Source: Polynucleobacter necessarius (GTDB taxonomy: Bacteria; Pseudomonadota; Gammaproteobacteria; Burkholderiales; Burkholderiaceae). From it: DNA of 64,000 nt. Made by a program: the position numbers and the translations under genes. Each line of letters starts with the position of its first letter. Within the stretch, counting starts at the first letter, position 1. Below the pieces are notes generated by a model. It was not told where the DNA came from and did not search any database. It was given only the letters and a program-made list of their open reading frames with translations. The DNA lies in the NCBI RefSeq assembly GCF_900095215.1, contig NZ_LT606949.1:711563-775562 (forward strand). Reading direction: 5' to 3'. This document shows positions 1-64,000 of this stretch, piece after piece.

Positions 1-2
1 AC

Positions 3-119
3 CTCTGCGTGCTCGATATCACCCAAAAGGGCTTGAAGTTGGTTGAGCTGGCACCAGGCGTGACGAAGGAAGAGGTTATTGCTAAAACCGGTGCCCCTGT
101 TGATACAACAGGCTTCTAA
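3..119 (+). CDS. 3-oxoacid CoA-transferase subunit B, C-terminal end (partial)
   Basis: The window opens inside this gene; only the last 38 codons and the TAA stop at 117-119 are visible. The tail reads LCVLDITQKGLKLVELAPGV and then VTKEEVIAKTGAPVD, the usual ending of the beta subunit of succinyl-CoA:3-ketoacid (or acetoacetate) CoA-transferases, which move CoA between succinyl-CoA and acetoacetate. The alpha subunit and catalytic glutamate would lie upstream, outside the window. The family assignment rests on the tail alone, so substrate specificity is not established. Confidence 0.7.
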   Translation, partial: LCVLDITQKGLKLVELAPGVTKEEVIAKTGAPVDTTGF

Positions 120-154
120 CAACGACCATCTTGTAATGGAATAATGGGTTCACC

Positions 155-2017
155 ATGTCGGGCACCCATCATTTCCACTCGAAGCCGTCAAAGACTCAGA
201 ATCAATCTGAGCTTGATCCCTCATTGCACGCTCACAAAAAAGGCGATGCAAAGCATACTCATAGCAAGCAAGCCTCCAATCAAAATCTGCTCTTAATTGC
301 TTTAGTACTTACTTTAGGTTTTTCAGGTATAGACGCCGCCGCGGCATACTTTGCTAATTCCTTGGCATTGATATCAGATGCTGGTCACATGGTGACTGAT
401 GCGGCGGCGTTGGGTCTGGCTTTATTGGCGCAAATTATTTCTCGTAGACTGCCAGCTCCTCAACATTCTTTTGGCTTTGGGCGCGCTGAAGCATTGGCTG
501 CATTTGTGAATAGTATTGTGATGTTGGCTTTGGTGGCTTGGATTATTGTGGAGGCGATTAGCCGCTTCTATGATCCGCATAAAGTCGATGGACTCACGGT
601 AACCGTGGTCGCTGCAGTGGGCTTGGCCATGAATATCGTTGTCGCTTGGGTGTTATCGCGCGACAAAAAGAGTGTAAATACTCGCGCCGCTTTGGTCCGT
701 GTGATCGGTGCTTTATTGGGGTCGGTTGCGGCATTAATTGCCGGTGTTGTGATTCAGTTGACTGGTTGGATGCCAATGGATGCCATTCTCTCTATTTTGG
801 TATCACTTTTGATTCTGAAGTCGATTATTTCCATTTTGCATGAGTCCTATCACTTCTTGATGGAAGGTGTGCTGCTTCATATTAACTATCTGGAGGTTGG
901 AACTGAACTGAAAAATGTTCCAGGCGTACTTGCAGTTCATGATTTGTATGCATGGGAAATGACCCCTAGTTTTCCAGCCCTTATTGGTCATATTAAAATT
1001 GCCAATATGCAAGAGCGGCCGGACATCATGTCTAGGATTAATGCGATGCTTCTAAATAAGCACGGAATTGATCATGTGACTTTGCAGCCAGAAGAGGTTG
1101 GTGAAGACCATGATCATGTAAGTCATGAAATTCACAATGAAGCTCAGGCAGCAAATGTATTTCATGATGGTGAAACTTGTTATGTAGAGTGTTCAAGTGG
1201 TGAAGAGCGGTACCGCATGGCTTATCACGTATCGGAAAGACCAAGCAATAAAGTATTACTCTGCGTTCACGGCCTTACAAGAAGGGGTAGTGACTTTAAG
1301 ATGCTTGCGCAAGCCATGTGCAAGGCTTATTACGTTGTTTGTCCAGATATAGTTGGTAGGGGCGATTCTGATCGCTTATCCAATCCAATGATGTATGCAG
1401 TACCACAGTACGTATCCGATCTTGCCGCCTTAGTGAAAAAACTCGGTATGTCACAAGTGGATTGGTTTGCCACATCCATGGGCGGTCTTATTGGTATGGT
1501 GTATGCCGCTATGCCAAATTCCCCAATACGCCGCATGCTAATTAATGATGTTGGACCGCGAATTGAGCCTGAGGCAATTAAGCGTTTAGGTTCTTACGTA
1601 GGTCAGCCATTTGCTTTTGCAAATCGTGCTGACGCACTTGATCGTTTGAATGAAATATGCGCTAGTTTTGGCGAGCACACGCCGCAAGAGTGGGAAAGCT
1701 ATAACGGCCCTATGTTGGTTCAGAAGGATGGTAAATGGATCATGCATTACAACCCAGATATTTCTGTGCCTTTTGCTTCTGTGAACCCTATCATGGCCAA
1801 GGCTGGTGAAATGGCGATGTGGCATGCCTTTAAGCAAATTCATATTTCTATGCTAATCGTGCGTGGCGGCAACTCAGATTTACTATCTGCAGCAACTGTT
1901 GCCAAAATGTGTAAGGTAAATCCTTATGCGCGCAGCATTGAAATTCCGAATGTGGGTCATGCTCCTGCATTTGCAAAGCCAGAACAAATTGCTTTGGCAA
2001 AAGAGTTCTTTAGCTAA
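155..2017 (+). CDS. CDF-family cation efflux protein fused to an alpha/beta hydrolase
   Basis: A 620-residue frame joins two proteins that are normally separate. Residues about 1-310 are a cation diffusion facilitator: a His-rich N terminus, about six membrane segments, the metal-site motif DAGHMVTD near residue 75 and a cytoplasmic C-terminal domain ending GIDHVTLQPEE. Such proteins export Zn2+, Co2+ or Cd2+ using proton antiport. Residues about 334-620 are a complete alpha/beta hydrolase with the nucleophile elbow TSMGGL (Ser near 441), an acid near RGGNSDLL (about 573) and the histidine in NVGHAPAF (about 601). The two halves are linked by a short His/Asp-rich stretch. A hydrolase active site on the cytoplasmic C-terminal side is physically possible, but a lost stop codon or compensated frameshift between two former neighbours is at least as likely. 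relA starts 11 nt downstream. Both halves look intact; the hydrolase substrate is unknown. Confidence 0.85.
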   Translation: MSGTHHFHSKPSKTQNQSELDPSLHAHKKGDAKHTHSKQASNQNLLLIALVLTLGFSGIDAAAAYFANSLALISDAGHMVTDAAALGLALLAQIISRRLPAPQHSFGFGRAEALAAFVNSIVMLALVAWIIVEAISRFYDPHKVDGLTVTVVAAVGLAMNIVVAWVLSRDKKSVNTRAALVRVIGALLGSVAALIAGVVIQLTGWMPMDAILSILVSLLILKSIISILHESYHFLMEGVLLHINYLEVGTELKNVPGVLAVHDLYAWEMTPSFPALIGHIKIANMQERPDIMSRINAMLLNKHGIDHVTLQPEEVGEDHDHVSHEIHNEAQAANVFHDGETCYVECSSGEERYRMAYHVSERPSNKVLLCVHGLTRRGSDFKMLAQAMCKAYYVVCPDIVGRGDSDRLSNPMMYAVPQYVSDLAALVKKLGMSQVDWFATSMGGLIGMVYAAMPNSPIRRMLINDVGPRIEPEAIKRLGSYVGQPFAFANRADALDRLNEICASFGEHTPQEWESYNGPMLVQKDGKWIMHYNPDISVPFASVNPIMAKAGEMAMWHAFKQIHISMLIVRGGNSDLLSAATVAKMCKVNPYARSIEIPNVGHAPAFAKPEQIALAKEFFS

Positions 2018-2028
2018 TTTCTTATTCA

Positions 2029-4077
2029 TTGCCAATGGCAAATGCTTCTCCACAATCAGAAAAAGTAGCGTTATTTCAGGATGCTTGGTATGGCGAGCCG
2101 GCAGAGCTGCATGCTGCAGGTGTACTGAGAATATTGCAGTCCCTTAATCTCGATGAAGCCACATTAATTGCCGCAAGTAATATTGCCAGCACTCATGGGA
2201 AGGAAGCGCTGATTAAGCTCATAGGCGAAGAGCCTGCTAAGTTGCTCATTGGTTATCGCGGTTTACGTCAAGCGCAAGCAAAGCTGATGCGCGATGATGG
2301 TGGCCTTAGCGTTACCGGACAGGAAGAGATGCTGCGCAAAATGCTTTTAGCATTTGTCGATGATCTACGTGTAGTACCCATTTATCTTGCCTCTCGTTTG
2401 CAGACTTTGCGTTGGGTCACTCAGGAAAAAATTGATATGCCGGGTGCTTTGGCACAGGAAATTTTGAATATCGATGCTTCATTAGCTAACCGCTTGGGTA
2501 TTTGGCAAATGAAATGGGAGATGGAGGACTTGGCGTTTCGGGTAATGTCGCCCGACACCTATCGTGAGATCGCTAAGATGCTCGATGCTAAACGCATTGA
2601 GCGCCAATCCTTCATCGATCAAATCGTATTGCAGTTGCAAGAAGAGCTAAAAGCAGCGCAGATTAATGGCGAAGTACTGGGGCGTCCAAAACACATCTAT
2701 AGCATCTGGAAAAAAATGCAGGGCAAGTCTTTGGATTTTGCTAATTTATATGACGTGAGGGCGTTTCGGGTATTGGTAGAGGATGTGAAGACGTGCTATG
2801 CCGTTCTGGGGATAGCACATAACATCTGGCAGCCCGTTCCACGTGAGTTTGATGATTACATCGCAAGGCCTAAGCCTAACGGTTATCAATCATTGCACAC
2901 CGTCGTGATGAATGATGACGGCACCGCGTTTGAGATTCAGGTGCGCACACAAGAGATGCATCAGCAATCTGAGTATGGTTTGGCGGCACACTGGCGTTAC
3001 AAGGAGGGTGCTTGCGTCGGCATGGCTACCCCACCTAATCTAACAAAGACTAATAAGCCAAATGTTAGCCATCAACAAGGTACGCATAGCGCTGAAGTGG
3101 CTTATGAGCGACAAATTGCTTTGGCTCGTCAGCTCATTTCCTGGAAAGAGGATGCATGGGAACAGCTGAAGCATCATGAGATTGACGATCATATTTATGT
3201 TCTCACACCCTTTGGAAAAGTGATCTCGCTCGAGAAGGGTTCGACCCCCATTGATTTTGCTTATGTGGTCCATACCAATCTGGGGCATCGTTGTCGTGGA
3301 GCCAGAGTTGATGGCGCAATGGTTCCTCTAGAGACTGCATTGCAGAATGGTCAGACGGTAGAAATTATTGCCGTGAAACATGGCGGACCATCTAGAGATT
3401 GGATTAGTCCGGATAAAAACTATCTTCGCTCTCAAAGAGCGCGTCAAAGAGTGCGAGCATGGTTTAACGCGCTAGATGATGAAGAGGCTGGGCAAAATCT
3501 AAAGCCAGTGGATAGTAACGCTGACGCTCATGTAGAGACTAAAGGCAGCCCAATAAATCCAAACCCACCAGAAATTGTTTTGCGAACGAGTGCGGGCAAG
3601 CACGCCCAAAGCGGCGATGTTTTGGTGGTAGGCGTCGACTCACTGCTAACTCAGTTGGCGCGTTGCTGCAGGCCCGTTCCACCGGATGCAATTGCGGGAT
3701 TTGTGACGCAAGGAAGGGGTGTTGCGATTCATCGGCGTTCTTGTAAAACTTTTAGGGGTTTACTGGAAAGGGCTCCTGAGAGGGTTATTCAGACAGCATG
3801 GACCGCTTCGGCGTCGGATCCCGTAGTAAACCAAGAGCAAAAACGGGTATTCCCAGCTGATTTAGTAGTCACCGGCTTAGATCGTCCCGAGTTAATGCGA
3901 GAGCTCTTTGAGACTCTGACTAGGCAGGGCGTACATGTCATTGATCTGCGCAAATCGGCCAAAAAAGGTCTAGCGCAGATCCTTTTAACGGTTGAGGTGA
4001 AGGGCTCTGAGGTCTTGAGGGTCGTTCAAAACAGTCTGGAAGAGGTGAAAGAGGTCACCCAAGTGCGCCGCCGGTGA
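2029..4077 (+). CDS. relA: GTP pyrophosphokinase RelA, (p)ppGpp synthetase
   Basis: A 682-residue RelA/SpoT homologue that makes (p)ppGpp when ribosomes stall on uncharged tRNA. The N-terminal HD region (about 30-180) lacks the HDxxED hydrolase signature, which points to RelA rather than bifunctional SpoT. The synthetase domain (about 220-340) has LYDVRAFRVLV and the GTP-binding RPKPNGYQSLH. A TGS domain follows (VLTPFGKVISLEKGSTPIDF, about 390-455), then a CCRPVPPD zinc-finger-like element and a C-terminal ACT domain. The frame opens with TTG at 2029; ATG at 2035, two codons on, is an equally good start. No strong ribosome binding site separates them. The gene is full length, so the stringent response appears kept in an otherwise eroding genome. 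Confidence 0.93.
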   Translation: MPMANASPQSEKVALFQDAWYGEPAELHAAGVLRILQSLNLDEATLIAASNIASTHGKEALIKLIGEEPAKLLIGYRGLRQAQAKLMRDDGGLSVTGQEEMLRKMLLAFVDDLRVVPIYLASRLQTLRWVTQEKIDMPGALAQEILNIDASLANRLGIWQMKWEMEDLAFRVMSPDTYREIAKMLDAKRIERQSFIDQIVLQLQEELKAAQINGEVLGRPKHIYSIWKKMQGKSLDFANLYDVRAFRVLVEDVKTCYAVLGIAHNIWQPVPREFDDYIARPKPNGYQSLHTVVMNDDGTAFEIQVRTQEMHQQSEYGLAAHWRYKEGACVGMATPPNLTKTNKPNVSHQQGTHSAEVAYERQIALARQLISWKEDAWEQLKHHEIDDHIYVLTPFGKVISLEKGSTPIDFAYVVHTNLGHRCRGARVDGAMVPLETALQNGQTVEIIAVKHGGPSRDWISPDKNYLRSQRARQRVRAWFNALDDEEAGQNLKPVDSNADAHVETKGSPINPNPPEIVLRTSAGKHAQSGDVLVVGVDSLLTQLARCCRPVPPDAIAGFVTQGRGVAIHRRSCKTFRGLLERAPERVIQTAWTASASDPVVNQEQKRVFPADLVVTGLDRPELMRELFETLTRQGVHVIDLRKSAKKGLAQILLTVEVKGSEVLRVVQNSLEEVKEVTQVRRR

Positions 4078-4095
4078 TAAACTATATGGCTGTAT

Positions 4096-4172
4096 AGGCT
4101 CGTAGCTCAGCTGGTTAGAGCACCACCTTGACATGGTGGGGGTCGTTGGTTCGAGTCCAATCGAGCCTACCA
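4096..4172 (+). tRNA. tRNA-Val (GAC)
   Basis: A 77-nt cloverleaf. Acceptor AGGCTCG pairs with CGAGCCT, the D arm is GCTC, the anticodon loop TTGACAT carries GAC, the T arm is GTTGG-TTCGAGT-CCAAT, and the CCA end is encoded. It lies between relA and thrS on the same strand. Confidence 0.95.
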
Positions 4173-4271
4173 ACGAATAAGACCCAGAGGCGCGGTTGCC
4201 CACAAGCTACCGCGCTTTCTTTTTAGGTTGATGAAGTAAAGCTGAAGTTCAGTTAATAAGATGGAGTTGTC

Positions 4272-6194
4272 ATGCTTGTAGTTACTCTGCCCGATGGAGC
4301 AAAACGTGAGTTTGAGGCTTCAGTTCGTGTAGCGGATGTCGCCCAGAGTATTGGTAGCGGCCTCGCAAAAGCCGCCTTAGGTGGCATTGTGGACGGCAAG
4401 ATGGTCGATACCAGCTTTGTGATTGATAGAGACAGTCAGCTAGCTATTATTACTGACCAAAGCCCTGAAGCTCTAGAAATTGTTCGTCATTCCACTGCGC
4501 ACTTGTTGGCTTACGCCGTAAAAGAATTATTCCCAGATGTGCAAGTGACAATTGGTCCAGTGGTAGAGAATGGTTTTTACTATGACTTTTCCTATCATCG
4601 TCCATTTACACCGGATGACTTAGTTGCTCTAGAAAAGAAAATGACTGAGCTCGCTAAAAAGGATGAGCCAGTAACACGCACTGTATTGCCGCGTGACGAA
4701 GCAATTCAATTCTTTAAAGATAAAGGTGAGAATTACAAGGCAGAACTGATTGCCAGCATTCCTCAAGGTGAGGATGTCTCCTTATATGCCGAAGGTAAGT
4801 TCACCGACTTATGTCGTGGCCCGCACGTACCATCTACTGGCAAGCTCAAGATATTTAAGTTGATCAAGCTCGCTGGTGCTTACTGGCGCGGTGATAGCAA
4901 GAATGAGATGTTGCAGCGTATCTACGGTACAGCTTGGCTGCGTAAAGAAGACCAAGATGCTTATTTGCATATGCTTGAAGAGTCCGAGAAGCGCGACCAT
5001 CGTCGCCTCGGTAAGCAACTGGATTTATTCCATTTTCAAGAAGAAGCGCCGGGACTCATTTTCTGGCATCCAAAGGGTTGGTCAATTTGGCAAGAGGTAG
5101 AGCAATACATACGTCGCGTGTATCAGCAAGAAGGCTATCAAGAAGTCAAAGCGCCACAGATTTTGGATCGTGGCCTATGGGAAAAATCGGGTCACTGGGA
5201 AAACTATAAAGAGAATATGTTCACGACTGAGTCGGAGAATCGTGCTTATGCATTAAAGCCGATGAACTGTCCTGGTCACGTACAAATTTATAACTCCGGC
5301 TTGCATAGTTATCGTGAGTTGCCATTGCGTTTCGGTGAGTTTGGTCAGTGTCATCGCAATGAACCATCGGGTGCATTGCATGGCTTAATGCGTGTCCGCG
5401 GCTTCACGCAAGATGATGGCCATATCTTCTGCACCGAAGATCAAATTCAATCTGAGGTTGCTGCTTTTGATAAAGCCGTACGTGCGGTTTATCAGGATTT
5501 TGGTTTTACCGAAGTAGCTGTCAAGCTAGCTTTGCGTCCAGCTAAGCGTGTTGGCGACGATGCTATTTGGGATAAAGCGGAAGAAGCCCTTCGTGGCGCA
5601 TTGAAAGCTTCTGGCAAAGCATGGGAAGAATTACCAGGCGAGGGTGCCTTTTACGGTCCAAAAATCGAATATCACCTCAAAGACTCCATTGGACGCACTT
5701 GGCAATGCGGCACGATTCAGGTGGATTTCTCAATGCCGGCTCGTTTGGGTGCTGAATATGTCGCTGAAGACAATGGCCGCAAGACTCCGGTCATGCTACA
5801 TAGAGCAATTGTGGGCTCTTTAGAGCGTTTTATCGGCATTTTGATCGAAAATCATGCTGGAAATATGCCAGTTTGGTTTGCTCCAACCCAGGCTGTAGTC
5901 CTGAATATCTCCGGAAATTCTGCTGCATATGCACAACAAGTGCAGCAATTGATGAAAAAACAAGGGTTTAGAGTCGAATCGGATTTGCGGAACGAGAAAA
6001 TTACGTATAAAATACGCGAGCACGCATTACAGAAGATTCCGTTTTTGCTTGTTGTAGGGGGTAAAGAATCTGAAAGTAATACGGTGGCCGTTCGTGCCCG
6101 TGGCGGAGTGGATTTGGGTGTAATGCCTATTGATGCCTTCGTTGCCCGACTCCAGCAGGATATATCCCAGAAAGTCGGACCCGAGCCTAGCTAG
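4272..6194 (+). CDS. thrS: threonyl-tRNA synthetase
   Basis: A 640-residue class II synthetase that charges tRNA-Thr. An N-terminal TGS domain (about 1-60) is followed by the editing domain with [11 protein letters not shown] (about 75) and [14 protein letters not shown], which removes mischarged serine. The catalytic core contains NCPGHVQIY (zinc cysteine) and [20 protein letters not shown] (motif 2). The C terminus holds the anticodon-binding domain. Length matches the family. The ATG at 4272 has a GGAG just upstream. It heads the cluster thrS-infC-rpmI-rplT-pheS-pheT-ihfA typical of proteobacteria; infC begins 45 nt after its stop. Confidence 0.97.
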
Positions 6195-6239
6195 GGTTAG
6201 AAAGGTTTTTTTTATTGTTTTTTTAAAGGAATTAAGAAG

Positions 6240-6764
6240 ATCGCTACTGAAAAATTGCGGCGCATTAACCGGGAAATTACTGCTCCTGAAGTGCGTTTGA
6301 TTGGAATGGATGGTGAGCCCATCGGCATCGTTAAGTTGAGTGAAGCCTTGGCTGCGGTAGAAGAGAAAGAAACCGATTTGGTTGAAATTGCTCCGACGGC
6401 TGTGCCACCTGTAGTCCGCATCATGGACTTCGGCAAATTCAAATACCAAGAAGCCAAGCGGATGCATGAAGCTAAGCTTAAGCAAAAGGTAATTCAGGTG
6501 AAGGAAGTGAAATTCCGCCCTGGTACTGATGATGGTGACTACGGTGTGAAGCTACGCAATCTAATCCGCTTTTTGGAAGATGGCGATAAGACAAAGATTA
6601 CGCTGCGATTTCGGGGTCGTGAAATGGCACACCAAGAAATCGGAGTCAGAATGTTGGAGCGTTTGAAGTTGGATCTCGTGGAGTACGGCCAAGTCGAACA
6701 GTTTCCGAAGATGGAAGGCCGCCAGATGGTGATGGTGTTGGCCCCCATTCGTAAGGCTAAGTAA
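6240..6764 (+). CDS. infC: translation initiation factor IF-3, probable ATC start codon
   Basis: IF-3 binds the 30S subunit, blocks premature 50S joining and proofreads the start codon. The protein is 174 residues if read from ATC at 6240 ([11 protein letters not shown]), followed by [12 protein letters not shown], the typical N-terminal domain, and a C-terminal domain with FRGREMAHQ. The first conventional start is TTG at 6255, but it has no ribosome binding site at a suitable distance. ATC at 6240 has AAAGGA at 6225-6230, nine bases away. E. coli infC uses AUU, and IF-3 discriminates against such near-cognate codons, giving feedback control. The same logic explains this ATC. The start choice is inference; the gene identity is certain. 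Confidence 0.93.
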
Positions 6765-6891
6765 TCAGGTTCTACCTGGTTCTTATGTAGGGAGACATCG
6801 AAAGATGCTGGCAGTGTGAAGTGCTTCTGGGTACAGGAAGAGTGACCGTCGGTTACCACCTATGTTGCACAAGTAATTGAAGGGGTGCTTT

Positions 6892-7089
6892 ATGCCCAAG
6901 ATGAAGAGCAAGAGTAGCGCTAAAAAGCGCTTCACGGTTCGCGCAGGCGGAACGATTAAACGAGGTCAGGCTTTCAAACGCCACATCCTCACCAAGAAGA
7001 CCACAAAGAACAAGCGTCATTTGCGTGGTTCCACAGAAGTTGCGAAAGCTGACGTTAAGTCAATTCGCTCTATGCTTCCATATGCTTAA
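6892..7089 (+). CDS. rpmI: 50S ribosomal protein L35
   Basis: A 65-residue basic protein beginning [14 protein letters not shown], the L35 signature, and ending [12 protein letters not shown] at 6892 is preceded by AAGGGG; an in-frame upstream ATG at 6877 would add an unlikely five residues. The 127-nt leader after infC contains short inverted repeats (for example CAGGT/ACCTG near 6767-6779), but no recognised L20 regulatory site could be assigned. It is co-transcribed with rplT, 25 nt downstream. Confidence 0.96.
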
Positions 7090-7114
7090 CCTCAGACTAG
7101 ATGAGGAGAAATAA

Positions 7115-7480
7115 ATGCCAAGAGTCAAACGTGGGGTTACAGCAAGAGCCCGTCATAAGAAAATTACTGATGCCGCTTCAGGTTACCGCGGTCGTCGTAA
7201 AAACGTATTCCGTATTGCTAAGCAAGCGGTTATGCGTGCTGGTCAATATGCCTATCGTGACCGTCGCAACAAGAAACGTGTATTCCGTGCTTTATGGATT
7301 GCTCGTATCAACGCGGCAGTTCGTCAGCATGACATGACCTATAGCGTGTTCATGAATGGTATGAAGAAAGCTGCGATCGAACTCGACCGCAAAGTACTTT
7401 CTGATATGGCCATTGCTGACAAAGCGGCATTTTCTGCTTTGGTGACTCGGATCAAATCCGTAGTAAACGCTGCAGCTTAA
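7115..7480 (+). CDS. rplT: 50S ribosomal protein L20
   Basis: A 121-residue very basic protein starting [16 protein letters not shown], the L20 signature, with the conserved [11 protein letters not shown] segment. L20 binds 23S rRNA early in 50S assembly and in other bacteria represses its own operon. ATG 7115 follows a GAGGAGAA ribosome binding site. It is followed by a small hairpin and pheS. Confidence 0.97.
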
Positions 7481-7481
7481 T

Positions 7482-7500
7482 CTTAGTTTTCTAAACTAAG
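7482..7500 (+). promoter_or_regulatory. inverted repeat between rplT and pheS
   Basis: CTTAGTTT (7482-7489), a 3-nt TCT loop and AAACTAAG (7493-7500) form an 8-bp hairpin that ends five bases before the pheS ATG, so it would occupy the ribosome-binding region. It lacks a following U-run and is not a classic terminator. A role in translational control of pheS is possible but unproven. Confidence 0.4.
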
Positions 7501-7505
7501 CTGCC

Positions 7506-8552
7506 ATGGTTTCTATCGACCACATTGTCGAGGATGCTAAACGTGATTTCCTCGGAGCTGCCGATGCGGCGGCTCTAGAGGACGCGAAAGCCAAGTATCT
7601 CGGTAAGTCAGGTGTTCTCACTGAGCGTTTAAAAGCGCTGGGTGGAATGTCGCCTGAGGAGCGCAAGAGTGCTGGCGCCCAAATTAATCAACTCAAAACC
7701 AAAGTAGAAGCTGCATTACAAGAGCGTCGCCAAGCTTTGTCCGATGCTGTATTAATGCAACGTCTTGCAGCGGAGTCTATTGATGTTTCCTTGCCTGGTC
7801 GTGGTCAAGCAGTAGGTAGCTTGCATCCAGTGATGCGCACCTGGGAACGCGTTGAGGAAATTTTCCGCTCCATTGGTTTTGATGTGGCAGACGGACCTGA
7901 AATTGAAACTGATTGGTTTAATTTCACCGCCTTAAATAGCCCTGAGGATCATCCTGCGCGCTCGATGCAGGATACGTTTTATATCGATGGCAAGGATTCC
8001 CATGAGAAACCTTTGTTATTGCGCACGCATACCAGCCCAATTCAGGTTCGCTATGCGAGTGAGCATGTTAAGAAATACGCGCACGCAGATGTCATGCCGC
8101 CAATCAAAGTGATTGCGCCTGGCAGAACTTATCGTGTTGATAGCGACGCAACCCACTCACCAATGTTCCATCAAGTTGAAGGCTTGTGGATTGCTGAGAG
8201 CGTTTCTTTTGCAGACTTCAAAGGCGTCTATACAGACTTCTTAAGAACCTTTTTTGAAACCAACGAATTACAAGTTCGTTTCCGTCCATCGTATTTTCCA
8301 TTCACTGAGCCATCAGCTGAGATTGATATGGCTTTTGGTAGCGACAAACTTGCTGGCCGTTGGTTGGAAATCTCGGGAGCGGGACAAGTGCATCCAAACG
8401 TATTGCGCAATATGGGTATCGATTCAGAGCGCTATACCGGCTTTGCTTTTGGCTCTGGTCTAGAGCGCTTAACGATGTTGCGCTACGGTGTGGATGATTT
8501 GCGCTTGTTCTTTGAAAACGATTTGCGTTTCTTGGCGCAGTTCCCTGCATAA
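7506..8552 (+). CDS. pheS: phenylalanyl-tRNA synthetase alpha subunit
   Basis: A 348-residue class II synthetase subunit. The N-terminal coiled coil binds tRNA-Phe, and the catalytic core carries [48 protein letters not shown] and the C-terminal [13 protein letters not shown]. It forms the alpha2-beta2 enzyme with PheT, encoded 29 nt downstream. Length and motifs are normal. Confidence 0.97.
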
Positions 8553-8581
8553 CAATTGAGTAAGAAATCTTAGATCGCGCT

Positions 8582-11038
8582 ATGCAATTTTCTGAATCTT
8601 GGCTTCGTCAGTATGTAAACCCATCAATCGATAGTGATGCATTGGGTCATGCAATGACAATGGCTGGTTTAGAAGTTGAAGCGCAGCATTCAGTAGCCCC
8701 CGCATTTACCAAAATCGTAATTGCACAAATTTTATCTGCCGAGCAACATCCAGATGCAGATCGTTTGCGCGTTTGCAAAGTAGACGCCGGTACCAGTCAA
8801 GAATTGCAAATCGTATGTGGTGCACCTAATGCGCGTGCTGGCATCAAGATTCCTTGCGCCCTGGTTGGCGCTGAGTTGCCTCCTGCAGAAGCTAGCGGTA
8901 AGCCTTTTATGATCAAGGTTGGCAAGCTGCGTGGTGTAGAAAGTCAGGGCATGTTGTGTTCTGGTCGCGAGCTTGGCCTTGGTGATGACCATGAAGGCAT
9001 CTTGGAGTTACCAGCCGATGCGCCAATCGGAAAAGATATCCGCGAATATCTTGATCTTGACGATCAAATTTTTGTTATTAAATTAACCCCCAATAAAGCG
9101 GATTGTCTGTCGTTGATGGGTATGGCAAGAGAAGTCTCAGCGATTACTGGTGCTGCGCTTTGCGCGCTGAAGTGGGCGCCACCGGCGGTAGCAATTGAAG
9201 ATAAACGCAAAGTAACCGTAGAGAGCAAGGAGCTTTGTGGACGTTTTGCTGGTCGCGTGATTCGAGGTGTCAACCCTCAGGCAAAAACACCGGCATGGAT
9301 TGTGCAACGTTTAAGTCGCGCTGGTCAAAGAAGTATTTCTGCCTTGGTAGATCTTTCTACCTATGTAATGTTAGAAATGGGTCAGCCTACCCATGTGTTT
9401 GATATTGATAAATTGAATGGTGATATCACCGTGCGTTGGGCCAAGGCTGGCGAAACGCTGGAGTTATTAAATGGGCAGACGGTAACCCTGCAAGGCCCAG
9501 ACTCCGCTGGCAAGATGCAAGATGCAGGTGTAGTGGCTGATCAAAATGGCCCCGTAGCGCTTGCGGGAATTATGGGTGGCAATCATTGTGCCGTGTCTGA
9601 TGACACTAAGAACGTCTATGTTGAGGCAGCGTATTGGCTGCCTTCAGCCATTCAAGGTCGCGCCCGTCGCTTTAATTTCAGCACAGATGCAGCACACCGT
9701 TTTGAGCGTGGAGTCGATCCACAAAACATAGTCAATTGTTTGGAATATCTCAGTTCTTTGATTATTGAGGTTTGTGGTGGACAAGCCGGACCTTTAGATG
9801 ATCAAGTATTGAATGTGCCTGAGCGTAAACCGGTCAAAATGCGTTTAGCTCGCGCAGAAAAAGTGATTGGAATACCGCTCACGCAGGAAATTGTTGCTGA
9901 TGTATTTCACCGTCTCGGTTTTGAATTCAAACAAGAGGGCGATGCATTTGTTGTAACTCCCCCAAGTTATCGATTGGATATTGAAATCGAAGAAGACTTA
10001 ATTGAAGAAGTCGCACGCATGTACGGCTTTGAAAATATTCCAGATCAACCGCCGGTAGCTTCGTTGAAGATGAGCGCTAAAGCGGAATCAAAGCGCGGTA
10101 TTCATTTATTGCGCCAGCGTTTGGCTTTGCAGGGCTACCAAGAGGCAGTCAATTTTGGCTTTACCGATCTTGAAAGTGAGCAGCGTCTTGCTGCTGCTAA
10201 AGAACAAGATTTGATTAAAGTTCTTAATCCCATTGCAAATCAGTATGGCGTCATGCGCAGTACATTGTGGGGTGGATTGCTTGGCAACCTCAAGGCCAAT
10301 TTGAACCGCGGAGCAGGGCGTGTACGTTTATTTCAGACTGGTCGTGTATTTAAACGGGATGCTACCGCCAAAGAAGAGGCCGGCAGGGTGGCGGGCTTTC
10401 TTCAGCCACAAAAAGTCGGTGGTTTAGCCTATGGTTCATTCGTGCCAGAACAATGGGCTAACGCAACACGCCCCGTAGATTTCTTTGATATGAAGGGTGA
10501 TCTTGAGCGCGTTTTGGATCCCCTGCATTTTGTGACTGAAGCTGCAAAACACCCAGCGCTGCATCCAGGTCGTAGCGCGAAGATATTCTTGATTGCCCTC
10601 AAGAATCGTATCGAGGTAGGTTGGATTGGTGAATTGCATCCTGGCTTGCAGCAGGCCTATGAATTGCCACAAGCATCAGTATTGTTTGAGTTGGATTTAG
10701 ATCCGATTCGAGAGCTTGGTTTGCCTGTGCCCGAGGAGTTAAGTAAATTTCCTGCGGTACAGCGTGACTTGGCCTTGGCAGTGAAGCAAAATGTTTCCGC
10801 TCAATCCTTATTGGATGCGATGGCTGCAAGTAAGCAGAATTTTGTTCGCAATATTGAGCTCTTTGATGAGTTCAAGCCAAAGGCGGGTTCAAGCAGTATG
10901 GCGGATGATGAGAAAAGCTTAGCTTTCCGCGTCACTCTGTTGAATCCTAATGAAACATTGCAAGATCCCCAAATTGATGCGGTAATGGCTGCTTTATTGG
11001 GCGCCGTTGAGAAAAAGTGCGCAGCTCGTTTGCGCTAG
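8582..11038 (+). CDS. pheT: phenylalanyl-tRNA synthetase beta subunit
   Basis: An 818-residue beta subunit: N-terminal tRNA-binding EMAP-like domain (about 40-150), B3/B4 domain with the editing site that hydrolyses Tyr-tRNA-Phe, B5 domain, a catalytic-like core and a C-terminal anticodon-binding (FDX-ACB) domain. Start ATG 8582. Length matches the family and no lesion was seen. It sits in the conserved pheST-ihfA order. Confidence 0.97.
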   Translation: MQFSESWLRQYVNPSIDSDALGHAMTMAGLEVEAQHSVAPAFTKIVIAQILSAEQHPDADRLRVCKVDAGTSQELQIVCGAPNARAGIKIPCALVGAELPPAEASGKPFMIKVGKLRGVESQGMLCSGRELGLGDDHEGILELPADAPIGKDIREYLDLDDQIFVIKLTPNKADCLSLMGMAREVSAITGAALCALKWAPPAVAIEDKRKVTVESKELCGRFAGRVIRGVNPQAKTPAWIVQRLSRAGQRSISALVDLSTYVMLEMGQPTHVFDIDKLNGDITVRWAKAGETLELLNGQTVTLQGPDSAGKMQDAGVVADQNGPVALAGIMGGNHCAVSDDTKNVYVEAAYWLPSAIQGRARRFNFSTDAAHRFERGVDPQNIVNCLEYLSSLIIEVCGGQAGPLDDQVLNVPERKPVKMRLARAEKVIGIPLTQEIVADVFHRLGFEFKQEGDAFVVTPPSYRLDIEIEEDLIEEVARMYGFENIPDQPPVASLKMSAKAESKRGIHLLRQRLALQGYQEAVNFGFTDLESEQRLAAAKEQDLIKVLNPIANQYGVMRSTLWGGLLGNLKANLNRGAGRVRLFQTGRVFKRDATAKEEAGRVAGFLQPQKVGGLAYGSFVPEQWANATRPVDFFDMKGDLERVLDPLHFVTEAAKHPALHPGRSAKIFLIALKNRIEVGWIGELHPGLQQAYELPQASVLFELDLDPIRELGLPVPEELSKFPAVQRDLALAVKQNVSAQSLLDAMAASKQNFVRNIELFDEFKPKAGSSSMADDEKSLAFRVTLLNPNETLQDPQIDAVMAALLGAVEKKCAARLR

Positions 11039-11086
11039 GTTTACTATTAGGTATAAATCAAATAATTAGTTACGAAGAGACTGCCA

Positions 11087-11398
11087 ATGAATCAATTGAT
11101 TTCTAGCGATACCGTTACCAAGAATGAGCTATCTGAGGCTCTTTTTGACCAGGTGGGGCTGAACAAGCGTGAGGCTAAAGATATGATTGATGCTTTCTTT
11201 GATCGTATTGGACAGTCGCTTGAGTCGGGCGTAGAAGTCAAGATTTCTGGATTTGGTAATTTTCAGTTGCGCAATAAATCGGCTCGTCCTGGCCGAAATC
11301 CAAAGACAGGTCAAATCATTCCGATTGCAGCTAGACGCGTAGTTACTTTTCACGCAAGTCAAAAGCTTAAAGATGTAGTGGAGTCACATGCTCGATAA
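11087..11398 (+). CDS. ihfA: integration host factor alpha subunit
   Basis: A 103-residue HU/IHF-family DNA-bending protein with [21 protein letters not shown], the beta-arm that intercalates into the minor groove. Position directly after pheT is diagnostic for ihfA. It acts in the nucleoid as a heterodimer with IhfB. Its end overlaps the start of the MerR-family gene by 11 nt. Confidence 0.95.
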
Positions 11399-11738
11399 AA
11401 CCGAGTTTGACACTAGCTCGGCACTGCTGAGCTCTCAACTTCCCCCGATACCCGCTAAGCGCTATTTCACCATTGGTGAAGTAGCCGATCTGTGTAGCGT
11501 CCGTTCACACGTTCTACGCTATTGGGAGCAAGAGTTTTCTCAGCTAAGTCCTCAAAAGCGCCGTGGTAATCGACGCTACTATCAGCATCACGAGGTAGTC
11601 TTAATCAGAAAAATTCGTTCACTTCTCTATGAAGAGGGTTTTACGATTAGCGGTGCGCGAAATCGCCTAGAGGAAGCGCGCGGAGACCTCCGTCTTCGTG
11701 AGGAACTGCAGGCCGTACTGCAGATTCTCTCTAAATAG
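11388..11738 (+). CDS. MerR-family transcriptional regulator
   Basis: A 116-residue protein with an N-terminal MerR helix-turn-helix: [20 protein letters not shown], followed by [11 protein letters not shown] and [12 protein letters not shown]. Its C-terminal helical part is short and has no ligand-binding cysteines. It overlaps the ihfA stop and is therefore probably co-translated with it, an arrangement common in betaproteobacteria and gammaproteobacteria. Target genes are unknown. Confidence 0.9.
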
Positions 11739-11763
11739 TTACTGATACAATTTTATTTTCCGT

Positions 11764-11840
<77 letters not shown>

Positions 11841-11875
11841 TTCGATATCTTTCCATCCATTCAACAACCATTTCG

Positions 11876-12289
11876 ATGACAAGCACAGAAAAATCGATTG
11901 AATATTTTGGTCTCAAGATCCCTTTTTTGGCCCACTTAGGAGTAGTCCCTGAATATGCAAAAGATGGAAAGTCTAGGATTAGTCTGGAAATCAAGCCAGA
12001 GTATGAAAATAGCTTTGGCATTGCTCATGGTGGCGTCATCATGACACTCTTGGATTTCGCGATGGGTGCGGCCGCTCGAAGCACTACAGATGTGCCGCTG
12101 GGCGCAATGACGATTGATATGACAGTGAGTTTCTTGCGTCCAAGTATCGGCAAAATCGTGGTTGAGGGCTCTATCCTCAAGCCGGGAAAAACAATTCATT
12201 GCTGTGAAGCGATTGTTTTAAATGAAGCTGGGGAGATTACCGCCAAATCTAGCGGAACTTTTATGCTGAGAAAAGCAAATGGATCTTAA
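11876..12289 (+). CDS. PaaI-family hotdog thioesterase
   Basis: A 137-residue single hotdog-fold protein. The motif [21 protein letters not shown] gives the central helix and the conserved HGG/D positions of acyl-CoA thioesterases of the PaaI/YbgC type, which hydrolyse aryl- or acyl-CoA esters in the cytoplasm. ATG 11876 is chosen because the frame further upstream runs through tRNA-Pro. The natural substrate cannot be told from sequence. Confidence 0.85.
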
Positions 12290-12479
12290 ATAAATAAATA
12301 TAGTATTTATAAAGATTATGGTATTTATTTAATTTAAATGAATAAAACACTGATAAATATAGGTTAATAAATCAAATAATATATATTTGCGACAGCGATT
12401 AATTTATATATAATCACTATATACCGAAGCATATAACTGCTGTATATAAAACAACTAATTATTCGGAGAGTGCAAAAAT

Positions 12480-12768
12480 ATTCCTTCTTATAAAGAGCTT
12501 TTAGCCCAACGCGAGTAGTTGGACAAACAGATTAAAGAAGCTATTGCCTTGGAAAAGGCGGATGGTATCGCTAAAGCAAAGGCAATTATTGAGCAATATG
12601 GCTTAAGCGCATCACATTTATTTAGCCGTAAAGCGGGGGGGGGGAAGGAGTGTCGGTGGCAAGGTGGCCACAAAATACCGCAATCCCTCTACAGGTGAGA
12701 CTTGGACTGGTCGTGGTAAAGCCTCGAAGTGGATTGTGGGCAGAGATCGTAGCAGCTTTTTGATCTAA
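12480..12768 (+). pseudogene. H-NS family nucleoid protein gene, inactivated
   Basis: Conceptual translation gives IPSYKELLAQRE, stop (TAG 12516-12518), then LDKQIKEAIALEKADGIAKA and YGLSASHLF. After a run of ten G at 12635-12644 the frame shifts and continues VATKYRNPSTG and TWTGRGKASKWI to TAA at 12766-12768. The last motif is the DNA-binding core of H-NS-family proteins, which silence AT-rich and foreign DNA. No in-frame ATG is visible at the 5' end, so the start may be lost as well. The upstream 190 bp is very AT-rich and probably held the promoter. Confidence 0.88.
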
Positions 12769-12789
12769 GTTATTGTTTGAATTGAAATT

Positions 12790-12823
12790 AATAATAAGGC
12801 CGCTATATAGCGGCCTTATTATT
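12790..12823. terminator. bidirectional terminator (perfect 34-bp palindrome)
   Basis: A perfect palindrome with GC-rich core AGGCCGCT/AGCGGCCT flanked by AATAAT/ATTATT. It lies between the convergent H-NS pseudogene and the HTH/receiver gene, and includes the stop codon of the latter. It gives A/T-rich tails on both strands. Confidence 0.8.
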
Positions 12824-13553
12824 GCACCAAGCCTATATCTCTCCAGCTCTCTTTTTTGTAGGCGCACTTCCTGGCCAAGGCTTCCACAAACAGCGGCTCT
12901 AGTAGCTCATGCCTGCTGCCGTGAGCCCAGTTACCCTCCGCCTCGGGGTTGGTTGCTGGGTAGCCAATAATGAGTGGATTTAAGTTGATTAGACCATCTA
13001 ATTTCTTTTTGATGCTTTCGGTAAAATGGTGTTTGCCGCCTGAGTTTTCGTCTGCAAGGGCAACAACACCAGGGTGAAGCTTAATAAAACCCTCATCCAC
13101 TAGGATAGGAATGCGCTGTGTGTCGTTGTTTTTACTCAAAGAATGGATTAGATGCACTTGTTCTGCAGGAGGAATGAGTGCGTCTAAAAAGATTAAATCT
13201 GGCGCAATCGAAACCGCTTTCATTAGCCCTTCTATGCTATCTACAGCCATTTCCATATCAACCTTTAGTTGCCAATCGGCAATAGCCTCCATGAGCTCTT
13301 GTCCATTTTCACTTCTTCTGAATATCCCCATGGCTACACAGTTTTGAGTGGTTTTTTGTAGCATTGCCCTCTTTCTGTCTTGTAATTGTTGGTCTAAAGA
13401 GCTGGCCAATATGCGTCTATGACCTCCACGTGGTTTCCAGACGATTAATTCCCCCAATTCCACCATTTTCTGAACGGTACCCAAGGAAACCTGCAAAATC
13501 TTGGCGCTTTGACGGGTACTGAGATATTCCGTTTCCGGAGTAATTGATTTCAT
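12819..13553 (-). CDS. HTH (excisionase/MerR-type) regulator with receiver-like domain
   Basis: A 244-residue predicted regulator. Residues about 10-50 are a MerR/excisionase-type helix-turn-helix (TRQSAKILQVSLGTVQKMVE followed by WKPRGGHRRI). Residues about 70-190 resemble a response-regulator receiver, with APDLIFLDALIPP placing an aspartate where phosphoacceptors occur, and PILV as the following strand. Neither a cognate kinase nor a target is evident nearby. ATG on the minus strand at 13553. The gene converges on the dead H-NS gene and is divergent from sucA. Confidence 0.75.
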   Translation of the reverse strand: MKSITPETEYLSTRQSAKILQVSLGTVQKMVELGELIVWKPRGGHRRILASSLDQQLQDRKRAMLQKTTQNCVAMGIFRRSENGQELMEAIADWQLKVDMEMAVDSIEGLMKAVSIAPDLIFLDALIPPAEQVHLIHSLSKNNDTQRIPILVDEGFIKLHPGVVALADENSGGKHHFTESIKKKLDGLINLNPLIIGYPATNPEAEGNWAHGSRHELLEPLFVEALARKCAYKKESWRDIGLVQ

Positions 13554-13853
13554 GTTTCCCTTAATTTCATTTAATTGTTTGAAGATTTAGAGAATAAAAA
13601 TCAAAATCAATTGAATCTGTCGGCAATCATTTAAAGCGGGGTAGAAAAATTCTTATTAATTTTCCTTAAATAGGGGGATACCCCAAAAACCCCATAAATC
13701 AGGGAAAGCCCTTTATCCATCAATGGTCATTCGTGTTAAATTACTCCCGTAGTATCAGTATTTGCACAGATCAATTCGTGAGACGGTACAGCCGTGTAAC
13801 GGATGGTTATAACCACAGTTTTTATTCGGGAAACCCGATGAAAGGTGAGCATC
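13554..13853. promoter_or_regulatory. divergent intergenic region upstream of sucA
   Basis: These 300 bp hold no gene that I can support. They must carry the promoters of the HTH/receiver gene (leftward) and the 2-oxoglutarate dehydrogenase operon (rightward). The only structure seen is a GGGG-ATA-CCCC dyad at about 13674-13684, followed by further C-runs. Promoter positions could not be fixed with confidence. Confidence 0.4.
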
Positions 13854-16709
13854 ATGATGCAGGATCAAAGAGATAATTCCTATCTCTTCGGCGGAAATGT
13901 CCCCTACGTAGAGGAGCTCTACGAATCCTACTTGCACGATCCAGCTTCTGTAGCTGATCATTGGCGACATTATTTCGATAACGTGAAGCAAGTACCAGCG
14001 GTTGATGGCTCATCTCGAGCTGACATTGCCCATGGGCCAATTGTTGCTTCATTTTCCGAGCGCGCTAAGCAAGGTCCCATCAGAACGATTGCTGATTCGG
14101 CTGACTCAGAAATGGGTCGCAAGCGCGTTGCTGTTCAGCAGTTGATTGCCGCGTATCGTAACGTTGGTAATCGCTGGGCAAACTTAGATCCATTAAGGCG
14201 GACGGAGCTCCAGGACATTCCTGAGTTAGATCCCGCTTTCTATGGCTTTACTGATGGCGATATGGATATCGTCTTCAATACTAGTAATACATTCTTCGGT
14301 AAGAACGAAATGTCTTTGTGCGATTTGCTGCAAGCATTGCGCGAAACCTATTGCGGCACGATTGGTGTCGAATTCATGTTCATTGTCGATCAAAAAATTA
14401 AGAAGTGGTGGCAAGAAAAGCTCGAATCTATTCGCTCAACCCCACAATTTAATGTCGATGAGAAGCGTCAGATATTAGATCGTGTGACTGCTGCTGAAGG
14501 CTTAGAGCGCTACCTCCAGGCTAAGTATGTTGGTCAAAAACGATTCTCTCTTGAAGGTGGTGAAAGCTTTATCGCCTGTATGGACGAGCTGATTCGTGAT
14601 GCCGGCAATAAAGGCGTTCAAGAAATTGTGATTGGTATGGCTCACCGTGGTCGTCTCAATGTGCTGGTTAATATTTTGGGTAAAATGCCAAAAGACTTGT
14701 TCTCCGAGTTTGAGCACAAGGGTCCAGAGACATTGCCTGCGGGTGACGTGAAGTATCACCAAGGTTTCTCAAGCGATATTTCTACCCCGGGTGGTCCAGT
14801 TCACTTGTCATTGGCGTTTAACCCATCCCATTTAGAGATCGTCAATCCAGTGGTTGAAGGTTCCGCGCGTGCTCGTATGGAGCGTCGTGGCGATATGTTG
14901 GGCGAGCAGGTAATGCCAGTCTTGGTTCACGGTGATGCTGCGATTGCGGGTCAAGGCGTGATGCAAGAAACATTAGCAATGTCCGAGGTTCGTGGTTATT
15001 CCACAGGCGGCACAATGCATATCGTTATTAATAATCAAATTGGTTTTACCACCTCCGATCCGCGTGACTTGCGTTCAAGTTTGTATTGCACAGATGTCAT
15101 GAAGATTGTTGATGCCCCTGTATTGCACGTTAATGGTGACGATCCTGAGGCGGTGGTCTTGGCAACGAAGTTAGCTGTTGAATTCCGCATGAAGTTCCAT
15201 AAGGATGTTGCTGTTGACATCATTTGCTTCCGCAAATTGGGTCACAACGAACAAGATACTCCGGCAATGACTCAGCCTTTGATGTACAAAATCATTGCCG
15301 CGCACCCTGGTACACGTAAGTTGTACGCTGACAAATTAGAGGCTCAAGGTGTATTGCCTGCTGGTACTGGCGACCTTATGGTTAAAGAGTGTCGCGCGGC
15401 GATGGATGAAGGTAAGCAAACTTCCGATCCAGTGCTGAGTAACTTGAAATGGAAGTTCGCGGTAGATTGGTCACCATTCTTGAATAAGAAGTGGACAGAT
15501 GAGGCGGATACAGCGATTCCATTAACTGAATGGAAGCGTCTGGCTGAAAAGATTTCGACCGTTCCAGAAGGTTTCAAGGCGCACCCATTGGTTGCCAAGG
15601 TCTATCGCGATCGTGCTGCGATGGGTCGTGGCGAAGTCAATATTGACTGGGGCATGGGTGAGCACATGGCTTTTGCATCCTTGGTGGCTAGTGGCTACCC
15701 AGTACGCTTATCCGGCGAAGATAGCGGACGTGGAACATTTACTCATCGTCACGCGGTATTGCATGAGCAAAATCGCGAGAAGTGGGATACCGGTACTTAT
15801 ATCGCGCTTCAACATATCACCAAAGATCAAGCGCCATTTGTGGTGATTGACTCGATTTTGTCTGAAGAGGCAGTGCTCGGATTTGAATACGGTTACGCCG
15901 CTGCAGCACCAAATACGCTCACGATCTGGGAAGCCCAGTTCGGCGACTTCGCTAACGGCGCACAAGTGGTGATTGACCAGTTTATTGCCTCTGGCGAAGT
16001 GAAGTGGGGTCGTGCTAACGGTTTAGTCATGATGTTGCCACACGGCTATGAAGGTCAAGGCCCAGAGCATTCTTCTGCGCGCCTTGAGCGTTTTATGCAG
16101 TTATGCGCTGATACCAATATGCAAGTCATTCAGCCAACGACAGCATCGCAGATTTTCCATGTATTGCGCCGTCAAATGATTCGTCAGTTCCGCAAGCCGT
16201 TGATCTTGATGACACCAAAATCTTTGTTACGTAATAAAGAAGCTGCATCGCCTTTATCTGACTTTACCAAAGGCGGTTTCCAAACTTTTATCGGTGAGCG
16301 TGATGACTCTATTGATGCTAAACAGGTTACTCGTTTGGTTATGTGCTCAGGTAAGGTTTATTACGACTTGGTTAAGCAACGCGCAGAGAAGAAGATTGGC
16401 GATGTCGCCATTATTCGTCTAGAGCAGCTCTATCCATTCCCTCATAAAGCATTGACTGCTCAATTGAAGAAATATCTAAAGCTGGAAGAGGTGGTGTGGT
16501 GTCAAGATGAACCACAAAACCAGGGCGCTTGGTTCTTCGTGCAGCACAATATCTTGCAAAATATGTCTGATGGCATGAAGTTGGGTTATGCGGGTCGTCC
16601 TGCATCAGCATCACCAGCTTGTGGTTATGCGCACCTTCACCAAGAACAGCAGAAGTCATTACTCAATGCGGCATTTGCCAAATTAAAAGGTTACGTGATC
16701 ACGAAATAA
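13854..16709 (+). CDS. sucA: 2-oxoglutarate dehydrogenase E1 component
   Basis: A roughly 950-residue thiamine-diphosphate enzyme that decarboxylates 2-oxoglutarate in the TCA cycle. It begins MMQDQRDNSYLFGGN, the usual betaproteobacterial start. The core has GMAHRGRLNVLVNILGK, the ThDP/Mg region GDAAIAGQGVMQE and the C-terminal SGEDSGRGTFTHRHA. ATG 13854 has AAAGGTG seven bases upstream; GTG at 13845 is an in-frame alternative but overlaps that site. The gene is intact and leads the sucA-sucB-lpdA operon. Its cofactor, thiamine diphosphate, can no longer be made by the broken thi genes in this window. Confidence 0.97.
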   Translation: MMQDQRDNSYLFGGNVPYVEELYESYLHDPASVADHWRHYFDNVKQVPAVDGSSRADIAHGPIVASFSERAKQGPIRTIADSADSEMGRKRVAVQQLIAAYRNVGNRWANLDPLRRTELQDIPELDPAFYGFTDGDMDIVFNTSNTFFGKNEMSLCDLLQALRETYCGTIGVEFMFIVDQKIKKWWQEKLESIRSTPQFNVDEKRQILDRVTAAEGLERYLQAKYVGQKRFSLEGGESFIACMDELIRDAGNKGVQEIVIGMAHRGRLNVLVNILGKMPKDLFSEFEHKGPETLPAGDVKYHQGFSSDISTPGGPVHLSLAFNPSHLEIVNPVVEGSARARMERRGDMLGEQVMPVLVHGDAAIAGQGVMQETLAMSEVRGYSTGGTMHIVINNQIGFTTSDPRDLRSSLYCTDVMKIVDAPVLHVNGDDPEAVVLATKLAVEFRMKFHKDVAVDIICFRKLGHNEQDTPAMTQPLMYKIIAAHPGTRKLYADKLEAQGVLPAGTGDLMVKECRAAMDEGKQTSDPVLSNLKWKFAVDWSPFLNKKWTDEADTAIPLTEWKRLAEKISTVPEGFKAHPLVAKVYRDRAAMGRGEVNIDWGMGEHMAFASLVASGYPVRLSGEDSGRGTFTHRHAVLHEQNREKWDTGTYIALQHITKDQAPFVVIDSILSEEAVLGFEYGYAAAAPNTLTIWEAQFGDFANGAQVVIDQFIASGEVKWGRANGLVMMLPHGYEGQGPEHSSARLERFMQLCADTNMQVIQPTTASQIFHVLRRQMIRQFRKPLILMTPKSLLRNKEAASPLSDFTKGGFQTFIGERDDSIDAKQVTRLVMCSGKVYYDLVKQRAEKKIGDVAIIRLEQLYPFPHKALTAQLKKYLKLEEVVWCQDEPQNQGAWFFVQHNILQNMSDGMKLGYAGRPASASPACGYAHLHQEQQKSLLNAAFAKLKGYVITK

Positions 16710-16757
16710 TCGTCTTCATAACTCAACATATACACATACATATCAACAGGATTAATC

Positions 16758-17900
16758 ATGGCTATTTTCGAAGTTAAAGTTCCACAACTCTCTGAGTCAG
16801 TTGCTGAAGCAACTTTGTTGCAATGGAAAAAGAAAGTCGGTGATGCAGTTGGTCAAGACGAGATCTTGATCGACATCGAAACAGATAAGGTTGTTCTTGA
16901 AGTACCAGCGCCATCTGCTGGTGTTTTGACAGAAATCGTTGTTGCTAACGGTGGCACTGTTGTTGCTGAGCAATTGATCGCAAAGATCGACAGCACTGCT
17001 GTAGCAGCCGCTCCTGCCGCTAAAGCTGGCGCAACTGCCGCTCCTTCGGCCGCAAAAATTCTTGCGGAGAAGGGTGTTGATGCCGGACAAGTTGCTGGTT
17101 CTGGACGTGATGGTCGTATCACCAAAGGCGATGCATTGAATGCTTCCGCAGGTGGTGCTAAGTCTGTCGCATTGCCAAGCGCGCCAATTCCAACTGGCGA
17201 CCGCCCAGAAGAGCGTGTGCCAATGAGCCGCTTGCGTGCTCGTATTGCTGAACGTTTGCTGGAGTCCCAAGCAAACAATGCGATCTTGACTACCTTCAAT
17301 GAAGTCAATATGGGTCCAGTGATTGCATTGCGTAATAAATACAAAGACCAGTTTGAGAAGACTCATGGCGTGAAGTTAGGTTTCATGTCCTTCTTTGTTA
17401 AAGCGGCAACACACGCTTTGAAGAAATTCCCACTATTGAATGCCTCTGTTGATGGCAATGACATCGTTTACCACGGTTACTTCGATATCGGTATCGCTGT
17501 AAGTTCACCACGTGGCTTGGTAGTGCCAATTCTGCGTGATGTTGATCAAATGAATTTGGCTGATATCGAGAAGAAGATTGCTGAGTTTGGCGTGAAGGCT
17601 CGTGAAGGTAAATTGTCAATTGAAGAATTGACTGGCGGCACATTCTCCATCTCTAACGGTGGCGTATTCGGCTCCATGCTTTCTACACCGATCATCAACC
17701 CACCACAATCCGCTATTTTGGGTATCCACGCTACTAAAGACCGTGCTGTAGTTGAAAATGGTCAAGTAGTGGTTCGCCCAATTAACTACCTTGCTTTGTC
17801 ATATGATCACCGTATCATTGACGGCCGAGAGGCTGTGCTTGGTTTGGTTGCTATGAAGGATGCGTTGGAAGATCCTTCACGTCTTCTCCTTGATTTGTAA
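16758..17900 (+). CDS. sucB: 2-oxoglutarate dehydrogenase E2 (dihydrolipoyl succinyltransferase)
   Basis: A 380-residue E2. Residues 1-80 are one lipoyl domain with the lipoylated lysine in [11 protein letters not shown]. An Ala/Pro-rich linker leads to the E3-binding domain ([20 protein letters not shown]), and a catalytic domain ends with [14 protein letters not shown], which carries the active-site histidine. It transfers the succinyl group to CoA. It lies 48 nt after sucA and 12 nt before lpdA. Confidence 0.97.
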
Positions 17901-17912
17901 GAAGGGAAGATC

Positions 17913-19349
17913 ATGAGCCAAGCTTTTGATGTGGTAGTTATTGGTGGTGGCCCTGGTGGCTACATCGCTGCAATTCGTGCGGCGCAACTCGGCTTCAAAG
18001 TTGCCTGTGCTGAATCTAGTTCTTATGATGATCCCAAGGGTGAGCCACGTTTAGGTGGTACCTGCTTGAACGTCGGTTGTATTCCTTCTAAGGCCTTGTT
18101 GGCTTCTGCTGAAGAGTTCGAGAAAATTAATCATCATGCTGCCGATCATGGAATTAAAGTGGGCGCAGTGAGCATCGACTCGAAGAAGATGATTGCTCGC
18201 AAAGATGACATCGTTACCAAAATGACTGGTGGTATTCAGGTCTTATTCCGCAAGAACAAGATTACCTTGTTAAAGGGTCACGCTTCCTTTGAAGGCAAGG
18301 GTGCTGATGGCTATCAAATCAAGATTGATGGCAAGGATAAAGAGACTGTTACCGCAAAAAATGTAATTATTGCGACTGGCTCTAAAGCGCGTCACCTCCC
18401 AGGTATTGCTGTAGATAACGTATTGATTTGCGATAACGAAGGCGCTCTCAAGTTTGATTCTGCTCCTAAGCAATTAGGAGTGATCGGTGCAGGCGTGATT
18501 GGCTTGGAGTTGGGTTCTGTATGGCACCGTCTCGGCGCCGAAGTAACTGTTCTCGAAGCGATGCCTTCATTCTTGGCTGCTTGCGATGTCAGCATTGCTA
18601 AAGAAGCGCAAAAGCTTTTTGCTAAACAAGGCTTGAGCATCAATACTGGCGTGAAGATTGGCGATGTGAAGGCTGATAAGAAGGGTGTAGTTGTTAATTA
18701 CACCGATAGCGCTGGTAAAGCCGCTAAGTTGGAATGCGATCGCTTAATTGTGTCTGTTGGTCGTGTGCCAAATGCCGACAAATTAGGCTTGGGTAAGATT
18801 GGCCTCAAAGTGGATGAGCGCGGCTTCATTCCAATTGATGACCATACTTGTGCTACATCCGCGCCAGGCGTATACGCTGTGGGTGACGTAGTTCGTGGTC
18901 CGATGTTGGCTCATAAGGCGGAAGATGAGGGTGTCTTGGTTGCCGAAGTGATTGCCGGTCAAAAACCGCATATTGATTACAACTGCATTCCCTGGGTTAT
19001 CTACACCGATCCAGAAATTGCATGGGTTGGTAAGACTGAGCAGGCACTCAAAGAAGCCGGTGTTGCTTATAAAGCAGGTCAGTTCCCATTTGCCGCTAAC
19101 GGTCGTGCATTGGGTATGGGCCGCGCTGATGGTTTCATCAAAGTATTGACAGACGCTAAGACCGATGAAATTCTTGGCGTACACATCATTGGCCCAAATG
19201 CCTCTGACCTGATTGCTGAAGCGGGAGTTGCAATGGAATTCAAAGCGGCAGCGGAAGATATTGCCCGTATCTGTCATGCACATCCAAGTTTGTCAGAAGT
19301 GATGCGTGAAGCAGCATTGGCGACAGACTCACGTGCATTAAATATGTAA
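17913..19349 (+). CDS. lpdA: dihydrolipoyl dehydrogenase (E3)
   Basis: A 478-residue FAD flavoprotein reoxidising the lipoyl groups of E2. An N-terminal GGGPGGYIAAIRAAQLG binds FAD, the redox disulfide is in GGTCLNVGCIPSK (about 49-61), the NAD site is GAGVIGLELGSVW, and the catalytic His-Glu pair is in HAHPSLSEVM near the C terminus. It is the last 2-oxoglutarate dehydrogenase gene and is immediately followed, without a spacer, by zapE. Confidence 0.97.
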   Translation: MSQAFDVVVIGGGPGGYIAAIRAAQLGFKVACAESSSYDDPKGEPRLGGTCLNVGCIPSKALLASAEEFEKINHHAADHGIKVGAVSIDSKKMIARKDDIVTKMTGGIQVLFRKNKITLLKGHASFEGKGADGYQIKIDGKDKETVTAKNVIIATGSKARHLPGIAVDNVLICDNEGALKFDSAPKQLGVIGAGVIGLELGSVWHRLGAEVTVLEAMPSFLAACDVSIAKEAQKLFAKQGLSINTGVKIGDVKADKKGVVVNYTDSAGKAAKLECDRLIVSVGRVPNADKLGLGKIGLKVDERGFIPIDDHTCATSAPGVYAVGDVVRGPMLAHKAEDEGVLVAEVIAGQKPHIDYNCIPWVIYTDPEIAWVGKTEQALKEAGVAYKAGQFPFAANGRALGMGRADGFIKVLTDAKTDEILGVHIIGPNASDLIAEAGVAMEFKAAAEDIARICHAHPSLSEVMREAALATDSRALNM

Positions 19350-20453
19350 TTGAAAACCATTGAGTTTTACCAACAAGAGTTAAAAGCGCGCGGGTATCAA
19401 AGTGATCCAGTGCAGCTTCGTGCTGTAGAGCGTTTGCAAAAATGCGAAGATGAATGGATTGCCTATAAGGAAATCCGCAGCAATAACTTCAAGAAAAAGC
19501 TTTTTAAACCAACACTCCCGCGTGGCCTCTATTTATGGGGTGGTGTAGGGCGTGGCAAATCCTTTTTAATGGACTGTTTTTACGCGGCTTCACCATTAGA
19601 GAAAAAGATTCGCATTCATTTTTATGAGTTCATGCGTGAAGTCCACCGTGCACTTCATGCGCTTTCCGGTCTCTCAGACCCGCTCGATGAGCTTTCTAAG
19701 CGGATTGCCAATCGCTACCGCTTAATTTGTTTTGATGAATTTCACATTAACGATATTGCCGATGCGATGATTTTGTATCGCTTACTGAGTGCGCTTTTTG
19801 CCGATCGCGTGCAGTTTGTGATGACATCTAACTATCGTCCAGATCAGCTTTACCCTAATGGCTTGCATCGTGATAGATTGCTTCCCGCGATTAAGCTGCT
19901 TGAAGAAAAGCTCGACGTATTGAACGTGGATGCCGGCAATGATTATCGCCGGGTACAAATGGCTCAAGTTGAGGCATATCTAACACCAGTGAATGCGACA
20001 ACTGAAGCAACACTTGGTCAGATGTTTCAAACCTGGATTGGCAATCAAAAAGAAACCCGCAATCCTGTTTTGCATATTGCGTCACGTGAACTGCGCCCTT
20101 TACATATGGCTGACGGCGTGGTTTGGTTTGATTTTCAAACTCTGTGTTGTGGGCCGCGCTCGCAAAATGATTACCTAGAAATAGCCAACCAGTTTCATAC
20201 GGTGATTTTGTCTGGAGTGCCTTATATGCCATCCAGAATGACCAATGAAGCGCGCCGCTTTCTTTGGCTTATCGATGTCTTGTATGACCATAAAATCAAG
20301 CTCATCATGTCTGCCGAGGTTCCAGCCCCAGATTTGTATACCGAAGGCCAAATTACGGCCGAATTCTCAAGAACCATATCCCGTTTGATCGAGATGCAGT
20401 CTCGAGACTACCTAGATACGCCGCGCCGGGTAATTGATACCAGCTTGACCTAA
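19350..20453 (+). CDS. zapE: cell division ATPase ZapE (AFG1 family)
   Basis: A 367-residue AFG1-like P-loop ATPase with Walker A GGVGRGKSFLMD (about 66) and Walker B RLICFDEFHINDIADA (about 127). ZapE associates with the Z ring during constriction under low-oxygen or stress growth. The probable start is TTG at 19350, which directly abuts the lpdA stop codon, so translation is likely coupled. The sucAB-lpdA-zapE order is usual in this bacterial group. Confidence 0.92.
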   Translation: MKTIEFYQQELKARGYQSDPVQLRAVERLQKCEDEWIAYKEIRSNNFKKKLFKPTLPRGLYLWGGVGRGKSFLMDCFYAASPLEKKIRIHFYEFMREVHRALHALSGLSDPLDELSKRIANRYRLICFDEFHINDIADAMILYRLLSALFADRVQFVMTSNYRPDQLYPNGLHRDRLLPAIKLLEEKLDVLNVDAGNDYRRVQMAQVEAYLTPVNATTEATLGQMFQTWIGNQKETRNPVLHIASRELRPLHMADGVVWFDFQTLCCGPRSQNDYLEIANQFHTVILSGVPYMPSRMTNEARRFLWLIDVLYDHKIKLIMSAEVPAPDLYTEGQITAEFSRTISRLIEMQSRDYLDTPRRVIDTSLT

Positions 20454-20462
20454 AATAGGGTC

Positions 20463-21314
20463 ATGAGCAGCTTTTTACCCCTAAATGCCGACTTGCATTG
20501 CCATTCAGTGATTTCTGATGGCACTCTGACGCCTGAAGAATTGGCTGAGTGCGCTAAAGCGAATGGAGTGCATTTATGGGCTTTAACAGATCACGATGAA
20601 CTGGGTGGACAAAAGCGCGCCCGTGAAGCAGCTAGCGCGCTAAAGATAGATTACCTCGCTGGAGTGGAAATCTCTGTCACTTGGATGGGCGAAACCATTC
20701 ATATTGTTGGGCTTGGTATTGATGCGGAACATAGCGGCATTATTGAAGGGTTGCGGCGCACCCGTGATGGTCGCGCGAATCGCGCGCAACTCATGGCTGA
20801 ACAGTTGCTTAAGGTGGGCATTCCTGGCGCCTATGAAGGCGCACTCCATTTTGCTGGTAATCATGAGTTGATTTCGAGGACTCACTTCGCGCGCTTCTTG
20901 GTGGAGCAAGGAGTTTGTCGCAATACTGAACACGTATTTAAAAATTATTTAATTGAAGGCAAGCCAGGCTATGTCTCTCATCAGTGGGCCAGCCTGTATG
21001 ATGCCGTTCGCTGGATCAAGTCTGCTGGTGGCGTGGCAGTCATTGCGCACCCTGGTCGCTACAGTAGACTCAATGCTATGCAGATGAATGAACTCTACAA
21101 ACACTTCAAAGATCTTGGGGGTTTGGCTATTGAGGTGATTACTGGCAGTCATAGTCCAGATCAATACAAAACATTTGCAAAAATTGCGCAGCAATATGGT
21201 TTTTTAGCTTCTCGCGGCTCAGACTTTCATGACCCGAATGAAAGTCATATCGACTTAGGTAATTTGCCGCATTTACCTGATCATCTGACACCAGTGTGGT
21301 CTGCTTTTCATTAA
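20463..21314 (+). CDS. PHP-domain phosphoesterase, RNase AM (YciV/TrpH) type
   Basis: A 283-residue PHP-domain metalloenzyme: DLHCHSVISDGTLTPEELAE supplies the first metal ligands, ALTDHDELGG the second set, VIAHPGRY the third and RGSDFHDP the last. Relatives are 5'-3' exoribonucleases that trim the 5' end of 23S and other rRNAs and digest 3',5'-bisphosphates. It lies between zapE and trpS, as in other Burkholderiales. Confidence 0.88.
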   Translation: MSSFLPLNADLHCHSVISDGTLTPEELAECAKANGVHLWALTDHDELGGQKRAREAASALKIDYLAGVEISVTWMGETIHIVGLGIDAEHSGIIEGLRRTRDGRANRAQLMAEQLLKVGIPGAYEGALHFAGNHELISRTHFARFLVEQGVCRNTEHVFKNYLIEGKPGYVSHQWASLYDAVRWIKSAGGVAVIAHPGRYSRLNAMQMNELYKHFKDLGGLAIEVITGSHSPDQYKTFAKIAQQYGFLASRGSDFHDPNESHIDLGNLPHLPDHLTPVWSAFH

Positions 21315-21366
21315 ACGCTTGATTTACTAATTTCCTAAACCAATTTAACACTTAGAAAAAATACAG

Positions 21367-22569
21367 ATGTTTGCTGAACGCGTTCTCTCTGGCATGCGAC
21401 CAACCGGTAGTTTGCACCTCGGCCATTACCATGGTGTTTTAAAGAACTGGGTGCGTTTGCAGTCAGAATACCCTTGTTTCTTTTTTGTGGCGGATTGGCA
21501 CGCATTAACTACTCATTACGAAACCCCAGACGTTATTGAACAATCCGTATGGGATATGGTGAGTGATTGGCTGGCGACTGGTGTAGATCCAAATCAAGCC
21601 ACTTTATTTATCCAAAGTAAAGTGCCTGAGCATGCGGAACTCTTTTTGCTACTCTCCATGGGAATCCCATTAGGCTGGTTAGAGCGGGTGCCAACCTATA
21701 AAGATCACATCGAGAAGTTAAAGGAAAAGAATTTGCAAACCTACGGTTTCTTGGGTTATCCGTTGCTACAGGCGGCTGATATTTTGATTTATCGTGCGCA
21801 GTTTGTGCCGGTGGGTGAAGATCAGGTTCCGCACGTAGAGATGACTCGTGAAGTGGCGCGTCGTTTTAACTATTTATATGGTCGCGAGCCAGGATTTGAA
21901 GAGAAGGCCCTGGAGGCGGTAAAAAAATTGGGCAGCAAACGCGCCAAGATGTACGCGGAATTACGCGTGGCTTTTCAGGAGCGTGGCGACGATGAAGCCT
22001 TGGAGCAAGCGAAAGCATTGCTTCAGGAAGCGCAAAGTTTATCGATGGCTGACCGCGAGCGACTTTTTGGTTTTTTGGAGGGCGCTCGCAAGATTATTCT
22101 GCCAGAACCTCAGGCATTATTAACAACAGCCTCACGCATGCCTGGCATAGATGGTCAGAAGATGTCGAAGTCTTACGACAATACCATTAGCATTCGCGAG
22201 AATACAGAAGATGTTATTAAAAAGATTCGGACGATGCCAACCGATCCTGCGCGTGTGCGTCGCACGGATGCGGGTGACCCAGCTCGTTGCCCAGTTTGGC
22301 AGCTGCATACCGTCTACTCAAATGAGGAGACAAAGCATTGGGTGGATAAAGGTTGCAAGTCAGCGGGCATTGGATGCTTAGAGTGTAAGCAACCCGTGAT
22401 TGATTCAATTTTAGCTGAACAACAGCCCATGTTTGAGCGTGCTCAGAAATATCTTGATGATCCTAGTTTGTTACGTTCTATCATTGCTGATGGTTGTGAC
22501 AAGGCGCGCAAAGTCGCTCAAGAAACCATGCGCGAGGTTCGTGAAGCGATGGGCCTTGCTTACGATTGA
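21367..22569 (+). CDS. trpS: tryptophanyl-tRNA synthetase
   Basis: A 400-residue class I synthetase with a HIGH-type motif in GSLHLGHYHG (about 14-23) and the KMSKS motif in DGQKMSKSYDN. It is longer than the 330-residue E. coli enzyme because of an insertion rich in charged helices (about residues 185-250), normal for the betaproteobacterial form. ATG 21367. Intact. Confidence 0.96.
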   Translation: MFAERVLSGMRPTGSLHLGHYHGVLKNWVRLQSEYPCFFFVADWHALTTHYETPDVIEQSVWDMVSDWLATGVDPNQATLFIQSKVPEHAELFLLLSMGIPLGWLERVPTYKDHIEKLKEKNLQTYGFLGYPLLQAADILIYRAQFVPVGEDQVPHVEMTREVARRFNYLYGREPGFEEKALEAVKKLGSKRAKMYAELRVAFQERGDDEALEQAKALLQEAQSLSMADRERLFGFLEGARKIILPEPQALLTTASRMPGIDGQKMSKSYDNTISIRENTEDVIKKIRTMPTDPARVRRTDAGDPARCPVWQLHTVYSNEETKHWVDKGCKSAGIGCLECKQPVIDSILAEQQPMFERAQKYLDDPSLLRSIIADGCDKARKVAQETMREVREAMGLAYD

Positions 22570-22578
22570 GAATGTGTC

Positions 22579-23097
22579 ATGCTTCGTTCGCATGATGTGA
22601 TGTTGGCCGTATCGCCTTGGGTTAAGCGTTTTTCACCCCTGATTTCACAGGGTGGGGTGGTGTTTGATTTAGCCTGCGGGTCAGGCCGTCCTTCTGAGTG
22701 GATTGCAGGCATGGGCCATCAGGTGTTGGCAGTCGACCAAGATATTTCCGCAATTAAGGCTTTAACCAATCCCCTTATTTCTTCCAAGCGCCTCAATCTG
22801 GAAGCGCTTGATTGGCCACTGGCGGACCTCCAGTTCAGTGCGATTGTGGTGACCAACTACCTTTATCGTCCGCACCTAGATCAATTGCCTGGAATGCTGC
22901 AGGATGGGGGTGTTTTAATGTACGAAACCTTCGCCCAAGGAAATGGCGATTTTGGTAAACCCTAAAACCCTAATTTCCTCTTAAATTCGGGAGAATTGCT
23001 GACATTTGCCGCCCGTCATGGGCTCAAAGTGGTGGCTTATGAGGATATTTATGTGGATCAACCAAAACCAGCTTGGTTCAGCGCCTATGTGCCGTAA
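22579..23097 (+). pseudogene. SAM-dependent methyltransferase gene with in-frame stop
   Basis: The frame starts at ATG 22579. It contains a class I methyltransferase SAM site (VVFDLACGSGRPSEWIA) and the following acidic strand end (VLAVDQD). A TAA at 22963-22965 stops it after 128 residues. Reading on in the same frame gives [20 protein letters not shown] and then [19 protein letters not shown], ending with TAA at 23095-23097. The downstream part is the missing C-terminal half, so one base change explains the break. Substrate unknown. It lies between trpS and dapA. Confidence 0.85.
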
Positions 23098-23167
23098 AAT
23101 GCGCTCTAAAACAGCGCATTCCGTTACAATTTCAGTGTTAAGACAGCTAAAAATCGGTGCGTATTCG

Positions 23168-24091
23168 GTGACAAATACAGATCAATCAAAAGGTAGTAAA
23201 AAGCCCATCGCTGGCAGCATGCCGGCTATTGTTACACCGATGTTTGAGGATGGCAGCTTAGATTTTGTTAGCTTGCGCTCCCTCCTGGATTGGCATGTAT
23301 CTGAAGGTACCGATGGAATTGTGATTGTTGGTACGAGTGGTGAGTCCCCCACGGTTTCTGTTGACGAGCACTGCGAACTCATTCGCGTCACAGTGGAGCA
23401 GATTGCTGGACGTATTCCAGTGCTTGCTGGCACAGGTGGCAACTCTACGATTGAGGCAATTGAACTAACTAAATTCGCCAAGCAGGTTGGCGCGGACGCC
23501 AGCTTGCAAGTGGTGCCGTATTACAACAAGCCAACACAAGAGGGTATGTATGCCCACTTTAAAAAGATTGCGGAATCTGTTGATCTTCCAGTAATTTTAT
23601 ACAACGTTCCCGGTAGAACTGTTGCTGATTTAGCTGGTGATACGGTGGTTCGTTTGGCTGGAGTGCCAGGCATCATTGGCATCAAAGAAGCGACTGGCAG
23701 TCTAGAGCGTGGCACCTTACTAATCAACGATCTTAAACGCGCTGGCCATGCGGATTTTTCAGTGTTCTCTGGCGATGATTTGACTGCCGCTATGTTGATG
23801 CTGATGGGTGGCAAAGGAAATATTTCTGTTACCGCCAATATTGCGCCGCGTTTGATGCATGAGCTCTGTGTTGCCGCCATGTCTGATGATGTGAAGCGAA
23901 CGCGTGAGATTCAATATCAATTAATCGCCGTTCATAAGGCCATGTTCACTGAAGCCAGTCCAATTCCAGTTAAATGGGCGCTCCATGAGATGGGCAAGAT
24001 TACGGCGGGTATACGTTTGCCCTTAACCCCCTTGAGTAGCTCCCTGCGTGAACCCTTAAAGGCAGCTTTAAAACAGGCTAACTTATTATGA
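23168..24091 (+). CDS. dapA: 4-hydroxy-tetrahydrodipicolinate synthase
   Basis: A roughly 307-residue TIM-barrel aldolase of lysine and diaminopimelate synthesis, condensing pyruvate with aspartate semialdehyde. [10 protein letters not shown] binds substrate, LYNVPGRT holds the catalytic tyrosine, and [10 protein letters not shown] holds the Schiff-base lysine. GTG 23168 is taken as start because family members have a short N-terminal extension before [12 protein letters not shown] 23219 is the alternative. The frame is open further upstream only because it runs through the methyltransferase remnant. bamC overlaps the stop by 4 nt. Confidence 0.95.
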
Positions 24092-25236
24092 TGAATATGC
24101 TTCAACTGAGTCGTCGATATATATCGATCTTGGCTTTAATGATTTTTGTATCTGCCGCCTTATCGGCATGTCAGTCAGTTACTAGTAACGATACGGTTGA
24201 CTATAAAAGCGCTGGCGCAGTGCGAGGCCCCAATCTTTCTTACCCTCCTGATTTAATTACTGCCCAAGCAGATCGTCGTTATATTGTTCAGGATGGCACA
24301 GCCACGATGTCCGAATACAATGCGGCTGTTAAGAAGTCTATACAGATGTGCAGCAATGTGATGACAGGAATTCCTGGTATGCGTATCGCGCGCGATGGTG
24401 AGCGTCGTTGGTTGGTGGTGGAAAAGCCAGCGTCAGAACTCTACCCGCAGGTAAAGGATTTTTGGCAAGAAAATGGTTTCTTGTTGGTAGTGGATTCTCC
24501 ATCAACTGGCATTATGGAAACCGATTGGGCTGAGAATCGCGCGAAGATTTCGCAAGATTGGATTCGCTCAACGATTGGTGTAGCAATTGATTCTATTTAT
24601 GACACTGGCGAGCGCGACAAATACAAGACGCGTTTGGAGGTTTTGAAACCAGGCGAGACGGAAATCTATATCACTCAACGCGGCGCAATTGAAAAATGTA
24701 CCTCTGACTCGACTGGCAACTGTATTTCCACTGTGTGGACTCCGCGTCCGAATGACCCAGAATTAGAAGCCGCGTTTTTGGCTCGTTTAATGGAGCGCTT
24801 GGGCATGACTCAAGAGCAGGCAAAAGCAATGGTGGCTGTTCCGCTTGACCCTAAAACTCCAAAAGCGAAGTTTGTGCAAGATGGCACAAATCAAGCTCAT
24901 ATTGAGTTAAGCGCAGGTTTTGATCGCGCTTGGCGTGATGTTGGTTTAGCGCTTGATCGCTCAAACTTTACGGTAGAGGATCGTAATCGCTCTACAGGTG
25001 TTTACTATGTACGCTATGTAAATCCAAAAGATCTGGGTGATACCAATGGCTTCTTCTCAAATCTCTTTAGCAGCAAGGATGACTCCAGCTTAAAGGCTAA
25101 AAAATATCAGGTGGTAGTGAAAACTACTGGTGATAATTCTGCGAATGTATATGTGCAAAATGCCGAAGGTAAACCAGAAAATACCCCGGCCGGCTTTCAG
25201 TTGTTAACAGTGTTGACCTATCAACTGACAAAGTAA
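24088..25236 (+). CDS. bamC: outer-membrane assembly lipoprotein BamC-like
   Basis: A 382-residue lipoprotein with a signal peptide and lipobox ALSAC (cysteine near residue 27), followed by an extended segment ([10 protein letters not shown], as in the BamC region that contacts BamD) and two helix-grip domains. BamC belongs to the machine that inserts beta-barrel proteins in the outer membrane. The overlapping dapA-bamC pair (formerly dapA-nlpB) is conserved widely, which supports the call. Confidence 0.85.
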
Positions 25237-25254
25237 TTTATTTTTTTGCCAAAT

Positions 25255-25282
25255 AAAAAAGCCGCTTTTCAGCGGCTTTTTT
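25255..25282. terminator. bidirectional rho-independent terminator
   Basis: AAAAAAGCCGCT, a TTTC loop and AGCGGCTTTTTT form a stem with A and U tails on both strands. It lies between bamC (rightward) and the small lipoprotein gene (leftward), and serves both. Confidence 0.9.
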
Positions 25283-25298
25283 TTATTCATGAAGAAGA

Positions 25299-25475
25299 TT
25301 ACTTCTTAGCGTCAGCAGCTGGAGCAGGCGCTTCAGCAGCAGGAGCTTCAGCAGCAGGCGCTTCAGCAGCAGGAGCTTCAGCAGCAGGAGCTTCAGCAGG
25401 TTTTGCTTCTTCTTTTTTACCGCAAGCGGCCAAGGCGATTGCTAACATAGCAGCGAATACGAGTGACTTCTTCAT
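25299..25475 (-). CDS. small Ala-Pro-Glu repeat lipoprotein, 58 residues
   Basis: Read leftward from ATG at 25475 (ribosome site AAAGGA) to TAA at 25299-25301. A lipoprotein signal peptide MKKSLVFAAMLAIALAAC ends in a lipobox with cysteine 18. The mature part is GKKEEAKPAEAP followed by tandem AAEAP units (about four) and a lysine end. The DNA shows 15-bp repeats. The mature chain has no hydrophobic core and would be an extended, acidic, surface- or periplasm-facing tether. Similar Ala/Pro/Glu lipoproteins occur in related genera but have no assigned function. Confidence 0.85.
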   Translation of the reverse strand: MKKSLVFAAMLAIALAACGKKEEAKPAEAPAAEAPAAEAPAAEAPAAEAPAPAADAKK

Positions 25476-25502
25476 TTGTAAATTCCTTTAAAAAAAATTA
25501 AC

Positions 25503-25522
25503 AACAATTACCGGTAATTGTT
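25503..25522 (-). promoter_or_regulatory. perfect 20-bp palindrome in the lipoprotein leader
   Basis: AACAATTACC/GGTAATTGTT lies 28 nt upstream of the repeat-lipoprotein start. On the transcribed strand it is followed by TTAATTTTTTTT. It may be an operator or, as RNA, a weak hairpin plus U-run acting as an attenuator. A possible -10 (TACTAT, near 25545) would put it in the 5' untranslated region. Confidence 0.45.
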
Positions 25523-25586
25523 TTCTGTATTTTCCGAGGGATAGTACCTAAGTAGTTTCCAGGATTTATTATATCCATCTCCGTAT

Positions 25587-26033
25587 TTACTGCTCAAAAA
25601 CCAGCCAGCCCGATAAGTAGGCAGTGTAAATACTTGATTCTGCTAGGTCTTGAAGATTGGCGGTAAGTTGCTTGGATTTGGCCAAAGCTCGCCACGCTTG
25701 TTTGGCGGCTGCATTCTGACCTTTGCCCATGCATTCCCCATTGCAGTAAATCTGCCTATTGAGATTTAACATCCGGGTCTGAGGGTGGGGCACTAGCTTG
25801 CTACAGACTAATTTCTTTTGAAAGTCCTTTGGCTTGAGGGGGTTTTTCGGAGCATCAAAAATAGCCTGTTGTTTCGGATCGGAAAGATATGCGGTGATGC
25901 CCGGCAAAAATTCTTCAATTCGATCTAATTTCAATTCTTTCAGCTTTGAGCTTAGTTGGTTAATTAGTGCATCTGGCAATTGATCTGCGTGATGAGTTGC
26001 CCTTTGTTTGGGGTCGGCGAATTTCTGATCCAA
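25587..26033 (-). CDS. conserved hypothetical protein, possibly N-terminally frameshifted
   Basis: A 148-residue soluble protein with no recognised domain. It is Lys/Gln-rich with cysteines in LVCSK and IYCNGECMGKGQN, the latter resembling a short metal-binding or disulfide patch. The annotated start is TTG at 26033, with no ribosome site. A well-placed AAGAGGAG-TT-ATG lies upstream (ATG at 26070), but its frame stops after seven codons, while the 148-residue frame stays open upward to 26085 as LAESLDDIPALDQKF. A one-base indel near 26063 would join them, so the gene may be broken at its start. It follows roxA on the same strand. Confidence 0.6.
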   Translation of the reverse strand: MDQKFADPKQRATHHADQLPDALINQLSSKLKELKLDRIEEFLPGITAYLSDPKQQAIFDAPKNPLKPKDFQKKLVCSKLVPHPQTRMLNLNRQIYCNGECMGKGQNAAAKQAWRALAKSKQLTANLQDLAESSIYTAYLSGWLVFEQ

Positions 26034-26084
26034 TGCGGGTATGTCATCAAGTGATTCTGCTAAGCGCCATAACTCCTCTTGTAA

Positions 26085-26815
26085 TCATTCTTTAAAGCTG
26101 GGCGATCGCAATCCAACTGACCAGGTTTGACAGCCCGCATCAAGGGCGATGTCATCGTGCGCTATATGTGGTGGTAAGTACAGCATGTCCCCAGGCGCTA
26201 GCGTCCATTCTTGTTCGGACTTAAAGTTTTGCAAAATCTTGAGTGGTAACTTTGTGTTGAGGCTGAGATCTTTTTGCTCAGAAATGCGCCAGCGCCTTCT
26301 GCCTGACATCTGGATCAAAAAGACGTCATAAGAATCAAAGTGTGGTCCAACACCACCACCAATGCTTGCAATGCTAATCATGAGGTCATCTAGGCGCGCA
26401 TCTGGAATAAAGCGAAACCAGGAGAGGATTGCCGCTGCGGCAGGGTGATGTGCTTCCATGCCATGCAGTAATAAAGTCCAGCTGGGTTTATCGATGGATG
26501 GGATTGCTTGTTTAGAAAATGGTCCTTGATCAAAGCTACAGGGTTTGGATTTGACCAAACGAGATTCCACTTCTTCTTGCAATTCAAGGTGGATGAGTTC
26601 TTTGGTTGAAATGGGGCTACTCAAGACATCTCCATCTTGTGCTGAGAGGGTGAATGCCGGAATCGCCCCGCGAATCAGAAGAGGTTTTTGTGCCAATACT
26701 GCGCCATGCACTGATCTGGGCTAATACCCCAAAATAAGGCCAAGGGCACCTCTAAAGGAGGTTTGGCTGGTGCTTTGGGTGGCTGATAGGGTTTGCTCAA
26801 GTAAAATGAGGTCAT
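26085..26815 (-). pseudogene. roxA: RoxA/YcfD-type ribosomal protein oxygenase, frameshifted
   Basis: The C-terminal 200 residues are a JmjC/cupin dioxygenase with VGPHFDSYDVFLIQMSGRRR (the HxD iron ligands) and DMLYLPPHIAHDD (distal histidine). This enzyme family hydroxylates an arginine of ribosomal protein L16. The N-terminal 42 codons (ATG 26815, MTSFYLSKPYQPP, then ALFWGISPDQCMAQYWHK) are in another frame. The break is at a run of five A on the coding strand (26685-26689); six would restore HKKPLLIRG. A shorter product from GTG 26711 is possible but would lack the N-terminal strand. Confidence 0.85.
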
Positions 26816-26871
26816 AAAGAAATATAAGCTTTTAGAAACTAATTAAAAACCGAATGTTTCACAAATTTCGC

Positions 26872-27465
26872 ATGAAGATTGAAAAAAATACTATCGTATC
26901 CCTACGTTATAAGTTAACCGATGCGCAAAATAATGTAATCGAAGAACCTGATTCTCCGATGGCATACCTGCACGGCGGCTATGAGGGCACTTTTCCTAAA
27001 ATTGAAACGCTGCTTGATGGCCAAGATATTGGATACGAGGCGACGATCCAGCTGGAGCCAAATGAGGCTTTTGGTGAGTACGATCCTGAGCTCTTAAAAA
27101 TCGAACCGCGTACACGCTTTCCTGAGCCGTTGGAAGTGGGCATGCAGTTTGAGGGCGTGCCAGATGCGGAGGAGGATGCGGCTGCCGATGATGCAGACGA
27201 TGAGCCTTTGATCTACACCGTGATCGATGTTGCTGATAACCAAGTTGTATTGGATGGCAATCATCCATTGGCAGGAATGGCTTTGCGTTTTTGGGTGCAG
27301 GTTGAGGATGTGCGCGCCGCCACTGATGATGAGATTGAAAACCGCCATTCAGAAGGCGGCGAAAGTTTTTCATTTGGCATGCCTAATGACGATGGTGATG
27401 ACGATGAAGATTTTTCAGGTGGCGCATTAGGCGCGAATGAATCAGGCCCGCGTACGCTGCATTAA
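26872..27465 (+). CDS. slyD: FKBP-type peptidyl-prolyl isomerase, SlyD-like
   Basis: A roughly 197-residue cytoplasmic prolyl isomerase and chaperone. The FKBP core starts MKIEKNTIVSLRYKL and has YLHGGYEGTFPKIE and EPNEAFGEYDP, with an inserted IF domain that contains an acidic stretch (EEDAAADDADDE). The C-terminal tail is Asp/Glu-rich and lacks the Cys/His metal tail of E. coli SlyD. ATG 26872 matches family starts; ATG 26854 is an alternative that adds six residues. Confidence 0.9.
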   Translation: MKIEKNTIVSLRYKLTDAQNNVIEEPDSPMAYLHGGYEGTFPKIETLLDGQDIGYEATIQLEPNEAFGEYDPELLKIEPRTRFPEPLEVGMQFEGVPDAEEDAAADDADDEPLIYTVIDVADNQVVLDGNHPLAGMALRFWVQVEDVRAATDDEIENRHSEGGESFSFGMPNDDGDDDEDFSGGALGANESGPRTLH

Positions 27466-27488
27466 CTGAAAATCAAAACGCAAAAATA

Positions 27489-27512
27489 AAAGGAATGGCA
27501 TGCCATTCCTTT
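27489..27512. terminator. bidirectional terminator (24-bp palindrome)
   Basis: AAAGGAATGGCA/TGCCATTCCTTT, perfectly symmetric, lies 24 nt past the slyD stop and between convergent slyD and cysE. Confidence 0.75.
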
Positions 27513-27535
27513 GTACTTTCCAGTATTGCCCCGAG

Positions 27536-28298
27536 TTATTCTTGCAGCCATTCCTTGATGGCATCTAGGTCGCGCTTGGTATCACTTGCGCTGGCATCAC
27601 GACCTGTAGGGGTGGTATTGAGCTTGGCAAGAGCTTTTTCTAGGACTGCATTTTGGCTTCTTGCTCAATTGTGGCAGCGATTAAACCCTTTAGCGCCATG
27701 GATACGGGATCATCCACATTTGGTGTTACGCCGTAAGCAGAAAAGTACCCCTTAGTTTTGCTATCGGCGCTTTGCGGTAAATCTGGATGCAATATTCGCG
27801 CTGGAATACCAACAGCGGTGGCGCCCGCTGGAATTTCTTTCAAGACGACGGCATTGGAGCCAACGCGTGCTCCATCTCCCACGGTAAATCCGCCTAAGAC
27901 TTTTGCGCCAGCGCTAATCACTACGCCCTTACCAAGTGTAGGGTGACGTTTAACGCCCTTGTAAAGTGAGGTGCCACCAAGAGTAACGCCCTGATAAATG
28001 GTGCAGTCGTCACCAATCTCAGTGGTCGCACCAATCACAATACCAAGTCCGTGATCGAGAAATACTCTGCGACCAATCTTGGCCCCCCCGGATGAATTTC
28101 AATGCCAGTTAAAAAACGGGCAAACATGGAGAGTAAGCGCGCAATCCATTTCAGTCCAAGATCCCATAAAAAATGGGAGAGGCGATGCAGCCAAACCGCA
28201 TGCAGTCCTTGATAGCAGGTAATGACATCAAGGCGATTTCGAGCGGCTGGATCTCTGGCAATAATGGAGTCGACTTGGTCGCATAGGGAATTAGGCAT
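27536..28298 (-). pseudogene. cysE: serine O-acetyltransferase gene with two frameshifts
   Basis: CysE acetylates serine, the first step of cysteine synthesis. Part 1 (ATG 28298, [20 protein letters not shown] to IEIHPGG) shifts frame at a seven-C run (28083-28089). Part 2 continues the left-handed helix hexapeptides ([21 protein letters not shown], then [17 protein letters not shown]). A second shift at the TTTT run 27651-27654 removes the true tail, which reads [20 protein letters not shown] and ends KEWLQE at 27536. Both lesions lie at homopolymers. The catalytic H-D residues fall in or next to the first shift, so activity is very unlikely. Confidence 0.9.
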
Positions 28299-28321
28299 AA
28301 ATGGATTTTAACGGGATGCGC

Positions 28322-29074
28322 TTATTTTCTCAGGAGCATCTGTTTGGCAATGCCGCGCAATAGTTCAATCTCCTCTTTATGTAATCGACTACGGGCAAAT
28401 AGAGCCTGAAGGCGTGGCATGAGCTTTTTAGGGTTTACGGGATCCAGGTAGCCTATAGCTTCAAGGCCAGCGCGCCAATTCTCCAGCATGGCTGAAATAG
28501 CTGCGGGATCGGCAAATTCAGCCATTTCTTCCCGATTTACTAAGGTATTGCGTTTGTTAGAACCCTGGGTAAAAGCTTCTCTCAGAGTGAAGGCGCAGAC
28601 CATAATGGCTTGGGCAAGATTGAGTGAGGGGTAGTCGGGGTTGGCATCCAGCCAGACCCGATGGGTGCACAAGGCCAAATGTTCATTTTCTAGGCCGGTT
28701 CTTTCTGGGCCAAAAAGCAGCACAACCGTTCCGCCTCCTTGAGTGGTGCCCGAGATGAGGGACTTTGCTGTACCCCAATCCATCGCAGGTGGCCCAAATT
28801 CTCTATCTCGGCTGGTGAGGCCGAATACCAGGGAACATCCCTCGACGGCGGAGACTAAGGAAGTGCCTTCAATGGCAGTCTCCAGGATATCTGCCGCACC
28901 ACTAGCCAGGGCTATTGCCTCTGGGTTGCTAGCCATATTTTTTATCTTGGGATTAACTAGTCTAAGATCGCTAAAGCCCATGGTTTTCAGGGCGCGAGCG
29001 GCTGATCCCACGTTACCGGGGTGACTTGTTTCAATGAGAGTCCAACGTAGAAGACGAGCTTGATCGATATTCAT
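28322..29074 (-). CDS. trmJ: tRNA (cytidine/uridine-2'-O-)-methyltransferase TrmJ
   Basis: A 250-residue SPOUT methyltransferase with the knot motifs ETSHPGNVGSAARALKTMG, VLLFGPERTGL and YPSLNLAQAIMV. TrmJ methylates position 32 of several tRNAs. The C-terminal helical extension is of normal length. It is transcribed leftward toward the dead cysE and divergently from suhB. Intact. Confidence 0.93.
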   Translation of the reverse strand: MNIDQARLLRWTLIETSHPGNVGSAARALKTMGFSDLRLVNPKIKNMASNPEAIALASGAADILETAIEGTSLVSAVEGCSLVFGLTSRDREFGPPAMDWGTAKSLISGTTQGGGTVVLLFGPERTGLENEHLALCTHRVWLDANPDYPSLNLAQAIMVCAFTLREAFTQGSNKRNTLVNREEMAEFADPAAISAMLENWRAGLEAIGYLDPVNPKKLMPRLQALFARSRLHKEEIELLRGIAKQMLLRK

Positions 29075-29205
29075 TGACTGCTTAATAGTGGTGAGTCTGG
29101 TGTGGTGATAGGCAAATCGTTTAGAATCAGGGTATTAGTTTCGTATTGTTACTCACTTTCGGCAATATTGCAGGCTCGTTCTTATTTAATTTATCCACCA
29201 GTACT

Positions 29206-29994
29206 ATGCATCCCATGTTAAATCTGGCCGTAAAGGCCGCCCGTCGCGCTGGAACTGTTATCAATCGCGCCTCTCTGAATTTAGAGCGCCTTCAGGTTGA
29301 TCGCAAACAGCACAATGATTTTGTAACCGAGGTGGACAAGGCCGCAGAAGCGGCCATAATCGAAACGCTGAGCGAAGCCTATCCGACTCATGGATTTTTG
29401 GCTGAAGAAACTGGCGAGCGCAACGCGGATGCGGAAAATGTGTGGATTATTGATCCGCTCGATGGCACAACCAATTTTATTCATGGCTTTCCGCAGTATG
29501 CGGTTTCAATTGCTTTAGCAGTGAATGGTGTTACTCAACAGGCTGTTGTCTACGATCCGACTCGCGATGAATTGTTTACTGCTACACGCGGTGCTGGCGC
29601 GTATTTAGACCGTCGGCGTTTACGTGTCGCCACGCAAGATCGTTTAGCGAATTCATTATTGGGAACAGGTTTTCCATATCGTGAAGATCAAGACCTAGAA
29701 AAATATTTAAAAATCTTTCTTGAGATGTCTCGTCAATGCGCCGGTCTTCGTCGTCCGGGTGCCGCATCTTTGGATTTAGCTTACGTAGCTGCTGGTCGTT
29801 ACGACGGTTTCTTTGAGAGCGATCTCAAGCCTTGGGATATGGCTGCAGGCGCTTTGCTCATCACTGAAGCAGGCGGTTTGATTGGTAACTACCACGGCGA
29901 GGAAGGTTTCTTAAAAATCGGTGAAGTCATGGCAGCCAATCCACGCATCTTTGCGCAGATGGTGCAAACGCTTTCTAAGTACTCTGCCTGCTAA
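29206..29994 (+). CDS. suhB: inositol-1-monophosphatase family protein SuhB
   Basis: A 262-residue Mg2+-dependent phosphatase with [24 protein letters not shown] (metal ligands) and [17 protein letters not shown]. SuhB also takes part in rRNA antitermination complexes in E. coli. ATG 29206 gives the usual [16 protein letters not shown] start; the frame remains open upstream without family similarity. The suhB/trmJ divergent pair is common in proteobacteria. Confidence 0.94.
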
Positions 29995-30024
29995 TTAAAA
30001 AATCGAACTGAGTAGCCGACCTGT

Positions 30025-30807
30025 TTAAATTTTGATTAGCTCGATATATCGAGCTCCGGCATCATCAATGAGCAGGGCGCTTGCTTTCTGGCGAGCACTC
30101 TCTGGATGATCGAGGTCCCAGTCAGACAAGACCCAACGTTGCCACTGCTGGACACCCAGCGATTCTTCATGGTGCGCTGGCATATGGGTATGTCCATGAA
30201 TTAATAAATCCCCTGAATGCGCTTTTAACACTGCAGCGCAAGCTTGTTTTGTGACATCCATCTTGAGTTGATGCGCGCTTGATGATTGTGTTTGTTGATA
30301 TTGGGCGAGACTGTTGCCCCGCAGGTGTTGTGCAATAGCCTTGCGCCAATGGAGCGGCAAACTCAAAAAGATTTTTTGTATCCAGGGTTTTCTAACCCAA
30401 TTACGAAATACTTGATAGCCAATATCAGCAGTACACAAAGCATCACCGTGGGCTAAAACCCATTTTTGCGAGGCAATTTCAACCGCAGAAGGGTCCGGCA
30501 AAAGCGTCATGCCGGTCATCTTAATAAAGTGTTGGCCAATTAAAAAATCGCGATTGCCGTGTAGGTAATACGTTTTTACTTTGGTCGATAGATTGGCGAT
30601 CGCACGCTGCACTTCCTGTTGAAAATGAGATTGGGTGGCTGCATCATCACCCACCCAATATTCAAACAAGTCACCCAGAATAAATGCAGCCTGAACCTTT
30701 GGTGCTTCCTTTTCACAGAAATCAAAAAAGCGTTGCGCCGTCAAGGGTATTGACGGCGTTAGGTGTAAATCTGATATGAGCAGCGCGCTCTCGTATTGCG
30801 GAATCAT
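30025..30807 (-). CDS. lpxH: UDP-2,3-diacylglucosamine hydrolase
   Basis: A 260-residue calcineurin-like phosphoesterase that releases lipid X in lipid A synthesis at the inner membrane. Metal motifs: [35 protein letters not shown] and [11 protein letters not shown] 30807 overlaps the stop of the cyclophilin gene by 4 nt, so the two are translationally coupled. Confidence 0.94.
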
Positions 30808-31307
30808 TCCCCTAGAACAGTCGCTTTCTCGATCACAACATCTTTAGTAGGTACGTCTTGGTGAAAGCCGGAGCTACCTGTTTTTACCTTGCGAATGGTA
30901 TCAACCACATCCATTCCATCAGTTACTTTGCCAAATACGGCATAGCCCCAGCCCTGGGCATTTGGAGCGGTGTGATTTAAGAAGTCGTTGTCATTTACAT
31001 TGATAAAGAACTGAGCAGTCGCAGAGTGTGGATCACTAGTGCGTGCCATTGCTACGGTGTAGCGATCATTTTTAATGCCGTTACTCGCCTCGTTTTCAAT
31101 TTCCGCGCCAGTGGGCTTTTGTTTCATGCCGGCAGACATGCCGCCGCCTTGAATCATGAAGTTATCAATTACGCGATGAAAAATGGTGCCATCGTAATGA
31201 CCACTTTTCACATATTGTAAAAAGTTGGCAACGCTTTTAGGGGCCTTGGCAGCATCAAGAGTGAGGGTGATATCACCCTTGTTAGTTTTTAGGAGAACTT
31301 GCGACAT
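30804..31307 (-). CDS. ppiB: cyclophilin-type peptidyl-prolyl cis-trans isomerase
   Basis: A 167-residue single-domain cyclophilin starting [19 protein letters not shown] with [14 protein letters not shown] (catalytic Arg and Phe) and [17 protein letters not shown]. There is no signal peptide from this start, so it is cytoplasmic, PpiB-like. ATG 31307 is chosen over upstream in-frame codons because the extension lacks family similarity. Its start overlaps the upstream TPR lipoprotein gene by 26 nt. Confidence 0.92.
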
Positions 31308-32190
31308 TATTGGATCTACTTTCTGGAGGGTTAGTGGATGGATTATTGCTGGGCAATGAATTTGCCGCATTAGGGTCCGAGTTCACTGCTGGGTTGAGGG
31401 CGCGATTAACGGGGTGTTTTGCAGGTAGCTTTAGCACATCTAGGAGGGCTGTAGCGCGGTTTGAATACTGGCGCCGATTAAGTTGAGCATTCTTTGCGGC
31501 ATCCTCATACGATTGCGCGCCAAGACGAATATAGATTTCGCCCAAATTGGCTGAGGCAATCGTATAAGTAGGGCGCAGTTTTAGCGCCAGCTCAAGATAA
31601 TCTCTCGCTTCAATCCACTGACCTTGGTGAGCCGCAAGTGCTGCTAGGTTGTTGTAAGGCTCTGGCAACTCTGGAAATTGTTGGGTAATTTCTATCAAGG
31701 TCTTTTTGGCTTGATCAAATTGGCGCATTTCAATTTGTAAGCGTGCTTTTACAAAACGCAATTGGACATTTCGCGGAGTCTTCTTTAGATCAACATTAAT
31801 TTGGGTGACCGCGTCTTGGTATTTTCGAGCTTTGATGAGTTTTTCAACGTCGGCTGGCACGGCGTTTTTGGTAATGGGGTCTGGCTCAATGATCAAGAAT
31901 GATAGAAACGGTACGCCTACAGTCTCGGAGAGTTCTGGATTTAATGGATCAAAGCCCATATCAGCCGAAAGTCTCGGGGGATCGGTAGGGCTGTAGCCAC
32001 CTAAATAGGGTTGTGGGGTAGCTTGCGGCGAATTCGCATTTTTGGTGCTCAGTGCCCGCATTTCCGCATCAGCACGCTGCTGAGCGGGGGTGCTACAGCC
32101 AGTCATCAAGACTAAGGTTGCCAATAGGGCAAAAATTGGCGCTAAGGCATTCTTAGGGGCTAGATACGGCGTTGGAACGTTGTTTGGCAT
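31282..32190 (-). CDS. TPR-repeat lipoprotein
   Basis: A 302-residue protein with a signal peptide and lipobox LMTGC (cysteine near 32). A low-complexity Asn/Pro linker follows, then at least two tetratricopeptide repeats ([55 protein letters not shown]) and a Pro/Asn/Ser-rich tail. Probably a periplasmic scaffold. It precedes ppiB and lpxH in one transcription unit and is divergent from cysS. Confidence 0.82.
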
Positions 32191-32279
32191 AAAGGTATAG
32201 GGGTGTGAAACGGGCTCATTCGATATACTCAGCGCTCAGTCTAACAAATTGGCGCTACTTGCCCCACCTTTATAGCTCT

Positions 32280-33701
32280 ATGCTGCAAATCTATAACACC
32301 CTTAGCCGTTCAAAACAGGTCTTTAAGCCCATCGAGCCTAGTAAGGTGAAGATATATGTCTGTGGTATGACGGTTTATGACTTTTGCCACATTGGCCATG
32401 CCCGAGTCATGATCGTTTTCGATATGGTGGTGCGTTGGCTCAGAGCTAGTGGCTATGGGGTGATCTATGTGCGCAATATTACTGATATTGATGACAAAAT
32501 CATCAACCGCGCCATTGAGAATGGCGAACCGATTTCCGCATTAACCAATCGCTTTATTGATGCCATGCATGCCGATTCCGATGAATTGGGCTTAATGCAC
32601 CCCGATCAAGAGCCGCGCGCCACTGATTACATCCAACAAATGCAAGGCATGATTGGCAGGCTCATTGAAAATCAATTGGCCTATCAAGCCAACGATGGCG
32701 ATGTCAATTTTGCTGTACGCCTATTGCCGCGTTACGGTCAATTGTCTGGCAAGTCACTGGACGAGCTGAATGCTGGCGAGCGTGTGGCGGTGGGTGATGG
32801 TAAGCGCGACCCGCTTGATTTTGTTTTATGGAAAAGCGCAAAGTCGCAAGAGCCGGCAGATACGCGCTGGAAATCTCCTTGGGGAGAAGGACGTCCCGGT
32901 TGGCATATCGAATGCTCTGCCATGTCTTGCGATTTATTAGGTGAGCACTTTGATATTCATGGGGGCGGCGCTGACTTGCAGTTCCCACATCACGAGAATG
33001 AGATTGCTCAAAGTGAGGGCGCTTTGTATGGCAAAGATCGCAAAGACGATGATGCGCCATTTGTGAATTACTGGATGCATAACGGCCACATCCGCGTGAA
33101 TGAAGAGAAGATGTCTAAGTCATTGGGCAATTTCTTCTTGATACGCGATGTCTTAAAAAGTGTGGACTCTGAGGTAATACGCTTCTTTATGTTGCAGGCG
33201 CATTACCGTAGCCCTATCAATTACAGCGATGCGCAATTAGAAGAAGCGCGTTCAGGATTGGTACGCTTGTATACCGCTTTGGCTCAAGGCCCCAAATCCC
33301 AAGCAATCGAGCTAGAGTCCAGCAACCCTTTGGTTAAGCGCTTCACTGACGCTATGAATGATGATTTCAATACGCCTGAGGCGATTGCAGTCTTGTTTGA
33401 TCTGGCCAGTGAAGTCAATCGCGCGCAAGGTGAAGAAAAGCAGTTGCCTGCCGATACCCTAAAGTCTCTTGGCGCTTCTTTGAATTTCTTGCAACGCGAC
33501 CCAACCACATTTTTGCAGTCGGGCTCTAAGGATCAAGATGGTCTCAGTCGAGAGCAAATTGAAGAGCAAATTGCGGCACGTGTATCCGCTAAGCAGGCAA
33601 AAGATTTTGCTAAAGCAGACTTCATACGTACAACCTTGCTGGAGCAGGGTGTCGTTTTAGAAGATAAACCTGGCGGCTTAACAGAATGGCGTAGGGCTTA
33701 A
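32280..33701 (+). CDS. cysS: cysteinyl-tRNA synthetase
   Basis: A 473-residue class I synthetase: zinc cysteine in [20 protein letters not shown], which includes HIGH; zinc site in [10 protein letters not shown] and [17 protein letters not shown] in [14 protein letters not shown] 32280 gives the family start [13 protein letters not shown]. It is intact although serine acetyltransferase is lost, so cysteine must come from elsewhere. The stop overlaps the start of the next gene (TAATG). Confidence 0.96.
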
Positions 33702-34399
33702 TGACGGCGGTAAAAGATAAAGAAAAAGAAGCAAAAGCAGTGATAGTTGAAAAGGCTGCAGAAACTATTATTGAAGAGGTGGCGCCGGAATATTGGGAGC
33801 AAGCTTGTAAAGAGTTAATGCAGCAAGACAGAATTCTGAAAAAACTCATACTCAAATATGGCTCAGGATTTTTAGTGACGCGCGGAGATTCGTTTAATAC
33901 GCTGGCGCGAGCTATTGTTGGCCAACAGATTTCAGTAGCCGCTGCGCAATCGGTTTGGCATAAAGTGGTGGTCGCTAGTAAAAAGAAAGTGACTCCGAAA
34001 AATATCCTGGCGCTTTCTGTAGAAGAATTGCGTGCTGCAGGATTGTCTGGACGCAAGGTCGAATACATCCGAGATTTGGCTGATCATTTCGATTCTGGGC
34101 GTCTGCACACCAATCAATGGAAAGAGATGGATGATGAGAGCGTTATCAAGGAATTAAGCTCAATTCGAGGTATTTGGCGCTGGACCGCCGAAATGTTCCT
34201 CATTTTCAATATGGTTCGCCCTAATATTCTCCCCTTGGACGATGTTGGTCTAATTAAGGCTATTTCCCTCAATTACTTCGGTGGAGAGCCTGTCAGCCGC
34301 CATGAGGCGCGTGAGGTGGCTGCAAATTAGGCCCCGTGGCGTACGGTTGCCACTTGGTATATGTGGAGAAGTATCGACCCAATCCCGGTTGAATATTAA
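33701..34399 (+). pseudogene. AlkA-like DNA-3-methyladenine glycosylase, truncated by a stop
   Basis: An HhH-GPD base-excision glycosylase. An early helix motif is ARAIVGQQISVAAAQSVW, and the helix-hairpin-helix plus catalytic region is IRGIWRWTAEMFLIF and LPLDDVGLIKAI. TAG at 34328-34330 ends the frame after 209 residues. Reading on gives APWRTVATWYMW and then RSIDPIPVEY to TAA 34397-34399. The family normally has W at this place (W-x-P-W-R-T), so TGG to TAG is the likely change. The lost 22 residues pack against the core; a truncated protein might retain some activity. It overlaps the cysS stop by one base. Confidence 0.82.
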
Positions 34400-34408
34400 A
34401 ATCAGCCT

Positions 34409-35380
34409 ATGAAAACGATTTTCCTGGATTTTGAGCAGCAAATAGCCGAATTAGAGTCAAAGATTGAAGAGCTGCGTTTTGTTCAAGACGAATCATCGGT
34501 AGACATCTCCGATGAGATCAAAACGCTTGCTGAGAAAAGTCAGCAACTCACTAAAGATGTTTACGCCAATCTCACTCCTTGGCAAGTTTCTCAAGTAGCG
34601 CGTCATCCACAGCGTCCTTACACTTTGGATTATGTTGGCGCCTTATTTACCGACTTCCATGAATTGCATGGTGATCGTACTTTCGCAGATGATCAATCCA
34701 TCATCGGCGGCTTAGCCCGTTTTGAAAATCAGCCCTGCATGGTGATTGGTCACCAGAAGGGGCGCGATACTAAAGAGCGTGCTCTCAGAAATTTTGGCAT
34801 GAGTCGTCCCGAGGGCTATCGCAAAGCGATGCGTTTGATGCGTCTGGCGGAAAAGTTTGGCATCCCGCTTTTCACTTTTGTGGATACCCCAGGTGCATTT
34901 CCTGGTATCGATGCGGAAGAGCGTAATCAATCAGAAGCGATTGGTCGCAATTTATATGTGCAAGCGGAGCTCGAAGTTCCGATTATCGCCACCATCATTG
35001 GCGAAGGTGGTTCTGGCGGCGCATTGGCAATTGCCATGGGTGACGTAGTGCTGATGCTGCAAAATTCCACCTACTCAGTGATCTCACCGGAAGGTTGCGC
35101 TTCTATCCTTTGGAAGACGGCTGATAAGGCGCCTGAGGCGGCTGAGCAGCTCGGCCTTACAGCGCAGCGCTTAAAGGCTTTGGGTCTCATTGATAAGATC
35201 GTGGCTGAGCCTATTGGTGGCGCGCATCGCGATTACGACAATATGATGAGCAATATGCGCAAGGCACTTGTTGAATCCTTAAAAACTTTTGACGGCATGA
35301 AAGTAGATGCATTACTACATCGTCGTCATGAGCGTTTGATGAGTTATGGCAAGTTCAAGGAAATCGCAGCAAAACCCTAA
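34409..35380 (+). CDS. accA: acetyl-CoA carboxylase carboxyltransferase subunit alpha
   Basis: A 323-residue subunit that transfers carboxyl from biotin to acetyl-CoA in fatty-acid synthesis, working with AccD. It contains [46 protein letters not shown] and the oxyanion region [12 protein letters not shown]. Full length. Fatty-acid synthesis is therefore kept while the fad genes decay. The end overlaps the tilS start by 35 nt. Confidence 0.96.
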
Positions 35381-36638
35381 ACTGAGTAAACGAATTGCGG
35401 TTGCCCTTAGCGGTGGCCTCGATTCAGTTGTGTTACTCGACAGTGTTTGCAAAGCGCAAGCTAAAAATCAGATCTATGCATTCCATATTCATCATGGTTT
35501 GCAAAAACAAGCGGATGATTGGTTAATTTTTTGTGAGAAGCTCGCCAAAAAATATCAGATTCATTTTGATTTTAGACTGCTTCATCTCAGCACCGAAGAG
35601 ACCAAAGGAAATATTGAAGCGCGCGCAAGAGTGGGACGCTACGAGGCTCTCGTAGATCTTTGTGAAGAATATGGCGTGGAAGATTTACTCTTAGCGCATC
35701 ACCAAAATGATCAGGCTGAAACGGTTCTTCTCCAACTTCTCAGGGGGTCTGGCGTTGCCGGCTTATCTGGGATGCCGATTAGCAGGGAACTCTCAGGCAA
35801 GCAAAATATTACCCTTTGGCGGCCACTCTTAAATCAAAGTAAGCAAGAGTTAGAGACTTACGCCAAAGAACATAAGCTCAAGTGGATTGAGGATCCTAGC
35901 AATCAAGATACTCAATACCGACGTAATGCCTTACGCAAAAAGATTATCCCCGCGTTAGAAAAGATTCAGCCAGAAGCGCTGGCAAACATGGCGCGCAGTG
36001 CGGAACTCTTGGGTGAGGCGCAAACGCTTTTGAATCGCTTAGCGCAGCAGGATGGTAAAGCACTCTTGCATCAGGAGCAAATCAAGGTGGAGCCACTGCT
36101 CGCTTTAGCGAAGCGTGACTTGCCGGCCGCGAACAATGTGTTTCGGTATTGGTTGCAAACTCAACAATTGGGGATGCCATCCCAAGAGCGCTTACAAGCT
36201 TGGTGGCGAGATCTCGAGAAAGCCAAAGCGGATGCCAGACTGGAGTGGTCGCATGATGAAAGAAAAATCTACTGTTGGTGTGGCATGCTTCAGGTCGGCA
36301 ATGTGGAAGAAGGGCGGTGGAGTTTAAAAACAATCCCGGCCAAATCCAAACAATTGGGCTTGCCAGCGGATTGGGTTAAACAAGCACAAGACAATAATCA
36401 AATTAGTCTGAGAAAGCGTTTGGGTTCGGAGAAGATTCAAATTAAACCCAAGACCCCTCGTAAAACCCTCAAAAACCTCTACCAAGAGGCCGATATGCCG
36501 CCTTGGGAGCGTCAGGCCCCCTTGCTCTATATCCATGAAGAATTGATCGCTGTGGCGGGTATTGGACTCAGCTACCCGCATCTGGTTTCCTCCGGCAGGC
36601 GGGTGCTCCCAGAATGGGTGCAAAACCCTGTAAAATAA
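35346..36638 (+). CDS. tilS: tRNA(Ile)-lysidine synthase
   Basis: A 430-residue enzyme that converts C34 of tRNA-Ile(CAU) to lysidine. N-terminal PP-loop [16 protein letters not shown] (about 18-33) binds [23 protein letters not shown] and [16 protein letters not shown] are TilS signatures; the C-terminal TilS domain is present. ATG 35346 lies inside the end of accA. Intact, as expected for an essential function. Confidence 0.93.
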
Positions 36639-36654
36639 GCCCTTTTGAGATCCT

Positions 36655-36672
36655 CAGGGATTTATTTCCCTG
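36655..36672 (+). promoter_or_regulatory. small hairpin between tilS and lysC
   Basis: CAGGGA, loop TTTATT, TCCCTG. Too short and without a U-run to be a firm terminator. It lies 30 nt before the lysC ATG, but it is not a lysine riboswitch. Confidence 0.3.
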
Positions 36673-36701
36673 TCACAGATAGTTAAATATAGACGGTTTT
36701 T

Positions 36702-37952
36702 ATGGCTCTTATCGTTCATAAATATGGCGGCACCTCAATGGGCTCAACGGAGCGCATTGCGAATGTTGCTAAGCGCGTTGCGAAATGGATGCGTGCTGGC
36801 CACCAAGTGGTGGTTGTGCCTTCTGCCATGTCCGGCGAAACCAATCGCTTGCTCGGCCTTGCAAAAGAAATTAATCCCGAAGCTAATCCACGCGAGTTAG
36901 ATCAAATTGCTTCTACTGGTGAGCAAGTGAGCTCCGGTTTGTTGGCGCTGGGACTCATGCGTGAAGGTATTGACGCAGTGAGCTACGCTGGGTGGCAAGT
37001 CACGGTGCATACCGACTCATCATTTACCAAAGCGCGAATTAAGAGTATTGATGATAAAAAAATCTTGGCCGATCTTGATGCGGGTCGCGCTGTAGTGGTG
37101 ACTGGTTTTCAGGGTGTTGATCCGAATGGCAACATTACGACATTAGGTCGTGGCGGTTCCGACACATCCGCGGTAGCGATGGCTGCAGCCTTGAAGGCGG
37201 ATGAGTGTCTAATCTACACAGACGTTGATGGTGTTTATACAACTGACCCATGTGTTTGCGAAGATGCACGTCGCCTAGATAAGATTACTTTTGAGGAGAT
37301 GCTAGAAATGGCTAGCTTAGGTTCAAAAGTGTTGCAGATTCGTTCAGTTGAATTTGCAGGTAAGTACAAAGTTAAAACCCGGGTTCTGTCTTCCTTGACA
37401 GACCCTTTGATGCCTTTAGACCAAGAGATGAAGTCGGGCACCTTGATTACATTTGAAGAGGACAGCACTATGGAAGCCGCAGTTATTTCCGGCATCGCCT
37501 TTGCGCGTGATGAAGCGAAGATTACCGTTCTCGGAGTTCCTGATCGCCCAGGTATTGCCTATCAAATTCTGGGTCCAATTGCGGATGCCAACATTGATGT
37601 GGACATCATCATTCAGAATCAATCCGTTGAAGGCAAGACCGACTTCACATTCACACTACCACGCTCTGATTATCAAAAAGCACTTGATTTGCTCAAGAAC
37701 ACAGTTCAAGCTCACATTGAAGCAAAAGAAATCTCTGGCGATCCAAAGGCATCTAAAGTGTCAGTAGTGGGCGTTGGTATGCGCTCTCATGTTGGTATCG
37801 CCAGCAAGATGTTCCGCACTTTGTCGGAAGAGGGCATCAATATCCTGATGATCTCAACTAGTGAAATCAAGATCTCAGTAGTAATTGATGAGAAATACAT
37901 GGAATTGGCTGTACGTGCCTTACATAAGGCATTTGAGTTGGATCAAAAGTAA
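36702..37952 (+). CDS. lysC: aspartate kinase
   Basis: A 416-residue kinase for the first step of Lys/Thr/Met synthesis: KYGGTSMGSTERI, GRGGSDTSAVAMAAAL and YTDVDGVYTTDP, then two ACT domains (about 265-410) that sense lysine and threonine. The size and single-chain form match the betaproteobacterial enzyme. With dapA present, the diaminopimelate route looks conserved. tRNA-Ser follows 74 nt downstream. Confidence 0.96.
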   Translation: MALIVHKYGGTSMGSTERIANVAKRVAKWMRAGHQVVVVPSAMSGETNRLLGLAKEINPEANPRELDQIASTGEQVSSGLLALGLMREGIDAVSYAGWQVTVHTDSSFTKARIKSIDDKKILADLDAGRAVVVTGFQGVDPNGNITTLGRGGSDTSAVAMAAALKADECLIYTDVDGVYTTDPCVCEDARRLDKITFEEMLEMASLGSKVLQIRSVEFAGKYKVKTRVLSSLTDPLMPLDQEMKSGTLITFEEDSTMEAAVISGIAFARDEAKITVLGVPDRPGIAYQILGPIADANIDVDIIIQNQSVEGKTDFTFTLPRSDYQKALDLLKNTVQAHIEAKEISGDPKASKVSVVGVGMRSHVGIASKMFRTLSEEGINILMISTSEIKISVVIDEKYMELAVRALHKAFELDQK

Positions 37953-38026
37953 GCAAAACGAGCAATAAACCCCTCAGAAGCGGTTATCCGTTAAACTATG
38001 GGGCATTGTAATAGTAAGAAAAGTAC

Positions 38027-38121
38027 GGAGGCGTGGCCGAGCTGGTCGAAGGCACTCCCCTGCTAAGGGAGCATCGGGGCTAAAACTCTGATCGGAGGTT
38101 CGAATCCTCTCGTCTCCGCCA
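38027..38121 (+). tRNA. tRNA-Ser (GCT)
   Basis: A 95-nt class II cloverleaf with acceptor GGAGGCG/CGTCTCC, anticodon loop CTGCTAA (GCT), a long variable arm and an encoded GCCA end. Confidence 0.95.
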
Positions 38122-38182
38122 GTACTTAAAAAATAAAGGAGTCCCAGACCGCTTTATTTATTGTCAAATCCGAAATTGGAAA

Positions 38183-38728
38183 TTAGTTAACTCCATTCAC
38201 TGCCTGCATATACCCCTGAATATATTGCGGTGGCACAAACAATTCGGTCTTCATACCAGTTTTAGAAGAGAGGGTGATGATGAAACCCTTCTTGATGCGA
38301 TCCTTTAAGACAGTCTCACTCAACTGAATAGAAACCACTTCCCTGAAGATGCATCCTCTGTCACCGCACGCACCAGCTTCTCTGCCCACTGCTTTAAATG
38401 TAGTAGCTGGAGCGCCTTCTTGTGATGCGGAATCGTAGTAACGCCATTGTGAAAAATAAGTCAGCTGTGCGAGAAGTTCGTAAGTCTTTGCGCCTTGCGT
38501 TGATTGATCGGCCTTAAGACTAAACATCTCATAAGTGTTGGCTTCATCCATCGTATTGATAGGATGGCCTTGATAGGTTTTTCCACCATTGGAGTTGGGT
38601 GTAATGATGGTTGAGTGATAGACATCATTGATTTCCCAGCCGCTAATTTTTCTGTCATTGTGATTACAAGCAACTAGGCTGGCGCTGATGGCTAGCAATA
38701 AAACAAGTCGATAGATGATTCGATGCAT
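38183..38728 (-). CDS. hypothetical lipoprotein
   Basis: A 181-residue protein starting MHRIIYRLVLLLAISASLVAC; the lipobox LVAC predicts lipidation. The mature part is soluble and mixed alpha/beta, with a Cys pair in GACGDRGCIF that could form a disulfide in the periplasm, and an IQLSETVLKDRIKKGF segment. I do not recognise the family. ATG 38728 is preferred to an upstream in-frame codon because it puts the signal peptide at the N terminus. No operon partners: it lies between tRNA-Ser and an opposite-strand small-gene cluster. Confidence 0.7.
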   Translation of the reverse strand: MHRIIYRLVLLLAISASLVACNHNDRKISGWEINDVYHSTIITPNSNGGKTYQGHPINTMDEANTYEMFSLKADQSTQGAKTYELLAQLTYFSQWRYYDSASQEGAPATTFKAVGREAGACGDRGCIFREVVSIQLSETVLKDRIKKGFIITLSSKTGMKTELFVPPQYIQGYMQAVNGVN

Positions 38729-38871
38729 ATAAAACTCCCTAAGTTCCACAAATCATGCTATTTCCAGGTAAAGACCCCGCTTTCTTATTCGCCGCCTATG
38801 TTCTTAAAGGCTGAAGACCTCAGTCCAATTGATTTTTGTCATTAGAGTATCTCACTAGTCATTTACTATAC

Positions 38872-38899
38872 TTCACAACTTCAGAAGTTGTGTTATAGT
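38872..38899 (+). promoter_or_regulatory. promoter with operator-like palindrome in the -35/-10 spacer
   Basis: A candidate -35 TTCACA (38872-38877) and -10 TATAGT (38894-38899) are 16 bp apart. Between and around them lies CACAACTT-CAG-AAGTTGTG (38874-38892), an 8-bp inverted repeat. Such placement is typical for a repressor or MerR-like operator. It precedes the 59-residue HTH gene. Confidence 0.5.
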
Positions 38900-38918
38900 T
38901 ATAGGACTGGGAGATGAA

Positions 38919-39098
38919 ATGAAGAGACAAATACCAAAAACACATCAAGCCTTGGAGTGGGTTGGGAAGGGTCTGACTGCTGCGGAAGCGGCCAGAAAGA
39001 TGCAGATTTCAGAATCCAGTGTGTATGCCGCTCTTAGAAAGACCAGAGCAAAGGAAGTGGGTTGTTGTCCAACATGTGGTCACAAAATAAGGAACTAA
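38919..39098 (+). CDS. 59-residue HTH / zinc-knuckle mini-protein
   Basis: ATG 38919 with GGGAG upstream; TAA at 39096-39098. The sequence begins MKRQIPKTHQALEWVG. Residues about 18-42 (GLTAAEAARKMQISESSVYA) read as a helix-turn-helix, like the DNA-binding part of invertases or sigma-region 4. The end CCPTCGHKIRN is a half zinc ribbon; dimerisation could complete a Cys4 site. No family is recognised. It directly precedes, with one base between, a secreted 99-residue protein gene. The palindrome in its promoter suggests self-regulation. Confidence 0.7.
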   Translation: MKRQIPKTHQALEWVGKGLTAAEAARKMQISESSVYAALRKTRAKEVGCCPTCGHKIRN

Positions 39099-39099
39099 G

Positions 39100-39399
39100 A
39101 TGAAAAAGACTCTATTAGCAGTCGTATCAATTGCCGTAGCTGCGTTTGCGTATGCCAATACGCAGCCGTCAGATTCTTCTGAGTTGGTAAATCAGCAGTG
39201 CAAGATATCCGCTGAAGCGGTATCTACATTGAAAGGTTTGCGTTATGGCAATACTTCAATTCGCAAGGATGTTTCAACTTTAATTAACGCAAGTTTGAAG
39301 ACTCCAGAAAATCGCGATCTTGCGCAAAAGACCTTAAATATGATGGTTGACGATAAGTCGACTGATACTAGAAGTCTAGAAGGTAAGTACTGCTCTTAA
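39100..39399 (+). CDS. small exported protein of unknown function
   Basis: A 99-residue protein with a Sec signal peptide (MKKTLLAVVSIAVAAFAYA, cleaved near residue 19-20). The mature helical domain carries two cysteines, one in NQQCKIS and one in GKYCS at the end, which could form a disulfide. Family not recognised. The start is one base after the stop of the HTH mini-protein gene, so the two are co-translated. Confidence 0.7.
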   Translation: MKKTLLAVVSIAVAAFAYANTQPSDSSELVNQQCKISAEAVSTLKGLRYGNTSIRKDVSTLINASLKTPENRDLAQKTLNMMVDDKSTDTRSLEGKYCS

Positions 39400-39416
39400 A
39401 AGATCAGTAGTCAGCT

Positions 39417-39797
39417 TTGGCCAATAAGGTGGAATGTCCTGACTGCGGGAATATGCGGGCATTGTTTAATCAGTGTCCGCATTGCGGTTCTGTAGATTTT
39501 CCCATCTTAAGTTCAGACACTATTGAACTAAATATCAAACAAGATGGGCCTTATGTTGAAGAGGCTTTGGAGCGGCTAGCGGATTATTTACGGAAGTCGC
39601 TGGAGGTTGGTATTAAGGCTATTGTGTTAATTCATAGATATGGATCTAGCGGGGAGGGTGGTCGAATTAAATGGGCTATTCATGACGCGCTGGAAAATAA
39701 TCGCTATTCCGACAGGGTAGATGAATATCACGTCGGTGAAGATGTGGCTTATGGAAGTGCAGTCTATTACACCTTACTCAAAGACGTCCTGGTCTAA
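39417..39797 (+). CDS. zinc-ribbon protein with Smr-like domain
   Basis: A 126-residue protein from TTG 39417. An N-terminal rubredoxin-like knuckle (VECPDCGNMRALFNQCPHCG) holds four cysteines. The rest resembles a small MutS-related (Smr) domain: an ELNIKQDG strand, a long helix with VEEALERLADYLRKSLEVG, then IVLIHRYGSSGEGGRIKWAI, where Smr proteins have the nuclease HGxG motif. Here the glycine-rich loop is kept but the HG is replaced by HRYG. A nucleic-acid role is plausible but unproven. The chain is complete. Confidence 0.65.
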   Translation: MANKVECPDCGNMRALFNQCPHCGSVDFPILSSDTIELNIKQDGPYVEEALERLADYLRKSLEVGIKAIVLIHRYGSSGEGGRIKWAIHDALENNRYSDRVDEYHVGEDVAYGSAVYYTLLKDVLV

Positions 39798-39926
39798 AGT
39801 CTTATCTCAAGCGCTTTAAGGAAGGAAATGCCGGTATGACGGTCCTATTACTAGGGGCTCAGGCGAGAAGTGCTTAGAATAGGGTTGTGCACAATTACTG
39901 CCTTATATTCATTATGAATGCAATTT

Positions 39927-40268
39927 ATGACAACGAAGAAACTGGATCATTCGATCGATCATGGCGACAAGCAGGTTAGCGCAGAAAGCTTAATAGGTGA
40001 ATTCAAATCCTTCATGGCGGATGCGGAGGCCTTAATTAAAGCTACTGAGGATCATCCTGGTGAGGCAATTGGCTCCATTCGTAACAAGGCCTTAGCGACT
40101 CTGGCTGGCGCCAAGGAGAGTTTGTCCAATGTAGAGGGCAAGTTGCTCGATAAGGCTAAGGTAGCTGCTGAAGGCGCGGATGATTTTTTGCATCGGAACC
40201 CTTGGGAGGCTGTTGGTGTTGCTGCAGGTCTGGGCTTGTTGATTGGTCTATTTATTCGTCGTCGCTAG
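39927..40268 (+). CDS. YqjD/ElaB-type (DUF883) membrane-anchored protein
   Basis: A 113-residue protein (ATG 39927; ATG 39918 would add three residues). A long amphipathic helix is followed by NPWEAVGVAAGLGLLIGLFI and an RRR end, the DUF883 signature. E. coli YqjD binds ribosomes at the inner membrane in stationary phase. It precedes the remnant of its usual partner, the YqjE-like gene. Confidence 0.88.
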   Translation: MTTKKLDHSIDHGDKQVSAESLIGEFKSFMADAEALIKATEDHPGEAIGSIRNKALATLAGAKESLSNVEGKLLDKAKVAAEGADDFLHRNPWEAVGVAAGLGLLIGLFIRRR

Positions 40269-40274
40269 GCTCTT

Positions 40275-40496
40275 ATGTCCCAATACAGCCTACTTTCCTC
40301 AATCAAAAGTTTAGCTTCAACTGGGGCATCTATTGCCCAAACCCGTTGAGAGCTTTTATCACTTGATGTCCAAATTGCTAGAAGCAAATTTATCAATTTG
40401 CTGGTCATGATTATTGGCGCCTTGTTTTTCTTATTTTTTTTTGGCCTGGTCATGTTGGCATTGTTGATTGTGATTTACAGCTGGGAAACTGATTAA
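40275..40496 (+). pseudogene. YqjE-like (phage-holin family) membrane protein, inactivated
   Basis: ATG 40275 begins MSQYSLLSSIKSLASTGASI, then TGA at 40347-40349, then in frame ELLSLDVQIARSKFINLLVM and a transmembrane stretch to IVIYSWETD and TAA at 40494-40496. Family members have about 120 residues with two hydrophobic hairpins; here both an internal stop and an early end are present. The gene follows the DUF883 gene, its normal neighbour, which supports the identity. Confidence 0.75.
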
Positions 40497-40555
40497 GCAG
40501 GCTCATGCGGCGAGTAGTTGTTTTGCAATCAAGATAGTTCCCGGGGAAAAGGTAA

Positions 40556-41585
40556 TTAACAGCGTTCAAAAATGCCGGCAGCACCCATACTGGTTCCAAC
40601 GCACATAGTAACCATAGCGTGCTTTAGATTGCGTCGTTGTAAGGCGTGTATAGCAGTCGCGGCACGAATGGCTCCAGTAGCACCCAATGGATGTCCAATG
40701 GCAATCGCACTGCCTAAGGGATTTACCTTGCTTTGGTCTAGGCTGAGATCGCGAGTAACCGCCAAGGACTGGGCGGCAAAAGCTGCCACTGGCTAGAATC
40801 GGTGCGCCAACACCATCAGAGGTTTGCGAGCTATTTCCAGCGGTAACGCTGCCTTTTGCTGCAAAAGGAGATTGCAGCTTTGCTGAACCTTCAAGCGAAG
40901 TGTCAATGCGCGGACTTTCATCTTTGGAAAATTCACGCCACTGAATATCTACCTGACCCCGATCCAGATTCATAGAGCGATCAGCTACTTTGACAGAAAA
41001 GATTTCAGAATTAAATTCACCAGCAGCTTGAGCAGCCATGGCCTTTTGATGTGACTGATAGGCAAAGGCATCTTGATCTTCGCGGCTAATCTTCCATTGT
41101 TGCGCTACTTTTTCAGCGGTTAAACCCATGCCACAGGCAATTCCAATATTTTCATCGCCTATAAAGATTTCGGGTGATATAGATGGGGTATTGCCACCAA
41201 TGGGAACCATGCTTATGGATTCCATGCCTCCAGCGATCATGACATCCGCCTCGCCAAACCGAATGCCATCGGCTGCCATTGCAATGGCATTCAAGCCAGA
41301 TGAGAAAAAGCGGTTGACGGTAATACCACCTACGGTATTGGGCAGGCCTCCTAAGAGAAGTCCGATGCGGGCCACATTCAAGCCTTGTTGTGCTTCTGGC
41401 ATAGCGCAACCAATAATCGCATCCTCAATCACCTTGGTGTCAAGGCTGGGAACTTGCGTCAAGATATGTGGAAGTGCATTGCCCAGCAAATCATCTGGGC
41501 GAGTATTTTGTAAGGCACCACGTCCAGCTCTGCCAACAGCACTGCGAGTGGCTGAAACAATGTATGCGTCTTGGATATGTTTCAT
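40556..41585 (-). pseudogene. fadA: acetyl-CoA acyltransferase (thiolase), deleted and mutated
   Basis: The start MKHIQDAYIVSATRSAVGR and the N-terminal half are thiolase, but the active-site cysteine position reads VNRFFSSGLNA (family: VNRFCSSG), a Cys-to-Phe change. At about 40787-40795 the frame jumps from DGVGAPILAS directly to AAFAAQSLAV in another frame. Some 80 residues normally between those motifs are missing. The end keeps AIAIGHPLGATGAIRAATAI and VGTSMGAAGIFERC. This is a clear pseudogene of the last beta-oxidation enzyme. It lies downstream of fadB on the same strand. Confidence 0.92.
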
Positions 41586-41602
41586 AGTGATATCTCAGTA
41601 AA

Positions 41603-43946
41603 TTAGTTGCGAACCGGCTTGCCGTTTTGGAGAATGCCCATGATGCGTTCTATGGCCTTAACCAATCAGTTCAACAAAGGCTTGACGCTCTAATTTGAGT
41701 AGCCAGTCTTCGGTCACCAGGGTTCCAGCATCGACATCGCCGCCTGTAATGATGGCAATAATCTTGTTGGCGATAAACGCATCATGCTCGGAGATAAAGC
41801 CGCCATCGCGCATATCAACTACCTGACCAATGACCGTAGCCGCCACAGATCTTCCGCCAACCGGTATCAACGCCGGTATAGGTGGTCTATAGCCAGCGTA
41901 GCGCATTGCCTGCACTTGGCTTTGCGCCAGAGAAAGTAGCTCATATACGTTTGGCACAATAATGTCGCCTTTTTGTAAATAAGGCATCTTCATGGCTTCT
42001 TGAGCTGACGAAGAAACTGTAGCCATTGCCGCATTTTCAAAAGCGGCTTTTGTGAAATCCAAGTAATTGGTATTGCCAGCAAGCGCTACGCCTTGTGCGG
42101 CGCGCATAGCCGCCTCTTTAAGGCCACTACCAGCTGGGAGCAATCCAACACCCACCTCAACAAGGCCAATGTCACTTTCAATTGCAGCTACTCTGCGTGC
42201 TGATTGCATAATTAGCTCGCAACCCCCACCAAGGGCGATGCCCGATACCGCGCAAATCACAGGAACTTGTGAGTACTTCACGCGCATCATGGTGTCTTGG
42301 AAAAGTTTGACAAAAGGTTCAACGGCAGCAGGCCCACCTTGCATCACCATTGGCAAGGCGGCTGCTAAATTAGCGCTGGCGGAGAATGGGCCGCCAGGTG
42401 TACCCAGTTTTAGTGAGCTTGGTTGCCAAATCACTAGACCTGCGTAACTGGCTTCGGCACTTTCAATTGCTTTTTGAATACCATTCAGCACATCATGACT
42501 AACGGTATTCATTTTGGATTTGAATGAGGCGATTAGTACATCAGGCTAAGTTTCATCTACCCAGGCACGCAGATCGGGATTTTCATAAACGGTAGTGCCA
42601 GTGGTTTTAGGGTCAGGTGATCCATCGCCCAGTAGTGGTGCTCTAAATACTTGCTTCTGATACACCGGCAAATTAGACCGTAGTACGTATTTATTTTCAG
42701 ATGCAGACCATGAGCCTTCGGGAGTATGAAAGGCTTGCTTCTCCGCTACAGGTCCGTTCAACAGCCATGCTGGCAAAGGTTCTTTGCTAAGCGTTTTGCC
42801 CGCATCAATATCCTCTGTAATCCAATTGGCTACCTGCGTTACTCCGGCAGCTTGTCAATCTTCAAATGGGCCTTTATCCCAGCCATAACCCCAGCGCATC
42901 GCAAAATCAATTTCTCGGGCTGCTTGGGCAATATCGCCCAGGTGAATCGCGCAGTAATGGAAAATGTCGCGATAGATGGCCCATAAGAATGGTGCTTGAG
43001 GCTCATCGGTCTCTCTGAGTAGCTCAAGTCGCTCAGCAATCGGCTTTTTCAGAATGCGTTCAATCAAGGGCTCAATTGTTGCGGTAGATGGCTTGTATTC
43101 AGCGGTAGCGGCATCAAGCACGAGAACATTCTTACCCTCTTTACGATAAAAGCCTGCTTTGGTTTGCTGACCCAGCGCGCCTTTAGCGATCAGTTGTGTA
43201 ACTACATCCGGGGTCTTAAATAGCGTTGAGCATGGATCCCTCTGCAAAGAGTTCTCCATTGTCTTGATGACGTGAGCCATCGTATCTAGGCCAACCACAT
43301 CGCTTGTTCTAAAGGTGGCCGATTTAGCACATCCAAGTTTGCTGCCGGTAATCGCATCTACCTCATCAAACCAAAGGCCAAACTTTTGAGCCTCAGCAAA
43401 TACCGCTAAGATGGAGAACACGCCAACGCGATTACCAATAAAGTTAGGTGTATCCTTGGCTCGCACAACACCTTTACCCATGGTAGAGGTCATAAATGTT
43501 TCTAAGGCATCTAGAACAGCGGGATCAGTGTCTGTTGCTGGAATAAGTTCTAGCAAATGCATGTAACGCGGTGGATGAAAAAAGTCCACACGACAGAAAC
43601 GCTTCTGCAAGTCGCCCGAGAATCCTTTAGCGAGTTCACCAATTGGCAGTCCAGAAGTATTGGTGGCAAACAGCGCATGCGCCGGAATGTGGGGCGCTAC
43701 TTTTTCATATAGGGCGTGTTTCCAATCAAGACGTTCTGCAATCGCTTCGATGATGAGGTCGCAATCAGCCAGCAAGCCTAGGTCATCGTCATAGTTTGCT
43801 GCTTGAATCAAATTGGCATTACTAGCTAAGCCCAAGGGAGCTGGCTTGCGTTGTTTTGAGATTCTCGATGGCTTTGATGGCAATCGCATTTTTGGAGACT
43901 GGCTTGTCATCTTCGGCTTTCCCTGGGAGGTCAAATAGCACGACAG
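41603..43946 (-). pseudogene. fadB: 3-hydroxyacyl-CoA dehydrogenase/enoyl-CoA hydratase, 5'-truncated by inversion
   Basis: The bulk of a beta-oxidation multienzyme with dehydrogenase domain first and hydratase domain last. Its first 33 codons are missing; they lie at 49006-49104 on the other strand. Lesions seen: frameshift at the T-run 43854-43857; TGA at 42855-42857 after WGYGWDKGPFED; TAG at 42546-42548 after NPDLRAWVDET; and a shift near 41658 that hides the true tail ERIMGILQNGKPVRN. Domain signs: ECDLII-like CDLIIEAIAE, FFHPPRYMHLLELI, then the hydratase GGPFSASANLAAALP and ALGGGCELIMQSARRVAA. Not functional. Confidence 0.93.
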
Positions 43947-45371
43947 CGCACTCTAAGACACCCGGAATAAGAGATAGAACCTCCTCCACCTCATTCGGGT
44001 AGACGTTAAATCCAGAAACCAAAACCATGTCTTTTTTGCGATCAACGATTTTGGTGTAGCCATCGGCATTCATGATGCCGATATCGCCTGATTTAAAGAA
44101 GTCATCGGATGTCATGACATTCTTCGTCTCCTCTGGTTTATTCCAGTAACCAGCCATAACTTGTGGACCCCGAATACAGATCTCACCAGGAGTGCCCAAA
44201 GGCACGTCAATACCATCATCGCTCAAAATTAAAACTTCCGTACCGGAAACTGGCAAACCGATATAACCCGTAAAACTTTCAATCAAAGGAGAATTAACAC
44301 AAGCTACAGGTGAAGTTTCGGATAGGCCATAACTTTCAGAGATTGGCGCGCCAGTGGCTTTCTGCCATTGATCGGCTACCACCACCTTTTGCATTGCCAT
44401 GCGGCCACCGATAGTAGCCAAGATATTAGGAAGCTTTACTGAAGCAAATTCTGGCTTGTGGAGCAAGGCATTAAATAAAGTGTTTACTCCAGGGAAAATA
44501 TTGATATCAGGGTGTTTCTTTAATAACCTAATGAGCCCATCAAAATCGCGAGGATTGGGCACTAAGATGAGTAAGCAATCCTTGTGCATGCCCAGTACCG
44601 CACACGCTGTTAATGCGAAGCTGTGATACATAGTCAACGCGCACAAGAACACCAACTGATCTATTTTTTGCGCTTGAGGCCAGGCTCTAGCCATAACTCT
44701 GTCTGAATGACGTTAGACAGAATATTTCTGTGCAGCAAAATAGCACCTGTAGATAAGCCTGTAGTGCCACCGGTGTACTGAAGAAATGCAATGTCATTCA
44801 AAGAAGTGCTGGGCTTACTCCAACGAGAGCGACTGCCCTCACTTAATGCCTCATTAAAGGTAATATGGTCAGGCAAATCCCGGGCGGGCACTAACCTCTT
44901 CACATTGCGTACGACAAAATTCACGACCACACCCTTCATGCCAATCATCTCACCAAGCGAAGTAACCATTACTTTCCTTAGGGGAACGCTAGCGGAAATT
45001 TGCTGATCAACATGAGCAAAATTTTCTAAGATAACAATGGCTGATGCACCACTATCCTTGAGCTGGTATTCCAACTCACGCGCGATATATAAAGGATCGA
45101 CGTTGACAACTACAAAACCGGCGCGCAACACACCCAACATCGCAATCTGAAACTGCAATACATTAGGCAACATGATTGCGACTCGAGAGCCCGGCTTCAG
45201 CCCTAAACTCTGCAGGTAGGAGGCGAAGTGTTTTGAGTGCCGGTCAAGTTCCCGATAAGTCATAAACTTGTCGAGGTATTCACAAGCACGGCGATTGGGG
45301 AAACATTCAAATGATTCCTCGAACATATCCAGCAAGGATGAGTATACCGAGATATCTACCTCATGAGGCAC
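43942..45371 (-). pseudogene. fadD: long-chain acyl-CoA synthetase, 3'-truncated by inversion
   Basis: From ATG 45371 the AMP-forming ligase shows LQYTGGTTGLSTGAILLHRN (P-loop), then a frameshift at a run of six A on the coding strand (44664-44669) after GLKRK. It continues in another frame with ALTMYHSFALTACAVLG, SESYGLSETSPVACVN and DIGIMNADGYTKIVDRKKDM. The frame then runs from GVLECAV straight into fadB sequence (VLFDLPGKAEDD) at 43942-43946. The C-terminal domain lies at 49100-49308. The gene is therefore dead twice over. Confidence 0.93.
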
Positions 45372-45506
45372 ACCTTCAGGGTAGTTTGTTTATGAGGGAT
45401 TCACCATCTAGTTATTTCCAGTCTCAATCTATTTTTATTTGTATTCAGATTATTAAATCTGCAAGACCCATTCTAAACACAGCGATACATTAAGTCGAAA
45501 AGAAAA

Positions 45507-45528
45507 AGCCCTCTACATACAGAGGGCT
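45507..45528 (-). terminator. terminator of the outer-membrane protein gene
   Basis: On the minus strand AGCCCTCT-GTATGT-AGAGGGCT is followed by TTTTTCTTTT. It lies 25 nt after the stop of the outer-membrane protein gene. Confidence 0.85.
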
Positions 45529-45552
45529 GTGACTTTTGATGCAGACAAAAAA

Positions 45553-46278
45553 TTAGAAACGGTAGCCTACGCCAACCAAGAAATCGATACCAGTACCGCT
45601 AATTGGGGCGGTTAAATTTACGCCGCTGGTATTCGTAAGTACTGGATTTTTTGTGGAGTAGCTTGCGTAATTAAACTCACCCAGCAGGTAGATGGATTGG
45701 GCAACCATCTGCTTATAGCCCAAGCCGAGGGTATAACCACCTAAATTAACTGTTGAGTAGGCTAAAGTTGGCCCATTAAGCCCAATAGTTGTTCCTGTAT
45801 AGCCAACTTTTGCATATACCAGTCGGTCCTTATCTATCACATAACCAGGATTAAGTGTGACGCTGTATAAATTTTTAACGTTATATTGAACAGCTGCAAT
45901 ACTGGATGCACCGCCTCCATTGACTGGATAGGTAGTAAATGCCCCCGGCGCAGAAGAACTTGCTCCAGGGTAATAAGCCGCACTAATGCCTAAAACAAAA
46001 TCACTATTAATGCCAAAGTTATAGCCCACTCCAATATTGTCGGTTCCAGTATTAACATTATCCGCAGATGAAGAAACGCTTCCAGTAGGGCCTCCGCGCA
46101 ACAATGGGATGTTTGATGCACTTCCACCGCCGATATTAGGCGTGAATGATCCATAACCGACTGAGACTTGCCCGTAAGCACCTTCCCACGCATTTGTCTT
46201 GGCTGACTGTGCATTGGCACTCGTTGCGAATACACCAGCCATTGCTAAAACCAAGGCACTAATCTTTACTGTTTTCAT
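45553..46278 (-). CDS. outer-membrane beta-barrel protein
   Basis: A 241-residue protein with a signal peptide (MKTVKISALVLAMAGVFATS, cleaved after ANA). It has alternating Gly/aromatic strands (WEGAYGQVSVGYGSF, NIGVGYNFGINSDFVLG, YTLGLGYKQMVAQS) and ends IDFLVGVGYRF with the C-terminal phenylalanine needed for outer-membrane insertion. Strand count suggests an eight-stranded opacity/OmpA-like barrel. It is the only intact gene inside the inverted segment. A role in uptake beside the former fad genes is conceivable but unsupported. Confidence 0.8.
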   Translation of the reverse strand: MKTVKISALVLAMAGVFATSANAQSAKTNAWEGAYGQVSVGYGSFTPNIGGGSASNIPLLRGGPTGSVSSSADNVNTGTDNIGVGYNFGINSDFVLGISAAYYPGASSSAPGAFTTYPVNGGGASSIAAVQYNVKNLYSVTLNPGYVIDKDRLVYAKVGYTGTTIGLNGPTLAYSTVNLGGYTLGLGYKQMVAQSIYLLGEFNYASYSTKNPVLTNTSGVNLTAPISGTGIDFLVGVGYRF

Positions 46279-46514
46279 GTGTTTTCCTATGTTTTATTTT
46301 GTAATAAATCTGTAACAACTCGGTGCATCTTATTTAATTTCAATTCGGTTTGTATCTCGGGTTTTTCCTTTATTTGTTTTGCATCGCAATAAATTTACTG
46401 GTCCTTTTATGGACAAACACGCTTTAAGACCCATAGGATGAGAATTTAACGTTGTAGGAATTTATTGTAATGTAAAGATCGTATTATTTTTACAACAGAG
46501 AAGATAATTTCTTA

Positions 46515-47159
46515 ATGCCCATGCTTGATATAAGGCCTACCCACTCGATTGCCTCCACTGAATCCAAGAAAGGTTTGGCAACTAAGTCGACCATATTGCA
46601 AGTTGCACTTGAAATAGCCAGCAAGTCCGGCTTGGCAGGGATCACAATTGGTCACTTAGCCGACTCAGTAAGCATGAGCAAGAGCGGTGTCTTTGCCCGC
46701 TTTGGCTCACGCGAAGAACTGCAGATTGAAGTGATTCGCAAGTATTACGAATATTTTTCAGCGATCGTCTTCGCCCCTGCTCTAACTAAAGCAAAAGGAT
46801 TGTCTCGCTTGCGTCACATGATTGATGCATGGCTCAAGATTAGTGTTGGTGAAAACACTTCTAGCTGCTTCTTTATCGCAGGCGCCGCTGAATTTGATGA
46901 TCGCCCCGGGATTGTTGGCGATGAGCTCATTCGTAGCGTAGAAGACTGGCGCTCCGCCTTGTTGCGAGCCATTAAAGAGTCTATTGCTGCCGGACATCTT
47001 AAAAAAACCGTTGTTCCACAAGAAATGCTCTTCAATCTTTACAGCATTGTTTGAGGCGTGCATCACGACTCCAGATTTTTACAAAACCCCAAGAGTATTA
47101 CGTTAGCAAACAAGCTCATTAAAAATATTTGTCTGACACATCAAACTAGAAAAAAATAA
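46515..47159 (+). pseudogene. TetR-family regulator truncated by an in-frame TGA
   Basis: The N terminus has the TetR helix-turn-helix (ITIGHLADSVSMSKSGVFAR) followed by FGSREELQIEVIR. TGA at 47052-47054 ends the frame after 179 residues (LFNLYSIV). In the same frame it continues GVHHDSRFLQNPKSITLANK to TAA 47157-47159, the normal last helix of such proteins. Position beside the acyl-CoA dehydrogenase suggests it controlled the fad genes. A shortened protein could still be made, but the last dimerisation helix would be lost. Confidence 0.75.
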
Positions 47160-47218
47160 TTTTTTTATTGAATTTTTTCATTTTTTATTAATTACTCCAT
47201 ACTTCATTCGGATCTCAT

Positions 47219-48995
47219 ATGCCTCAATACAGCCCCCCTCTTCGTTATATTCACTTTGTTATTCATGAGCTGCTCGATGCTTGTAAAGCATTTTCTGCTT
47301 TGCCAGCCCATCAAGATGTCGATAAAGACACTATCAATCAGACCATTGAAGAGGCGGGTAAATTTGCGAGCGAGATTGCCTTTCCTCTGCATCAAATAGG
47401 CGATAAAGAAGGCTGCACACGTGATGATGATGGCTCAGTTACTACACCCAGTGGCTTTAAGCAGGCGTATGAACAATATGTTGCTGGTGGTTGGCCTGCT
47501 TTGTCCTGTGACCCTGAGTATGGTGGCCAAGAATTGCCACAACTCTTGAACACAGTTCTTTATGAAACCCTGAACTCCGATAATCAATCCTGGACGATGT
47601 ATCCAGGCTATCACATGGCGCTTACGAGTGCTTACATGCTCATGGTACAGATGAGCAAAAAAAGACTTATTTAGAAAAATTAGTTTCCGGCGAATGGACT
47701 GGGACTATGTGTTTAACGGAACCACATTGTGGCACTGATCTTGGCTTATTAAAGACCAAAGCGGAACCCCAATCTGATGGTACTTATGCGATCACTGGAA
47801 CTAAGATTTTTATTTCTAGCGGAGATCATGATCTCGCAGAAAATATTGTTCATCTCGTACTAGCACTCTTGCCATACTCACCGATTGGCAGCAAAGGCAT
47901 CTCCCTATTTGCGGTTTCTAAATTGAAGATTGCTGCTGATGGATCGCTTGGAGACTCTAATGCGGTTTCTTGCGGTTCGCTTGAACATAAGATGGGCATC
48001 CATGGCAATGCCACTTGCGTAATGAACTTTGATGGCGCAATTGGCACTCTGGTTGGTGAACCCCACAAGGGTTGAAACGCCATGTTTGTCATGATGAATG
48101 CAGGTGGGCATGCAAAGTCTTGGGTTGACTGACATTGCCTATCAAAACTCTGTCGCTTACGCCAAAGAACGCTTACAGATGCGCAGCTTAACCGGAACTA
48201 AAGCACCCGAAAAGGCTGCGGATCCTATTATTGCCCATTCTGATGTGCGCAGAATGCTGATCACACAAAGAGCTTATGCGGAGGCTGGTAGAGTCTTCTC
48301 CTATTGGATTGCCCTCATGATTGATACGGAACACAATCATCCAGACGAGAAGGTTCGCAAGGAAACCGGTGCAATGGTTGCCCTACTAACTCCAATTATT
48401 AAAGCCTTCCTCACTGATAATGCTTTTATTGCTACCAATGATGGTATGCAAGTATTTGGTGGTCATGGTTGCATCACCGCATGGGGTATGGAGCAATATG
48501 TTCGCGATGCCCGCATCAATATGATTTACGAAGGCACCAATACGATGCAATCACTCGATCTCCTGGGCCGCAAGGTGCTTGGGGATATGGGCAAAAAAAC
48601 TCACTAAATTCGGCAAGATCATTGAGCAATTTATTGAAGATGAAGGTGTTCGCAAAGAGATGCAGGAATTTATTGACCCTCTTGCCGATATTGCCGTGAA
48701 AGTGGAAAAGCTCACCAAAGAAATCGGCATGAAGGCGATGATGAATCATGAAGAAGTCGGCGCCGAGGTTGTTCTCTATCTACGTGTTGTTGGTCACTTG
48801 ATCTATTCATATCTTTTTGCTTGCATGGCCAAAATTGCCTTAGCCAATAAATCAAGTGATGACCCCTTCTATGAAGCGAAATTGGCGACCGCCCGCTTTT
48901 ACTTTGCCAAACTCTTACCTGAAACTGCGATGTTGATCCGCCAGGCTCGCGCTGGCTCGAAACCATTAATGGCAATGCCTGCTGATTTTTTCTGA
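47219..48995 (+). pseudogene. acyl-CoA dehydrogenase gene with at least four lesions
   Basis: A roughly 590-residue acyl-CoA dehydrogenase of the form with a C-terminal extension. It starts MPQYSPPLRYIHFVIHELLD. Breaks: a frameshift near 47655-47660 (VQMS, then [19 protein letters not shown] in another frame); TGA at 48073-48075 after GEPHKG; an indel near 48095 before MQVGMQSLGLTD; and a shift at the seven-A run 48593-48599. Retained signatures include [18 protein letters not shown] and QVFGGHGCITAWGMEQYVRD. It ends 10 nt before the fadB 5' fragment, matching an ancestral acd-fadB-fadA operon. Confidence 0.92.
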
Positions 48996-49005
48996 AAGAT
49001 GAACC

Positions 49006-49104
49006 ATGAGTGAAAACAAGATCATTAAAAAAGTAGCCATTCTCGGCGCCGGTGTCATGGGCGCGCAACTTGCCGCTCAATGCATTAATGTTGGCTTACC
49101 TGTC
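49006..49104 (+). pseudogene. fadB: fadB 5' fragment displaced by the inversion
   Basis: ATG 49006 reads [20 protein letters not shown] and [13 protein letters not shown], the NAD-binding GxGxxG start of the 3-hydroxyacyl-CoA dehydrogenase whose remainder lies at 41603-43946 on the other strand. It then runs in frame into fadD. Confidence 0.92.
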
Positions 49105-49308
49105 AGCGGCGTGCCTGATGAAGATTCTGGCGAGGCAGTCAAGGCATTCATTGTTAAATGGGATTCATCTTTAACAGAGGAGATGATATTGGCCTACTGC
49201 AAAGAAAATATCACCAATTACAAGCGCCCTAAACATATTGTGTTCCGCAACGATTTGCCTAAGACTAATGTTGGAAAAATCTTAAGACGCGAGTTAAGGG
49301 ATTTATGA
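49100..49308 (+). pseudogene. fadD: fadD 3' fragment displaced by the inversion
   Basis: [17 protein letters not shown], then [20 protein letters not shown] and [13 protein letters not shown]: the C-terminal domain of an acyl-CoA synthetase with its catalytic lysine (NVGKILRR). It is the missing end of the gene at 43942-45371. Its stop overlaps the start of the nitronate monooxygenase gene (ATGA), an ancestral operon junction. The 100-codon chimeric frame from 49006 is open but has neither function. Confidence 0.92.
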
Positions 49309-50278
49309 GTCATATTCCCAAAATACTGCAGGATCTACGTTTGCCGATAATTTCGGCGCCGATGTTTACCGTGAGTTACACGGAGTGGGTGCTTGCCGAG
49401 TGTAAGGCAGGAATTGTGGGGTTATTTCCCGCTCTGAATGCCAGACCTCAAGAAATGCTGGATGACTGGTTAAGTCAAATTCAAGTCCAGCTTGCACAGT
49501 ATCAAAAAGCAAATCCCAGCGCGAAGGTCGGTCCATTAGCTGTAAATCAAATCGTACATGTGTCTAATGCACGGTTAGAGCAGGATATGCACTCCTGCAT
49601 CAAACACCGCATTCCCATTTACATCACCAGTCTCAGGGCGCCAGTTAAAGAGATTATTGATGCCGTTCATAGTTATGGTGGCCTCGTGTTGCATGATGTC
49701 ATTAGTATTCGCCATTCTGAAAAAGCGTTAGAGGCTGGTGTAGATGGCTTGATATTAGTGGCTGCTGGAGCGGGTGGTCATGCGGGAAGTCTCTCGCCAT
49801 TTGCTTTAGTTGGCGAGGTCAGACAGATATTTAAAGGACCGCTTGTATTATCTGAAGCAATTTCTACAGGTGATGCGGTATTGGCTGCACAAGCCATGGG
49901 CGCAGATTTTGCTTATATGGGTACCCGGTTTATCGCTAGTCAAGAAACGTATGCTAGTGAGCAATATAAGCAGGCCATCGTGAACGCTCAAGCAGCCGAT
50001 ATTGTGTATACGGATCATTTCACGGGTATTCATGGAAACTATATTAAGCAAAGTATCCTGAATGCCGGCTTAGACCCAGCCAATTTGCCAGAAGGCGATC
50101 CGCAGGCTTTCGCAAAACTGTCTCAAGCAGGCAAAGATGGTGCTAGTGCAAGGCTTGGAAGGATATCTGGGGTGCTGGTCAAGGTGTTGGTCTAATCGCA
50201 GGTGTTCCTAGTGTTGCGCAAATTGTTGATCGGCTGGAGATGGGATACCTAGCAGCTAAAAAGCGCTTGCTTGGCTAA
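49305..50278 (+). pseudogene. nitronate monooxygenase family gene, frameshifted near the 3' end
   Basis: An FMN TIM barrel: LPIISAPMFTVSYTE, GLILVAAGAGGHAGSLSPFA (catalytic histidine) and GADFAYMGTRFIAS. Around 50150 one A appears lost: the present frame reads SARLGRISGVLVKVLV and stops at 50195. The other frame gives AWKDIWGAGQGVG and then IAGVPSVAQIVDRLEMGYLA, the family ending, to TAA 50276-50278. The last quarter includes FMN contacts. The gene followed fadD. Confidence 0.87.
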
Positions 50279-50360
50279 TGAGCGCCTAATATAAAAATAA
50301 TGGGGTGGTTACTACTTTATTAAATTATTTAGCTGCTTTACGCAAGATAAAATCCTCATC

Positions 50361-51092
50361 GTGATTCTTTGGCTACACTCACTACTGTTTTATCTATTTG
50401 GCTTTACGTCCGTCACTATTTTTGCCAGTATAATTATACTGGCACTTCCTTTTACTACCACTCGTACGAGTTACAACATCGGTGTTGTGTGTTGTCAATT
50501 AATCGAGCAGGTTTTATCTTTACTGTGTGGGATTGATTCGCAAATCAAGGGTCTAGAACATATCCCTCGAGATCCGAATAAATCCCTTATTGTTCTGGGT
50601 AAGCATCAATCTGCATGGGAGACTTTTTTTACCCGGCTACTTTTCCAAAAGAGCTTTGTTTTGTATTGAAACGAGAGCTTCTGTATGTTCCTTTTTTCGG
50701 CTGGGCGTTAGCTTCCTTGCGCATGATTCATATCAACCGCGGTGATCGCGAAAAAGCAAGAGAGGCAGTCGCTGCGCAAGGCAAGCAGGTGCTTAAAGAG
50801 GGTAGATGGATGGCTATTTTTCCAGAGGGGACTCGAACCTCGCGGCTCCTTTAAGCCTTACTGGAAAGGTGGTGTTCGTCTTGCCATCAGCACTCAGATT
50901 GATATTCTGCCAGTGGCACAAAACTCAGCTGCTATTTGGCCGAGAAATACTTTTCTCAAACGCGTTGGTTTAATTACGATGTCGATTGGACCTGTTATTT
51001 CAGTGCGGGGAAAGACGGAAGAGCAATTGCAATTAGAGGTAGAGGCGTGGATTGAGGGTGAGATGCGTCGCATTGACGCAGTCGCCTATTAG
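50361..51092 (+). pseudogene. 1-acyl-sn-glycerol-3-phosphate acyltransferase (PlsC-like), two frameshifts
   Basis: The start is GTG 50361 with an N-terminal membrane helix. The acyltransferase block has GKHQSAWETF in place of NHxxxxD, then a shift at the seven-T run 50624-50630 to another frame: PKELCFVLKRELLYVPFFGW, INRGDREKA and AIFPEGTRT. A second shift near 50838-50845 leads to SFKPYWKGGVRLAIST and IDILPVAQNSA. The family makes phosphatidic acid. This function is normally essential, so another plsC probably exists elsewhere in the genome. Confidence 0.88.
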
Positions 51093-51114
51093 GCAATCAA
51101 CCGGCCGAAAGTCT

Positions 51115-51570
51115 TTAGCTTTTCTGAATCTTCTTGCGGATGTAAAGAGGCTTCGTAATACGGGCGCCCACATCTTCTTCGCGGTCTTTTACGTCGACCA
51201 CAAAGTCTTTTAAAACCTTATCGCCTGATTCTGCGGTGTTGATGATGTCATTAATTTTCTCTTGGGTGATTTCAAAAGTGGCATGAACAGCCCCTTTACC
51301 TGGTTTAAGAAATTCAATCTTAGCCGCTTGATCCCAAACGATATAGCTCTTACCGATATTTTGAGACACCATCATCATAAAGAAGGGATCAGTCATCGCA
51401 AAGAGACTGCCTCCAAAATGAACGCCAAGGATATTGCGATCTAACATGCCATGCTTCAGGCGCACCTTTGCATGACGAAAGTCCTTGGCGATTTTTTGAA
51501 CGGTAAAGCCCGCCACTACAAACGGAGGCCATAGGTTCATGCCTCTGCGTAATAGGTTGGCGTTAATCAC
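51115..51570 (-). CDS. DUF4442 hotdog-fold protein
   Basis: A 151-residue protein of the YiiD-C/DUF4442 thioesterase-like group: NLWPPFVVAGFTVQKIAKDF at the start and LGVHFGGSLFAMTDPFFMMM as the hotdog central helix. It is complete and ends in a lysine-rich tail. Likely an acyl-CoA or acyl-carrier-protein thioesterase, with the substrate unknown. It is one of few open genes in this decayed stretch and converges with the plsC remnant. Confidence 0.8.
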   Translation of the reverse strand: MINANLLRRGMNLWPPFVVAGFTVQKIAKDFRHAKVRLKHGMLDRNILGVHFGGSLFAMTDPFFMMMVSQNIGKSYIVWDQAAKIEFLKPGKGAVHATFEITQEKINDIINTAESGDKVLKDFVVDVKDREEDVGARITKPLYIRKKIQKS

Positions 51571-51582
51571 TGATTTCGATCT

Positions 51583-53270
51583 TTATTTGGGTGTCGTGGT
51601 CTTGCCCACCATCTTGGCTGCCCTCAAGAAATCAAAGTCTACGCCTTGATCAGCTTGCGTAACAGTATCTAAAAATAATTTCTTGTATCCACGCTCAGCG
51701 GTAGGTGAGGTGATGGGATTGTCTTTGATGCGCTGCGCAAGTTCTTCGTCTGAGATTAAAAGGCTAATCTCGCGATTCTTGACGCTCAAGCGAATGCGAT
51801 CACCGGTGCGCACTTGCGCCAATGGACCGCCTATCGCGGATTCGGGTGTGACATGCAGCACAATCGTGCCAAAGGCGGTGCCACTCATGCGACCATCCGA
51901 AATGCGCACAATATCTTTAACGTCAGCACGCGCTAACTTCATGGGGATGTAGCCAGCTCCTGGCATGCCAGGAGCGCCTTTAGGGCCAATATTCTTAAGC
52001 ACTCAAATATCTTCTGCTGTGACATCTAAATCAGGACTATCAATTCGGTTGGCTAAATCAGCAGCATCTTCAACAACTACGGCGCGACCTTCGTGCTCCA
52101 TTAGTTTTTCATTGGCGGCAGATTGCTTAATGATGGCGCCACCAGGCGCTAAATTGCCGTGTAGGACTGCAATACTGCCACGCGGATAAATCGGCTTATC
52201 AAATGGACGCACGACATCTTGCTTAAAGCTAGGTGGACCTGCGTCCATTTCTTCGCCTAGTGTTCTGCCGGAAACCGTCATGGCATTAAGTTTTAATAAT
52301 GGCTTGAGTTCACGCAGTAGGGTGGTCATACCCCACGCATCATGGAAGTTTTCCATGTAATGATCACCGAATGGTTTTAAATTAACCAGCACTGGAGTCT
52401 CATCACCCATCTTATCTATGGCATCTAAATCAATTTCCAACCGCATGCGACCAGCAATCGCAGCAAGGTCAACAATGCCGTTTGTACATCCACCAATCGC
52501 CAACAATACGCGCATGGCATTCTCAAAAGCGTCCGCCGTTAATACCTTATCAATAGTTAAGCCTTCTTTAGCCATCTTCACAGCGCAAGTACCGGTTTCT
52601 TCGGCGATGCGGATGCGGTCTGCGGTGACGGCTGTAGGTGTAGCGCCACCTGGAACAGTCATGCCCAGCGCTTCAGAAATGCAAGCCATGGTGCTCGCCG
52701 TTCCCATCACCGAACAAGTGCCAACGCTCGCCACTAACTGATCATTGACTTCATCCTTTTCTACCTCATCAATTTCGCCAGCGCGAAATTTACCCCAGTA
52801 GCGGCGGCAATCAGTGCATGCGCCAACCATCTCACTGCGATGTGAGCCGGTTAGCATAAACCCGGTAATCAGTTGAATTGCAGGCAATCCCTCTGAAGCG
52901 GCGCCCATCATTGGTGCTGGTATCGTTTTATCGCAGCCGCCGATCATCACAACCGCATCCATCGGTTGCGCGCGCAGCATCTCTTCCGTATTCATGGACA
53001 TCAAATTACGCAAGTACATACTCGTCGGCGCGGCAAAACTTTCATGGATGGAGATTGTCGGAAACTCCATTGGTAAACCACCAGCCAACATGACGCCGCG
53101 TTTTACTGCTTCCAGTAGTTGTGGGGCATATTGCCGTGACACGGGTTATATGCGCTGCCAGTGTTAATGATGCCAATGACGAGGCGATCTACCGCGCTAT
53201 TGGTGTAGCCGGCGCCCTTAATGAACGCTTTGCGCAAGCATCTTATTGTAGCGATGAAGTGCCCAATTTA
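51583..53270 (-). pseudogene. IlvD/Edd-family dehydratase, frameshift plus in-frame TGA
   Basis: The Fe-S dehydratase signatures are MIGGCDKTIPAPMMGA, GACTDCRRYWGKFRAGE, VGTCSVMGTASTMACI and SDGRMSGTAFGTIVLH. TGA at 52003-52005 separates TAEDI from VLKNIGPKGAPGMP in one frame. Near 53120-53126 the frame shifts; upstream the N-terminal part reads NSAVDRLVIGIINTG and SAYNPCHGNMP, without a recognisable start codon by 53270. The branch resembles sugar-acid or other dehydratases rather than housekeeping IlvD, so loss need not mean branched-chain amino-acid auxotrophy. The 5' limit is approximate. Confidence 0.85.
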
Positions 53271-53271
53271 C

Positions 53272-54135
53272 CTATATGCCGCCGCCCCAGCGATACTGCC
53301 AGGCAACGCTAATAGCATCATAGCTATTGTTGGTTCTGGAATAGACACCTTTGCTACCGGTGAGCCGTATTGAATTGTGTTTGTTGATTGGGTACGACAG
53401 GGTGCTGCCAAAACGCCAGTTTTCTTGGGAATCATTAATCGGTAGGCCATTTACATAGGATTGGACGCCCATATAGTAAGTCGCATCCGCTGAAATCCAA
53501 GCCATATTCTCAAAGTAATAAATCCCGTGGGATTCAGTTGAGTACATCGGATTTTGAGAGAGTGTATTGCTGCCCATAAAACTCGTATTGCTTTTGTAAA
53601 CGGTGGCCATACCAGCCAACTCTAAACGCCATGGGCCTATTGCTTGAGATGCGCCGATGCCGGGCTGAATTAAAGAGCGATTTGCCCCTACGTTCAACCT
53701 TTGTTCGCTGTTGTACTTACCCCAGGGGATGGATGCTGCCAGACTAGCCCCAATCATTAAATCCTGTTGATAGCTTTTGAATTCATCCAAAGAAAGTGCT
53801 GGCGCACCGTATAGATTGGCAGAGATTTTTACTACAGGGTCTTATAAGCCTTCGGCGGATGCGTTGATACTTTGGCGTCCCATGCTGCCGGCGCCTGAGA
53901 GTTGGGCGTAAGGCAAGAGTAGGCTCATCCTACCTGACTGCCCAAAAACATCAATAATGCGAGTGACAGTGACTGCCTCGGTAGTGAGGCGATAGGAGTC
54001 GCTTTTAGCTTGGGCTATGCCGCCGGTAATAAAGTTGATTCCAATGGGTGCATTGGAGTACTGGCGCGCTTCAATTTCTTGAGCAGAGGCTTGTTGGAAG
54101 AATATGCCAAGCAAGCAAAGTCAAAAAATTTTCAC
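53272..54135 (-). pseudogene. outer-membrane transporter, phenol-degradation MetA-like, two in-frame stops
   Basis: From GTG 54135: MKIF, TGA (54121-54123), LCLLGIFFQQASAQE (a broken signal peptide), then a beta-rich chain NAPIGINFITGGIAQAKSDS. TAA at 53842-53844 interrupts SAEGL/DPVVKISANLYG. It then continues QQDLMIGASLAASIPWGKYN to SVAWQYRWGGGI. The pattern fits the Phenol_MetA_deg outer-membrane family. Both stops are single-base nonsense changes. Confidence 0.75.
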
Positions 54136-54153
54136 GTAAGACAAATGGAGCAA

Positions 54154-54683
54154 TTATTTTTTGGAGCCAAATAAGATTGTCAGGGTAGCCGTATTGCCTA
54201 GGGCTTGATTGACGCCAATAAAAATCAAGTAAGGCCACACAATGAGCCAATAAAGAATAGACAGTGCAAAGATTCTGATCGGTGCTCCATTACCAAATGG
54301 CTGCCATAGAGGGTATAAAAGCATGGCTATTAATCAAGCCATGTATGCTTGCCTCAAGAAAATTCAATCCGAGAACAACAAACAGATAAATAAAGGACTC
54401 TAGAACAAGTGAACTCACTATTCCATGATCGTTGTTTACTTTGATTGGGTATGCTGCTTGTGCTATCAACATAAATTTGGCCGATATGCCCGCTTTGATC
54501 AGAGCAAAACCAAATACATCTAGTTGGATAGGGCGCTCTTCTAAGGCGGTTACTGCAAAAAAAATAAATTGCGCAAAACCAGGCGCCAAAGTACAGCTTC
54601 AAAGCAAAAGCCTTCTTCGCCTCTTCCTTGAGCTTTTCTTTCAGGTGATGGTGTCCACAGGAGTTATTCGTGTTGTTGGTCAT
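54154..54683 (-). pseudogene. small integral membrane protein, frameshifted
   Basis: ATG 54683 starts MTNNTNNSCGHHHLKEKLKE, followed by hydrophobic KLYFGAWFCAIYF. The frame changes at the eight-A run 54557-54564 to AVTALEERPIQLD and a membrane span (ESFIYLFVVLGLNFLEA). A further change near 54310 leads to LLYPLWQPFGNGAPIRIFAL and WPYLIFIGVNQALGN, ending at TAA 54154-54156. About 175 residues originally with several membrane spans; family not recognised. Confidence 0.65.
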
Positions 54684-54723
54684 ATCAGTGTTTATTTAAA
54701 AAAAGAAGGCGAAATTGACTGAA

Positions 54724-56031
54724 TTACTCGCCACAAGTGGCACATGAGCTAGCAACTTCTGCTGGAGCTGGTTCTTGCGTATAGCGTGCAATAAAAGCAT
54801 GCTTACTAGTCATTGGAACTTTGATCCAAACAAAGTGGCCTGAGCCAGGCGCTACATCAATTGACTCGCCATTCATATTCCACATTTCCAATAAAGCGAT
54901 ATCGGTATTGCCGCTGGGTTCAATAATCTCAAGCTTATCGCCAACAGAGAAACGATTTTTCACATCAACCTTGATGCGTCCTGTTGTGGCATCCATATCC
55001 AAGGTCTCGCCAACATATAAGCTGCGCCCAGATAAGGAATGCCCGCGCATATACAGTTGATATTCTTTGTCGTGATGTCGCTCGTAAAAGCCATCGGTGT
55101 AACCGCGATTAGCAAGGCCTTCCAGATTACCTAATAAGGTGGTGTTAAATGGCCTGCCAGCAACAGCGTCATTAATGGCTGCTCTATACGCTTGAACAGT
55201 GCGTGAAACATAGTAGGGTGATTTGGTACGGCCTTCGATCTTGAAAGAATCCACGCCCATCTTGGTAAGGCGTTCAATATGCTCAATTGCTCGTAGATCC
55301 TTGGAGTTCATGATGTAAGTTCCATGCTCATCTTCTTCCATTGGCATCAAATCATCAGGACGACGGGCTTCTTGAAGCAGAACAACATCGCCACTGCCAT
55401 TTTGCTGACCAGGCTTAACCTTGTAATCCCAGCGACAGGCATTAGTGCAGGCGCCTTGGTTAGAGTCACGATGGGACATGTAGCCCGATAACAGGCAGCG
55501 ACCAGAATAGGCGATACACAATGCGCCATGTACAAAAACTTCAAGTTCCATTTCTGGACAGTCTTGACGTACTTCTTCAATTTCATCAAAGGAAAGTTCG
55601 CGCGACAAAATAACGCGGCTGATACCAACGGAGCGCCAGAATTTGGCTGAAGCACCATTTACAGTATTTGCTTGTACGGATAAATGAATGGGCATATCCG
55701 GCCAAGCTTCGCGTGCCATCATGATTAAGCCAGGGTCCGACATGATTAAGGCATCAGGCTTCAATGCAATCACGGGGTCCATATCTTTAATGTAGGTACG
55801 GGTCTTGCCACCATGAGGTAGTAAGTTGGAAACCAGATAGAACTTTTTGCTCATGTCATGAGCAGTATCAATACCCTGTTTTAAAACTTCAATCTTGCCA
55901 AAGTCGTTGTTACGTACCCGAAGAGAGTAGCGAGGTTGTCCTGCGTAAATGGCATCTGCGCCAAAGTCAAAGGCGGTTTGCAGCATCGAAAGGCTACCGG
56001 CAGGAGCGAGAAGTTCTGGAATTTTGGACAT
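54724..56031 (-). CDS. trhP: U32-family tRNA hydroxylation protein TrhP (YegQ)-like
   Basis: A 435-residue peptidase-U32-family protein beginning KIPELLAPAGSLSMLQTAFD. It has the cysteine cluster typical of this group (HGALCIAYSGRCLLSGYM, then GACTNACRWDYKV) and a C-terminal CATCGE tail. YegQ/TrhP is needed for prephenate-dependent 5-hydroxyuridine formation at tRNA position 34, probably as a radical or Fe-S-assisted partner. Full length and intact. A single gene, 483 nt from tRNA-Asn by its far end. Confidence 0.88.
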   Translation of the reverse strand: MSKIPELLAPAGSLSMLQTAFDFGADAIYAGQPRYSLRVRNNDFGKIEVLKQGIDTAHDMSKKFYLVSNLLPHGGKTRTYIKDMDPVIALKPDALIMSDPGLIMMAREAWPDMPIHLSVQANTVNGASAKFWRSVGISRVILSRELSFDEIEEVRQDCPEMELEVFVHGALCIAYSGRCLLSGYMSHRDSNQGACTNACRWDYKVKPGQQNGSGDVVLLQEARRPDDLMPMEEDEHGTYIMNSKDLRAIEHIERLTKMGVDSFKIEGRTKSPYYVSRTVQAYRAAINDAVAGRPFNTTLLGNLEGLANRGYTDGFYERHHDKEYQLYMRGHSLSGRSLYVGETLDMDATTGRIKVDVKNRFSVGDKLEIIEPSGNTDIALLEMWNMNGESIDVAPGSGHFVWIKVPMTSKHAFIARYTQEPAPAEVASSCATCGE

Positions 56032-56164
56032 AGTGCTTATTTTAGTGTGCTGAAAGTCCTTGTGCTTCTCTGTTGAATCATGCGTGGAAGGCTATGAAAG
56101 AGGCTTGAATCGGGTTTTGTGTAATAAAAAAGCCCCTAGATTTCTCTAGTGGCTTGACTTTATT

Positions 56165-56240
56165 TGGCTCCTCGACCTGGGCTCGAACCAGGGACCTACG
56201 GATTAACAGTCCGGCGCTCTACCGACTGAGCTATCGAGGA
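56165..56240 (-). tRNA. tRNA-Asn (GTT)
   Basis: A 76-nt cloverleaf on the minus strand. Acceptor TCCTCGA/TCGAGGA, anticodon loop CTGTTAA (GTT), T loop TTCGAGC, and encoded CCA. Confidence 0.95.
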
Positions 56241-56261
56241 ATAATCCAGTATTATAGCAAG

Positions 56262-57129
56262 ATGAAATCACTCCTTCCTACGTCTGTGCAGATCCCCAAA
56301 GTACTGACCATTGCTGGGTCGGACAGCGGCGGGGGCGGGCCTCCAGGCTGATCTCAAGGTGATTACCGCCTTGGGTGCATACGGCATGTCGGTGATTACC
56401 GCCATTACCGCCCACAATCCATTGGGTGTTATGCGGATTCAGGACATAGATTTGGATGTAGTGGAGGCTCAGATTGACGCTGTTTTATTGGATATTGGGG
56501 CTGATATTGTCAAAATCGGGATGCTGTCCAGCCCTGAGAGCGTTACAACGGTCTCTAAAGTCTTGCGTCTTCATGGTGTGAAGCGCATCGTGCTTGATCC
56601 CGTGTTGCGCGCCACATCGGGTGCTAGTTTGGGTGGCGACGACACTTCGCAAGCCATGATCGCTGAATTATTTCCAATTGCATTGCTCATCACTTCTAAT
56701 TTGGATGAAGCTTCTTTATTGTTAGGTCGTGAGATCCGTGGTCCTAATGATTTCAAGTTAGCGGCAGAAGAGTTGCTTGAGATGAGGCCGCAAGCAGTGC
56801 TGATGAAAGGTGGCCACCTAGATAGTACGCATACTCAAATTACTGACTTCTTAATGTGGCGCACGATTGAAGACGGCCTAGAGGTGCTGCAGACAAAAGA
56901 ATTCAAACACTACCGTGTGAATACGGTAAATACTCACGGCACAGGTTGCTCATTGGATTCTGCAATTGCCACCTATCTTGCGGGTGGCCATGATTTGAAT
57001 CATGCGGTGGTTAAGGCGATTGCATATGTAGAGGCAGGCTTGGAGGCTGGGCGCTTTTTAAGTATTGGTGAAGGTCCCGGGCCACTATGGCACATGCACG
57101 ACTTCTATCCAACAGCACTTCTTGATTAA
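56262..57129 (+). pseudogene. thiD: hydroxymethylpyrimidine phosphate kinase, frameshifted
   Basis: ThiD phosphorylates HMP to HMP-PP for thiamine. ATG 56262 reads MKSLLPTSVQIPKVLTIAGS, then meets a G-rich tract (56328-56340) where the frame changes. The rest (AGLQADLKVITALGAYGMSV, IVLDPVLRATSG, NTHGTGCSLDSAIATYLAGG) is open to 57129 in the shifted frame. The lesion lies in the DxxGGAG substrate/ATP loop. A truncated start inside (TTG 56311) would lack the first strand. It faces the thi operon convergently. Confidence 0.85.
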
Positions 57130-57169
57130 AAAGAAAAGCGCTAATACAGATTCTTAAAGCAAGGCCGCT

Positions 57170-57796
57170 TTAAGCCTGCATTAATTGCTGCAGGTGTTTT
57201 ACTGCAGCCTTTGGATCTTTGGCTTGGGTGATAGCTCGCACGACTGCTACTGAGCCGACACCACTTGTTGCTACCGCGTGAATGCTGTCTTGATCAATAC
57301 CGCCAATGGCAACTAATGGATAGTGACTCATCAGTTTGGCGTATTGATATAGGCAACTAAGGCCTTGTGGTGCGGTAGGCATCTTCTTGGGATTGGTCGG
57401 AAACACTGCGCCCATTGCGATATAACTGGGACAAAAACGATCAGCATATGCCAGTTCAGCGTAACCATGAGTGCTTAAACCTAGTCGCAAGCCAGCGGTA
57501 CGAATTTCATCTAAATCAGCGAGTTCTAAATCTTCCTGGCCTAAGTGAACGCCGTAAGCACCAGCATCTATTGCCTCTTGCCAGTAGTTATTAATAAAAA
57601 GCAGAGTCTTTCTGTCTTGCACTGCGGAAACGGATGCTTTGATTTGCTTGCTGAGCTTGGATCGCTCATCTGATTTAAAGCGTAATTGCACAGTGGGGAT
57701 TTCCGCTTCAACCATGCGCTTTACCCAATCTGCATTGGGCATTACTCCATATAGACCCAGTCGCTTCGGACATTCTTTAAACGCATTGGGATTCAT
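57170..57796 (-). CDS. thiE: thiamine phosphate synthase domain
   Basis: A 208-residue TIM barrel joining HMP-PP and thiazole phosphate. It has VQLRFKSDE, FINNYWQEAIDAGAYGVHLG (phosphate and Mg contacts), GLSTHGYAE, YIAMGAVFPT and VAIGGIDQDS. ATG 57796 would allow synthesis of this domain alone. The original gene was longer: an upstream part at 57815-58096 is in the same frame, separated by TGA. With ThiG, ThiD and ThiC lost, both substrates would be missing, so the domain is probably a survivor without function. Confidence 0.8.
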   Translation of the reverse strand: MNPNAFKECPKRLGLYGVMPNADWVKRMVEAEIPTVQLRFKSDERSKLSKQIKASVSAVQDRKTLLFINNYWQEAIDAGAYGVHLGQEDLELADLDEIRTAGLRLGLSTHGYAELAYADRFCPSYIAMGAVFPTNPKKMPTAPQGLSCLYQYAKLMSHYPLVAIGGIDQDSIHAVATSGVGSVAVVRAITQAKDPKAAVKHLQQLMQA

Positions 57797-57814
57797 GTTG
57801 CGAGTCCACGGCAG

Positions 57815-58096
57815 TCAATCAAAATGCTCTGGTCTATTAGGCCACTTAAAAGGATTAAAGCCACCATCTTGCAAAGTCATACGCGACCAGGCTTTGCCAA
57901 GAGTTCTAGCATCCGATTCAATCAAACCCATTTCAATAGCCGCTAATGCGCCAGCTAGCTCATAGTGATCAATGGCTGACTCATTATCAATTTGTGGTGG
58001 TGGCGTGTTCAAACTAAACGCCGGAATCCCAATGCAGAGATCCCAATTGCGATGTGCCGCAACGATTTGGTCTGCTAGGTCACCAATCAGGCTCAT
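57815..58096 (-). pseudogene. N-terminal extension of long ThiE, cut off by TGA
   Basis: ATG 58096 opens MSLIGDLADQIVAAHRNWDL and runs to NPFKWPNRPEHFD, then TGA 57815-57817. The reading frame then continues LPWTRN directly into the ThiE core ATG 57796. Burkholderiales often have a thiE gene of about 300-370 codons with such an extension, so a single nonsense mutation (for example TGG to TGA) is the simple explanation. Confidence 0.7.
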
Positions 58097-58122
58097 AGCT
58101 TCAGTGTACTTAACTTATCCAA

Positions 58123-58942
58123 TTAAGCTTGGTGCCAAAATGGTGTGCCCACCAAAGGGGTGCTTGCTTGAGCTGATTCTTGTGTTTTCATGGCGCCTGA
58201 CAAGTAGGCAGCTCGGCCCGAATCTACTACCATAGCAAAAGCCTTAGCCATGACCACTGGGTCATCCGCCAAAGCCACAGCGGTGTTGAGTAAAACACCA
58301 TCAAAACCCCATTCCATCACCGTGCAGGCGTGACTAGGAAGCCCCAATCCAGCATCCACCAAGAGTGGCACCTGAAGGCGATCTCGCAAGAGCTTCATGG
58401 CGTAAGGATTAAGTGGTCCTTGACCGGTGCCAATCGGCGCAGCCCAAGGCATCACTGCTTGGCAACCCACATCCACTAATCGTTGGCACAAGATTAAATC
58501 TTCAGTGCAATAAGGTAGAACCTTAAATCCATCTTTAATTAAGGTTTCAGCTGTTTGCGCTAAGCGCAAAACATCGGGTTGCAAAGTGTAATCATCGCCA
58601 ATCAACTCTAGCTTGATCCAGGCTGTTTCAAAAACTTCGCGTGCCATTTGCGCGATGGCAATGGCCTCTTGTGGGCTGTGGCAGCCAGCGGTATTCGGCA
58701 GGACGGGAACAGCCATCTTTTTTAGTCGATCCCAAAAAGCCGTTATGGGCTTCAGCGGTAGATGTGCCTTGACGACGCAAACTTACCGTAATCATGGCTG
58801 GATTTGATGTTCGCACAGCGTTTTCTAAGACCTGTGGAGAGGGGTAGCGTGAGGTCCCTAAAAGCAAGCGGCTAGCAAAACTCTCGCCATAGAGAACTAG
58901 CGTATCAGTACTATTCAGATTGTTGGGTAAAGGGGCATTCAT
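58123..58942 (-). pseudogene. thiG: thiazole synthase, frameshifted
   Basis: ThiG builds the thiazole ring. From ATG 58942 the chain ([30 protein letters not shown]) changes frame after EAHNGF, at five T on the coding strand (58734-58738); four would restore [18 protein letters not shown]. The rest, [29 protein letters not shown] and [13 protein letters not shown], is open to 58123. It lies between thiS and thiE. Confidence 0.9.
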
Positions 58943-58963
58943 ATGAAATTCGTTCGTTTTAAA

Positions 58964-59161
58964 TCAACCGCCGGTAACGGGGGCGATCACTTCAATGTGG
59001 TCATTCTCATTTAAAACAAACTCAGCATATTTTGTCTTGGGTACAAAATTGAGGTTCACGGCAACGGCGTAGGGAGGCTTTGCATCGATAAGCATAAGCG
59101 CATCGCTCATCATGCTTTTGCTTGGTAATTCATCTTCGATTTGGTTGACGATTACGCGCAC
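58964..59161 (-). CDS. thiS: sulfur carrier protein ThiS
   Basis: A 65-residue ubiquitin-like carrier (MRVIVNQIEDELPSKSMMSD to NDHIEVIAPVTGG) ending in the Gly-Gly tail that is thiocarboxylated. GTG 59161 overlaps the end of thiO by 10 nt. It is the only thiamine gene of the operon without a visible lesion, perhaps because it is such a small target. Confidence 0.9.
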   Translation of the reverse strand: MRVIVNQIEDELPSKSMMSDALMLIDAKPPYAVAVNLNFVPKTKYAEFVLNENDHIEVIAPVTGG

Positions 59162-60303
59162 AGAACCTCTGTATGCTCTTTATCTTCCGTGATGCTCAGG
59201 TCGAGTTCTAACGCAGTCTTGCTTGTCTGATGCTCCAAAAGGTCAAGAGCGCAATCCAGTATTGCTGGCGCGATCATAAAACCATGGCGATATAAACCAT
59301 TGATCATGATTAAATCCACAACCCCATTTTCTTTTCGCACCCGAATTTCAGGAAGATTATTTGTTAAGGTGGGGCGACACTGCGTAGCCATCTCCAAAAT
59401 ACGAGCTTCCGCAAAACCGCTGTGAACTGTATATACCGCGCTGAGTAATTCCATGGCTGAACGTACATTCATCTCAGAGAGATCATCAGACTCAATTTCA
59501 GTCACGCCAACTACGTAAATATCATTCTCTTTTGGGACGGTATAGATGGGATAGCGCGGATGAATTAAGCGAGTAGGGCGACGCAATTTCACTTCCGGTG
59601 CATATAGGCGTACCACTTCACCGCGAACACAACGTAATGTATTTGGCTTGCTTCCAGATGCCCAAGAATCTTTTGCGCCAGTACCACGACAATCAATGAC
59701 TGCTTTGTAATTTGACTCTTTGCGCAACTCCTGCGGCTCAATTTCCGTATGCCAATGGCAATTCACTTTTAGCAACACCAATTCTGTAACCAGTGCATCC
59801 AATAATTGGCGGTTATCTGGTTGACCTTCATTGGGTAGGTAGAGGCCCTGGGTAAAGCGATCCGCAACACCAGGCTCAAGATCACGCAGAGCCTCAGTAT
59901 TTAATTTTTGTGGAATGCTTAAAACGGGGTTGGAGCAACTATTCTTCTCTAAATGAGCAACAAAGCGCTCGGCATCACTAACATCTTGTCGATGTCAGAG
60001 AATCAGCGTACCGTCTTGCTGAAAGTAAACGGGCCTTGCAAGTTCCGCAATCAATGTCTTCCAGCGAGGCAGGCTATATAAGCCCATGCGAACGACTGAA
60101 TCTTCAGTGATGGCGGATTCAGCAAGAGGTGCCAACATTGCCGCGGCAATACGTGCTTCAGCATGAGCTCCGTCAGGACCGCCTTTATCAAATAGGTCAA
60201 CTTGAACTCCAGCTTTGGCAAGCGCTACTGCCAGCAAACGACCCATTAGGCCGCCACCAACAATAGCGTATTTGCTTTGAGAAAAGTTCAAGCTATTTGC
60301 CAT
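59152..60303 (-). pseudogene. thiO: glycine oxidase ThiO, interrupted by TGA
   Basis: An FAD amine oxidase supplying dehydroglycine for thiazole. ATG 60303 reads MANSLNFSQSKYAIVGGGLM with the Rossmann GGGLMGRLLA. TGA at 59995-59997 follows QQDGTLIL. The same frame continues HRQDVSDAERFVAHLEK and on to YRHGFMIAPAILDCALDL and TAA 59152-59154. Tryptophan (TGG) at this place would explain the change. It lies between thiC and thiS. Confidence 0.87.
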
Positions 60304-60318
60304 CTCTGCAATCAACTC

Positions 60319-62109
<1,791 letters not shown>

Positions 62110-62149
62110 GCGGATCGGCGCCTTGATATCGGAACGGGTGTCGGTCTGA

Positions 62150-62240
62150 TGTAACTCCCCGCGCCAGCATTACCTGGATCGGGTTAAAGAGTCTTTCTCA
62201 GCGCCTTCAAGCTTAAGCCGCTTAGAAGGACCACCCTGTT
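62150..62240 (-). promoter_or_regulatory. TPP riboswitch (THI element) upstream of thiC
   Basis: On the minus strand: CAGGGTGGTCC, a P3 extension, GGCGCTGAGAAAGAC (the pyrimidine-sensing CUGAGA loop), then ACCCGATCCAGGTAATGCTG (the pyrophosphate helix) and GCGCGGGGAG. All core motifs are conserved. It ends about 40 nt before the thiC start and would have repressed the operon when TPP is plentiful. The sensor is apparently intact although the genes behind it are dead. Confidence 0.92.
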
Positions 62241-62293
62241 TCATCCTTAAGAAGGCTTTAACCACGAATTGCTAAATGTCTGTATGACCCAAA

Positions 62294-63068
62294 TCAAGTC
62301 ATGGACGCAGCTTCGCCAAAAGAAATTTCAATAAAGCCGCTGACTTCGCCGTCCTGATTGGTGGGGACAAAGTTGTTGGCTAGCTCTAAATCATAAATGT
62401 AGAGTTGTTCATCATGAAAGCCTCGACCAAGAGAAGGGCGGCGCATATGCATGCGCCCTACGGGTTCAATTTGGGCGGCGATTTGTTCGGACACGCCAGC
62501 CTCTTCCCAGAGTGCTCGACGAGCGCTTACCCAAGGGATTTCATCGGCGGTGATGCCGACAGCAGCTAGGTTATCCAACTTACCAGGATCGGTTGGCTTG
62601 GTTTCGCTACGTCCGCCAAGCCAAATCGTATTGCCTTGTCTGCAGCCATTAATGTGAGTTGCCATACTGCGAAAACCAAAGGTGCGAAACGCACCACGCT
62701 CCATGCGAAAGTATTTGTGACCATTTTGATCAACCCAGGCAAAGTCCTCGTTGCGCCACCCTGGAATAAAACCACCTAAACGTATGCGATTCGCTAGCTG
62801 ATAAAGACTGTTAGATAGAGATAGGTCTCTTGGCTTACCAGGCTGAATAGTCAGCTTGTCATGACTGATTGCAATTAGTGGAATCGACTCCTTGTGCAGC
62901 GACTATTGCAAATAGGGTATGAATTCGGGGTTGAGATAGCCGATGACTTGGTCGCCTAAGAAGCCCTGGGATAAGTAAATCGGCATGAAATCGGCGGGGG
63001 CCGGAGCGCGCTGTGTTTTGGAGCATTTCCTCGAGGGCGGCAAGCGCGCTAGTTGAAAGGCTGGTCAT
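62294..63068 (-). pseudogene. Nudix hydrolase (DUF4743-type), frameshift and stop
   Basis: ATG 63068 gives MTSLSTSALAALEEMLQNTA. At a five-C run on the coding strand (62996-63000) the frame shifts to FMPIYLSQGFLGDQVIGYL. TAG at 62903-62905 follows PYLQ, and the rest SLHKESIPLIAISHDKLTIQ, RLGGFIPGWRNEDFAWV and the Nudix box ARRALWEEAGVSEQIA is open to 62294. Such proteins carry an N-terminal domain and are often near thiamine genes. A downstream fragment (from 62704) retains the Nudix box. Confidence 0.82.
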
Positions 63069-63256
63069 GGCCCTAAGTGTAAGGGAACTTGGCGGGTTGT
63101 ACGCATAATGAGGGATCTCCATAACATACAATTACGTAGGTATTAGCTTAAATATTCATAAGCAATTACGCAAAATGGGGAAAGGCAATCTGCACAGAAA
63201 TTAGGCAAGCTAGGTCAGACTATACAAATCTGTGACTTACGAAAACTTTTGAGGAT

Positions 63257-63279
63257 TTATCCACAAAGCCTGTGGATAA
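63257..63279. repeat. two perfect inverted DnaA boxes
   Basis: TTATCCACA (63257-63265), spacer AAGCC, TGTGGATAA (63271-63279). Both arms equal the consensus DnaA 9-mer in opposite orientation. They could also fold as a 9-bp hairpin 15 nt after the tRNA-Arg 3' end, but no U-run follows on that strand. Confidence 0.6.
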
Positions 63280-63293
63280 GTATGGGGGAAATT

Positions 63294-63368
63294 TGGTCCC
63301 GCCGACAGGAATCGAACCTGTATCCCACGCTTAGGAGGCATGTGCACTATCCATTGTGCTACGGCGAG
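63294..63368 (-). tRNA. tRNA-Arg (CCT)
   Basis: A 75-nt cloverleaf on the minus strand. Acceptor CTCGCCG/CGGCGGG with one T-G pair, anticodon loop CTCCTAA (CCT), T loop TTCGATT, and encoded ACCA end. Confidence 0.93.
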
Positions 63369-63430
63369 CGGTGTTAAAAAATAATTTGTGTTGAGCGAAT
63401 TCTAAAGAATGATCAGTAATGCATTCAAAA

Positions 63431-63553
63431 TTACCAACCACATAACGCCAATACTTGATTGGTGATGGCTACCATCATATCGGGTGCAAAGTACATTGAG
63501 AAAATAAATAACAAAATAAGCAAACCAAATCCATAAGAAATGATTTTCCACAT
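63431..63553 (-). CDS. 40-residue single-span membrane peptide
   Basis: ATG 63553 to TAA 63431-63433. It reads MWKIISYGFGLLILLFIFSM, then YFAPDMMVAITNQVLALCGW: one membrane helix plus a short amphipathic tail. It starts 13 nt after the stop of the MFS transporter gene on the same strand, so it may be a small partner or regulator of that transporter. No good ribosome site is seen; translation may be coupled. Family not recognised. Confidence 0.5.
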   Translation of the reverse strand: MWKIISYGFGLLILLFIFSMYFAPDMMVAITNQVLALCGW

Positions 63554-63566
63554 TGCTGGTTTTTTT

Positions 63567-64000
63567 CTAAGCATTGGCAACTCGATGTATAGCGCGCTCT
63601 TTGACAGGAAGATTAACTAAGAAGGTAAACACGCCCAATCCAATCGCGCTTTCCCATACAACTAAATATGAGCCGGTTTGGTCGAATAAATAGCCACCCA
63701 GAAATGCGCCACAGAAACTGCCTAATTGGTGAGAGAAAAAGACAAACCCAGAGCGCATCGTTAAATACTTCACACCAAATATTTGCGCTACGATTCCATT
63801 GGTGATGGGAATGGTCGATAGCCACAAGAAGCCCATCACTGCCCCAAAAATATAAGTGCTCATTGGGCTTGGCGGTATCAATAAGAAGGCGGTAATGGCA
63901 AATGAGCGACCAAGATAGATTGCAGATAGTAAATAGCGTTTCGGAAAGCGTTGCCCTAAGATTCCTGAGCTGTAGGTACCAAAGATATTAAAGAGGCCGA
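63567..64000 (-). CDS. MFS transporter, C-terminal part (partial at window edge)
   Basis: The last 144 codons of a major facilitator transporter; the gene continues beyond the window on the right. Membrane spans: IFGAVMGFLWLSTIPITNGI, GFVFFSHQLGSFCGAFLGGY and VVWESAIGLGVFTFLVNLPV, ending KERAIHRVANA. The pattern (helices 9-12) resembles oxalate/formate-type or YbfB-like MFS carriers. Substrate unknown. No lesion in the visible part. Confidence 0.8.
   Translation of the reverse strand, partial: GLFNIFGTYSSGILGQRFPKRYLLSAIYLGRSFAITAFLLIPPSPMSTYIFGAVMGFLWLSTIPITNGIVAQIFGVKYLTMRSGFVFFSHQLGSFCGAFLGGYLFDQTGSYLVVWESAIGLGVFTFLVNLPVKERAIHRVANA

Follow-up and report, generated by a model that had tools for sequence, protein, structure and literature searches.

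A 5163-bp inversion with 5-bp microhomology at both junctions exchanges the ends of fadB and fadD in the genome of Polynucleobacter necessarius

Spontaneous inversions between short inverted repeats have been described in Salmonella Typhimurium LT2 (PMC3411829). In the part of that study drawn on here, five of the seven inversions tested were confirmed, with junction microhomologies of 12–18 bp, and those with 7 and 9 bp were unconfirmed. The genus Polynucleobacter is named, in the section of PMC6384880 considered here, as an example of the early stage of symbiont genome reduction, in which rearrangements occur. Short complementarity also underlies the MDA chimeras described in the relevant part of PMC1855051, which are mostly inverted joins of nearby sequences, most of them primed at 2–21 nt of complementarity. 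Two other papers (PMC9837558 and PMC4285135) provided, in the portions used, general background only, and no title on the inversion described here was found among the papers surfaced by a literature search.

The window, i.e. the whole stretch of 64,000 nucleotides of Pol. necessarius DNA that was analysed, lies in a genome assembled as a single contig of 1,703,354 bases (1.70 Mb). Its segment at 43942..49104 (5163 bp, both copies of the junction microhomology included; no strand assigned) is inverted relative to related genomes, as determined from the corresponding loci of relatives, a probe of genus genomes, an alignment with the close relative G113, and a scripted flip of the segment. Seventeen of the 53 loci found, from Polynucleobacter, two beta-proteobacterial MAG contigs, and Jezberella, were compared using matches of >80 bases, and Polynucleobacter accounts for most of the best-matching loci of the fadB part. 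In all 17 loci, the left flank (40.8–43.9 kb) is located on one strand and the region of 43.94–49.10 kb on the opposite strand, and in 16 of them the right flank returns to the strand of the left flank. In the remaining locus, that of Jezberella (L027), no match was found for the right flank, and the rest of the layout agrees. The alignments with the closest loci (again >80 bases) end at 43937/43942 on the left and at 49103/49102–49108 on the right.

A 301-base probe spanning the left junction gave matches in 122 of the 186 genus genomes probed, and the only end-to-end match was in the window's own genome. In the other genomes, matches on the fadB side stop at query position 155 or before and those on the fadD side start at position 148 or after, which corresponds to the junction. 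Both halves of the probe were found on one contig in 18 genomes, in all of which they lie on opposite strands and 5.10–5.24 kb apart, representing the ancestral state. G158 (two contigs) and G037 and G024 (pieces of 30–31 bases only) were left out of these 18, the remaining probe-matched genomes matched on the fadD side alone, and the counts of 18 genomes and 17 loci overlap, as some probe genomes are the same records as the compared loci. The same probe matched no additional copy of the left-junction region in the uninverted state in the window's genome. When aligned with 80 kb of G113, which belongs to the same genus, the rest of the window between 12 and 64 kb is collinear (matches of >100 bases). 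An earlier note on this DNA, made from the sequence alone, had placed the inversion at 43942–49104 and had proposed the ancestral order acd-fadB-fadA leftward and membrane protein-fadD-nitronate monooxygenase (NMO) rightward. Direct reading of the sequence and the alignment ends of relatives show these coordinates to be exact to the base; the proposed order is that of the relatives' loci and of G113, and the synteny comparison suggested in the note returned the ancestral orientation alone in the 17 loci and 18 genomes judged.

Reading of the sequence directly also identified an inverted 5-bp microhomology, with GACAG at 43942..43946 as the left copy and CTGTC at 49100..49104 as the right copy (both given on the plus strand). 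The inverted match is exactly 5 bp, with a mismatched flanking base at each side, and matches of at least 5 bp occur in 0.53% of random breakpoint pairs (4,217,096 pairs between the two gene stretches). The microhomology is genuine and would rarely arise at random. Once the segment is flipped back, the 5 bp fall on a Pro-Val pair in fadB and on an Ala-Val pair in fadD. The synonymous positions concerned vary among relatives; for instance, locus L009 contains CTGTC in fadD and lacks it in fadB. Among the inverted repeats of at least 12 bp in the 43–50 kb region (25 listed of 27), none has its arms at both breakpoints, and longer inverted matches, such as one of 14 bp (43043–43056 with 49713–49726), lie nearby unused. 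The microhomology claimed for both junctions, in inverted orientation, is upheld, as is, among the repeats listed, the claimed absence of a long repeat there; the continuity of coding after the flip also speaks against an IS at either site.

The two junctions generate chimeric ORFs. On the minus strand, the left chimera (43822..44694) joins the middle of fadD in frame to fadB from approximately residue 33, and the fadB frame shifts about 40 codons past the fusion point. On the plus strand, the right chimera (49006..49308; 100 aa) contains fadB residues 1–33 in frame with approximately the last 68 residues of fadD, and Pfam detected AMP-binding_C and positions 1–30 of 3HCDH_N in its product. 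These two ORFs confirm that the ends of fadD and fadB have been swapped. The breakpoints share the same codon phase, so that both fusions are in frame, for which the chance expectation is one in three. After the scripted flip of 43942–49104, fadB and fadD both read gap-free across either site: residues 1–72 of fadB match with no gap, and residues 250–558 of fadD match with one gap only, which falls at residue 346, well away from the site (near residue 490). Flipping thus repairs both genes at the junctions, as the earlier note had stated. In a protein search with the right chimera, the window's own protein alone spans both parts among the best 120 of 1609 matches, and most of the others listed cover approximately 64–68% of the query, corresponding to the fadD part. 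Seven listed matches with 78–97% coverage and 54–68% identity were considered and read as ordinary acyl-CoA synthetase C-termini. It is most improbable that the 100-aa fusion, which combines the start of the NAD-binding domain of fadB with the C-terminal domain of fadD, is expressed with the downstream NMO-family gene; if it were, it would represent a new chimeric gene born by inversion and not two dead halves.

Five genes of the cluster (fadA, fadB, acd, fadD, and tetR) carry other lesions. The rest of fadB (3-hydroxyacyl-CoA dehydrogenase/enoyl-CoA hydratase; 41661..43941, minus strand) contains a frameshift near 43.83–43.86 kb and two stops, and the rest of fadD (AMP-binding acyl-CoA synthetase; 43947..45407, minus strand) contains a frameshift near 44.67 kb and one stop. 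The fadA thiolase pseudogene (40559..41585, minus strand) consists of two pieces, with residues 267–323 unmatched. Inside the inverted segment, the gene for a TetR-family regulator (46512..47156, plus strand) has one stop, and the acyl-CoA dehydrogenase (acd) pseudogene (47219..48992, plus strand) is represented by four matching pieces with three stops. The NMO-family gene (49305..50272, plus strand) has an intact start and a frame broken near its end. An open frame in the segment (45553..46278, minus strand), for which no Pfam match was found and which is an outer-membrane protein gene only by the name given in the earlier note, shares 53% identity with its G113 counterpart and is unbroken, while fadD, tetR, and acd around it are all broken. 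Beyond the NMO gene, o41 (50361–51089) shows changes in 44 of 127 invariant residues and three stops, being far more decayed than the fad genes, which suggests that it was lost earlier than these; o41 is also divergent in one relative, L013 (31/160). The gene at 51583–53237, which we take to be ilvD, has a frameshift near its start and a stop, and 24 of its 502 invariant residues are changed, compared with 1–13 of 529–541 in relatives.

Decay extends beyond this cluster. Of the 55 frames mechanically called in G113 opposite the window, 49 match, and 23 of the 49 were found by our own reading to be broken by frameshift, stop, or truncation, which fits a genome in reduction; the organism appears to be a ciliate symbiont. 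Breakage is unevenly distributed along the window: by the same reading, the broken G113-matched frames number 4 of 24 in approximately 12.9–38.7 kb (12861–38728) versus 18 of 24 in approximately 39–64 kb (39100–63998), with one further broken frame at 12.5 kb. In the rest of the genome, further matches to these enzyme families are broken or split at 654.8 kb (3HCDH_N), 89.7 and 931.4 kb (ECH), 1193 kb (acyl-CoA dehydrogenase), and 870, 1123, and 1197 kb (AMP-binding). Open frames, identified as family matches only, were found at 1243 kb (3HCDH), 552 kb (ECH), 500 kb (acyl-CoA dehydrogenase), and 955 kb (AMP-binding). For the thiolase match at 805 kb, the open frame is 292 aa long, compared with 402–403 aa in G093, G113, and G036.

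Two ways of dating the inversion were tried and rejected. Dating by shared lesions failed with the closest of the 186 genus genomes being approximately 83% identical at ilvD (153 of the 186 matched). Dating by dN/dS failed with dS values between the window and relatives of approximately 1.35 to 2.8 or undefined; because synonymous sites are near saturation, counts of invariant residues were used alone. The cut-offs were an identity of at least 65% for relatives and at least 60% for the window, with relatives covering >80% of the gene; all 12 relatives entered the counts for fadA, fadB, acd, tetR, fadD, and o41, 11 those for o42, 10 for ilvD, and 6 for the NMO gene. Residues invariant in relatives were changed in the window at 26/310 (fadA), 37/645 (fadB), 58/529 (acd), 51/442 (fadD), and 7/116 (tetR) positions. 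The corresponding values for each relative in turn, an uneven control because near kin are included for some of the relatives but not for the window, were 0–4/363–367, 0–10/680–690, 0–5/533–538, 0–9/444–453, and 0–2/116–118, respectively. Window genes with no frameshift or stop gave 3/374 (o46), 10/405 (o23), 5/312 (o21), 18/320 (o22), 1/68 (o26), and 3/66 (o28); in this set, the more distant G058 is itself changed at many positions (fadB, 57/707), and only two relatives contributed to o21 and o22. The unbroken o42 (51115–51570) gave 10/106, versus 0–5/106–111 in relatives, which is as high as in the broken genes and speaks against a simple reading of the constraint counts. The counts do not order the events. 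They are suggestive only, in that constraint in the fad cluster has probably been relaxed and its function was probably lost recently relative to the split from free-living kin.

Another reduced genome, G033, retains remnants of the same cluster (L112, 6855–10312), comprising acd residues 272–437, fadB residues 169–651, and fadA residues 361–398, which keep the ancestral strand order and directly adjoin the NMO gene. In its 17-kb stretch, no match was found for the rest of acd, fadB, and fadA or for fadD, tetR, and the membrane protein gene; therefore, G033 shares no lesion by which the events could be ordered. This is apparently a case of parallel decay of the same cluster by another route, namely by deletion. 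In the stretches examined in G036, G093, and G020, only a fadD relative of the cluster was matched.

Host-restricted bacteria are often amplified before sequencing, and amplification can generate joins of this kind. In size and microhomology class, each single junction resembles the MDA chimeras as they are described in the part of PMC1855051 used here; however, those chimeras have one junction with an intervening deletion, whereas the present locus has two reciprocal junctions with no visible loss. Both junctions share the same 5 bp inside one 1.70-Mb contig, and the uninverted second copy of the left-junction region is unmatched in the genome. For two reciprocal amplification chimeras to form at these same 5 bp would take an extraordinary coincidence, and an artefact, whether chimera or misassembly, is thus very unlikely. 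The inversion is precise, conservative, and reciprocal, as would also be the case for a programmed or site-specific invertible switch, but its sites share 5 bp only, in place of the longer inverted recombination sites at both ends that characterize site-specific invertases, and both are located within coding genes. Moreover, none of the longer repeats listed has arms at both breakpoints, the loci and genomes that can be judged show the ancestral orientation only, and acd and tetR inside the segment are also broken, leaving such a switch with a negligible probability. IS-mediated inversions are common in early symbionts and RecA is present, which would be compatible with an inversion through homologous repeats or an IS that has since decayed. 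Once the segment is flipped, however, coding runs gap-free through both sites, where IS remnants or target duplications would have no space, and no long repeat lies at the breakpoints among the 25 of 27 repeats listed; we give this explanation hardly any credence.

A separate matter is whether the decay of the cluster began with the inversion, as its first inactivating lesion and trigger. In favour of this, the one event breaks two genes, and much of the constraint on the cluster persists, so that its loss seems recent when set against the divergence from free-living relatives (subject to the result for o42). On the other hand, the further lesions in fadA, fadB, acd, fadD, and tetR give no order relative to the inversion, other enzyme matches of the same families elsewhere in the genome are broken without this inversion, and G033 lost the cluster without it. 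A triggering role is therefore rather unlikely. The earlier note had regarded the event as a dated step in the decay of beta-oxidation, a claim that has to be withdrawn: the order of the lesions in these five genes relative to the inversion is unfixed, the genus genomes compared include no close sister strain that would bracket it, and the loss in G033 took another course.

A reciprocal microhomology-guided inversion is well supported. The locus combines an inverted segment, two identified junctions, a short identity above chance, no long repeat at both breakpoints among those listed, and coding that is continuous after the flip, with no trace of an IS. It is very probable that a lineage-specific 5163-bp inversion occurred by one reciprocal exchange at the 5-bp match through Ku-independent repair and was kept by drift. 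The segment, extending from inside fadB to inside fadD, was flipped in this single exchange at the inverted CTGTC match, which happens to coincide with a Val codon in both genes. With neither loss nor gain of a base visible, the ends of fadB and fadD were exchanged in frame, breaking both genes. Ku was not matched in any of five genomes by a search that, among 14 control genomes, detected it in Bacillus subtilis only, and RecA was present in all five; given this lack of a Ku match, end joining of the Ku-dependent type is unlikely. The exchange may have involved either template switching in replication, with annealing at the 5 bp, or an end joining that does not require Ku. Reciprocity without visible loss is atypical of resected end joining and mildly favours exchange or template switching, but one event, with a 5-bp match expected by chance in 0.5% of cases, says little about the mechanism. 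The earlier proposal of microhomology-mediated repair or template switching is plausible. The inverted arrangement probably persisted by drift, the pathway being dispensable.

The inversion adds a further case to a known and ordinary class of rearrangements. It provides a clean, base-resolved case in which one inversion breaks two genes of one pathway at once, in a genome with no detectable Ku and no repeats at the breakpoints, and in which relatives keep the unbroken ancestral arrangement. As such, it is of use in describing which mutations accompany early genome reduction, and it leaves the general picture unchanged.

Like the inversions of Salmonella Typhimurium LT2, as presented in the part of PMC3411829 considered, the inversion shows short inverted identity at its endpoints. 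It differs from the 12–18 bp cases in having 5 bp, in being observed in an assembled genome, and in lying inside two genes, and 5 bp is short for that class because the confirmed inversions had 12–18 bp and those with 7 and 9 bp were unconfirmed. The MDA chimeras treated in the portion of PMC1855051 cited above are likewise inverted, mostly <10 kb apart, and joined at short complementarity, but they arise in vitro and are non-reciprocal, with a single junction and an intervening deletion. With early-reduction symbionts, as outlined in the section of PMC6384880 used here, the genome shares a pseudogene-rich stage with frequent rearrangement; the inversions of Paulinella chromatophores mentioned there occurred partly at duplicated genes, whereas no repeat was involved in the inversion between fadB and fadD.
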